The notes beneath the pieces are model-generated. The model did not search any database. It was not told the DNA's origin and saw only the letters and a list, made by a program, of their open reading frames with translations. Below, piece after piece: positions 1 through 32,052 of a DNA stretch of 32,052 bases (its first letter is position 1; every line of letters begins with the position of its first letter). Where the stretch lies: IMG/VR virus record IMGVR_UViG_3300046006_002150, positions 1 to 32,052 of that record. The stretch is one strand, 5' to 3'. This DNA comes from a virus. The translations under genes were made by a program, and so were the position numbers.

Positions 1-3000
1 CGCGGTCGCAGTATGCGCTTCAATTTCGGCCTTGTCTTCCACGTCGATGACGGCGCGCTTTGTGTCAGCGCCCGGCCGGCCGCCGGCCATGGCGATGTAA
101 CTGCCCTGCAGGTGGTCGATGGTCAGAGAATCGGCCACCTCGGCGCCCAGGGCTGTGCGGATCTGGTCCAGGGCGAACTTCGCAGCATCCTTGAATTTCA
201 CGTAACCCAGGCGGAAAGCCGCATCCAGCACGCGGGTCAGCACGGGGACCAGCTTGGCCTCCTGCTGCGGGGTCATCATGTTGGCCTTGAATTTGGCCGT
301 GAAAATGTCGCCCAGGTCGGCGAGTGCGTTCTGCAGGTCGGCGGTCGCGCGGCGCGCCTGTTGGTCGGGCTCGGGTGCGGCCGGCGCCGGATCGTCGAAC
401 ATGCTTCCCTGGCCAGAAAGCGAATCCTCTGCGCTCTGGCCAAGCTGGAAGTTTTCGGCGCTGGCGTCCTGCCTGCTGGCGATGTCCTTGCGCTCGCGCT
501 CTTTTTTCGCCTCGGCGTCGGCCTTGGTGTCGGCGGCTTGCTGGTCCTTCTGCGCCTGCTCGAGCTTGTCCAGGCGATCGGTGACTTCCTTCGGCGTGTA
601 GCTGTCTAGCCCGCCGTCGGTTGCTGGTCCTGGTCCTGGCTCTGCTGCAGCGGCTGGGCCGGCTGGCTCTTGTTCTCGCGCGCTGCTCGGCTGGCCAGCA
701 TCTTCGCTGCTATTTTCATCGCCTCGGGCGATGGCGTTTTCGAGGGCGGTTTTGGCTTCTTCATAGTATTCCTGGGTGGTTCCGTTGCGGGTTGCGTCGT
801 GCGCGTCGAGCATCAGCGATTCGCTGTCGATGCCTGCAGCGTCGGCCATGGCGATAAGCGCCTGCACCTCGGCCTGGATTTCAGGGCTGGCCACATCGTA
901 GCCGGCTTCCTGCAGGTCGGCCTCGAGCCAGCCGTCGCCGGCCGGGAAAGGGTCAAAGTCTGGATCCTCGGCCGCGGCCTCCTGGGTCGCTGCCAGGTGG
1001 TCCTCGAAACGGGTATCTGCCTCGGCCTGGGCCATGCGCTCGGCGCCCTCGGGCGTGTACTGCGGGTTGGTCAGGCTGCGCTTCAGCAGCGCGCGCGCCT
1101 GGTCGTGGCCAGCATCTTCGGGCAGGTAGCCGTCCTCGATCAGCTTTTCGGTCGCGCGCTCGATGGTCAGGCCCTTGCCGGTACCGGCGAACAGTTTGCG
1201 GTTGCCCACGGTGACATTGCCCTGCATGCCCATGTCGGAGCGCTCGCCTGGCGCCAGGCCGCCGGCCGCTGCAATCATGGCGTGCGCCGGGATGGCCTGG
1301 CCTGCCGGGCTGGTCTGCGGGTTGCGCAGGCGGCGCGAAGCCTTCTCCTGGGCAGCGAGTTGGGCCGGCGTCTTGTCGGCCAGCGCATAGCCGCCGTCCA
1401 CCTTCACCACGCGGAGCATTGGCTGGCCCTTCTTCGCGGTGTCAGCCTGCAGCTTGGACTTGAAGGGCTTGCCGCCATCGGTCAGCGGCACGTTGTTGCG
1501 GCCCAGGCGCTGCGGAGCTACGTTTTCGATAGCGGGTTGTGCTTGCTGGTCTTGGGCTTCAGGCGCATTTATCCCAGCGGCTTGTGCTGGTGCAGCTCCG
1601 GCAGGGGTTGCGGCCGGGATGTCATCAAAGGGATCTGCTCCCACTTTCGGCGCGGGCGCGGCCTGGGCTTGGGCTTCGGGTCCGGGTTGTGGCGCTGGGT
1701 TTTGGACATTCTGGTTTCCTGGCTTGGTGGCAGGCTTCTGGTCGTACCCGACGGGCAGGGCCATCAGCAGGTCCGGCACCGTGCCGGCCATTGCCTCGAG
1801 GGTCAAAATCTCAAAGGGTTTCCCATCCTCTTCGGAAAACCCGAACATGCGTTCGCCGGCAGCAAAGCGGCGCTCTGCATCAATGCGGGATTCGACGGGT
1901 TCACCCTTCTGGCGCAGCACGCGGTCAGGCACCGGCGGGCGCGCTATCGTTTGAGTAGCTGCGGGCGCAGGCTGGGCCTGGGCTGGCGCCTCTTCCTGCT
2001 TTGCCGCGGGTGGCGTCCAGCCTTCGCCCATAAGTCGCTCGATCACGCTCGGCGCGACGGGTTCCGGGGTGTCGATCGCCTTTTGCGGTGCTATCGTTTC
2101 AATAGCTGATTGCGCCCGCGTATCAAGGGCTGCAGGCTGGTTTGTCTCAACTTCCGCGGCTGCTGGCGCTGGCGTTTGCGCTGGCTGGAGCGCGGCCGGC
2201 GCTGGCGCTGCTGCTGCCTGGGTATCCGGCAGGTCCGCGAACATGCCGGCGACGGTCTGCTGCGCCACCTGGGGCGCGGGCTGGTCGGCGATTGCCTGGC
2301 CGGCTCGTTCAATCTCGCTAGCCACCTGGCGTTCCAGGCTGCCCTGGCCGATGTTGGCCGCGTTCGTGGCCACGTCTGAGGCGCCGCCCACACCAAAGCC
2401 GACAACGCCGCCGTAGGCCGCTTCCTTGAGGCCAGTGAGTGGGTCGATGGCTTCGCTCTTGGCCACCTGCTTGCCGATGTAGTTGGAGCCCTCTTCGCCG
2501 AACTCCTGCGCGAATTCTTTGGCGCCGGTCTGAACTGCGGACTTGGCGCCTTGAGCCACGCCGCCGGCCAGGGTGTCGCCGGCGATGCGCCTGGCCACCA
2601 CGCCCTCGGCGCCGCCGCCCAGGATCTTGCCCAGCACCAGGGATGCCGCGGCACTGATGCCGGCGCCGGTGTAGCGGTCGGCCATGGGCTTGCCGGACGT
2701 GTCGGCGAAGGTCTCGGCCGCGTTCTGCGTTGCGCCGGTGCCGATGGTGGCAGCGGTGGCCACTGCGGCAGGCGCCACGGTTGCAAGGCGCGGAATGACG
2801 GCGGCAGCGGCCGGCAGCATCTTGGTTGCGCCGACGGCCACGCCAGTGGGCAGGAACATCGAGCCAAGTGTGGAGATAGCCGCGTCAATGGACGCGCGCG
2901 GATTGTCGGCAATGACGCCGGGCAGGTCTGTCAGGCCCACGTCGGGACTGCGCAGCGCCTCGGAGATTGCCTGCTTGGACTGGCGCAGCCGTTCGGAGCC

Positions 3001-3273
3001 CACAACTTCGTCAATCGAAGTCATGCCGTCCTTCATGGCGTTGGAAGTGTCAACGCCTACGCGGTCGCCGGTCAGTAGCCGGGCAATATCTGCTACACCT
3101 TTGATAGCAGTAGGCCCAATCTTGAGGGCGCCTGCAGCAGGGTCGCGCAGGTTGTCGGTCCAGGTGCCGGTGGCCCTGGCGGGCTTCAGTGGCTTGGATG
3201 GTGCGATGTCGTCAAAAAGACCGTCGCCCGAATTTTGGTTTCCATCGGGCAAGTCATCAAACAATCCAGCCAT
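1..3273 (-). CDS. Giant polyvalent-type phage protein, C-terminus beyond window
   Basis: The frame is open without a stop from ATG at 3273 to the window edge (1,091 codons, partial). Residues 1-60 carry two LFDD motifs; about 60-330 is an Ala/Gly-rich region with hydrophobic helices (around 140-190), as in proteins ejected with phage DNA; about 340-630 is a disordered Pro/Ala/Gln linker; about 675-735 resembles a segment of large polyvalent proteins (LFAGTGKGL...GYLPEDA); about 965-1085 (DLGDIFTAKFKANMMTP...DHLQGSYIAMAGG) resembles a module found in DarB-like methylase/helicase polyvalent proteins. It is last in the visible late operon and its ATG overlaps the previous stop by one base (TGATG). 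An injected antirestriction or virion enzyme is inferred; any catalytic domain lies outside the window. Confidence 0.85.
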   Translation of the reverse strand, partial: MAGLFDDLPDGNQNSGDGLFDDIAPSKPLKPARATGTWTDNLRDPAAGALKIGPTAIKGVADIARLLTGDRVGVDTSNAMKDGMTSIDEVVGSERLRQSKQAISEALRSPDVGLTDLPGVIADNPRASIDAAISTLGSMFLPTGVAVGATKMLPAAAAVIPRLATVAPAAVATAATIGTGATQNAAETFADTSGKPMADRYTGAGISAAASLVLGKILGGGAEGVVARRIAGDTLAGGVAQGAKSAVQTGAKEFAQEFGEEGSNYIGKQVAKSEAIDPLTGLKEAAYGGVVGFGVGGASDVATNAANIGQGSLERQVASEIERAGQAIADQPAPQVAQQTVAGMFADLPDTQAAAAPAPAALQPAQTPAPAAAEVETNQPAALDTRAQSAIETIAPQKAIDTPEPVAPSVIERLMGEGWTPPAAKQEEAPAQAQPAPAATQTIARPPVPDRVLRQKGEPVESRIDAERRFAAGERMFGFSEEDGKPFEILTLEAMAGTVPDLLMALPVGYDQKPATKPGNQNVQNPAPQPGPEAQAQAAPAPKVGADPFDDIPAATPAGAAPAQAAGINAPEAQDQQAQPAIENVAPQRLGRNNVPLTDGGKPFKSKLQADTAKKGQPMLRVVKVDGGYALADKTPAQLAAQEKASRRLRNPQTSPAGQAIPAHAMIAAAGGLAPGERSDMGMQGNVTVGNRKLFAGTGKGLTIERATEKLIEDGYLPEDAGHDQARALLKRSLTNPQYTPEGAERMAQAEADTRFEDHLAATQEAAAEDPDFDPFPAGDGWLEADLQEAGYDVASPEIQAEVQALIAMADAAGIDSESLMLDAHDATRNGTTQEYYEEAKTALENAIARGDENSSEDAGQPSSAREQEPAGPAAAAEPGPGPATDGGLDSYTPKEVTDRLDKLEQAQKDQQAADTKADAEAKKERERKDIASRQDASAENFQLGQSAEDSLSGQGSMFDDPAPAAPEPDQQARRATADLQNALADLGDIFTAKFKANMMTPQQEAKLVPVLTRVLDAAFRLGYVKFKDAAKFALDQIRTALGAEVADSLTIDHLQGSYIAMAGGRPGADTKRAVIDVEDKAEIEAHTATA
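1517..1533. repeat. 17-nt palindrome copy 1 (GCTAC-N7-ATAGC)
   Basis: Imperfect palindrome GCTACGTTTTCGATAGC inside the giant protein gene. On the coding strand it reads Ala-Ile-Glu-Asn-Val-Ala. Same length and arms as the copies at 1943, 2090, 3092 and 19397. Confidence 0.7.
1943..1959. repeat. 17-nt palindrome copy 2 (GCTAT-N7-GTAGC)
   Basis: GCTATCGTTTGAGTAGC inside the disordered linker of the giant protein gene, in the same codon phase as copies 1, 3 and 4. Confidence 0.7.
2090..2106. repeat. 17-nt palindrome copy 3 (GCTAT-N7-ATAGC)
   Basis: GCTATCGTTTCAATAGC, a perfect 5-bp-arm palindrome; encodes Ala-Ile-Glu-Thr-Ile-Ala on the minus strand. Confidence 0.75.
3092..3108. repeat. 17-nt palindrome copy 4 (GCTAC-N7-ATAGC)
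   Basis: GCTACACCTTTGATAGC near the 5' end of the giant protein gene; encodes Ala-Ile-Lys-Gly-Val-Ala, in the same codon phase as the other three coding copies. Confidence 0.65.
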
Positions 3274-4298
3274 CAGAGTCCTTTAGGTTCAACCCCCATG
3301 TCTTGCAGGCGCTTTATCACAGCAGCGCGGTCCTTGCCGGCGGCAATTGCCGCCTTCGCCGAAGCGATTGCTTTGTCTGGCGTCATGCCCTGGGGTAGCT
3401 GCATTTTTGGCGCTGCGGGTGCCGGTGCCGGACTTTTGTTTCCGCCACGTCGCGCCAGGCGCCGGTCCACCTCGGTCTGAATCTCGCGGTCGGTGGCGGT
3501 GGTGCCCAGCTCCTTCTCTACGGCCGCCACCACGGCGTTGCGCGCCTTGGCGTTGGTGGCCGCTTCGCCGTTGCCCTTGCTCGGCGCCACGCCCACGGAA
3601 ACGGGAGCGCCGCCGGTTGGCAGCCTGGTGATGGTGGTCGTGCCGTCATCGCCCACCATGTCGGTGGTCTTGTCGTAGCCGCCAACAACCCGCTCGCGGC
3701 GAGCGTTGGACAGGCTGGCCGATGCGCCGGCAGATCCTGCCTGCGCGTTGTTCTCGTTGATCTTCGAGCCTTCGACGGCCTGGAAAATCTTGGCCAGGAC
3801 TGGGTTCAGCACGCCGCCGGTGCCGGTCGCCTTGTTGATCGAGTAGCCGGTGGTGCCCACGTTGTCGTGTGGCAGGTACGCCTTGCCGGATTCCACGGAA
3901 ATAAGGCGGTTCATCGCGTCCACGGTCGGCGCGGCCACGGCCTGGTCGCGGATGCCCTGACTCTGAAACTCGGTCCCGGCCTTGGCCACGCGCTCGGCGT
4001 TGGTGTCTCCGGTCAGCTTGAAGACCCGCTGCATTTGCTTCAGGTACGGCAGCATGCCGGGATCCGCCTCGATGCCCGCATCCACGCCGCGGCGCTGGTC
4101 GAGCGTGAAGCGTTCCTGCTCGGCCTGGGCGCCGGATTTGTTGCCCTGCATGGTGTTGGCGTAGGCGGTGGCCGTCTTGGCCGCCGCATCCTGCTCGGCC
4201 TGCTGGCGGTACATCGGGCCCAGCGCGTAGGCTTTGAACAGCGAGCCGATGCCCTGGCCAGCCTGCTGAGCGCCGCCTGCGTCGAGTGTGAATTTCAT
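3273..4298 (-). CDS. Putative internal virion / DNA-ejection protein
   Basis: A 341-aa protein starting MKFTLDAGGAQQAGQG. An upstream in-frame ATG would give a longer product overlapping the preceding gene, so the ATG at 4298 is preferred. It is rich in Ala, Gly and Gln, with no signal peptide or enzyme motif. Residues about 65-120 look helical (QMQRVFKLTGDTNAERVAKA), and the C-terminus has a short charged domain (TPDKAIASAKAAIAAGKDRA) after a Pro/Ala linker. It lies in a block of three similar low-complexity proteins between the neck genes and the giant protein, where podophages encode ejection proteins; the function is inferred from that position. Its stop overlaps the next start by one base. 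Confidence 0.65.
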   Translation of the reverse strand: MKFTLDAGGAQQAGQGIGSLFKAYALGPMYRQQAEQDAAAKTATAYANTMQGNKSGAQAEQERFTLDQRRGVDAGIEADPGMLPYLKQMQRVFKLTGDTNAERVAKAGTEFQSQGIRDQAVAAPTVDAMNRLISVESGKAYLPHDNVGTTGYSINKATGTGGVLNPVLAKIFQAVEGSKINENNAQAGSAGASASLSNARRERVVGGYDKTTDMVGDDGTTTITRLPTGGAPVSVGVAPSKGNGEAATNAKARNAVVAAVEKELGTTATDREIQTEVDRRLARRGGNKSPAPAPAAPKMQLPQGMTPDKAIASAKAAIAAGKDRAAVIKRLQDMGVEPKGL

Positions 4299-4302
4299 GT
4301 GA

Positions 4303-5046
4303 TTACCCCAAAATCCGAAGACCGGCCGGCATTTTGAAGCCGGAGGTTGCACCTGTCATGTTCAGGCCCATGCCGCCGGTCGGCTGAAACAGTTGCGTGC
4401 CGGTGCCGGTGGATGCCTTCACCCCCGACGTTGCGCCGGACCCGGCCACGCCGCCGCCGCCCATCATCATCCCGGCGGATCCTGCTGACTGCAGGAGCGA
4501 GCCGGCCAGCACCATGCCAGGATCTACCTGGCCAGCCGTTTGCGCGGCGATGCTGTCGGCGCCTGCCTGGCCGCGGGAGAAGCTGCCCAGGCGGTCGATG
4601 TCCTGGCCAGCGTCCAGCATGCGGATACCCTCGTTCATGCGCAGGCGGTTGGCCGAAGACGACTTGCCCAGGAGCTTGGCCAGGCTCTGCGCCGTCTTGA
4701 TGGCGTTGACATCGCTCGCGGCCTTTGCGGTGGTGTAGTCGCCCGACACGTTGCCCTGGGTGGTCTGCTGGCTGGCGCGGATGTTCTGGCTTTCGCTTAC
4801 CGGCGCCATCAGCTCCTGGGTAAGCTGGTCGGCGATCTGGCCCTGTTCCTCTGCCCGCTTTGGTGCCTGGAATGTTTCCGCCGTGTCCAGTGCCTTTTTC
4901 TCGGCCTTCAATTGAAGCGCGCGCTGCGATGCCAGGCCGGCGCGAATCTCGCCCTCCTGCCGTGATTTCGCGTCGGTGCTGGCCTTGTACTGCACCCCTG
5001 CGCCGGCCACCATGGCGACAAGGGCGGCAATGGTAAACGGATCCAT
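4303..5046 (-). CDS. Putative internal virion protein with N-terminal hydrophobic helix
   Basis: A 247-aa protein starting MDPFTIAALVAMVAGAGVQY. A hydrophobic helix at residues 4-20 is followed by a long charged/Gln-rich helical segment (about 20-130) and a Gly/Ala/Met-rich tail with a GMMMGGGG run. This plan, membrane-active helix plus coiled region, is common in small podovirus internal core proteins such as T7 gp14 and P22 gp7-type ejection proteins. The overlapping minus-strand frame reaching 5095 is Arg/Gly-rich and looks like a shadow. The next gene starts five bases after the stop. Confidence 0.65.
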   Translation of the reverse strand: MDPFTIAALVAMVAGAGVQYKASTDAKSRQEGEIRAGLASQRALQLKAEKKALDTAETFQAPKRAEEQGQIADQLTQELMAPVSESQNIRASQQTTQGNVSGDYTTAKAASDVNAIKTAQSLAKLLGKSSSANRLRMNEGIRMLDAGQDIDRLGSFSRGQAGADSIAAQTAGQVDPGMVLAGSLLQSAGSAGMMMGGGGVAGSGATSGVKASTGTGTQLFQPTGGMGLNMTGATSGFKMPAGLRILG

Positions 5047-5049
5047 GCC

Positions 5050-5730
5050 TTACTTCCCGGCGTATTTCTGGGTGGGCGAAGAAACGCCGTACCACTGTTG
5101 GCCAGGCAGTTGCGATCCGGCCGCGGTGCCCTTGCTCTGCTGGTTCAGGAGGTAAGCCTGGCTCATGTCATTGAACAGGCTGCCGACGGATGCGCCGGAG
5201 CGCTGCGCCGCCACGTTGTCGGCGTTGACCTTCAGGCCGTTCAGGGCCATGGTCGAGGCGGATCCCGTGTCGATGCCGGACTGGGCCATGCTGATAAGGT
5301 TCGAGCGCGTGCTTTCGTCGGCGGTGCGCAGGTCCGCGGCCGATTGGTCGGCGATGCCGCCCGCGCGCAGCAAGCCCTCATTCGTGCGACGGTTGATGTC
5401 GGCCACACTGTCAACGTCCACGGAGCCGCCGGCCAGGCCGGTGCGCGCCAGGCCGAAGCGGTTGGAGCGCTCGGCGTCCTGCGCCTGGCGGTTGACCTCC
5501 TGGCTGTTCAGGTCATACACGGCGCCGCGCTGTTCCTTGTAAAGATCCTCGCGCGGATTGAAGGCGGCGCCCGGCGTGAAAATGCTGTTGATTTTCTCGG
5601 TCGCGGCTGTGATGCGAGCCTGACGGTCGGCCTCCTGCTGGCGAGCCTCGGCGCCAGGATCACCGCCGCCGCCCTTGAAGTAGAGCCGGCGGCCGTCTGG
5701 GGTGTAACCCGAATGTCGTGGGATCAGCAT
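5050..5730 (-). CDS. Putative structural / ejection protein
   Basis: A 226-aa protein starting MLIPRHSGYTPDGRRLYFKGG. After a Gly-rich stretch (19-25) nearly the whole protein is predicted helical and rich in Ala, Gln, Asn, Asp and Arg, with heptad-like spacing at about 30-130 (EARQQEADRQARITAATEKI). No enzyme motif, signal peptide or cysteines. It sits directly upstream of the two other low-complexity virion proteins with a 3-bp gap. Best call is a head-internal or ejection protein on position and composition; I do not recognise a named family. Confidence 0.6.
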   Translation of the reverse strand: MLIPRHSGYTPDGRRLYFKGGGGDPGAEARQQEADRQARITAATEKINSIFTPGAAFNPREDLYKEQRGAVYDLNSQEVNRQAQDAERSNRFGLARTGLAGGSVDVDSVADINRRTNEGLLRAGGIADQSAADLRTADESTRSNLISMAQSGIDTGSASTMALNGLKVNADNVAAQRSGASVGSLFNDMSQAYLLNQQSKGTAAGSQLPGQQWYGVSSPTQKYAGK

Positions 5731-5745
5731 TTTCTTTTCTCCGGT

Positions 5746-6162
5746 TTACAGCTCTGCGCGCACCACTCGGTACACGCTTTTAAATTCTTGCCGACTCAAA
5801 AGCCGGGCCATCGCATCGCTACAGGACGCCTCGATTGCGCTGGCTCCTGCGCTCCTGCACCATTCTTTGAAAGTGCTCCAGAATGCGGTGGCCACCTCGT
5901 CAACGCCGTGCCCGCCCAGGGCCAGGATGTTCACCGCCAGTTTTTGCGGGTAGTGGACAAACTCGAAGGCCATGGCCATGACTGTCTCGCCATCCTTTTC
6001 GGCTATTGCCGTGATGACCCTGCCGGCTTCAGTCAGGCGCCGGATGTCTTCCACGGTGAACTCCCCGCGCGCTGCCTGGTCAATGACCGGCTGCAGCAGC
6101 GGCGCCGCCTTGAAGAAGTGTTGCTCCAAAAGTGCCGGGCTGGTGATAAATGTCGCGTTCAT
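5746..6162 (-). CDS. GNAT-fold-like phage protein
   Basis: A 138-aa protein. The start at 6162 is chosen because ATG overlaps the preceding stop as ATGA; a longer in-frame form to 6255 would have an Arg-rich, unconserved extension inside the neighbour. The order (RRLTEAGRVITAIAEKDGETVMAMAFEF..., then an ILALGG turn, a helix with W and C, then RQEFKSVYRVVRAEL) matches a family of small GNAT-like proteins encoded among podovirus head genes. The canonical acetyl-CoA loop (R/Q-x-x-G-x-G/A) is not clear, so catalytic activity is uncertain. Confidence 0.55.
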   Translation of the reverse strand: MNATFITSPALLEQHFFKAAPLLQPVIDQAARGEFTVEDIRRLTEAGRVITAIAEKDGETVMAMAFEFVHYPQKLAVNILALGGHGVDEVATAFWSTFKEWCRSAGASAIEASCSDAMARLLSRQEFKSVYRVVRAEL

Positions 6163-7550
6163 TCGAGTACGTCGTAATAGACGGTCACAGCGTCCAGGCG
6201 GAAAGGCTTGTTGTCGTAGTTGCGAAAGCGCAGCGCGAACTCGGTACCGACACACTCCACGGGGATGGTGCCGCCCGGCCTGGTGTTGCCGCGCACGCGC
6301 ACCGGGCTGGTGAAGGCGTCCGGGTCGCGCACGTCGAAGCCGATGGAGAACTCGCAGGCGCCCTCAATCACGACATCCACGCCGGTGATACCCTTCTCGG
6401 CGCCAGGCTTTTTGAAGTCCATGTACGGCAGGTCAATCAAGACCTCGAACTGCGTCCCGTCGTCCGTGTTCGCAGCCGGATCCAGCTTATAAACCGTGTC
6501 GCCCGAACGGATATACAGCTCCTGACCCAGCTCGGCAAAGGCATCCACGGCCGTGGGGAGGAAATACTGGCTCCAGGCGGCAATCTTGGCGGTGCGGGAA
6601 ATCGAATAGACAAAAAGCCGGTTGCCGATGGCGCAAATGTATTGCCCGGTGCCGTAGAAATAGAACGACTTGGGCGCCACGCCGGGCACCTTCGTTTCAG
6701 GCCGCACCAGGGTGTCAATCGGCGAGCCCACATCAACGTCGGCCAGGTTGCTGGTCAACTGCAGGGTAGTGATGGAGCGAAAGCCGTAATCCGAAAGAAA
6801 GTGCAGATCCCCGGCCACGTTGGCCACGGTGCGCGGGAAGCTGGTGCCGACGTTTTCCACGGTTGTATCCAGCGCCATGTTCGTGGGGTCCGGGTCCACC
6901 AGCCACACCTGGGCGCCGTCCTTGGACAGTGCCACCAGCTTTTTCTGGTAGGTGCCCAGCGCGTTGGTCGAGCGGTCGCCGCGGCTGTTCAGGCCGGTGG
7001 GCAGAAACCCGGCGTCGTTTGCCGTGGTCCAGTCTCGCGGGGCGCCCGTCTTGCAGTACCGCACCACGTCGCCAGTGCCGGCGCCGACTGCGAAGATTTT
7101 GCTGGCCAGCTTGATGACGGCTTTGGTGTCAGGGCAGTTCACGTCCGCGATGTGCGTTGCAGGCGTGCCGTCCAGGTAGTGGTGCTCAATCACGCCGCCG
7201 GTGTATTCGATTGAAGCGTAAATGAAGGCGTTGAACACATCCGCAAAATGGACATCGGTAACCGAAAAACCCCCCGTCGAGCACACCACCTTGTTCGCAT
7301 TGAAAAGCGGATTTGCGTGAACCACCGCACCTTCGCCGTAGAACGTATGCAGCTTGCCGAAAGCGGCAAATAGGCCCTTTGTGCCAGGCTCGAGGTCCGC
7401 CACCTTGGTCAAGCCCGGCCGCTTCTCGGTGGCCAGGCCCGTGGTGACAAAGGCGTTTTTCATGTCGCGCAGGCGGTTCGCGTCGGAAACGCTGGCGCCT
7501 TTGCGCAGGTCAATGCCCAGGTCGAAGCGGTCGAAGGTAATTTGTCCCAT
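6159..7550 (-). CDS. Packaged-DNA stabilisation protein, P22 gp10-like
   Basis: A 463-aa protein starting MGQITFDRFDLGIDLRKGAS. The N-terminal strand pattern (DANRLRDMKNAFVTTGLATEKRPGL) and the run of short beta repeats with YFYGTGQYICAIGNRLFVYS, AWSQYFLP and DTVYKLDP are typical of the gp10-type tail accessory/DNA-stabilisation proteins that plug the portal channel after packaging. The length is close to P22 gp10 (about 470 aa). It follows the gp4-like adaptor, the order in which these proteins assemble onto the portal. The family assignment is from recognition of pattern, length and context. Confidence 0.75.
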   Translation of the reverse strand: MGQITFDRFDLGIDLRKGASVSDANRLRDMKNAFVTTGLATEKRPGLTKVADLEPGTKGLFAAFGKLHTFYGEGAVVHANPLFNANKVVCSTGGFSVTDVHFADVFNAFIYASIEYTGGVIEHHYLDGTPATHIADVNCPDTKAVIKLASKIFAVGAGTGDVVRYCKTGAPRDWTTANDAGFLPTGLNSRGDRSTNALGTYQKKLVALSKDGAQVWLVDPDPTNMALDTTVENVGTSFPRTVANVAGDLHFLSDYGFRSITTLQLTSNLADVDVGSPIDTLVRPETKVPGVAPKSFYFYGTGQYICAIGNRLFVYSISRTAKIAAWSQYFLPTAVDAFAELGQELYIRSGDTVYKLDPAANTDDGTQFEVLIDLPYMDFKKPGAEKGITGVDVVIEGACEFSIGFDVRDPDAFTSPVRVRGNTRPGGTIPVECVGTEFALRFRNYDNKPFRLDAVTVYYDVLE

Positions 7551-7551
7551 A

Positions 7552-8259
7552 TCAGCGCTTCAGGCTGTAGCCGTTGGCGGTGCGAACCACCTGCGCGCTG
7601 CCGCTGGTCTCGTTGCCGTCGCCGGCGAAGTAGCGGCGCTTGCCGCGCTGGCGGGACTTCTCACGATTGAGCATGTTCTGAAACGCCGTAGCTGCCGCGG
7701 TCGCGTCCGGCCGCTTGTAGTGCGCCTTGGCGGTGGCCAGCGCATAAAGGAACACCAGGCGGTCGGGGACGCTCGAGCGGTCGCTGGCGCGCTCGAATCG
7801 GCCGCGCTCGGCGGTGAACTCCACAATCAGGTCATAGGCGCGGTCCGGGACCGGCCACACCTCGAGCTGGCCGTCCAGGGTGTCGTACTGCCGCGGCTGT
7901 TCGCGCAGGGTTTCATAGCTGCGGTCGGCCTCTGTCACACCCATGCGCAGCGGGTCGCTCAAGTTGACGCCGGCCTTCACCCAGATGGACAGCACGCGGC
8001 CGGGGTCAATGTCCTGGTCGTTCGTGTCGTCGTGCCAGTCGTACAGGTAGGAGCCGGCCTGCAGCTTGATGGTGGTTTTGCGGCGCTGGGCCGGTGGCTC
8101 AAGCTCGCCAAACACGTATTCGTGTGATTCCTGCAGGAAACTCTTGATAACGATGTCGTTATTTTTGGCGGCAGATCCCTGGGTGACATAGCCAAGCCGG
8201 GCGCGAAGCTCGGTCATCAGCGCGCCCAGGGTCTTGTATCGTGAGGAAAGTCCAGCCAT
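7552..8259 (-). CDS. Head-tail adaptor / neck protein, P22 gp4- or T7 gp11-like
   Basis: A 235-aa protein starting MAGLSSRYKTLGALMTELRA. An N-terminal helical bundle (ELRARLGYVTQGSAAKNNDIVIKSFLQESHEYVFGEL, about 17-55) is followed by a beta insertion (KLQAGSYLYDWHDD...PGRVLSIWVK) and a C-terminal helix ending in a basic tail. This is the usual plan of podovirus head-tail adaptors that form a ring under the portal. It sits one base upstream of the gp10-like gene. Moderately confident on order, size and composition. Confidence 0.65.
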   Translation of the reverse strand: MAGLSSRYKTLGALMTELRARLGYVTQGSAAKNNDIVIKSFLQESHEYVFGELEPPAQRRKTTIKLQAGSYLYDWHDDTNDQDIDPGRVLSIWVKAGVNLSDPLRMGVTEADRSYETLREQPRQYDTLDGQLEVWPVPDRAYDLIVEFTAERGRFERASDRSSVPDRLVFLYALATAKAHYKRPDATAAATAFQNMLNREKSRQRGKRRYFAGDGNETSGSAQVVRTANGYSLKR

Positions 8260-8268
8260 TGCGGATCC

Positions 8269-8958
8269 TTAGAGGGTGGTCAGCACGATGGACAGCTCGC
8301 CGCCGGTCACGACAAGGCGCGCGTTCACGCTGGTGCGGCCAACCAGGCTGGCGGTCTTCGTGGTCAGGTCAACGCTGGCCACCAGGCCGTCGGCGCCGTC
8401 AACGCCAGGCGTTCCCACACCAGGAATACCCTGGATGCCTTGCAGGCCCTGGATGCCCTGGATACCCTGGATGCCTTGCGCGCCCGCGGCGCCGGTGGGA
8501 CCGGTGCCATAGGTGTAGGGGCCCGACCAATCGGCAGACGTGGCGGACAGCTTGAAATAAAGATTGCCGGTGTCCAGTGCCAGGAAGCTGTACCCCTTGG
8601 GCTGCAGGTTGTAGAGCGAGCGGTTGGCGAACAGGTCGCGCACGTCGGCGTCGAAGGACGCGCCGGTGTCGCCCTTGATGCCCTGAATCCCTTGGACGCC
8701 TTGCGCGCCGGCGGGGCCCTGGGAGCCCTGCGGGCCAGGCACCTGCAGCGAAGCGATTGCCTCGGGCGTCAGGTTGGCCATGCCCACAACTTCGTTTTCC
8801 AGCGTGCCGTCGTCCTTCTGCAGCAGCGCGGCGTTCTCGCGCAGGCCCGCCACGGACAGGGCAACCTCGTCGAACTCGGAATTCAGCGCGGCATGGTCCG
8901 TGCTGGCGCCGTTGTTCTCCTGGAAATTCTTGGTGCGGCTGTAGGCTGGTGCTTGCAT
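8269..8958 (-). CDS. Tail fibre with two collagen-like shafts
   Basis: A 229-aa protein. Residues 1-72 form a domain shared with the larger fibre at 10240-11454 (TDHAALN, ALxQKDDG, LxPE motifs), probably the virion anchor. Two Gly-X-Y collagen-like tracts follow, about 75-101 and 153-190, the second almost pure GIQ triplets, separated by a compact segment (DLFANRSLYNLQPKGYSFLALDTGNLYFK). A short beta C-terminus closes the protein. Collagen-like tracts in phage fibres form trimeric shafts. No chaperone or receptor-binding motif is recognisable. Confidence 0.75.
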   Translation of the reverse strand: MQAPAYSRTKNFQENNGASTDHAALNSEFDEVALSVAGLRENAALLQKDDGTLENEVVGMANLTPEAIASLQVPGPQGSQGPAGAQGVQGIQGIKGDTGASFDADVRDLFANRSLYNLQPKGYSFLALDTGNLYFKLSATSADWSGPYTYGTGPTGAAGAQGIQGIQGIQGLQGIQGIPGVGTPGVDGADGLVASVDLTTKTASLVGRTSVNARLVVTGGELSIVLTTL

Positions 8959-8970
8959 GGTGGTCTCGGG

Positions 8971-9234
8971 TTACTCGTCGGCTTCGCGCGCCGCTTCCTC
9001 AATGGTCAAAATGCGGCGCTTGAAGCCAAACCAGCCGTAATGTGTAAAAAGAGGCTTCCAGAAGTTTTTGACAAACCACTGGGAAATCAGCAGGAAGGTG
9101 TAGAAGCCGGCCAGACAAGCCGCCACCAGGGAGGCCAGGGTGGCCGCCTCTTCCATCGTGGACACGCCAACCAGGCTCCAGATTGCGGCGAGCTTCAGCG
9201 CCATGAAGGACCGTTCGATGTTGTCGGGGTTCAT
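8971..9234 (-). CDS. Putative holin
   Basis: An 87-aa protein with two hydrophobic segments: a weaker one at about 10-24 (FMALKLAAIWSLVGVS) and a clear one at about 30-50 (TLASLVAACLAGFYTFLLISQ), then a basic aromatic region (KNFWKP, GFKRR) and an acidic tail. Size, charge asymmetry and topology fit small phage holins that permeabilise the inner membrane. Its ATG overlaps the preceding stop (ATGA), and it lies between the two fibre genes. No endolysin gene is visible nearby, so holin remains a topology-based call. Confidence 0.5.
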   Translation of the reverse strand: MNPDNIERSFMALKLAAIWSLVGVSTMEEAATLASLVAACLAGFYTFLLISQWFVKNFWKPLFTHYGWFGFKRRILTIEEAAREADE

Positions 9235-9731
9235 GCCGGTGTTCCTTCTTGTTGCTCAGGCTGACGTGGGATGCCGTGCCGCAAAGACGTGTCGTAGCTT
9301 GAAAGCCAGTAGGCTTGCAGGTACAGGCACAGCTCGCGGTGCGGGCTGTCCGGTGTGTCAATGTGGCGCTGCAGACGCTCGCTCACGGTCAGCTCGCCGT
9401 CCTTGAGAAGCCACTTGCTGAAACTCTTGTACTGAGGCCGGCGGGACCACTTAGGCCAGCGCGGCGGCTCGCCGAGATAAAACGACAGGTGAAAGGTGTT
9501 CACAATGAAGTCGCGGATGTAGCCGCGCATCAGGATGTAAACGCCAGCCCGCCAGGCCCATTTGGTGATGGGCGGCACCTTGCCCTCTTTCGCCAGGTCA
9601 CGCACGCGCATGATGTTCATGATGGCCTGAAAGTCCTTCCAAAGCTCCAGCGGCAGATTCACGAACCAGACGATGAGGCGGTAGGCCAGGTAGAAGGCCA
9701 GGACGATCAGCAGCGTTTTGATGCTGATCAT
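9231..9731 (-). CDS. Membrane protein of unknown function in the lysis/fibre cluster
   Basis: A 166-aa protein starting MISIKTLLIVLAFYLAYRLI. A strong N-terminal transmembrane helix (4-25) and a second possible membrane-associated segment (about 60-88, WAWRAGVYILMRGYIRDFIV) are followed by a soluble, Arg/Trp/Tyr-rich domain with a Pro/Gln C-terminus. No lysozyme, amidase or peptidase motif can be seen. It overlaps the putative holin by four bases and the tail fibre assembly gene at its 5' end, so co-expression is likely. It could be an accessory lysis protein; I do not recognise the family. Confidence 0.6.
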   Translation of the reverse strand: MISIKTLLIVLAFYLAYRLIVWFVNLPLELWKDFQAIMNIMRVRDLAKEGKVPPITKWAWRAGVYILMRGYIRDFIVNTFHLSFYLGEPPRWPKWSRRPQYKSFSKWLLKDGELTVSERLQRHIDTPDSPHRELCLYLQAYWLSSYDTSLRHGIPRQPEQQEGTPA

Positions 9732-10231
9732 TTGTCGTACCTCTTGAATTCAGTTTTGGCGCTGTCCGTGGCCAGGCCGACGGCCGCCAGGTAACGGGTC
9801 TTCAGGGCAATCCGCAGGGATTCGATGTCGGCTGCGCCGGTCACGGTGGGATGGGCCAGCACGTCAAGAAGCGCATTCACGACTGCATCGCAGCTCAATG
9901 CGCCTGCTGTATCGCCGGCGCGCGCCAGGTGCTGTCCGATGCCGGCAACGCGAGCACACATTTTTTCGCGCGTGTCGATATATTTTGAAATCTCGGAAGC
10001 GCGCAGTTCGCCGAAGCTAGGCAAGTCGGCGGGTGCCGTACTTACTTCAATATCTCGATATATCCATGCGCCGCCTTCAAGGTGGATTGACTTCCCCGGC
10101 TGCTCGGCCGGCGGTGCCATCTGTGTCGTCCAAGCAGGGATCAGCCAGTTGGACTCATCCATGGGGTCACGGTCAGCCGTCCCTCGGCCAAGAAATTCAT
10201 GGGTCTCTGGGTGATAGTGGTAAATGTCCAT
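9728..10231 (-). CDS. Tail fibre assembly-like protein
   Basis: A 167-aa protein starting MDIYHYHPETHEFLGRGTAD. The N-terminal pattern, HPETxEFLGxGxAxxDPxDxxNWLIPAxxTxxxPP followed by a Trp-containing strand (EGGAWIYRDI), is characteristic of tail-fibre-assembly and fibre-tip proteins of Burkholderiales phages. The C-terminal half is helical (EISKYIDTREKMCARVAGIG). It follows the tail-collar fibre gene with a short gap, the normal place for a fibre chaperone, and overlaps the next gene by four bases. Confidence 0.65.
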   Translation of the reverse strand: MDIYHYHPETHEFLGRGTADRDPMDESNWLIPAWTTQMAPPAEQPGKSIHLEGGAWIYRDIEVSTAPADLPSFGELRASEISKYIDTREKMCARVAGIGQHLARAGDTAGALSCDAVVNALLDVLAHPTVTGAADIESLRIALKTRYLAAVGLATDSAKTEFKRYDK

Positions 10232-10239
10232 TTTTGCCC

Positions 10240-11454
10240 TTAATACTTGATGCAGGCCAGCTCTGCGACGTTGCGCGGCCGGGCTTCTGAACCACCAGAG
10301 CTTGCGGTTAACCCTCCAGCCTCCCTGTCTAGGGTTGTTCCAGCTCCATATCCTCCAGCTCCCCCGCTGCCACGCTCGTAAACGTAGTTGCGGGCAGATA
10401 GAACGTGGCTGTGAATTTCGTTTTGCCCAGCCTGCCAGTCGCCGATGCCGCGGCCAGCATCAACCCCCCTTGAATCGTCCCAGCCACGGAGAAACTCGGC
10501 GCGGCCGTCTGGAATTCGGAAGGTGGTAGCACCGTCGCCTGGTGAAAACTTGCCGGCTTGCCAGGCGCCATCATTTGCCGCCATGTTCCCGCTAGCGAGC
10601 GCGAAGGCGTACAAATTTGCGTAGGTTGTGCGAGAAAGCAAAGCGCCGTTTTTCTTCAAGAAGCCAGGCGGCGGCGTTGTTGATGGGAAAAAGAACGTAG
10701 CACCCACTGGCACCAAACCAGGACCAGATGGCCCAGTTATGCCGATTAATGCCGCACTTGCAGCAGCAGCGGCCTGGGACGCAGCGGCGGCGGTTTGGCT
10801 GTTGCCGGCATTGGTCGCCGATGTGGCGGCGGCGTTCTGACTGGCCAGGGCGGCAGCTTCTGACGTGTCGGCGTTGTTCGCGCTGACCAGGGCGGCAGCG
10901 GCCGAAGCAGCGCCGGCATTCTTATCCGCCAGAGCTGAGGCTGCAGAAGCTGCGGCGGCGTTGGCACTGGCCAGGGCTGCGGCTTCCGAAGTGTCAGCGT
11001 TGTTCTCACTGACGAGCGCCGCGGCGGCGCTGGCGGCCACTGCGGCCTGGGCGCCCGTGGCGGCGCCGGCGGCGGTGCTGGCCGTGCCGGCGTTCAAGGC
11101 GGCAGCGGTCTGGGACGTTTGGGCGGCGGTGGCCGACAGTGCAGCAGCATCGCGCGCGGTGTTTGCCGTGGTGGCGCTCGTGAGCGCGGAAGTCGCGGCG
11201 GCCTGGGCATCCGCTACCGCGTCAGCCACATCGCCCTGGAGCGCGGTGAAGGTCTCGGGCGCCAGGGATTCAGGGGTGACGATGCCGTTTTTAAGGGCGC
11301 CGTCGTCTTTCTGGATCAGCGCCAGGTTGTCGCGGATCCCCTCGATGGAAAGCGCAGCCGCATCCAGCTCCTGGTTCAGAGCTGCATGGTCGGTGTCGTC
11401 GCCATCCCGCTCGGTGAAGTCGGTCTGGCGCTCGTATGCTTGCGGCTGCGGCAT
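10240..11454 (-). CDS. Tail fibre with Ala-rich shaft and phage tail-collar domain
   Basis: A 404-aa protein in three parts. Residues 1-75 are the anchor domain shared with the fibre at 8269-8958. Residues about 80-245 form an Ala/Ser/Asn-rich shaft with a 42-residue repeat (LVSxNNADTSEAAALAS), resembling heptad-based trimeric coiled shafts. Residues about 250-404 match the phage tail collar domain (GATFFFPSTTPPPGFLKKNG, then FRIPDGRAEFLRGWDD and a final RPRNVAELACIKY). It is the likely receptor-binding fibre, and the fibre assembly gene follows it directly. Confidence 0.85.
   Translation of the reverse strand: MPQPQAYERQTDFTERDGDDTDHAALNQELDAAALSIEGIRDNLALIQKDDGALKNGIVTPESLAPETFTALQGDVADAVADAQAAATSALTSATTANTARDAAALSATAAQTSQTAAALNAGTASTAAGAATGAQAAVAASAAAALVSENNADTSEAAALASANAAAASAASALADKNAGAASAAAALVSANNADTSEAAALASQNAAATSATNAGNSQTAAAASQAAAAASAALIGITGPSGPGLVPVGATFFFPSTTPPPGFLKKNGALLSRTTYANLYAFALASGNMAANDGAWQAGKFSPGDGATTFRIPDGRAEFLRGWDDSRGVDAGRGIGDWQAGQNEIHSHVLSARNYVYERGSGGAGGYGAGTTLDREAGGLTASSGGSEARPRNVAELACIKY
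10841..11028 (-). repeat. 126-bp-period repeat in tail fibre shaft
   Basis: Two copies of a segment of about 62 bp begin at 10841 and 10967, exactly 126 bp (42 residues, six heptads) apart. They share ctggccaggg, a gcgttgttc core and flanking Ala codons. They encode the repeated LVSxNNADTSEAAALAS shaft unit; synonymous differences between copies point to an old duplication. Confidence 0.7.
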
Positions 11455-11466
11455 TCGCGGCTCCCC

Positions 11467-11844
11467 TTACTCTTGGGAGCCGCCGGCGGCCAGGGCTGCA
11501 GCAGCAGCTTCGTCGGCCGCCTTCTGTTCAGCTTTGGTCAGCTTTTTCTCGGTCGCGGCCTTGATTTCGTTCTTGGCCACCATTTCGGACAGGCGCAGGC
11601 CGTCGTCGTCGCCGTAAACTTTGGCCACCTTGCCCTGGCCATACTTCGCGCTCAAGCGCTCGTATTCGCCGGCAGGGCTGACTTCGACGGTGCCGGCGGG
11701 CTCTTCAGCCGCGACCACGTTTTCCTTGCCGTGCATGTTGCGCAGGATGTTGAGCTCGTGCGCAGGCGCGTGAATCGTGGTGATGGTGTTGGCATCGCGG
11801 CGGATGCTGACTGCCAGGAGGGCAACAAGTAATGTAGTTTTCAT
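11467..11844 (-). CDS. Hypothetical late protein next to the coat gene
   Basis: A 125-aa protein starting MKTTLLVALLAVSIRRDANT. The ATG at 11844 is preferred over an upstream in-frame start because that longer form would run through the terminator and into the coat gene. A short hydrophobic N-terminus (3-14) could be a buried strand rather than a signal, as no cleavage site is evident. The middle (APAHELNILRNMHGKENV, AGEYERLSAKYGQGKVAKVYG) resembles a small family encoded beside podovirus coat genes; the C-terminus is Ala/Lys-rich helix. Function unknown; a head accessory role is a guess from position. Confidence 0.6.
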   Translation of the reverse strand: MKTTLLVALLAVSIRRDANTITTIHAPAHELNILRNMHGKENVVAAEEPAGTVEVSPAGEYERLSAKYGQGKVAKVYGDDDGLRLSEMVAKNEIKAATEKKLTKAEQKAADEAAAAALAAGGSQE

Positions 11845-11870
11845 GGGTCGGTCTCTTTTGCAGGGTGGAG

Positions 11871-11906
11871 AAAAAAACCGGCCAGTTTTTGAGGCTGGCC
11901 GGTTTT
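11871..11906 (-). terminator. Intrinsic terminator after the coat gene
   Basis: A 12-bp perfect stem (AAAACCGGCCAG at 11874-11885 with CTGGCCGGTTTT at 11895-11906) with a 9-nt loop, followed on the minus strand by seven U. It lies 11 bp downstream of the coat stop and before the 11467-11844 gene, so it should reduce transcription of everything downstream. The stem has A/T tracts on both sides and may work in both directions. Confidence 0.85.
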
Positions 11907-11917
11907 GCGGGTGCCTG

Positions 11918-12967
11918 TTAGGCGATGGCCAGGACGGCCTGGGCGTTGCGGCGGTTGACCGACAGCGCGGCGCGAAGGTTGACCATCGCGTACATGGCCA
12001 GAACATCGTGCGGCCGGATGGGCGTCACGATGTCCATGTCATCGTCGCGGTACTTGACGTGCTTGGTGTTGAGGAAGTAGCAGCGCTTCTCCCACTCAAC
12101 CAGCGGTGTCTCGAGCGCGTCGAGCTCTTCGAACTGGGGATCCCAGATGATTTCCACGCCCTTGAAGTACAGGCCGGTGTTCACGCCGGAGCCGGTACCC
12201 GCATCGAGGCGCTTCACAGAGCCCGCTTCAGCGTTGTTCGTGACAACCACGCCGTACTGGCGGTAGGCGTCGATGAACTTGCCGCCGGCCAGGATGAAGT
12301 CCGGCGAGCCGCCGTTCTTGATGCACTTGCGCCAGGCCAGTTCCATGCGCTGGGCCAGCAGGCCGGCCGTGGAGCTGACAATGCCGGTCTCGGCATAGTT
12401 GCGCCAGTACAGCGCGGTGGCGCTGTCCAGGCCGCCGACAACACCGACGGCCGGGGTGATGGAAACCAGCTCGTCGAGGCCGGTGATGGCGTCCACGTCC
12501 TGGGTGCCGTCGCGGTGCAGCTCGAGGTCCAGCTTGCCCATGAAACCCTCTTTCAAGGACTCCATTTGCTCGTCCAGCAGGTTCACAAGCTGAACCTTTT
12601 CGTTCTGCTCGAGCTTGAAATCGCCGCGGCCACCTTCGCGCACCTTGATGCCGTTGCCAAAGAGGCGGTCATAGTCGAGGTACAGGCCGTCCACGGCGCG
12701 GCGCCATGGGAATGCGGCCTGCTCGGTGGTGTTGCGCTTGTTGAAAACAACAGCGTCCTCACCGTAGGCCCAGCCGAAATTGGAGCCGTGCGTCTTGCGG
12801 ATGTTTTCGACCACGTTCTGCTTGGCGCCCAGAAACTGCTTGCGGCCGGCCATCAGCTTTTTCAGCAGTGGGCGCTCGGTGGCGATCTGGTCGATGGGGA
12901 TGTTGCGCAGGTAGTCGTCAAGGGAAACCTTGGCGAGTTCCTGCAGGTCGGCATTCGAGATAGGCAT
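11918..12967 (-). CDS. Major capsid (coat) protein
   Basis: A 349-aa protein starting MPISNADLQELAKVSLDDYL, with a GGAG Shine-Dalgarno sequence eight bases upstream. The order is an N-terminal arm, a long helix with charged residues (YDRLFGNGIKVREGGRGDFKLEQNEKVQLVNLLDEQMESLKEGF, about 95-140), a Gly-rich core and an A-domain-like ending (LNTKHVKYRDDDMDIVTPIRPHDVLAMYAMVNLRAALSVNRRNAQAVL). This is typical of HK97-fold coat proteins of Burkholderia/Bordetella-type podophages. Size, operon position after scaffold and a private terminator support major coat. Confidence 0.85.
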   Translation of the reverse strand: MPISNADLQELAKVSLDDYLRNIPIDQIATERPLLKKLMAGRKQFLGAKQNVVENIRKTHGSNFGWAYGEDAVVFNKRNTTEQAAFPWRRAVDGLYLDYDRLFGNGIKVREGGRGDFKLEQNEKVQLVNLLDEQMESLKEGFMGKLDLELHRDGTQDVDAITGLDELVSITPAVGVVGGLDSATALYWRNYAETGIVSSTAGLLAQRMELAWRKCIKNGGSPDFILAGGKFIDAYRQYGVVVTNNAEAGSVKRLDAGTGSGVNTGLYFKGVEIIWDPQFEELDALETPLVEWEKRCYFLNTKHVKYRDDDMDIVTPIRPHDVLAMYAMVNLRAALSVNRRNAQAVLAIA

Positions 12968-13274
12968 GTGTGTGCTCCGATGAATTAAAGAAAGGGCGAA
13001 ACTCCTTCCACATCGGTGACAGCACGCAAGTCCGTCGATTCAGCAACTCAGGCCCCCGGCGCGACTATCGGGTACAGCATTGGCTCGAGCGCTATGCGCT
13101 ACCGGACGCGACCCCGGCGATACAGCGGAAATTCGATGTGTAGCGCATCGGGCTGCTGACTGGCTTGCCGCGGTTGTCGATCCCCGCTTACGCACTTTGC
13201 AATCCAGCCAGCAACCCGATGTGCAACTGGCGAATGAATTATTGGCGGGCGTCAAGCCCTTGCCGGATATTTGT
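12968..13274. other. Unexplained 307-bp gap between scaffold and coat genes
   Basis: Apart from the coat gene's Shine-Dalgarno sequence (near 12976) no gene is evident. On the plus strand two protein-like stretches occur in different frames: about 13036-13143 (GPRRDYRVQHWLERYALPDA, ending at TAG), then from about 13125 (VAHRAADWLAAVVDPRLRTL, running into the scaffold gene). Codon choice is less GC-rich than in neighbouring genes. This could be a decayed, frameshifted gene remnant or a structured untranslated leader of the coat mRNA. No convincing promoter or terminator was found in it. Confidence 0.35.
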
Positions 13275-14393
13275 TTAGATCCCCATTGCGTCCAGGCGGG
13301 ACGCGATGCGGTCGGCGGGCGCCAGGCCAGACGCTGCGGCCGTGCCCAGGTTCGCAGGGCGGGAGCGAAGCGGCTGCTGGTCACGCTGCGGTACCGGCGC
13401 GGCCAACTTGATGTTGTCGTACATCATCCGCATGGTCGGACCCCACTGCTCGGGCCGGTAGGTCTCCACGAAAGCCTGGAGATTCTTCGGGTCCCTGAAG
13501 TGGTCGCTGATAACGCGCATGCGTGCCGGGTGGTCCACTTCGCTCTTGCGGGTCTCCAGGTACGCCTCCATCTGGCCGGCGGCCGTGGTCACGGTGCGCT
13601 CGAATTCCTGGTTGTTTTGATCCTGCTCACGCTTGCGGGTCTCGGTGGCCGCGCGGGCGCCTTCAGTTTTGCGGAATTTGGCCAGCTCCACGGCACGCTC
13701 GCGGGTGATTTCCAGATCACCGACTTGCTTCTGCAGGTCGGGATGGTCGGCCAGCAGGTCCACGCCTGGCGCTTCCACGCCCAGCTTCGCATACAAGGCG
13801 GTGCGCTGGGCCTCGAGCATTTCCAGGGCCACGCGCGTGTCGGCCTCGGTGCCGGAATTGACCAGGCGCCCGAACTCGAGCGATTGCGCGAACTCTTCCG
13901 GCTTCATGCCGGTGTCGTTTATGAGCTGGCGAAACTCGCCGATGTCGGTCTCGAGCTGCTTCTTCTCGGCAAACACCTGCTTGATACGCTCCTGGCCACG
14001 CGGGGACTTCACGCCCTCCAGCAGCTCGGCCTCTTCCTGCTCGGGGGTGGGCTTCACCGGCGGCTTGCCGTCCGCTGCAGCGCCGGCCGGCTTGTCGCCT
14101 GGCTTGGGCTCTTCCTTCACGGCGGCCTTGTCGGCCGCTGGCTTGGCGCCTGGTGCTGGCTCGGTGATGGAGTCCAGCAGCGCCTCCATTTTGGAGCCTG
14201 GCTTGGCTGCACCGTCGGCCAGCGGTACTTCAGCGGCTGGCGCGGCTGCAGCGGGAGCGTCGGCTGCAGGAGCTTCAGCGGCTGGTGCGTCGGCTGCAGG
14301 CGCTGGCGTGTCGTCTGCCGGTGCGCTGGCGTTGATCTGGTCGATGGCGGCCTCGGTGGCGCTGGGCTTGTCGGTGTCGGCGGGCATTGGCAT
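13275..14393 (-). CDS. Putative capsid scaffolding protein
   Basis: A 372-aa protein starting MPMPADTDKPSATEAAIDQI. Residues 20-110 are a Pro/Ala/Glu/Asp low-complexity region with repeated AAEAPAAD units; about 115-290 is charged helix and coiled coil (EEAELLEGVKSPRGQERIKQVF, ITRERAVELAKFRKTEG, TRKREQDQNNQEFERTVTTA); the C-terminus is basic (QQPLRSRPANLGTAAASGLA). An acidic disordered N-terminus, coiled coil and basic coat-binding C-terminus, located between portal and coat genes, is the normal scaffold plan. No protease motif is visible. Confidence 0.75.
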   Translation of the reverse strand: MPMPADTDKPSATEAAIDQINASAPADDTPAPAADAPAAEAPAADAPAAAAPAAEVPLADGAAKPGSKMEALLDSITEPAPGAKPAADKAAVKEEPKPGDKPAGAAADGKPPVKPTPEQEEAELLEGVKSPRGQERIKQVFAEKKQLETDIGEFRQLINDTGMKPEEFAQSLEFGRLVNSGTEADTRVALEMLEAQRTALYAKLGVEAPGVDLLADHPDLQKQVGDLEITRERAVELAKFRKTEGARAATETRKREQDQNNQEFERTVTTAAGQMEAYLETRKSEVDHPARMRVISDHFRDPKNLQAFVETYRPEQWGPTMRMMYDNIKLAAPVPQRDQQPLRSRPANLGTAAASGLAPADRIASRLDAMGI

Positions 14394-14402
14394 GTTGCGG
14401 TC

Positions 14403-16361
14403 CTATTGAAGTTGCGGGGAGGGTGACTGTTGGCCAGGCTGGCCAGGGATGGCCGGGAGGCCGGGAATCGTGGGCGCCAGTGCCGGCGCCGCGGGGATGA
14501 ATTGCTCGGGCTCCAGGCGGTCATCGAAGCGGGCCAGGGTCTCGCGCAGCAGGCAGATAAAGGGCTCCGCATCGCCGCCGGGCACGCTGCGAACCTGCAT
14601 GATCTTGCCAATCAGGCCCTCGAGAATCGGCAGGATCTTGCCCCATGCCTCTTGCTGCTCGAGCTTGTCCGGCGCTCCGGTGGTGCCCGCGCGGATCTTC
14701 ATGTCGATCATGTCGAACACTTCTTCGCGCGCCAGCTCGGGCCAGTCGTATTTCTTGTCCGGCACTTCCATGGGGCCCATTGGCGTTTGGACGGTCTTCG
14801 TTTCCGTGGCGCCCATGACGCGCTCCACCTGGGCCGGGGTTAGCTCCATCAGCAGGATCTGGCTCGAGTAGTTGGCGATTTCCTGCAGCCAGTCCTCCAC
14901 CTGGTCGCGGAACTCGGTCACGCGGCCGGAAAGGTTCTGCTGCATGATGTCCGCCTCGGTGGCGGTCTTGGCCTTGACGACGGAGCCGCGGGCGGCATCC
15001 TGCAGGCCGGTGACTTGCTCCCAGTCGTAACGCACGGCGCTGGTGTCGTACACCTGCGGGTCAATGGCTGGGTGCTGGCGCGGCACGATGACCTGGGAAA
15101 GCGGCTTGCCCTCGGTGTCGATGATCGTGATTTCCCCGAAGCCTGAGACCGTCACGGACTTGGCAAAGTTTTGCAGGGACTTTTCGGACGTGTCGCCGCC
15201 GGCAACCCAGCCGGGGATGGCCAGGTCGCGGTGCTTGTTGAATCGGTCGCGCGCCTCGTTGTGCTCGTCCTGGAGCTGTTCGGTCAGGTCCACGATGCTG
15301 GGCGCCACAAAGGCGCCGTCGATCACGTTGAAGGGCAGCAGGAAGAACGGGTACCAGCGTTCGCCGGTCTTGGCTGGGGTGAACGGCGGGCGCAGCCAGT
15401 ATTCGCAGCCCTCGGCCATGGTGAGCACGGTATTCGAGCGCTTGTCCCAGATTTCCAGAATGGCCACCATGGACTCGTCATCTGCACCGGCAGCGCCTGA
15501 AGCCAGGCGGCCGTCGGTCTTACGCATGGTCTCGGTGCCCGGCTTGTATTCCGTGGCGCCGTCGAGCTTCATGTTGTAGGTGGCCTCGGCCTCCTTCTTC
15601 TTCGTGGGGATGATCTGGGCGATCCAGCCGGAATCCCGGTAATCGTCAAATTCCACCACGGTGTCGTCGATCAGCAGGTGGTCGGTCAGCACGCGGTCAA
15701 TCACCAGGCCCTCGGCCGCGGTGACTTCCACCTTCGCATTGAGGGAGGCCATGAGCTGATTCAGCTCGGCCTGCTTCGCCTCGAGCTCGCCGCGCTGGTC
15801 CGGGTCTTCCATGTCAGCCAGCAGGCCCTCGATGGTCTGGATGTTGTCCTGGGTGTCCTGGATCCGCCCTTTGATAATCGGGTCTTCCTTGATGTCGCGC
15901 TGATACATCACCTTGACCACGCCGAATGAGCTGGTCAGCGCACTGCGCACCGTAGCCTTGCCCCTGGCTTTCAGGCCGGCATTCTCCAGGTAGCGATTCG
16001 TGACGGTCTCCACCGTCTTGCACAGCAGTTTGACGCTCTTACTCTTGTTGGTCGGTACCGCGCTGATTTCAGGGTTGCGCGAGTAGATGCTGGGCAGGAT
16101 GGACGTGATGGTGCCGTGGATCAGGTTGGCCCGCAGCTTGTAGAAGTCCTTGCTGGTCGGATCCTTGTTCCAGTCGAAGCCGGCGACGGTGGCGCGGTTG
16201 TGCCGCACGCGCTTATGGAACTTCTCCCAGTGCGAGCGGGCGCCGGCAATGCGCTTTTTCCAGGTCTTGGCCAGCTCGTCGGGCTCGGGCTTGACCCTGG
16301 CGGGCGCTGACGCCTCGGCGGGTGCTGCCGGGAGGGCTGTCAGGTCTTGCGCTGGGATCAT
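14403..16361 (-). CDS. Portal protein
   Basis: A 652-aa protein starting MIPAQDLTALPAAPAEASAP, which forms the dodecameric DNA gate at the packaging vertex. After a Pro/Ala lead come the clip/wing segments (KRIAGARSHWEKFHKRVRHN, LIHGTITSILPSIYSRNPEI), a coiled insertion (about 165-215, TQDNIQTIEGLLADMEDPDQ), the stem region (IVDLTEQLQDEHNEARDRFN, about 365-385), and a late helical domain with EQVTGLQDAARGSVVKAKTATEADIM. The C-terminus is Pro/Gln-rich. Length is within the usual range for podovirus portals. Its ATG overlaps the terminase stop by four bases. Confidence 0.88.
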   Translation of the reverse strand: MIPAQDLTALPAAPAEASAPARVKPEPDELAKTWKKRIAGARSHWEKFHKRVRHNRATVAGFDWNKDPTSKDFYKLRANLIHGTITSILPSIYSRNPEISAVPTNKSKSVKLLCKTVETVTNRYLENAGLKARGKATVRSALTSSFGVVKVMYQRDIKEDPIIKGRIQDTQDNIQTIEGLLADMEDPDQRGELEAKQAELNQLMASLNAKVEVTAAEGLVIDRVLTDHLLIDDTVVEFDDYRDSGWIAQIIPTKKKEAEATYNMKLDGATEYKPGTETMRKTDGRLASGAAGADDESMVAILEIWDKRSNTVLTMAEGCEYWLRPPFTPAKTGERWYPFFLLPFNVIDGAFVAPSIVDLTEQLQDEHNEARDRFNKHRDLAIPGWVAGGDTSEKSLQNFAKSVTVSGFGEITIIDTEGKPLSQVIVPRQHPAIDPQVYDTSAVRYDWEQVTGLQDAARGSVVKAKTATEADIMQQNLSGRVTEFRDQVEDWLQEIANYSSQILLMELTPAQVERVMGATETKTVQTPMGPMEVPDKKYDWPELAREEVFDMIDMKIRAGTTGAPDKLEQQEAWGKILPILEGLIGKIMQVRSVPGGDAEPFICLLRETLARFDDRLEPEQFIPAAPALAPTIPGLPAIPGQPGQQSPSPQLQ

Positions 16362-17791
16362 GTTCTAACTTTCATGGAGTGGGAGCCGTCGTCTTCGATG
16401 TTGTAATCGCTGCCCTCGGCGTCGGGGGACATTTGTTCACCGTCAGGCGACCGGCGGATTGGGCCCACGGCATAACGGGTTTCGTCCCAGGCGTGATCCT
16501 CCATCTTGCTGTTCACGTCTTCCGGGTTGTTGTCGTCAGGCATCAGGGCCGGCACGGTGCGGATCCAGTGCTTGCAGGTCTTGAACACCTTGAACTTGCC
16601 GGTTTTCAGCAGTTCCACCAGGAGCTGGGCGCCGATGACGCGGGACCGTGGGCCCTTGCCGCATTCCACCCACTTGACGCCGGCCTCCTTGAAGATCCTC
16701 CCAATTGAGCGCTGCGCGCCGATGTTGGCGAAGATTGCCGAATCGGCAGGGTTCAGGCGGTACTCATAGCCCAGGCGCTCGTCGTATTGCTCGATGTCCT
16801 TGATTTTCTTGGCCACGGCGCTGGCCTCTTCGCGGCTGCCCACGTCGGCCTTCCCGCCGTAGCCGTACAGCTCGCGCCAGCGGTAAATGCAGCCGTCCGG
16901 GTCCATCGCGTACCAGCCGACTGAATAGGGCTTGGCAAACCCCCAGTCCATTGCGCGCCAGACCTTCCAGGTGGCAGGGATGGGGAACGGGTCGATGGCG
17001 TGAACATCCTCGTCCCAGACGCCTTCCAGGTAGGAGCCCACCACGGCGTTCCAGTCGCCTTTTTCAAACGCCTTCACCAGCGCCGCGTTACCCATGCCGC
17101 GGATCCTGGCGCGGTAGGTCGGATCATCCAGGGCCATGGTCGGGTTGTCGTCCAGGGTCGCAGGGATGTACTGGCGGACCATGCCGCCCTCTTCGTCAGG
17201 CATCTGGCGCAGCGCCATGGGGACCGCCGGCTGCTCGCCGTCCATCACAAAGGTGGATTTCACAAAGGCATGGCCAATGTTGCCGGGGTTCGAGCCGCAC
17301 AGGATGCGGGGAAAGCAGCCCTCGAACTGGGCTGGCAGCGTGATGGAGGTCATCCGCACGCGGGTGCGCAGGAAGCGGTAGATAACGTCCGTGAACAGCG
17401 TCAGCTCGTCAATCAGAAGAACGTGAATCTCGGCGCCCTGATATTTGAAGCGGTGTTTTTCGTGCTCGCAGTGGCATAGGTAGATCTTCGAGCCGTTCCA
17501 AAACCGGATTTCAGACTCCACAATGTCGGCGAAGCCGGCCAGGACCCAGGGCGCCAGCAGCGAGCGGAAGCCCTTGGAGCCCTCGATGTGGTTTTTTATC
17601 AGGTCGTCGTAGGTCCGGCGGAACAGGTACACCTGCAGGCCGGGAATCAGCGAGCACCAAAGGATGGCGGCCACGCGCATGAAAAACGACTTCCCGCCAC
17701 CAGCGGCGCCGCCGTACAGGATTTCGGTCGCCCTGGATTGATAGGCGGCCACCTGCTTGGGGTGCAGGGCGATGTCGAGCGCGGCGGTCAC
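16358..17791 (-). CDS. Terminase large subunit
   Basis: A 477-aa packaging ATPase/nuclease. Walker A is GGAAGGGKS (27-35) and Walker B with the catalytic acid is VLLIDE (124-129), followed by a GSNPG coupling segment (near 170). The C-terminal RNase H-like nuclease shows an acid in RAMDWGF (about 283), ADSAIF and the late DHAWDETRY. The domain order and 477-aa length are normal. It sits between the DUF2280-type small subunit and the portal, with four-base overlaps on both sides, so packaging proteins are translationally coupled. Confidence 0.93.
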   Translation of the reverse strand: MTAALDIALHPKQVAAYQSRATEILYGGAAGGGKSFFMRVAAILWCSLIPGLQVYLFRRTYDDLIKNHIEGSKGFRSLLAPWVLAGFADIVESEIRFWNGSKIYLCHCEHEKHRFKYQGAEIHVLLIDELTLFTDVIYRFLRTRVRMTSITLPAQFEGCFPRILCGSNPGNIGHAFVKSTFVMDGEQPAVPMALRQMPDEEGGMVRQYIPATLDDNPTMALDDPTYRARIRGMGNAALVKAFEKGDWNAVVGSYLEGVWDEDVHAIDPFPIPATWKVWRAMDWGFAKPYSVGWYAMDPDGCIYRWRELYGYGGKADVGSREEASAVAKKIKDIEQYDERLGYEYRLNPADSAIFANIGAQRSIGRIFKEAGVKWVECGKGPRSRVIGAQLLVELLKTGKFKVFKTCKHWIRTVPALMPDDNNPEDVNSKMEDHAWDETRYAVGPIRRSPDGEQMSPDAEGSDYNIEDDGSHSMKVRT

Positions 17792-18237
17792 TGATTGAGC
17801 GTGAGATTGACCACCGGCGCCGATGGAGGCAGCGGCGCGCCGTCCTTGCCGGCGTGCTCGAGCTTCTGGCGGTTCGTGAAGGCGCCGCCGGTCTCTTTCG
17901 CCGCCTGTTCCATCAACTGGGCCGCCACCACCACATTGCCCTGGCTCTCAACCCTGGCCAGCATCCGGTTCAGCACGCGCAGCCGGTAGGCTTGCTGGGC
18001 AATCGGGATGCCGCTGACATCCTTCAGGAACGCCTCGCGGGTGCCGGCAAAAATCAGCTTCAGCTTCACGCTCATGCGGGCGCCGGCCTTGGTCGCAGGG
18101 TTGTACGCCTGGAGCTGCTGGGGCGTTACCTCGAGGCCGAACTCTTGTTTTAGGTCTTTTATGACCTGGGCGGGCGAATCGAAGCACGCCAGCGCCTGGG
18201 TCACAAATACCTTCACGTCATCATTTAGGGCTGCCAT
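17788..18237 (-). CDS. DUF2280 family protein, probable terminase small subunit
   Basis: A 149-aa protein starting MAALNDDVKVFVTQALACFD. The N-terminal helix-turn-helix-like region (DSPAQVIKDLKQEFGLEVTPQQLQAYNP, about 21-48) and middle (FAGTREAFLKDVSGIPIAQQAYRLRVLNRMLARVE) are characteristic of DUF2280, which in many phages precedes the large terminase and is taken as the DNA-recognition small subunit. The C-terminal tail is Pro-rich. The stop overlaps the large-subunit start (ATGA). The small-terminase function is inferred from context. Confidence 0.8.
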   Translation of the reverse strand: MAALNDDVKVFVTQALACFDSPAQVIKDLKQEFGLEVTPQQLQAYNPATKAGARMSVKLKLIFAGTREAFLKDVSGIPIAQQAYRLRVLNRMLARVESQGNVVVAAQLMEQAAKETGGAFTNRQKLEHAGKDGAPLPPSAPVVNLTLNQ

Positions 18238-18269
18238 ATTCCAGTCAATCTATAAAACACTGTTACAAC

Positions 18270-18938
18270 TCAGACGGATCGCAGCAGGCAGGTGCCGCAC
18301 GCCTGGGACAACTTCAGCGGGGCAACCTCGGGCGCCTTCTGGGCGGCTTTCACCATCTGGCTGACGGCGCTGTCTGGTCCGCCTGTTCCGTACCTGCGGA
18401 CCACGCCAATGAATTCCTCCACGTCATGGCCACGGATGGCCAATTTGGGCTTTCCGTCCAGTCCGAACTTCGGGGCGCCGCCTTCGTGCTTGTGGCCGAT
18501 GTGGTACAGCTCGTGCTCCACCAGGGCGCACCATTCCGGTTCTGAGCACTCGGCTGCATAGCTGGCGTCCAGCGTTATCAGGAAGCCAGGCACGCGGCCG
18601 AACCAATGGGCCATCTGTTCCTCTTGTCGGAGCTTTGCCCATGGGCTGGCTCGAAACAGCAGTTCCTCGCACTGGCCGATGACCTGGCGCATCTTGGAGC
18701 TGAAGCCGCCGGCTGCCCAAAGGACTTCAAAGTCCGCGTCGATCAAGTGCATGTGGTCCGGGTTGAAGATCCGGCCGCCTTCTTCCAGGATTTCGGTCTG
18801 GATCCACTCCCGAACGGCTGGCGCCGGGGCGAAGCTGCGGCTTGTCCCGTCGTCCATCAGGCGGCCAAGCCATGCGGGCGCCTGGCGCACCAGACTGACA
18901 GCGGGCTGGGCCGGTTGCTTTTTTGCTGTCCGGCTCAT
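18270..18938 (-). CDS. Putative phage zinc metallopeptidase
   Basis: A 222-aa protein. Residues 142-146 are HELYH within VEHELYHIGHK, an HExxH zincin motif with a further His at 149. The region before it (HLIDADFEVLWAAGGFSSKM, then an RxPGFLITLD strand) and the later GHDVEEFIGVVRRYG match the family of putative phage metallopeptidases encoded near terminase genes. A CxxC pair lies near the C-terminus (CGTC). No signal peptide, so it acts in the cytoplasm or in assembly; the substrate is unknown. Its start overlaps the preceding stop. Confidence 0.75.
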   Translation of the reverse strand: MSRTAKKQPAQPAVSLVRQAPAWLGRLMDDGTSRSFAPAPAVREWIQTEILEEGGRIFNPDHMHLIDADFEVLWAAGGFSSKMRQVIGQCEELLFRASPWAKLRQEEQMAHWFGRVPGFLITLDASYAAECSEPEWCALVEHELYHIGHKHEGGAPKFGLDGKPKLAIRGHDVEEFIGVVRRYGTGGPDSAVSQMVKAAQKAPEVAPLKLSQACGTCLLRSV

Positions 18939-19192
18939 TCGATGAGTTTGATGTCGTCGCCCACGCTGGCCGGATGTTTGTCGAGCTTGACCAGCAGGTG
19001 CGGCTGCAGCACCACCGTGTCGCGCGGTCCACCACCAAAGTACACAACTACCCTTTGGAAGTGGTCTCGCTTGCTCTCGGCGCCTCGGACCTTCAGGACT
19101 GAGCCAACCTTGCCGGCGGGCGTTCGCACCCAGGTTCCTGGCGGGAAGTCGTCGATGTCCAGCATTGGCCGGGTCGGGCTACCGTTTGGCAT
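18935..19192 (-). CDS. Small hypothetical protein, beta-barrel-like
   Basis: An 85-aa protein starting MPNGSPTRPMLDIDDFPPGT. The ATG at 19192 follows an AAAAGGGG ribosome-binding site and overlaps the preceding zinc-ribbon gene by 14 bases; a longer in-frame form to 19336 would lie wholly within that gene. The sequence (GTWVRTPAGKVGSVLKVRGA, then RVVVYFGGGPRDTVVLQP) alternates strands and turns like a small SH3/KOW barrel. Function unknown. It is coupled by ATGA to the metallopeptidase gene. Confidence 0.6.
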   Translation of the reverse strand: MPNGSPTRPMLDIDDFPPGTWVRTPAGKVGSVLKVRGAESKRDHFQRVVVYFGGGPRDTVVLQPHLLVKLDKHPASVGDDIKLIE

Positions 19193-19195
19193 AGC
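19178..19195. repeat. Degenerate 18-nt copy of the palindrome
   Basis: GCTACCGTTTGGCATAGC has the same arms (GCTAC/ATAGC) and CGTTTG core as the 17-nt elements but one extra base. It covers the stop of the zinc-ribbon gene and the start of the next gene. It may be coincidental. Confidence 0.35.
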
Positions 19196-19394
19196 CGCCC
19201 CTTTTGGACTTGGGCGCTGGTTCTTGTCCGGCTGCCCGTCGGATGGCTCGGGCGATTGATTGCTCGTCGGCATAGATTTCCTTCGTTGTGACTCGCCAGC
19301 CGCAGGCCGGGCATTTGCGGACTCGGTGAACGACATCGCCCATGTCTCGGGTCTCTTCCACCGTGGTGCGGGTCGGGCAGTTTGTGCAGTTCAT
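19179..19394 (-). CDS. NrdR-like zinc-ribbon protein
   Basis: A 71-aa protein starting MNCTNCPTRTTVEETRDMGD. Two CxxC knuckles (C3/C6 and C28/C31) flank a strand-turn region with VEETRDMGDVVHRVRKCPAC and end in TTKEIY, closely resembling the N-terminal zinc ribbon of NrdR; the ATP-cone domain of NrdR is absent and a basic tail (PKSKRGGYAKR) replaces it. Likely a small nucleic-acid-binding regulator. A palindrome element lies just upstream, around 19397-19413. Confidence 0.65.
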   Translation of the reverse strand: MNCTNCPTRTTVEETRDMGDVVHRVRKCPACGWRVTTKEIYADEQSIARAIRRAAGQEPAPKSKRGGYAKR

Positions 19395-19396
19395 TC

Positions 19397-19413
19397 GCTC
19401 TTAATTTGATAGC
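19397..19413. repeat. 17-nt palindrome copy 5, intergenic
   Basis: GCTCTTAATTTGATAGC lies in the 42-bp gap upstream of the zinc-ribbon gene, with one arm imperfect. Its spacing equals that of the four copies in the giant protein gene, and it is the only exact-length copy outside coding sequence. Confidence 0.55.
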
Positions 19414-19436
19414 TGTTTATGCCCGTGCGGTATGGG

Positions 19437-19883
19437 CTAGAGGCTGATTTCGTCGAACATCGGGAGACCCTTGGGCCAAGTGCCCTCGTCCATGATCCTG
19501 GCGCGGGTCAGCATTCCCCAGCGGGCAGCCTGCAGGCGCATCAGGTCAGGCTTCACCAGGCGGTATTGGTCAAATTCGACATGGCAGCCGGTAATCAGCG
19601 GCCTGGTGCAGCAAAGCGGGAAGCACTCCCTGTCGTCTTCCTTGATGCCCTTGCCGGTCGGTGGCGGGTGTGCGGCCTGGCTCTGGTGCCAGATCCCGCA
19701 GCGGATGCACGGGAGCGCGGCCACCAGGCGGCGGTATCCCTCGTGCTCGATGGCGTTCTGCTTTGGGCTGGCCACCACCATGTCGGTGATGCGCGCGGCC
19801 ACGCCGCCCTGGATCCGGCCGGGCCAGGCCAGGGCCTTGCGCTCGGGGCGTGCGGGTTGCTTGAATCCAGTGCGGCGCAGCAT
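19437..19883 (-). CDS. HNH-like phage nuclease, zinc-binding
   Basis: A 148-aa protein. CIRCG (about 59-63) and the later CC/GCH cluster (CFPLCCTRPLITGCHVEFDQ) surround a conserved QAAHPPPTGKG with the likely catalytic His, giving the Cys/His layout of small HNH (beta-beta-alpha-metal) nucleases often found among phage recombination/replication genes (the Ref, NinG and DUF968 neighbourhood). The Arg/Lys-rich N-terminus (RRTGFKQPARPERK) probably contacts DNA. One base separates it from the preceding gene. Nuclease activity is inferred. Confidence 0.6.
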   Translation of the reverse strand: MLRRTGFKQPARPERKALAWPGRIQGGVAARITDMVVASPKQNAIEHEGYRRLVAALPCIRCGIWHQSQAAHPPPTGKGIKEDDRECFPLCCTRPLITGCHVEFDQYRLVKPDLMRLQAARWGMLTRARIMDEGTWPKGLPMFDEISL

Positions 19884-19884
19884 G

Positions 19885-20580
19885 TCAGGCTTTGCTGTAG
19901 GTCGCAGCGAAAATATCAGGCTTGCATGGATACAGCTCGCCTTTGACGCCTTGGATGATCCAGTCCCCCCATGAAATCAGGTGCTGGCCTTCCAGCGTCC
20001 CGCATGACAGAGTGCCATCGCCTGCGCCTTCCTTGGTTGGATACACTGACCCTTCCAAGCCGCGCTCTTTCTGCCACGCTTCGTTGAGCCAGTTCGGCCA
20101 GTCGCTGTTATCAACTCGGCGCGCCTCGGTCATCTGAAAGGCTTGAATCACCACCGGCTTTTTACGAAACTGTCCGGCCGCGGCGGCGCTCTTCGGCCCG
20201 CTGGCCGCTGAATCGTGCAGCCGTTGCTTCAGCGTGTAGCCCATGAGCGGCCAGATTTTGGCCACGGCGTTCTCGCGGGCCACCTTGCGGCCAATGGCTT
20301 CGTCGAAGTTTTCAGGGCTGGCGCAAGCGGACTCTCCTGTGACGGTGAAGCCGTTTTGCAGGACCAGCACGCAGAAGGTCAGCAGGAACAAGGGGTGCCC
20401 AGAAGGTACCCCTGGCTGAAAGTCATCGTCCTGCATGGCACGGCCGGCGTTGATGTACCACTCGCTAGCGATATTGGCCTGGATGTCCGCCGGCGTGACG
20501 CGCGGCGCGGTCTTGCCCTTGGCCTGGATTTCCTGTTCGATGGCGCTGTCGCCGGTGGCGGGTGAAGTAACGTGATTCAT
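19885..20580 (-). CDS. N4 gp49/Sf6 gp66-family protein with extra C-terminal domain
   Basis: A 231-aa protein. Residues about 25-125 match the N4 gp49/Sf6 gp66 family (RVTPADIQANIASEWYINAG, LLTFCVLVLQNGFTVTGESA, PENFDEAIGRKVARENAVAK, IWPLMGYTLKQRL). Residues about 137-231 form a second recognisable phage domain, starting FRKKPVVIQAF and ending GDWIIQGVKGELYPCKPDIF, which usually occurs as a small separate protein. An Ala/Ser linker joins them. The gp49/gp66 function is not established; the fusion suggests a shared role. Confidence 0.75.
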   Translation of the reverse strand: MNHVTSPATGDSAIEQEIQAKGKTAPRVTPADIQANIASEWYINAGRAMQDDDFQPGVPSGHPLFLLTFCVLVLQNGFTVTGESACASPENFDEAIGRKVARENAVAKIWPLMGYTLKQRLHDSAASGPKSAAAAGQFRKKPVVIQAFQMTEARRVDNSDWPNWLNEAWQKERGLEGSVYPTKEGAGDGTLSCGTLEGQHLISWGDWIIQGVKGELYPCKPDIFAATYSKA

Positions 20581-20625
20581 GTTTCTGCTTTCAGTAGGTG
20601 CGCCCGGTGCCGGGGCCGCGCGGCA

Positions 20626-21042
20626 TCAGGACAGTTCGCTGAACTCCACACCCAGATCCATGACGGCATACGCCTGGCTGGCGGTGATGAAGGTCGCGTA
20701 ATGCGGGTCGCTCAAGCGCTCGGTGGACTTGCTCCAGTTCCCGTTGGGCGCCATCGTCAGCGGGCAAAACAGGTCTTTCAGGTGTTCCTTCCAGACGGCG
20801 GGCGCGTATCGCACGCGCTGGCCGGTCTCTGGGTCGATCAGGCGCACCTGCTCGGCGATTTCCAGCAGCACGGGCCCGTGGAAGAGCTTTCGCATGGCTT
20901 CGCGGCTGTCCGGGTTGATGGGCTCCCAGACGATCCGGCCAATGCCTCCCTCGAAGGTGTGCGGCTTGATGTGGTTGCGCCATAGGTCCACGGTCGCGCT
21001 GTGGCCCTGGGCCGGGGTGGCCACGTCGATGCACTGCCTCAT
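20626..21042 (-). CDS. NinB-like recombination protein
   Basis: A 138-aa protein starting MRQCIDVATPAQGHSATVDL. The C-terminal half (GQRVRYAPAVWKEHLKDLFC, then KSTERLSDPHYATFITASQAYAVMDLGVEF) follows the pattern of NinB-family proteins, which in lambdoid phages assist recombination by ssDNA binding or mediator activity. The N-terminal part (KPHTFEGGIGRIVWEPINPD, REAMRKLFHGPVLLEIAEQV) fits the family's first domain. It is shorter than or equal to typical NinB. The start overlaps the preceding stop by four bases. Assignment by pattern only. Confidence 0.55.
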   Translation of the reverse strand: MRQCIDVATPAQGHSATVDLWRNHIKPHTFEGGIGRIVWEPINPDSREAMRKLFHGPVLLEIAEQVRLIDPETGQRVRYAPAVWKEHLKDLFCPLTMAPNGNWSKSTERLSDPHYATFITASQAYAVMDLGVEFSELS

Positions 21043-21230
21043 GCTGGGACCTGTCCGTGAAAATAAGCCATAGGCAGAGGCGTAAGCTGGGAGGCCCAGG
21101 CGTTGAAGGGGTGGCCCAATGGCCAGAATTGATCTGGGTAGATGGGCGCCACTTTTGGCCGCGGACCAGATGACAGCGCAAGCACTTCAGCGCTTCCGAA
21201 CCTGTAGCGGTGGCCTTGCTGGGCGTTCAT
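21039..21230 (-). CDS. Small hypothetical protein (63 aa)
   Basis: Starts MNAQQGHRYRFGSAEVLALS at 21230, where ATG overlaps the VRR-NUC stop as ATGA; an upstream in-frame start would only add residues overlapping that gene. It is rich in Pro and aromatic residues (PIYPDQFWPLGHPFNAWASQ), with no motif I recognise. The double four-base overlaps with both neighbours are the main reason to accept it. Such SH3-like small phage proteins are common beside nuclease genes, but no function is claimed. Confidence 0.55.
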   Translation of the reverse strand: MNAQQGHRYRFGSAEVLALSSGPRPKVAPIYPDQFWPLGHPFNAWASQLTPLPMAYFHGQVPA

Positions 21231-21601
21231 GGCTGGCTTTCCGGGAATGTCACGGTCAACATGCCGGCGTAACCTGTCAGCAGGCGCGCGGCAGCGTCCC
21301 AGCTCCAGCACACGGCCACGCACCAGCCTTGTTTCTGCAGTTGGGTGATGCGCTCGCGCTGTTCCTTCGTCGGGTTGCCGTCGCCATACTTGAATTCAAT
21401 GGCCAGGCCGACAAAGCCGCCACGCGGCACTGGCCAGGAAACGTCAGGCATGCCGGCCTTGACGCCTTCAGCCTTCAGCTTGGCGGCCACCGCGGGGTGG
21501 CGCTGGCCGCCGTTTGGGGTGGCGTGCAGCAGCTCGATGCCGGGGAATCGCTTCATGTTGGCCCAGCCGAAGAAGGCGGCTTGGTGCGCGTGCTCGCTCA
21601 C
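21227..21601 (-). CDS. VRR-NUC domain nuclease
   Basis: A 124-aa protein. The PD-(D/E)xK core is clear: HATPNGGQRHPAVAAKLKAEGVKAG leads to MPD with D53, then GLAIEFKYG with E69 and K71, and a TKEQRERITQLQKQGWCVAV helix that closes the fold. This is the standalone virus-type VRR-NUC domain, proposed to act on branched or replication DNA. Length matches standalone phage members. It overlaps the methyltransferase stop and the small gene downstream by four bases each, so DNA-processing proteins are co-translated. Confidence 0.85.
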   Translation of the reverse strand: MSEHAHQAAFFGWANMKRFPGIELLHATPNGGQRHPAVAAKLKAEGVKAGMPDVSWPVPRGGFVGLAIEFKYGDGNPTKEQRERITQLQKQGWCVAVCWSWDAAARLLTGYAGMLTVTFPESQP

Positions 21602-22587
21602 ATCACGCTTTCGATGAAGGCTTGCGCGGCTTTGGCGTTGATCGCGTTACCGTAGGCGCGCAGGCGTCCCACTCGGGCGGGAGACCCATGAGCCAGCGGG
21701 AATGTGCCGGGTTCAACTGGCCGCCACTTTCCATCCCGGCACAGGAGCCAGTCAGCATCTGCCCAGAGGCCGTTAGTCGGGCCGGGCCGGCCAGCGCCGC
21801 CACCGCCCCAAGGTCCGGTCCGTGATTGCGCATCGCTTCCCTGATTGCCCCGTCCGTCGTGCGCACACCCTTGTCCGCTAGCGATGCCGTCGGTGTCGGC
21901 CAGCCCGCTACCTTCACAGTTGGGGCACCCGTACCGTCCGAGTTTTTCAACATCGAAGCTGTAACCACAGGACTCGCAGGGCCGCAGAGCTGCGCCGTCA
22001 CGTCCAGCCTGTCCGTTGACCATTCCCCGTTGCGCATCCGTCCGCCCAAGTAGCCGCCTTTGTAGTCCGTCGTCGCTGGGGTTGGCCAGCCTGCCGGCCC
22101 AGTAGTTTCTGTCTCGGATGTGCGGCGCGCCGACGCCCGCAGACGGAAACGGGACACTCCCGAAGGCGTAACCCAAGGCTTCCATGTCAGCGTGTACAAG
22201 GTCGATCCAAGGATCAACAGCTTTGCTCGCAACCTGCTCTCCGTAGATTTCTGGAGGGCGGCACTGTGCGATGAGGTGATAGAAGGCGGGCCATAGGTGC
22301 CGCTCGTCAGCAAACCCATCGCCTTTGCCTGCCGCGCTGAAAGGCTGGCAAGGGCAGGAGCCGGTCCAGACGCGGCGCTCGTCGGGCCAGCCGGCAGCAC
22401 GTAATGCAAGGCTCCAGACGCCGACTCCGGCGAAGAAGTGGCACTGGGTATATCCAGCAAGCTCATCTGGTCGTACATCTTCAATGCTCCGTTCGTCAAC
22501 AATGCCGGGCGCGATGTGCCCGGCTGCTATCAGGTTGCGCAGCATCGCGGCTGCGAAAGGGTCGATTTCGTTGTAGTAATTGCTCAT
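21598..22587 (-). CDS. DNA (cytosine-5) methyltransferase
   Basis: A 329-aa protein; start [20 protein letters not shown] chosen because its ATG overlaps the preceding gene's stop by four bases. Motif I is [10 protein letters not shown] (50-59), motif IV is SCPCQPFS with catalytic C80, the motif VI position has GEQV (116-119) instead of ENV, and HIRDR (156-160) fits motif VIII; AYGNAI near the C-terminus is motif X. The target-recognition region holds LANPSDDG and LADTDG segments and a four-Cys zinc ribbon (C204, C207, C221, C224). Probably protects phage DNA from restriction. A second frame is open inside it. Confidence 0.85.
21603..22478 (-). CDS. Nested alternate-frame protein inside the methyltransferase gene
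   Basis: A 291-codon frame, same strand, different frame from the methyltransferase. The ATG ([16 protein letters not shown]) is preceded by GGAG at an 8-nt spacing. The product has a recognisable phage pattern: [20 protein letters not shown] (46-65), [14 protein letters not shown] (94-107), RASARRTS, two WPTP motifs (131-134, 193-196) and [17 protein letters not shown] (255-271). Similar WPTP...WLMG segments occur in phage proteins often annotated as methylases. Each WPTP coincides with a LAN/LAD codon run of the methyltransferase frame, so part of the pattern may be forced by that frame. Function unknown. Confidence 0.5.
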
Positions 22588-22805
22588 GACTTCCGCCAGT
22601 GCAGGACGATCCCGCGGATATAAACGGCTGTGTAGGCGGCCGAAAGAATGGCAAGGCCCCAGCTCGATGTCTGCCAGCAGAACCAGAACCAAAATGGTTG
22701 AGCGCACAGCCCGACGATGGGCGCCCACTTGCGCAGCCGCTCGTTCTTGCCGGTGGCCAGATACATGGCAGTGAGGCCGAAAAGGGCCATAAAAAACTGG
22801 CTCAC
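22584..22805 (-). CDS. Small membrane protein
   Basis: A 73-aa protein with a GTG start (GTGAGCCAG) overlapping the preceding stop; ATG six codons in is an alternative. Three hydrophobic segments: about 1-16 (FFMALFGLTAMYLA), 28-42 (PIVGLCAQPFWFWF) and 46-62 (WGLAILSAAYTAVYI), separated by a basic loop (KNERLRKWA) and ending HWRKS. Small proteins of this pattern recur in early regions of Burkholderiales phages. It is away from the lysis cluster, so I do not call it a holin. Confidence 0.6.
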   Translation of the reverse strand: MSQFFMALFGLTAMYLATGKNERLRKWAPIVGLCAQPFWFWFCWQTSSWGLAILSAAYTAVYIRGIVLHWRKS

Positions 22806-22852
22806 TGGATTTCCCCGATGTGGCGCCCGTGGGCAATCTCTTCGATGCTCAA
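22802..22852 (-). CDS. Possible 16-aa micro-ORF filling an inter-gene gap
   Basis: TTG at 22852 overlaps the preceding stop (TTGA), and the stop overlaps the GTG of the next gene (GTGA), so it would complete the overlapping chain across an otherwise 43-bp gap. A GGAG lies about eight bases upstream of the TTG. The peptide would be MSIEEIAHGRHIGEIQ. No homologue is recognised; it may be only a translational coupler or chance. Confidence 0.3.
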   Translation of the reverse strand: MSIEEIAHGRHIGEIQ

Positions 22853-23064
22853 AGGGGTTTCTCCAATTTCAGCTTCGCGCAGGCCAAAATGTCGCCGCGG
22901 CTCGGCGCGCCAGGAAAGCGGGCGATAGCCGCCAGCATCACCGCTGCTTGTGGCTTGCTCGGGTGCGCGCTGACCACCAGGCGCGCGCAGCACTCCAAAC
23001 AGGCGAAGGCGTAACCGCCCCAGTGCGGCCGGGTTGATGCGTTCAGGCAGTTGCTGCATGTCAC
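22849..23064 (-). CDS. Small Cys-rich phage protein
   Basis: A 71-aa protein starting MTCSNCLNASTRPHWGGYAF. Two Cys pairs, CSNC (3-6) and CLECC (about 22-26), form a likely zinc ribbon; the following helix (SAHPSKPQAAVMLAAIARFP) and GAPSRGDILAC match a small conserved phage protein family found after replication genes. Function unknown, possibly nucleic-acid binding. A longer frame at 22802-23092 reads the same DNA in another phase and lacks these conserved features. It overlaps the replication gene stop by four bases. Confidence 0.65.
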   Translation of the reverse strand: MTCSNCLNASTRPHWGGYAFACLECCARLVVSAHPSKPQAAVMLAAIARFPGAPSRGDILACAKLKLEKPL

Positions 23065-23897
23065 GCACCCACCAGCTCGCCAGCGGCTTCAAGCACGCGG
23101 GCCTTGAAGGCCGGGAAGGTCTCGAGCACTTCGTCGCGCGGCGCCAGGCGCAGTTCGGCGGCCTTGGCGATGACGCCGGCGGCGGACTCGTGCCAGACGG
23201 TGGAGACCGGCGGCAGCGTGTTCTTGTCGGCGAACTTGGCCTTGGGCTCGAAGACGCCAGCCCAGCCGCTTTTGATCGAGTTGTTCAGGCAGTCCACGGG
23301 ATCGTGGCCAGCGGCGCGGAATTTCTCCAGGTCCTTGACGATGAGGCCCAGGGCGTGCGGCTCGTTTTTGGCTTTCTTTCCCGTGCGGACCTTGCAGTAC
23401 GCCGCCCATGTGTCCGCGGGGATCCAGTCCGGCAGAACAAAAGCCGGCGCGCCGGCCTCCTTTGTATCTTTCTTCTCTTCTCTACTCTTCTCTTCTCTGG
23501 TCCGCTTTGTGTCCGCACCGGATGCGGACGCTTTGCCGACATCAAGCGCCTCGGCCTCCCTGGCCAGCCGCTTGCGCTCTGTTTCGGTGGCGCGCCGCTT
23601 GGCTGACTGGCCGTTGTGCTCGTCGAAGCGCGGCACGTTCAGGCTGTCGGCCGTGTGTTCGAGCCACTTCACCACGATCATTTGAGCGGAAAAGCCGGCC
23701 CAGCCCAGGTGATCGTCGAGCACTTCCGGCGTGTATCCCTCGAGTTGTCCGTCGGCTGAGTGCATGTCGAACAGACACCAGACGGAATGAAGGGCGCCGA
23801 TAACGCGCAACTTGTCCGCTTTCAATGCGGACGACATGCGGACGATTTTCGGATGCGTCAGCAGGTCCGCGCGCATTTTGATCCAGTCACCGGCCAT
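23061..23897 (-). CDS. Phage replication protein (initiator-type)
   Basis: A 278-aa protein; start MAGDWIKMRADLLTHPKIVR at 23897 preferred over an earlier in-frame ATG. The N-terminal region (about 1-95; KADKLRVIGALHSVWCLFDM, LEGYTPEVLDDHLGWAGFSA, MIVVKWLEH, FDEHNGQSAKRRA) is a winged-helix-like domain typical of phage replication initiators. A charged linker (REEKSREEKKDTKE) leads to a C-terminal domain (LPDWIPADTWAAYCKVRTGK, CLNNSIKSGWAGVFEP) like those that bind a helicase loader. The gene contains a candidate origin (23457-23870), as lambda O does. It lies in the Cro operon. Confidence 0.72.
   Translation of the reverse strand: MAGDWIKMRADLLTHPKIVRMSSALKADKLRVIGALHSVWCLFDMHSADGQLEGYTPEVLDDHLGWAGFSAQMIVVKWLEHTADSLNVPRFDEHNGQSAKRRATETERKRLAREAEALDVGKASASGADTKRTREEKSREEKKDTKEAGAPAFVLPDWIPADTWAAYCKVRTGKKAKNEPHALGLIVKDLEKFRAAGHDPVDCLNNSIKSGWAGVFEPKAKFADKNTLPPVSTVWHESAAGVIAKAAELRLAPRDEVLETFPAFKARVLEAAGELVGA
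23472..23498. repeat. 12-bp direct repeat in low-GC tract
   Basis: CTTCTCTTCTCT occurs at 23472-23483 and again at 23487-23498, separated by ACT. On the coding strand it is all purine and reads Arg-Glu-Glu-Lys twice. Candidate DNA-unwinding element beside the 30-bp element at 23500. Confidence 0.65.
23500..23529. repeat. 30-bp origin-like element 1
   Basis: Begins GTCCGCTTT and ends ATGCGGAC with another GTCCGC inside at 23511-23516. The segment 23511-23529 is also a perfect inverted repeat (GTCCGCA-N5-TGCGGAC). Confidence 0.55.
23814..23843. repeat. 30-bp origin-like element 2
   Basis: Same length and same ends as element 1 (GTCCGCTTT...ATGCGGAC), with an extra GCGGAC at 23827-23832; the two GCGGAC copies are 11 bp apart, one helical turn. 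Its reading frame differs from that of element 1. Confidence 0.55.
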
Positions 23898-24225
23898 CAG
23901 GATCCCCGAAATATTCGGTCGCAACCCACACGGTCGCGTTCTTGCCGCTGGTGGTGGCGCGCTTTGTGCCGCTGTCCTTCACCCTATGGTGCTGGGTCAG
24001 CCAGACTCGGCGCGGGCGCTGTGTATTGGCCTGCATGGGGATCAGGGCCTGCATTTGCTCGTCCGTGGCGCCATGGCGTCCACAGCCGCGCAGGAAGGCC
24101 AGCACGGTGGTGGCGTCCGGCCCGGTCTTGTGCTCGATGCTGGCCGCGGCCTCGGCGCTGGTGGTGGATCCGCGCTGATACGGAGCGCGGGCGTTGCCCT
24201 GCTCAATGGCTGTAGGGGTGTTCAT
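23887..24225 (-). CDS. Small winged-helix-like DNA-binding protein
   Basis: A 112-aa protein starting MNTPTAIEQGNARAPYQRGS at 24225, where ATG overlaps the preceding stop; an upstream extension to 24483 would cover two other genes and is Gln/Arg/His-rich shadow. The pattern STTSAEAAASIEHKTGPDAT, VLAFLRGCGRHGATDEQMQA, then QRPRRVWLTQHHRVKDSGTK and ATVWVATEYF is that of small phage winged-helix proteins found next to replication genes. It ends 11 bases inside the start of the replication gene. A replication-regulator role is inferred. Confidence 0.65.
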   Translation of the reverse strand: MNTPTAIEQGNARAPYQRGSTTSAEAAASIEHKTGPDATTVLAFLRGCGRHGATDEQMQALIPMQANTQRPRRVWLTQHHRVKDSGTKRATTSGKNATVWVATEYFGDPDGR

Positions 24226-24413
24226 GCCTGGCGTCCTTTGGTGGCGCGAATCGAGCCCGTGGGCTTGATGTCGCGCTCGGTGTTGATGCTGGCGGTGCGG
24301 TTGCGCTCGCTGCCGCTCAGCAGTGGCGGCGGGCTGCCCTTGTGCTTGTTGGGCGCGCGCTGAAAGGTGATGCTGGCCGGGGTGCCGCGCCAGTTGAAAG
24401 GGCTGGCGTTCAT
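24222..24413 (-). CDS. Small hypothetical basic protein (63 aa)
   Basis: Starts MNASPFNWRGTPASITFQRA; four-base overlaps link it to both neighbours. It is basic, Ser/Thr/Asn/Pro-rich and probably disordered, with no cysteine or membrane segment. No family is recognised. Acceptance rests on its place in an unbroken chain of overlapping genes and on low-shadow codon use. Confidence 0.45.
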   Translation of the reverse strand: MNASPFNWRGTPASITFQRAPNKHKGSPPPLLSGSERNRTASINTERDIKPTGSIRATKGRQA

Positions 24414-24733
24414 TGAGGGGATCCCATGGCGGACCCATTCCGGCCTGTACCAAAGAAGCGGTCCCGCTTAACCTTGGCGGCATCGTTCACCATGTCGCTG
24501 AAAGTCTTGCCATGCACCTGCAAATAAATGAAGTCACGCAACAGCCCGGCGGCAGTAGTACCCGCCTCGTTGGTCATCTTGCGGAAGGCGGCGCCAGTGT
24601 CGAAATCGACATCGGTTTTGATAGGGTCGCCCAGCTTGCCCATTGGGTTGTCGATGCCAGTCCGGGAGAACAGGAGCACGTCGCGGTCCTCGTCGCTGCC
24701 CGCGTCCGGCCCGTGCATAGTGGTTTCAGGCAT
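24410..24733 (-). CDS. Putative ribbon-helix-helix-like phage regulator
   Basis: A 107-aa protein, first gene after cro. The segment DPIKTDVDFDTGAAFRKMTN then EAGTTAAGLLRDFIYLQVHG (about 38-75) has the strand-helix-turn-helix spacing of ribbon-helix-helix DNA-binding domains, followed by a charged helix (SDMVNDAAKVKRDRFFG). The N-terminus is acidic and variable. In this position lambdoid phages encode early regulators such as CII; there is no sequence match to CII. The regulator role is inferred. Confidence 0.45.
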   Translation of the reverse strand: MPETTMHGPDAGSDEDRDVLLFSRTGIDNPMGKLGDPIKTDVDFDTGAAFRKMTNEAGTTAAGLLRDFIYLQVHGKTFSDMVNDAAKVKRDRFFGTGRNGSAMGSPQ

Positions 24734-24781
24734 ATTTCTGATGTCCTTGATGGGTTGATGTCGAATCGGTCCGTGTTCCAG

Positions 24782-24979
24782 CTAGTGGTTTTGCGGTTCC
24801 AGCTCGAGGGCCTTGACCTTGGGTTTTTTGAACCAGGCCGGCTTGAGGACCCGGAGCTGCCAGACTCGGGCGTCGGGCATGTCTTCGCCCCACTGAGATA
24901 CGGCGCTGGGCGTGATGTCGAACAGCAGGGCCAGCGCGGCAGCGGATCCGGCCAGGTCGATTGCGGTTTGGGTTTTCAT
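24782..24979 (-). CDS. cro: Cro-family repressor
   Basis: A 65-aa protein. KTQTAIDLAGSAAALALLFD followed by ITPSAVSQWGEDMP (about 20-36) is the helix-turn-helix of small Cro-type regulators, and DARVWQLRVLKPAWF is the typical family ending. It is transcribed divergently from cI across a 70-bp operator region and is first in the leftward early operon that carries the replication gene, the standard layout of a lambdoid lytic/lysogenic switch. Confidence 0.85.
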   Translation of the reverse strand: MKTQTAIDLAGSAAALALLFDITPSAVSQWGEDMPDARVWQLRVLKPAWFKKPKVKALELEPQNH

Positions 24980-24985
24980 CGAAAT

Positions 24986-25014
24986 AGTTTAGCAGACTAA
25001 ATCTATGCGCACAA
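24986..25014 (-). promoter_or_regulatory. Leftward early promoter (cro operon)
   Basis: On the minus strand TTGTGC (25009-25014) and TAAACT (24986-24991) are separated by 17 bp, a plausible sigma70 promoter ending just before the cro start. The operator at 24988-25001 covers the -10 and spacer, which explains repression. Matches to consensus are partial (3/6 and 4/6). Confidence 0.5.
24988..25001. promoter_or_regulatory. Operator 1 for CI/Cro (TTTAG-N4-CTAAA)
   Basis: Perfect dyad TTTAGCAGACTAAA within the cro/cI gap, preceded by ATAG. An identical arm pair with the same ATAG prefix occurs at 26205-26218. Confidence 0.75.
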
Positions 25015-25027
25015 GCAAACTTAACTG

Positions 25028-25041
25028 TTTAGGTGGCTTAA
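25028..25041. promoter_or_regulatory. Operator 2 for CI/Cro (TTTAG-N4-CTTAA)
   Basis: TTTAGGTGGCTTAA has one mismatch from the operator dyad. Its centre is 40 bp from that of operator 1, close to four helical turns, and it lies just upstream of the cI start. Confidence 0.6.
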
Positions 25042-25049
25042 TTGAACCT

Positions 25050-25718
25050 ATGGCATTAAAAGAACGTATAAAGGAAGCCATGGATGCGGCCAACCTTGGA
25101 CCCGCGGACATGGCACGGGCGGCTGATGTTTCAAAGGCGACCGTGACTTTTTGGCTCAACGGCCAGACTCAAAGCCTCAAAGCAGCAAGCGCCGCGGCGC
25201 TGGAGCTGGCCACGGGCTATCGAGCAAACTGGCTGATTTCGGGAAAGGGGCCCAAGTTAGTAAAAGAGGGGGCCAATGTGGCCTCGGTACCCCTAGGAGC
25301 ACGCAGAATTCCAATAATTAGTTACGTACAGGCGGGAGCCTGGACAGAGGCAAATGACAGCTTCCCCGTGGGCGATGCGGCAGACTGGCTTATCACCGAT
25401 CTGGAGCCATCCTCCAACACCTTCGCGCTGGAAATCAAGGGTGATTCCATGCTCCCAGACTTCAAACCTGGAGACAGAGTAATCATTGACCCAGCCGTGG
25501 CACCCCTGCCCGGCGACTTCGTGGTGGCCAAAAATGGCGACAACGAGGCGACTTTTAAAAAGTACCGGCCGCGCGGCGCAGACGCAAACCACCAGGCAGT
25601 TTTCGAGCTGGTGCCGCTCAATGAGGACTTCCCTTCTATCAGGTCAGACGTTACAAATGTGGTCATCATCGGGACCATGATCGAGCACCGTAAATACAGG
25701 AAGACGAGGGTATCGTGA
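25050..25718 (+). CDS. cI: CI-type phage repressor with LexA/S24 peptidase domain
   Basis: A 222-aa protein; start MALKERIKEAMDAANLGPAD at 25050 is preferred, as the 15 codons upstream overlap the operators. Helix-turn-helix at about 17-37 (PADMARAADVSKATVTFWLN). The C-terminal autoprotease has the Ala95-Gly96 cleavage bond (YVQAGAW), Ser133 in GDSM and Lys170 in ATFKKY, so RecA-stimulated self-cleavage on DNA damage is expected. It represses the cro and recombination promoters. The lipoprotein gene overlaps its stop (GTGA), so both are made in lysogeny. Confidence 0.9.
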   Translation: MALKERIKEAMDAANLGPADMARAADVSKATVTFWLNGQTQSLKAASAAALELATGYRANWLISGKGPKLVKEGANVASVPLGARRIPIISYVQAGAWTEANDSFPVGDAADWLITDLEPSSNTFALEIKGDSMLPDFKPGDRVIIDPAVAPLPGDFVVAKNGDNEATFKKYRPRGADANHQAVFELVPLNEDFPSIRSDVTNVVIIGTMIEHRKYRKTRVS

Positions 25719-26104
25719 GACTTCATAAAATCGCCGGCGCGGTCTGCTGCCTGGCAATCATGGCCGGGTGTGCGACAAAGCCCAACCTGGTGGGCCCGCG
25801 CGGCAATGACCTGAATACCAGCTACGGCCTGCAGGACAGGCGCGCGGCAAAACAGCACGTCAAGGTGGCCAGCGCGCTGCCGGCGGGCGCCCAGGCTATG
25901 GGTGAGTTCTCTGTGGAGCGCTGCCACCAATACGCCCAGAACGAGGCGCCATCCGATGCCGTCCTGACCGATGACCTGGTGCTGCTGGCCTACGCGGAGG
26001 GCGCCGACGGCCTGGTGGCGCCGCGGTTTTCGCGTGAAAGTGGCCTGCTGAAGAACTGCTGGACCGTGGCAAAGGGAACGGCGACCTTCTTTAAGCTGAA
26101 ATAG
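25715..26104 (+). CDS. Lipoprotein moron co-transcribed with cI, possibly RcsF-like
   Basis: A 129-aa protein with GTG start overlapping the cI stop. Residues 1-19 are a lipoprotein signal (basic RLHK, hydrophobic core, lipobox MAGC with Cys19). The mature region includes VKVASALPAGAQAMGEFSVE with Cys70, and a later Cys115 (LLKNCW), probably disulfide-bonded. The order VxSALPxGAxxxGxVxxxxC, an acidic/Ala helix and a late Cys resembles RcsF-type outer membrane lipoproteins, though RcsF has four mature cysteines. A lysogenic-conversion or envelope-sensing role is inferred; a terminator follows. Confidence 0.7.
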   Translation: MRLHKIAGAVCCLAIMAGCATKPNLVGPRGNDLNTSYGLQDRRAAKQHVKVASALPAGAQAMGEFSVERCHQYAQNEAPSDAVLTDDLVLLAYAEGADGLVAPRFSRESGLLKNCWTVAKGTATFFKLK

Positions 26105-26125
26105 GACCAACCAACAGCTCAGGAC

Positions 26126-26149
26126 AAACCCGCGGAGGCGGGTTTTTTT
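26126..26149 (+). terminator. Intrinsic terminator of the cI-lipoprotein operon
   Basis: Perfect 8-bp stem AAACCCGC / GCGGGTTT with a GGAG loop, followed by a run of T to 26149, about 20 bp after the lipoprotein stop. It separates the lysogeny operon from the recombination operon. Confidence 0.9.
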
Positions 26150-26191
26150 ACGTCCATAAAAAGGTTTCACCTAACTTTAAGTTAAGACCGC

Positions 26192-26220
26192 TTTACTTTC
26201 ATAGTTTAGTGTGCTAAATT
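26192..26220 (+). promoter_or_regulatory. Rightward early promoter of the recombination operon
   Basis: TTTACT (26192-26197) and TAAATT (26215-26220) with a 17-bp spacer, each 4/6 to the sigma70 consensus. The operator at 26205-26218 overlaps spacer and -10. An imperfect dyad AACTT-T-AAGTT lies at 26173-26183 just upstream. Confidence 0.6.
26205..26218. promoter_or_regulatory. Operator 3 for CI/Cro (TTTAG-N4-CTAAA)
   Basis: TTTAGTGTGCTAAA has the same arms and ATAG prefix as operator 1, 1.2 kb away. Together they define a two-locus operator set for the repressor. Confidence 0.75.
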
Positions 26221-26267
26221 ACTTTCATCGCTCAGACATCGGGTTTGGGCAGTGAAAAGGAGACAGC

Positions 26268-26495
26268 ATGCAAGTCCTTGAAAGGCCGGTTCAAACACCG
26301 ACCAACACCAGCTCGCTCGAGGTCATCACGGCCGAAAGCGTTGCTGCCGTGGTCAAAGAGCTGGCCGCGATGACGCCGGCCCAGCGTGATGCGCTCCGCA
26401 ATCGCATCTTTGCCCGCGCCGCCCAGGAGCAGCGCCGGCGCGACGACTACGCGCTGCACCTGCAGATCAAAGCCAACCCGCAGCACTGGCTATGA
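26268..26495 (+). CDS. Hypothetical protein, first gene of the recombination operon
   Basis: A 75-aa protein with AAGGAG seven bases before ATG. The N-terminus is Pro/Thr-rich; about 20-65 is helical (ESVAAVVKELAAMTPAQRDA, then LRNRIFARAAQEQRRRDDYA) with alternating charge, suggesting a small helix-bundle or coiled protein. No motif is recognised. As the first gene after a repressible promoter it may be an early regulator or host takeover factor, but this is only positional. Confidence 0.65.
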   Translation: MQVLERPVQTPTNTSSLEVITAESVAAVVKELAAMTPAQRDALRNRIFARAAQEQRRRDDYALHLQIKANPQHWL

Positions 26496-26575
26496 GCACG
26501 CCAGAAGACTACGGCCTGGCCGTGCTCATTGGCTTTGTCATAGCCGCCGGCCTGTTCCTGGGTCTGTCCGCATGA
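26492..26575 (+). CDS. 27-aa single-span membrane peptide
   Basis: ATG overlaps the preceding stop (ATGA) and its own stop overlaps the next ATG (ATGA). The peptide starts MSTPEDYGLAVLIGF and its residues 9-26 form one hydrophobic helix (LAVLIGFVIAAGLFLGLS). Coupled translation and a clean transmembrane segment support a real small gene, too short for usual gene callers. Function unknown. Confidence 0.55.
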   Translation: MSTPEDYGLAVLIGFVIAAGLFLGLSA

Positions 26576-26694
26576 GCCGCCTGTACCGCACCGCACGCCT
26601 TGCCTATTACCGCTGGGCGCTGCGCGAAATCTCCCCCTGTCACCCCGACGTGCCGCACATCGTTGCACGCATCAACTCCCTCAACCCCAACTAA
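26572..26694 (+). CDS. 40-aa conserved-looking basic phage peptide
   Basis: Starts MSRLYRTARLAYYRWALREI at an ATG that overlaps the preceding stop. It is basic and aromatic and ends HPDVPHIVARINSLNPN, a pattern I recognise from short phage proteins in early operons. Likely one amphipathic helix plus tail. Function unknown. Confidence 0.55.
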   Translation: MSRLYRTARLAYYRWALREISPCHPDVPHIVARINSLNPN

Positions 26695-26701
26695 GGCTCC
26701 C

Positions 26702-27970
26702 ATGACTACCGACACCCTCGAGCGCCCACTTGAATCCGCCGCGCCTGACGCGCTGCTGCAAACCGAACAGCAAGGCGCGCCAGCCAGCGGCACCGGCCAC
26801 ACGCACCTGGCCCATGTGCAGAAAACCATGGTCGAGTTCGACGCCGTGGCCGCCGGCCTGGCCGACCTGAGCAAGAAATACAAGGACGTGGTTTTTGCAG
26901 TCGGCACAACCACCGGCATGGCAGAGGCCAAGCTGGCGCGCGCCGCTATACGGGATCCGCGCATTGCTGTGGGCAAGGCCATCGCGGCCGGCAAGGCGCC
27001 GCTGAACGAGCTGAAGCGCCTGCTGGAAGGCAAGGGCCTGGAAATCGTCAATGCCCTGGTGGAGCTGGAAACGCCCATCCATGAGCAGATCAAGGCAGAG
27101 GAAGACCGCAAGGCCGCCGAGAAGGTGGCACGCGAAGCCGAAGCCGCTGCAGCCGCCGCCCGCGTGCAGGCAAGCATCGACGTGCTGCGCAATACCGTGG
27201 TGGACGCTGCCGGCAAGACGGCCGCGGAAATCCTGACGCTGCGCGAGTCCCTGGTGGATCCCGTGGAAATCACGCTCGAGGCTTTCGGCGACCGCGCCGG
27301 CGAAGCCATGCAGGTGAAGGCGGCCAGCGTGTCCAAGCTGAACGAGTTGCACGCTGCAGCCGTGGCCAGCGAAGCCGCCCAGGCCAACCTGGCAGTTGTT
27401 CAGCAGGAGCTGGCCGCCATGCGCGCCGCGGACGATGCCCGCCTGGCAGCGGAGCGCGAGACAGCCGCCGCCGCGCTGGTTGCCGAAGCCCAGCGCCAGG
27501 CCGCCGAGCGCAAGAAATTCGACGACGAGCGCGCCGCCTTCCAGGAAGAGCAACGCCTGGCCCGCGAAGCAGAGGCCGCCCGCGTTGAGGCCGCCCGCCA
27601 GGCTGAAGCCGACCGTGTGGCCGAAGAGCAGCGCCTGCAGCGCGAAGCCGACGAGGCAGAGCAGGCCAGGCTTGACCAGGTGGCCGCCGACGCCCGCGCG
27701 GAGGCCGACCGCATCGCCACGGCCGCGCGTGAAGAAGCCGACCGTATGGCTGAAGCCGCCCGTGTCGAAGCCGCCCGCATTGCCGACGAGGCACGCGCCG
27801 CGGAAGAGGCCGCCCAGGCCGCGCACCAGAAGGTCCGCAATGCTGCGCACACCCTGCTGGCCGCGCTGCAGGACGCCATCCCGTTTATCGGGTACGAGGG
27901 CGCCGGCGCTGAAGACGCCAAGGCCGCCGCGTATGCCGCAGTCGCTGAAGCCACCGGAGAAACAGCATGA
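26702..27970 (+). CDS. Large coiled-coil protein of the recombination operon
   Basis: A 422-aa protein starting MTTDTLERPLESAAPDALLQ; 34 codons of open frame upstream belong to other genes. After a helical domain (about 40-130; KTMVEFDAVAAGLADLSKKY, AVGKAIAAGKAPLNELKRLL) comes a long Ala/Glu/Arg coiled coil (about 135-395) with repeated EADRxAEEQRLxREADEAEQ-type heptads, then a short C-terminal domain (LLAALQDAIPFIGYEG). It may organise ssDNA or the nuclease/annealase; no enzyme motif. The stop overlaps the annealase start. Confidence 0.7.
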   Translation: MTTDTLERPLESAAPDALLQTEQQGAPASGTGHTHLAHVQKTMVEFDAVAAGLADLSKKYKDVVFAVGTTTGMAEAKLARAAIRDPRIAVGKAIAAGKAPLNELKRLLEGKGLEIVNALVELETPIHEQIKAEEDRKAAEKVAREAEAAAAAARVQASIDVLRNTVVDAAGKTAAEILTLRESLVDPVEITLEAFGDRAGEAMQVKAASVSKLNELHAAAVASEAAQANLAVVQQELAAMRAADDARLAAERETAAAALVAEAQRQAAERKKFDDERAAFQEEQRLAREAEAARVEAARQAEADRVAEEQRLQREADEAEQARLDQVAADARAEADRIATAAREEADRMAEAARVEAARIADEARAAEEAAQAAHQKVRNAAHTLLAALQDAIPFIGYEGAGAEDAKAAAYAAVAEATGETA

Positions 27971-28815
27971 GGGCCAACCACGCCACCGACGCAGCGCCGC
28001 CCGCAGCGCCAGCCCTTGCATTGATGGACAAGGCGCCCAGCACCGCGCTGGCCGCGCCGCCGGCTGCCTTGGCCGCGCCGATGGCTGGCCCAATGGGCAG
28101 CGCACTGCAGGCGATGCAAGCGGGCATCCCGCTGGCAGACCTGCGTGGCCTGCTGGATCTTCAAAAGGACTGGGAAGCCAACGAGGCCCGCAAGGCATAC
28201 GTGGCCGACATGGCCGCGTTTAAGCTGGATCCGCCCGAGATTTTCAAGACGAAAAACGTCAGCATCACGCTGAAGGACGGCACGCCGGGCGCCGCCTACA
28301 GCCACGCCACCCTGGGCGATGTCTGCGAGAAGATCGTGGAGGGCCTGGCGCAGTACGGCTTCAGCCACCGCTGGGACACAAAGCAGCCGGACGGCGGCCA
28401 GGTGTTTGTCACCTGCACGCTGACGCACCGGCTTGGCCACAGCGAAAGCACCACGCTGAACTCGAGCCGCGACGAAACCGGATCGAAAAACAATATCCAG
28501 GCGCTGGCTTCGACCATCACCTACCTGCAGCGCTACACCCTGCTGGGCGCCAGCGGCCTGGCGACCAAGGACGTGCCGCCGGACGATGACGGCAACGGCG
28601 CCGACGGCGCAGGCGCTGCCTACGACGCGGCGGCGAACCTGGCCCACTGGCTGAAGCAGGCCCGCGAAGCAGCAACCGAGGAAGCCATCGCCGAGGTACG
28701 CGCAGCGGCCTGCAATTCCTTCGAGGCCGCCAGGGATCTGCCGGGTTGGGAGACCGTCCGGGACGAAATCAAGGCGATCCGCACCGCCCGGCGCGAGAAG
28801 GCTGCCCAGCAATGA
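27967..28815 (+). CDS. erf: ERF-family ssDNA-annealing recombinase
   Basis: A 282-aa protein. An Ala/Pro-rich N-terminus (1-50) precedes the ERF core (about 60-205): a helix with KDWEANEARKAYVADMAAFK, the strand YSHATLGDVCEKI, and the signature NNIQALASTITYLQRYTLLG leading to GLATKDVPPDDDG. ERF proteins anneal complementary ssDNA made by a partner 5'-3' exonuclease, here the YqaJ-type gene immediately downstream and overlapping by four bases. Its C-terminal helix is typical of the family. Confidence 0.87.
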   Translation: MRANHATDAAPPAAPALALMDKAPSTALAAPPAALAAPMAGPMGSALQAMQAGIPLADLRGLLDLQKDWEANEARKAYVADMAAFKLDPPEIFKTKNVSITLKDGTPGAAYSHATLGDVCEKIVEGLAQYGFSHRWDTKQPDGGQVFVTCTLTHRLGHSESTTLNSSRDETGSKNNIQALASTITYLQRYTLLGASGLATKDVPPDDDGNGADGAGAAYDAAANLAHWLKQAREAATEEAIAEVRAAACNSFEAARDLPGWETVRDEIKAIRTARREKAAQQ

Positions 28816-29450
28816 GCCGCTTTCTTGTCAGCCCTCACGAGCAGCGCACGCCAGGCTGGCACATGGACCGCCTGGGCAAGCTCACGGGCTCGCGTGTGGC
28901 AGCGCTGTACGCGAAGGGCGAGGGCAAGACTCGCGCCGCCCTGGGCGCCGAGCTTGTGGTGGAGCGCCTGACCGGCGAGCCAACAAAGCAGTCGTTCAGC
29001 GAAACCGCGGATATGGCCTGGGGCAATGAGTGGGAGGGAATATCCCGCATGGCCTTCGAGCGCGACCACGGCCTGGACGTGGCGCAAACCGGCTTCCTCT
29101 ACCTGCCCAACCTGGCCACCGGCTGCAGCGTTGACGGCCTGGTGGAAGAAGACGGCGCGCTGGGGATCTGGGAATCGAAAAGCCCGAAGTCCAAAACGCA
29201 CATCGCCTACCTGCTGGGCGGCGTGCTGCCCGCCGAATACCGGCCGCAGGTGGTTCACAACTGCTGGATCACCGGCGCGAAGTTCGCCTGGTTCTCGTCC
29301 TATGACCCGCGCCTGCCCGGCAAATTGAAAACCTTCCACCTGCGCGTCGAGCCATCGGCCGACGAGCTGGCCCGTCACGAGGCGCTGGTATTCCAGTTCC
29401 TGCTTGAAGTTGACCGTGATGTGGCGCGCCTGCGCCTCATGGCCGACTAG
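28812..29450 (+). CDS. YqaJ-family exonuclease
   Basis: A 212-aa protein starting MSRFLVSPHEQRTPGWHMDR. The PD-(D/E)xK core is visible: TGSRVAALY, MAWGNEWEGISRMAFE, SVDG with D108, and IWESKSPK with E121 and K123, then YRPQVVHNCWITG in the QxxxY/Q motif position. It is the lambda Exo/YqaJ-type exonuclease that resects dsDNA for the preceding ERF annealase. Length is normal for the family. Confidence 0.87.
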   Translation: MSRFLVSPHEQRTPGWHMDRLGKLTGSRVAALYAKGEGKTRAALGAELVVERLTGEPTKQSFSETADMAWGNEWEGISRMAFERDHGLDVAQTGFLYLPNLATGCSVDGLVEEDGALGIWESKSPKSKTHIAYLLGGVLPAEYRPQVVHNCWITGAKFAWFSSYDPRLPGKLKTFHLRVEPSADELARHEALVFQFLLEVDRDVARLRLMAD

Positions 29451-29491
29451 TTTTTTCCCTCAACCCTCCAAACCATTTACGGAGATTCACC

Positions 29492-29908
29492 ATGACGACA
29501 CAGAACACGGCCGGCACCCCGCGGCCTTTCAATCACACGGTCACGCAACTGCGCTACGGCACGTTGAACGACGACTTGACCAAAGCCCTGCACGAGCTGA
29601 CCCAGAAGTGCGGCGACACCAACAAGGCCGGATCCTTGACCCTGGTTATCAAGCTCAAGCCAGGCAGCGGCGGCCAGATGGAAGTGTTTGACGACATCAA
29701 GCTGGTGTTGCCGAAAGAGCCCAAGGGCAGCTCCATCATGTTCGCCACCGTGGACGGCAACCTGCAGCGCGAAGACCCGCGCCAGAAAACCCTGGACGGC
29801 CTCAAGACCGTGGCCCAGGTGCATCAAGAGCTGCGCACCGTCGCCGCCGGCGAAAAGATCGACCCCGAAACGGGCGAAGTCACCGGCGGCCTGCGCAAAG
29901 TCGGCTAA
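29492..29908 (+). CDS. Conserved hypothetical protein of the recombination operon
   Basis: A 138-aa protein starting MTTQNTAGTPRPFNHTVTQL with GGAG eight bases upstream. The order (RYGTLNDDLTKALHELTQKC, then KAGSLTLVIKLKPGSGGQME, DDIKLVLPKEPKGSSIMFAT, NLQREDPRQKTL) follows a family found beside DUF2303 genes in other phages: a helix, a beta sandwich and a motif near DPRQ. Function unknown; possibly a companion of the DUF2303 protein. Confidence 0.7.
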   Translation: MTTQNTAGTPRPFNHTVTQLRYGTLNDDLTKALHELTQKCGDTNKAGSLTLVIKLKPGSGGQMEVFDDIKLVLPKEPKGSSIMFATVDGNLQREDPRQKTLDGLKTVAQVHQELRTVAAGEKIDPETGEVTGGLRKVG

Positions 29909-29941
29909 CCCCTTTTTTAACTACCTGAAAGACACCAGACC

Positions 29942-30745
29942 ATGGACCAGAACAACAACACCGCCAGCGCCATCGCCGCCGGCCAAGCCCTTGGCGCCGT
30001 CCGCATGTTGGGCGATGCCCCGCTGCTGATGCAGCCGCAGGGCAACGACCTTATCGACCTGGAGCGCTACCTGCCGGCACCGCTGCGCAAGCGCGGCACC
30101 ACGGTGCTGCGCGATGTGGCCAGCTTCGTGGCCTTCGTGAACAAGGAAAAAACCGCAGCCACGCGCCTGTACGGCAACCTTATCAACCCGGCCTTTCATT
30201 GCGTGTTCGACGACAACGCCGACGGCGCCAAGCCTGGCTGGCGCGAGCATGACGCGAAATACGCCTGCCCGCTGTCCATCGAGTGGAAAACCTGGCTGGC
30301 CATGAGCGGCAAGCAGGTGAACCAGGAGCAATTCGCGCAGTTCATGGAAACGAACCTGCCCGATATCGTCAACCCGCCAGCGGCCGAAATGCTGGAAATC
30401 TCGCGCAGCCTCGAGGCCAAAAAGAAGGTCAATTTTGCGAGCGGGATCCGGCTGTCCAATGGCCAAAACGAGCTGACTTACGAGGAAGAAATCACGGGCA
30501 CCGCGCAAAAGGGCAAGTTGAGCGTGCCGGAAATCTTCACCATCGGTATCCCCGTGCTCGAGGGCGGCGCCGCGTACAGCGTTGAGGCCCGCCTGCGCTA
30601 CCGCATCGCCGACCAGGGCAAGCTGACGATGTGGTTTGAGCTGGTGCGCCCGCACAAGATCGTTGAGGACGCCATGAAGCATGTCCGCGCTGAAATCGCG
30701 GAGAAGACCGAGCTGGAAGTGTTCAACGGCGACCCAGCCTCCTGA
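29942..30745 (+). CDS. DUF2303 family protein
   Basis: A 267-aa protein. Family segments are clear: LRDVASFVAFVNKEKTAATR, CVFDDNADGAKPGWREHDAK followed by YACPLSIEWKTWLAMSGKQV, DIVNPPAAEMLEISRSLEAK, KKVNFASGIRLSNGQNELTY, and AARLRYRI-like strands with MWFELVRPHKIVEDA. DUF2303 proteins occur in phage recombination/replication operons; the biochemical role is unknown. It is flanked by the conserved small gene and the SSB gene. Confidence 0.82.
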   Translation: MDQNNNTASAIAAGQALGAVRMLGDAPLLMQPQGNDLIDLERYLPAPLRKRGTTVLRDVASFVAFVNKEKTAATRLYGNLINPAFHCVFDDNADGAKPGWREHDAKYACPLSIEWKTWLAMSGKQVNQEQFAQFMETNLPDIVNPPAAEMLEISRSLEAKKKVNFASGIRLSNGQNELTYEEEITGTAQKGKLSVPEIFTIGIPVLEGGAAYSVEARLRYRIADQGKLTMWFELVRPHKIVEDAMKHVRAEIAEKTELEVFNGDPAS

Positions 30746-30806
30746 AGCCAGGGCCCGAAAGCCGGCCGGCGAGTAGGGCCCACCTTTTCACCCAACAGAA
30801 ACCACC

Positions 30807-31283
30807 ATGTCATCAGTCAACAAAGTAATCCTAGTCGGCAACCTGGGCCGCGACCCTGAAGTTAAATACATGCCGTCCGGCGATGCCGTGGCCAACATCA
30901 ACATCGCAACCAGCAGCAAATACAAGAACAAGGCCGGCGAGCTGATCGAGGAAACCGAATGGCACCGCGTTAGCTTTTTCGGCCGCCAGGCTGAAATCGT
31001 CGGCGACTACCTGAAGAAAGGCCGGTCCATCTACATCGAGGGCCGCCTGAAAACCCGCAAATACACCGACAAAGACGGCGTTGAAAAGTACGCGACGGAA
31101 ATTATCGCCAGCGAAATGCAGATGCTGGGCAAGCCAGACGACGGCGACCGCGGCCAGCAGCGCCAGGAGCGGGCGCCATACAGCGCGCCGGCGCCGCGGG
31201 CACCTACACCAGCACCACGCGCGCCGGCGCCGTCCAAGGCCGCCAGCGGCTTCGACGACATGGACGACGACATTCCTTTTTGA
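30807..31283 (+). CDS. ssb: Single-stranded DNA-binding protein
   Basis: A 158-aa protein starting [20 protein letters not shown], with an OB fold at about 1-112 ([40 protein letters not shown]), a Pro/Ala linker, and the C-terminal acidic tip DDMDDDIPF that recruits replication and repair proteins. It supports the annealase/exonuclease pair and DNA replication. The intergenic gap upstream (61 bp) contains a GC-rich stretch of no clear function. Confidence 0.95.
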
Positions 31284-31292
31284 AAACCAGCC

Positions 31293-31811
31293 ATGAACAT
31301 GCCCACAAAATCAGAACTGCCAGCGCTGGCCGTGCGCGAGCCCGTGCTGCACGCCATCGGCGAGAACTTGCTGAAGGCGCCCACAAAGCTGACATCCGGC
31401 TGGGTGGATGCCGCGGCCAAGCTGCTCGAGCAACTGCTGGCCGAGCGCCAGACCCTTTACACCGGGCCGGATGGCGCCTGGCCAGCGCCCGCAAAGGCGC
31501 CCGCGGAGGTGATGACCAGGTACTGCCCTGACTGCGGCTCTGTCGGCCCGGTACCGGCGACCTGCAGGGACTGCTGCCCCGACGGGATGCACGCCCGCAT
31601 GATCCCCGCCAAGCTGGCGGAACAGTGCCGCGCCACTTTCCTGGCGTCCATCCAGCGGCCGGCCTTGCCCTTGTTGAGCGCGGCTTTTAGGACCACCGTA
31701 ACGTCGGGCCCGGCTCAGCGCCCTGTGATGGTGTTTGCCTTCGAGAGTGTGACCGCCCTGAATGCGGCGGATGAAGAGTGGCGCCGAGCCATGGCAGGGG
31801 TACCAGCTTGA
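31293..31811 (+). CDS. Zinc-ribbon phage protein of unknown function
   Basis: A 172-aa protein starting MNMPTKSELPALAVREPVLH. The N-terminal half is helical (AAKLLEQLLAERQTLYTGPD); the middle has a Cys cluster, CPDCGSVG...CRDCC (about 78-95), of zinc-ribbon type, followed by RMIPAKLAEQCRATF. The order recurs in small phage proteins near SSB genes. A nucleic-acid-binding role is possible but not shown. The next gene's TTG overlaps its stop. Confidence 0.6.
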   Translation: MNMPTKSELPALAVREPVLHAIGENLLKAPTKLTSGWVDAAAKLLEQLLAERQTLYTGPDGAWPAPAKAPAEVMTRYCPDCGSVGPVPATCRDCCPDGMHARMIPAKLAEQCRATFLASIQRPALPLLSAAFRTTVTSGPAQRPVMVFAFESVTALNAADEEWRRAMAGVPA

Positions 31812-32052
31812 GCGCCACCAACACACCGAAGGCGCCCAAACCGCCCATCAAATCCGGCTGGCGCGGCAACCTGAACGGGGCCATTGAGGGCACGGAGACA
31901 AGCTGGATTGCGACATCAGAAGTCACACTGAAGCTGGACGCCAAAACGGCGTATGCGCTGGCCAACCTGCTGACGGACGAAAGCCTGAAGGCCGCGTGCT
32001 GCCATCGCCTCAGTTTCGATAAGTTGTCGAACCTGGGCGCCGCGCTGGGTCC
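31808..32052 (+). CDS. Hypothetical protein, C-terminus beyond window
   Basis: TTG at 31808 overlaps the preceding stop (TTGA), and the frame is open to the window edge (81 codons). The product begins (M)SATNTPKAPKPPIKSGWRGN and continues TSEVTLKLDAKTAYALANLL; no motif is recognised. Partial gene; start codon choice rests on the overlap pattern common in this operon. Confidence 0.5.
   Translation, partial: MSATNTPKAPKPPIKSGWRGNLNGAIEGTETSWIATSEVTLKLDAKTAYALANLLTDESLKAACCHRLSFDKLSNLGAALG

Follow-up and report, generated by a model that had tools for sequence, protein, structure and literature searches.

We find that a methyltransferase locus in a viral genome record very probably carries two protein-coding frames, one nested wholly within the other in the +1 frame, and that both behave in sequence comparisons as frames under purifying selection. 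The record, IMG/VR IMGVR_UViG_3300046006_002150, was analyzed over its whole stretch of 32,052 nucleotides, which we call the window. From the sequence, we read the locus as coding for a cytosine-5 DNA methyltransferase with two subunits, as in M.EcoHK31I, in which the nested chain would be translated from its own ATG and Shine-Dalgarno (SD) sequence, would have a recognition role and would serve a protective purpose. We give this reading a probability of about 0.86.

In the proposed enzyme, the outer chain, alpha (329 aa), would be the catalytic domain, with the SAM pocket, Cys80 in PCQ, Glu117 and motifs I-VIII, plus the motif X helix. The nested chain, beta (291 aa), would be made from its own start inside alpha and would supply motif IX and most or all of the target-recognition domain; we place that domain on beta because the corresponding region of alpha looks disordered. 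The two chains would assemble as a heterodimer into one enzyme that methylates the phage DNA at a specific site, presumably shielding it from host restriction. The features of the locus, which lies on the minus strand, and its neighbors are listed in Table 1.

Table 1. Coordinates of the nested methyltransferase locus and of neighboring genes in the window.
Feature	Position	Strand	Evidence
Alpha, cytosine-5 DNA methyltransferase frame, 329 codons plus stop, motifs I-VIII and X; encloses the nested frame	21598..22587	-	PF00145; phrog_363; HhaI sequence match; model match to HaeIII/HhaI methyltransferases
Beta, nested +1-frame gene, 291 codons plus stop, carries motif IX	21603..22478	-	phrog_31772; phrog_1008; open in 101/101 homologs; dNN/dNS 0.48
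GGAG, SD-like, 8 nt 5' of the nested ATG (22478..22476)	22487..22490	-	Sequence; SD enrichment in homologs
Alpha motif I, FAGVGVW, residues 52-58	22414..22434	-	F52, A53, G54, G56 and W58 invariant in alignment A2
Alpha motif IV, GSCPCQPFS, residues 76-84, catalytic Cys80	22336..22362	-	S77-S84 invariant in alignment A2
Alpha motif VIII, PHIRDR, residues 155-160	22108..22125	-	P155, R158 and R160 invariant in alignment A2
Beta N-terminal conserved core, residues 46-131: helix, hairpin, as far as the first WPTP	22086..22343	-	Nearly invariant columns of alignment A1; helix 70-90 and strands 95-103/109-117 at pLDDT about 80
Alpha residues 187-311, predicted disordered; same DNA encodes beta WPTP repeats and motif IX	21655..22029	-	pLDDT below 50 for 187-270, 272-278 and 293-311
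Beta motif IX, residues 255-271; DNA just 5' of the alpha motif X codons	21666..21716	-	Nearly invariant in alignment A1; profile match to in-frame motif IX of one-frame actinophage enzymes
Alpha motif X and C-terminal helix, residues 309-329	21601..21663	-	Y312-N314 invariant; pLDDT about 94 for 321-329
Replication initiator	23061-23924		
Small membrane protein	22584-22805		
Resolvase/endonuclease-like gene, directly downstream, overlaps the methyltransferase stop	21227-21601		
NinB-like protein	20626-21042		

An earlier note, made from the letters of this DNA alone, had proposed that the stretch encodes two recognizable protein families. The nested ORF that it described, with its ATG, GGAG at an 8-nt spacing and a stop 5 nt ahead of the methyltransferase stop, is correct to the base, and all the nested-frame peptides that it quoted are present in the translation. 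Its methyltransferase frame with motifs I, IV and X is likewise borne out by invariant columns and by matches to PF00145 and phrog_363. The idea of two families stands as two coding frames, which are supported by the open frame, the frozen synonymous sites, the start and SD sequence and a selection test; rather than unrelated families, they appear to be the halves of one split cytosine-5 methyltransferase.

The catalytic assignment of alpha is based on several kinds of comparison. Among the two frames, it is only the outer one that gives a significant Pfam match (PF00145, E 1.9e-8, 34.6 bits against a cut-off of 22), and this match covers residues 74-165 only. Alpha matches phrog_363 over its full length (E 5.5e-81) and, by sequence, HhaI methyltransferase. 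Invariant columns include F52/G54/G56 in motif I, P79-C80-Q81 in motif IV, E117-Q118-V119 in motif VI (where ENV reads EQV), R158/R160 in motif VIII and G313/N314 in motif X. In the structural model, confidence is high for the greater part of residues 1-180 and for the helix of motif X at the C-terminus, and a Foldseek search with this model matched the HaeIII and HhaI methyltransferases (E 4e-7). Alpha thus carries motifs I, IV, VI, VIII and X of a cytosine-5 methyltransferase, although nothing resembling motif IX is found in the outer frame in alignment A2, and motif IX and a recognition domain do not lie in the same polypeptide. Between motifs VIII and X, alpha is variable among homologs and predicted to be disordered. 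Within this otherwise variable linker, residues 203-223 (21919-21981) form a zinc-ribbon-like stretch that is also read in the nested frame. It is almost repeated in divergent nested methyltransferases (L150, L151, L154, L157 and L158) that are 30-39% identical elsewhere, and its sequence suggests a cassette that is shared or mobile.

The nested protein matches PHROG 31772 (E 4.2e-38) and PHROG 1008 (E 7e-32), and has no match in Pfam, NCBIfam, PADLOC or PDB sequences. A tblastn search with it returned 198 phage records, mostly at 30-60% identity, and its family has a further 186 matching stretches in bacterial genome contigs. Its conserved core begins at residue 46 (SLSARQAK). Its C-terminus is laid out as a cytosine-5 methyltransferase motif IX, whose equivalent in E. 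coli Dcm we take to be RRLTPRECARLMGF. A profile of this C-terminus matches the in-frame motif IX of the actinophages JKSyngboy, Rita, Moonbeam and Papez, with E values of 5e-4 to 0.04 that lie above 2000 shuffled decoys; in Rita, the full nested profile also spans the LPTP repeats ahead of motif IX. The C-terminal half of the nested family therefore occurs in frame in ordinary enzymes, directly 5' of motif X. In the model of beta, which is weak overall (mean pLDDT 60, pTM 0.29), only a helix (residues 70-90) and a beta-hairpin (residues 95-117) come close to a pLDDT of 80. Foldseek gave nothing meaningful for this model, as expected at such low confidence. A poor model fits a chain that folds with a partner; this is no proof alone.

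Several lines of evidence make it very probable that the nested frame is a true gene. We collected 160 viral loci, using the nested protein as the query for one half and only the methyltransferase for the other; these gave 101 distinct methyltransferases including that of the window. Across the overlap, the +1 frame is uninterrupted in all 101 (219-444 codons), about 40 of which were fetched by the methyltransferase alone, and the relative frame is always +1. In nearly all of them, no more than a few tens of bases separate the end of the nested frame from the methyltransferase stop. The earlier note had named stops in the nested frame of homologs among the observations that would speak against it; over the overlap in these homologs there are none.

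A long open frame and a family-like protein could also arise as a shadow, with the methyltransferase alone being coded and the nested likeness following from the other frame and high GC. The window is GC-rich and has many long spurious ORFs, and WPTP corresponds to LA(N/D)(P/T) in the other frame. We therefore permuted synonymous codons, keeping the methyltransferase protein and its codon usage. Under this null about 3 nested-frame stops per gene are expected, whereas the homologs show almost none; the stop-free frame in the window has P = 0.0015. AT-richer relatives also retain the open frame: for Diva, K1G, pangalan, Delraymugoa, Bas78 and S72, 0/2000 shuffles were stop-free (P below 0.0005). 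Nested-frame identity among homologs is 0.53, compared to 0.29 in the shuffles. Synonymous sites tell the same story. Where two homologs have the same alpha residue, they also use the same codon more often than codon usage predicts, at about 1.2 times the expected frequency for residues 1-60 and about 2 times over most of 81-320. This roughly two-fold freezing over the nested core is the lower synonymous change that the earlier note had looked for, and it begins at the start of that core (nested residue 46), not at the start of the overlap. Together with a motif IX that lies in frame or beyond alpha in relatives, these results make a shadow origin very improbable, and the codon shuffles and AT-rich relatives largely refute GC bias as the source of the ORF. 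The earlier note's own caution about shadow conservation is thus answered for the nested frame, save its first ~36 residues, which do behave as a shadow would.

The frozen synonymous sites could instead reflect a non-coding element, such as an RNA structure or a DNA site, given that the third frame is also more alike than under codon shuffling (mean Z 7.3), i.e., there is conservation at the nucleotide level. To separate site classes we used a simplified form of the test implemented in OLGenie (PMC7531306) on 68 non-independent pairs. For the nested frame, dNN/dNS is 0.48 and dSN/dSS 0.38, so that substitutions track the nested codon phase. The unused third frame, which has about 11 stops per homolog, gave 1.45 and 0.77, and the region upstream of the overlap gave 1.01 and 1.55. 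Indels among homologs keep both frames. Given this codon-phase pattern, we rejected an RNA or DNA element as the cause and consider a non-coding element to be extremely unlikely.

How beta begins is a separate matter. Over its first ~36 codons the nested frame is free of any selection specific to it (dNN/dNS 0.96), so the nested ATG is a candidate start and beta may begin further in. This unconstrained N-terminus would also suit expression by ribosomal frameshifting from alpha, giving a fusion of motifs I-VIII with beta, as would the relatives that have all motifs in one frame and the GordTnk2-like phages, which have a single frame change, between VIII and IX. However, in a window-type layout such a product would lose motif X, and a +1-frame ATG with an SD core near the expected site is present in 64% of homologs compared to 13% of synonymous shuffles, an enrichment of about five-fold. 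The conservation of start and SD on which the earlier note had counted is therefore found, though the aligned nested ATG itself is lost in 18/101 homologs. Frameshifting seems quite unlikely, and we retain an own start for beta within the two-subunit reading. Both ORFs were called independently by the annotators of phages K1G, Diva and PhiXhv-18.

The arrangement of the motifs varies among relatives. Among the 401 loci with the alpha core, a regex places motif IX in frame +1 in 324, and a profile does so in most of 39 more. The motif is in frame 0 in 15, mostly actinophages, and the regex puts it in frame +2 in none. The one-frame actinophage enzymes have motif IX in frame with I-VIII and X, ahead of X. 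A third layout is seen in the split actinophages (L289-L317) and in GordTnk2 (L257). Here the catalytic frame closes soon after motif VIII, and motifs IX and X are both carried by the +1 frame, along with the LPTP repeats and, in many cases, a hairpin motif (WPTSGTMRNG). In the split actinophages, this +1 frame extends 334-643 nt past the alpha stop, where it is coded without an overlapping methyltransferase frame. Thus part of the nested family does occur outside an overlap, as the earlier note had hoped to see, but none of the 239 loci with a nested match has a complete free-standing nested protein. The order of motifs along the DNA is the same in nested and one-frame enzymes.

In a tree of the catalytic core, the nested layout occurs throughout and the other two layouts fall together in one actinophage clade (branch 99/90); the root did not resolve. 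Rooting the tree to decide whether the nested layout is ancestral was tried and dropped, Dcm being on a very long branch. The nested family of the window is found in phages of Proteobacteria, and the wider layout also in phages of Firmicutes and Bacteroidetes. We consider it probable that these loci form an ancient, large superfamily of phage and prophage cytosine methyltransferases, with hosts in several bacterial phyla, in which the DNA-recognition half (helix-hairpin, WPTP repeats and IX) is overprinted in the +1 frame of the catalytic half, and in which the three layouts (nested, split with IX and X together, and single frame) have been interchanged by frame changes while the motif order was kept.

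Two further observations concern individual relatives. In the one-frame actinophage loci L253, L258, L260, L263 and L280, the upstream +1 frame still runs for 107-262 codons without a stop and in some of them has a WPPSGMTRSG hairpin motif; judging from these sequences, a shortened second chain may persist there. In Pseudomonas phage PACT201 (L248), pieces of the methyltransferase and the nested protein are scattered over all three frames, which suggests that indels have arisen, through decay or through errors in sequencing.

It is possible to imagine that beta, though a real protein, has a function of its own, such as counter-defense or regulation, and is no subunit of the methyltransferase: its C-terminal motif alone is recognizably methyltransferase-like, and its N-terminal core has no known relatives. 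Against this, the overlapping methyltransferase frame is present in 239/239 loci with a nested match, beta supplies exactly the motif IX that alpha is missing, and M.EcoHK31I provides a precedent. A separate role is unlikely in our view, and a subunit of a split enzyme is the reading that we follow.

By analogy with that precedent, the nested two-subunit architecture and mechanism are of a known kind. In M.EcoHK31I, a different frame inside the gene for the large subunit codes for the small one, which has 176 aa; the beta of the window, with 291 aa, is longer. The enzyme (YGGCCR) was reportedly described by Lee, Kam and Shaw in 1995 and is said to be grouped with M.EaeI. Its large subunit has motifs I-VIII and X and its small subunit motif IX (PMC3404938). 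The window resembles it in all these respects (I-VIII and X on the large chain, IX on the small chain, the small chain inside the large gene), which is a likeness of architecture. However, the recognition domain of M.EcoHK31I has been assigned to its large subunit (PMC3404938), while in the window it looks to be on beta. M.EcoHK31I is also part of a restriction-modification system, whereas the window has no recognized restriction enzyme among the neighboring genes examined. M.AquI (CYCGRG) is another cytosine-5 methyltransferase that naturally occurs in two chains (PMC3404938). It separates I-VIII from IX-X, a split that the actinophage loci L289-L317 match and the window does not, as motif X (YGN) is retained in the large chain of the window.

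The locus lies in a block of phage replication and recombination genes. Given that no restriction enzyme was recognized nearby, the enzyme is likely an orphan, self-protective methyltransferase. In E. coli prophage copies, a VRR-NUC gene is often next, in the same place as the resolvase/endonuclease-like gene of the window, and the pairing of methyltransferase and downstream nuclease may be functional. We also considered enrichment of YGGCCR in the gene and set it aside, because 5.1 sites per gene compared to 4.1 under codon shuffling is too slight. The whole window has 225 YGGCCR sites, where about 96 are expected from dinucleotides, i.e., there is no avoidance.

Most records annotate one frame only, and neither frame is presented as part of a nested pair. 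Because gene callers disfavor long overlaps, one subunit is missing or mislabeled in most records. PHROG 1008 and 31772 are labeled only 'DNA methyltransferase', and their overlap with phrog_363 in the other frame is unmentioned. The same nesting is annotated in both frames by the depositors of phage K1G (ORF30/ORF31) and Diva (g49/g50, 'g49 internal gene'), with the internal gene described no further than 'Mte8-like' or hypothetical. In the E. coli ECCTRSRTH03 prophage (L264), the annotation breaks the methyltransferase into two incomplete pseudogenes, and in Pseudomonas phage PMG1 (L256) the nested frame alone is annotated. The breadth of the arrangement across phages, its three frame layouts and the evidence of selection appear to be undescribed in the open-licence literature that we searched.

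These findings bear on how such genes are read. Many phage methyltransferases that are annotated as single enzymes may be inactive if expressed alone. Split cytosine methyltransferases already serve as a platform for targeted methylation (PMC3439449), and the family is a source of naturally split ones. It is also a natural, deep data set for the evolution of two proteins on the same nucleotides, and its three frame layouts allow us to ask whether the overlap was gained or lost. If the superfamily is as we propose, it would rank among the longest conserved same-strand overlaps of double-stranded DNA phages, and among the most widespread.
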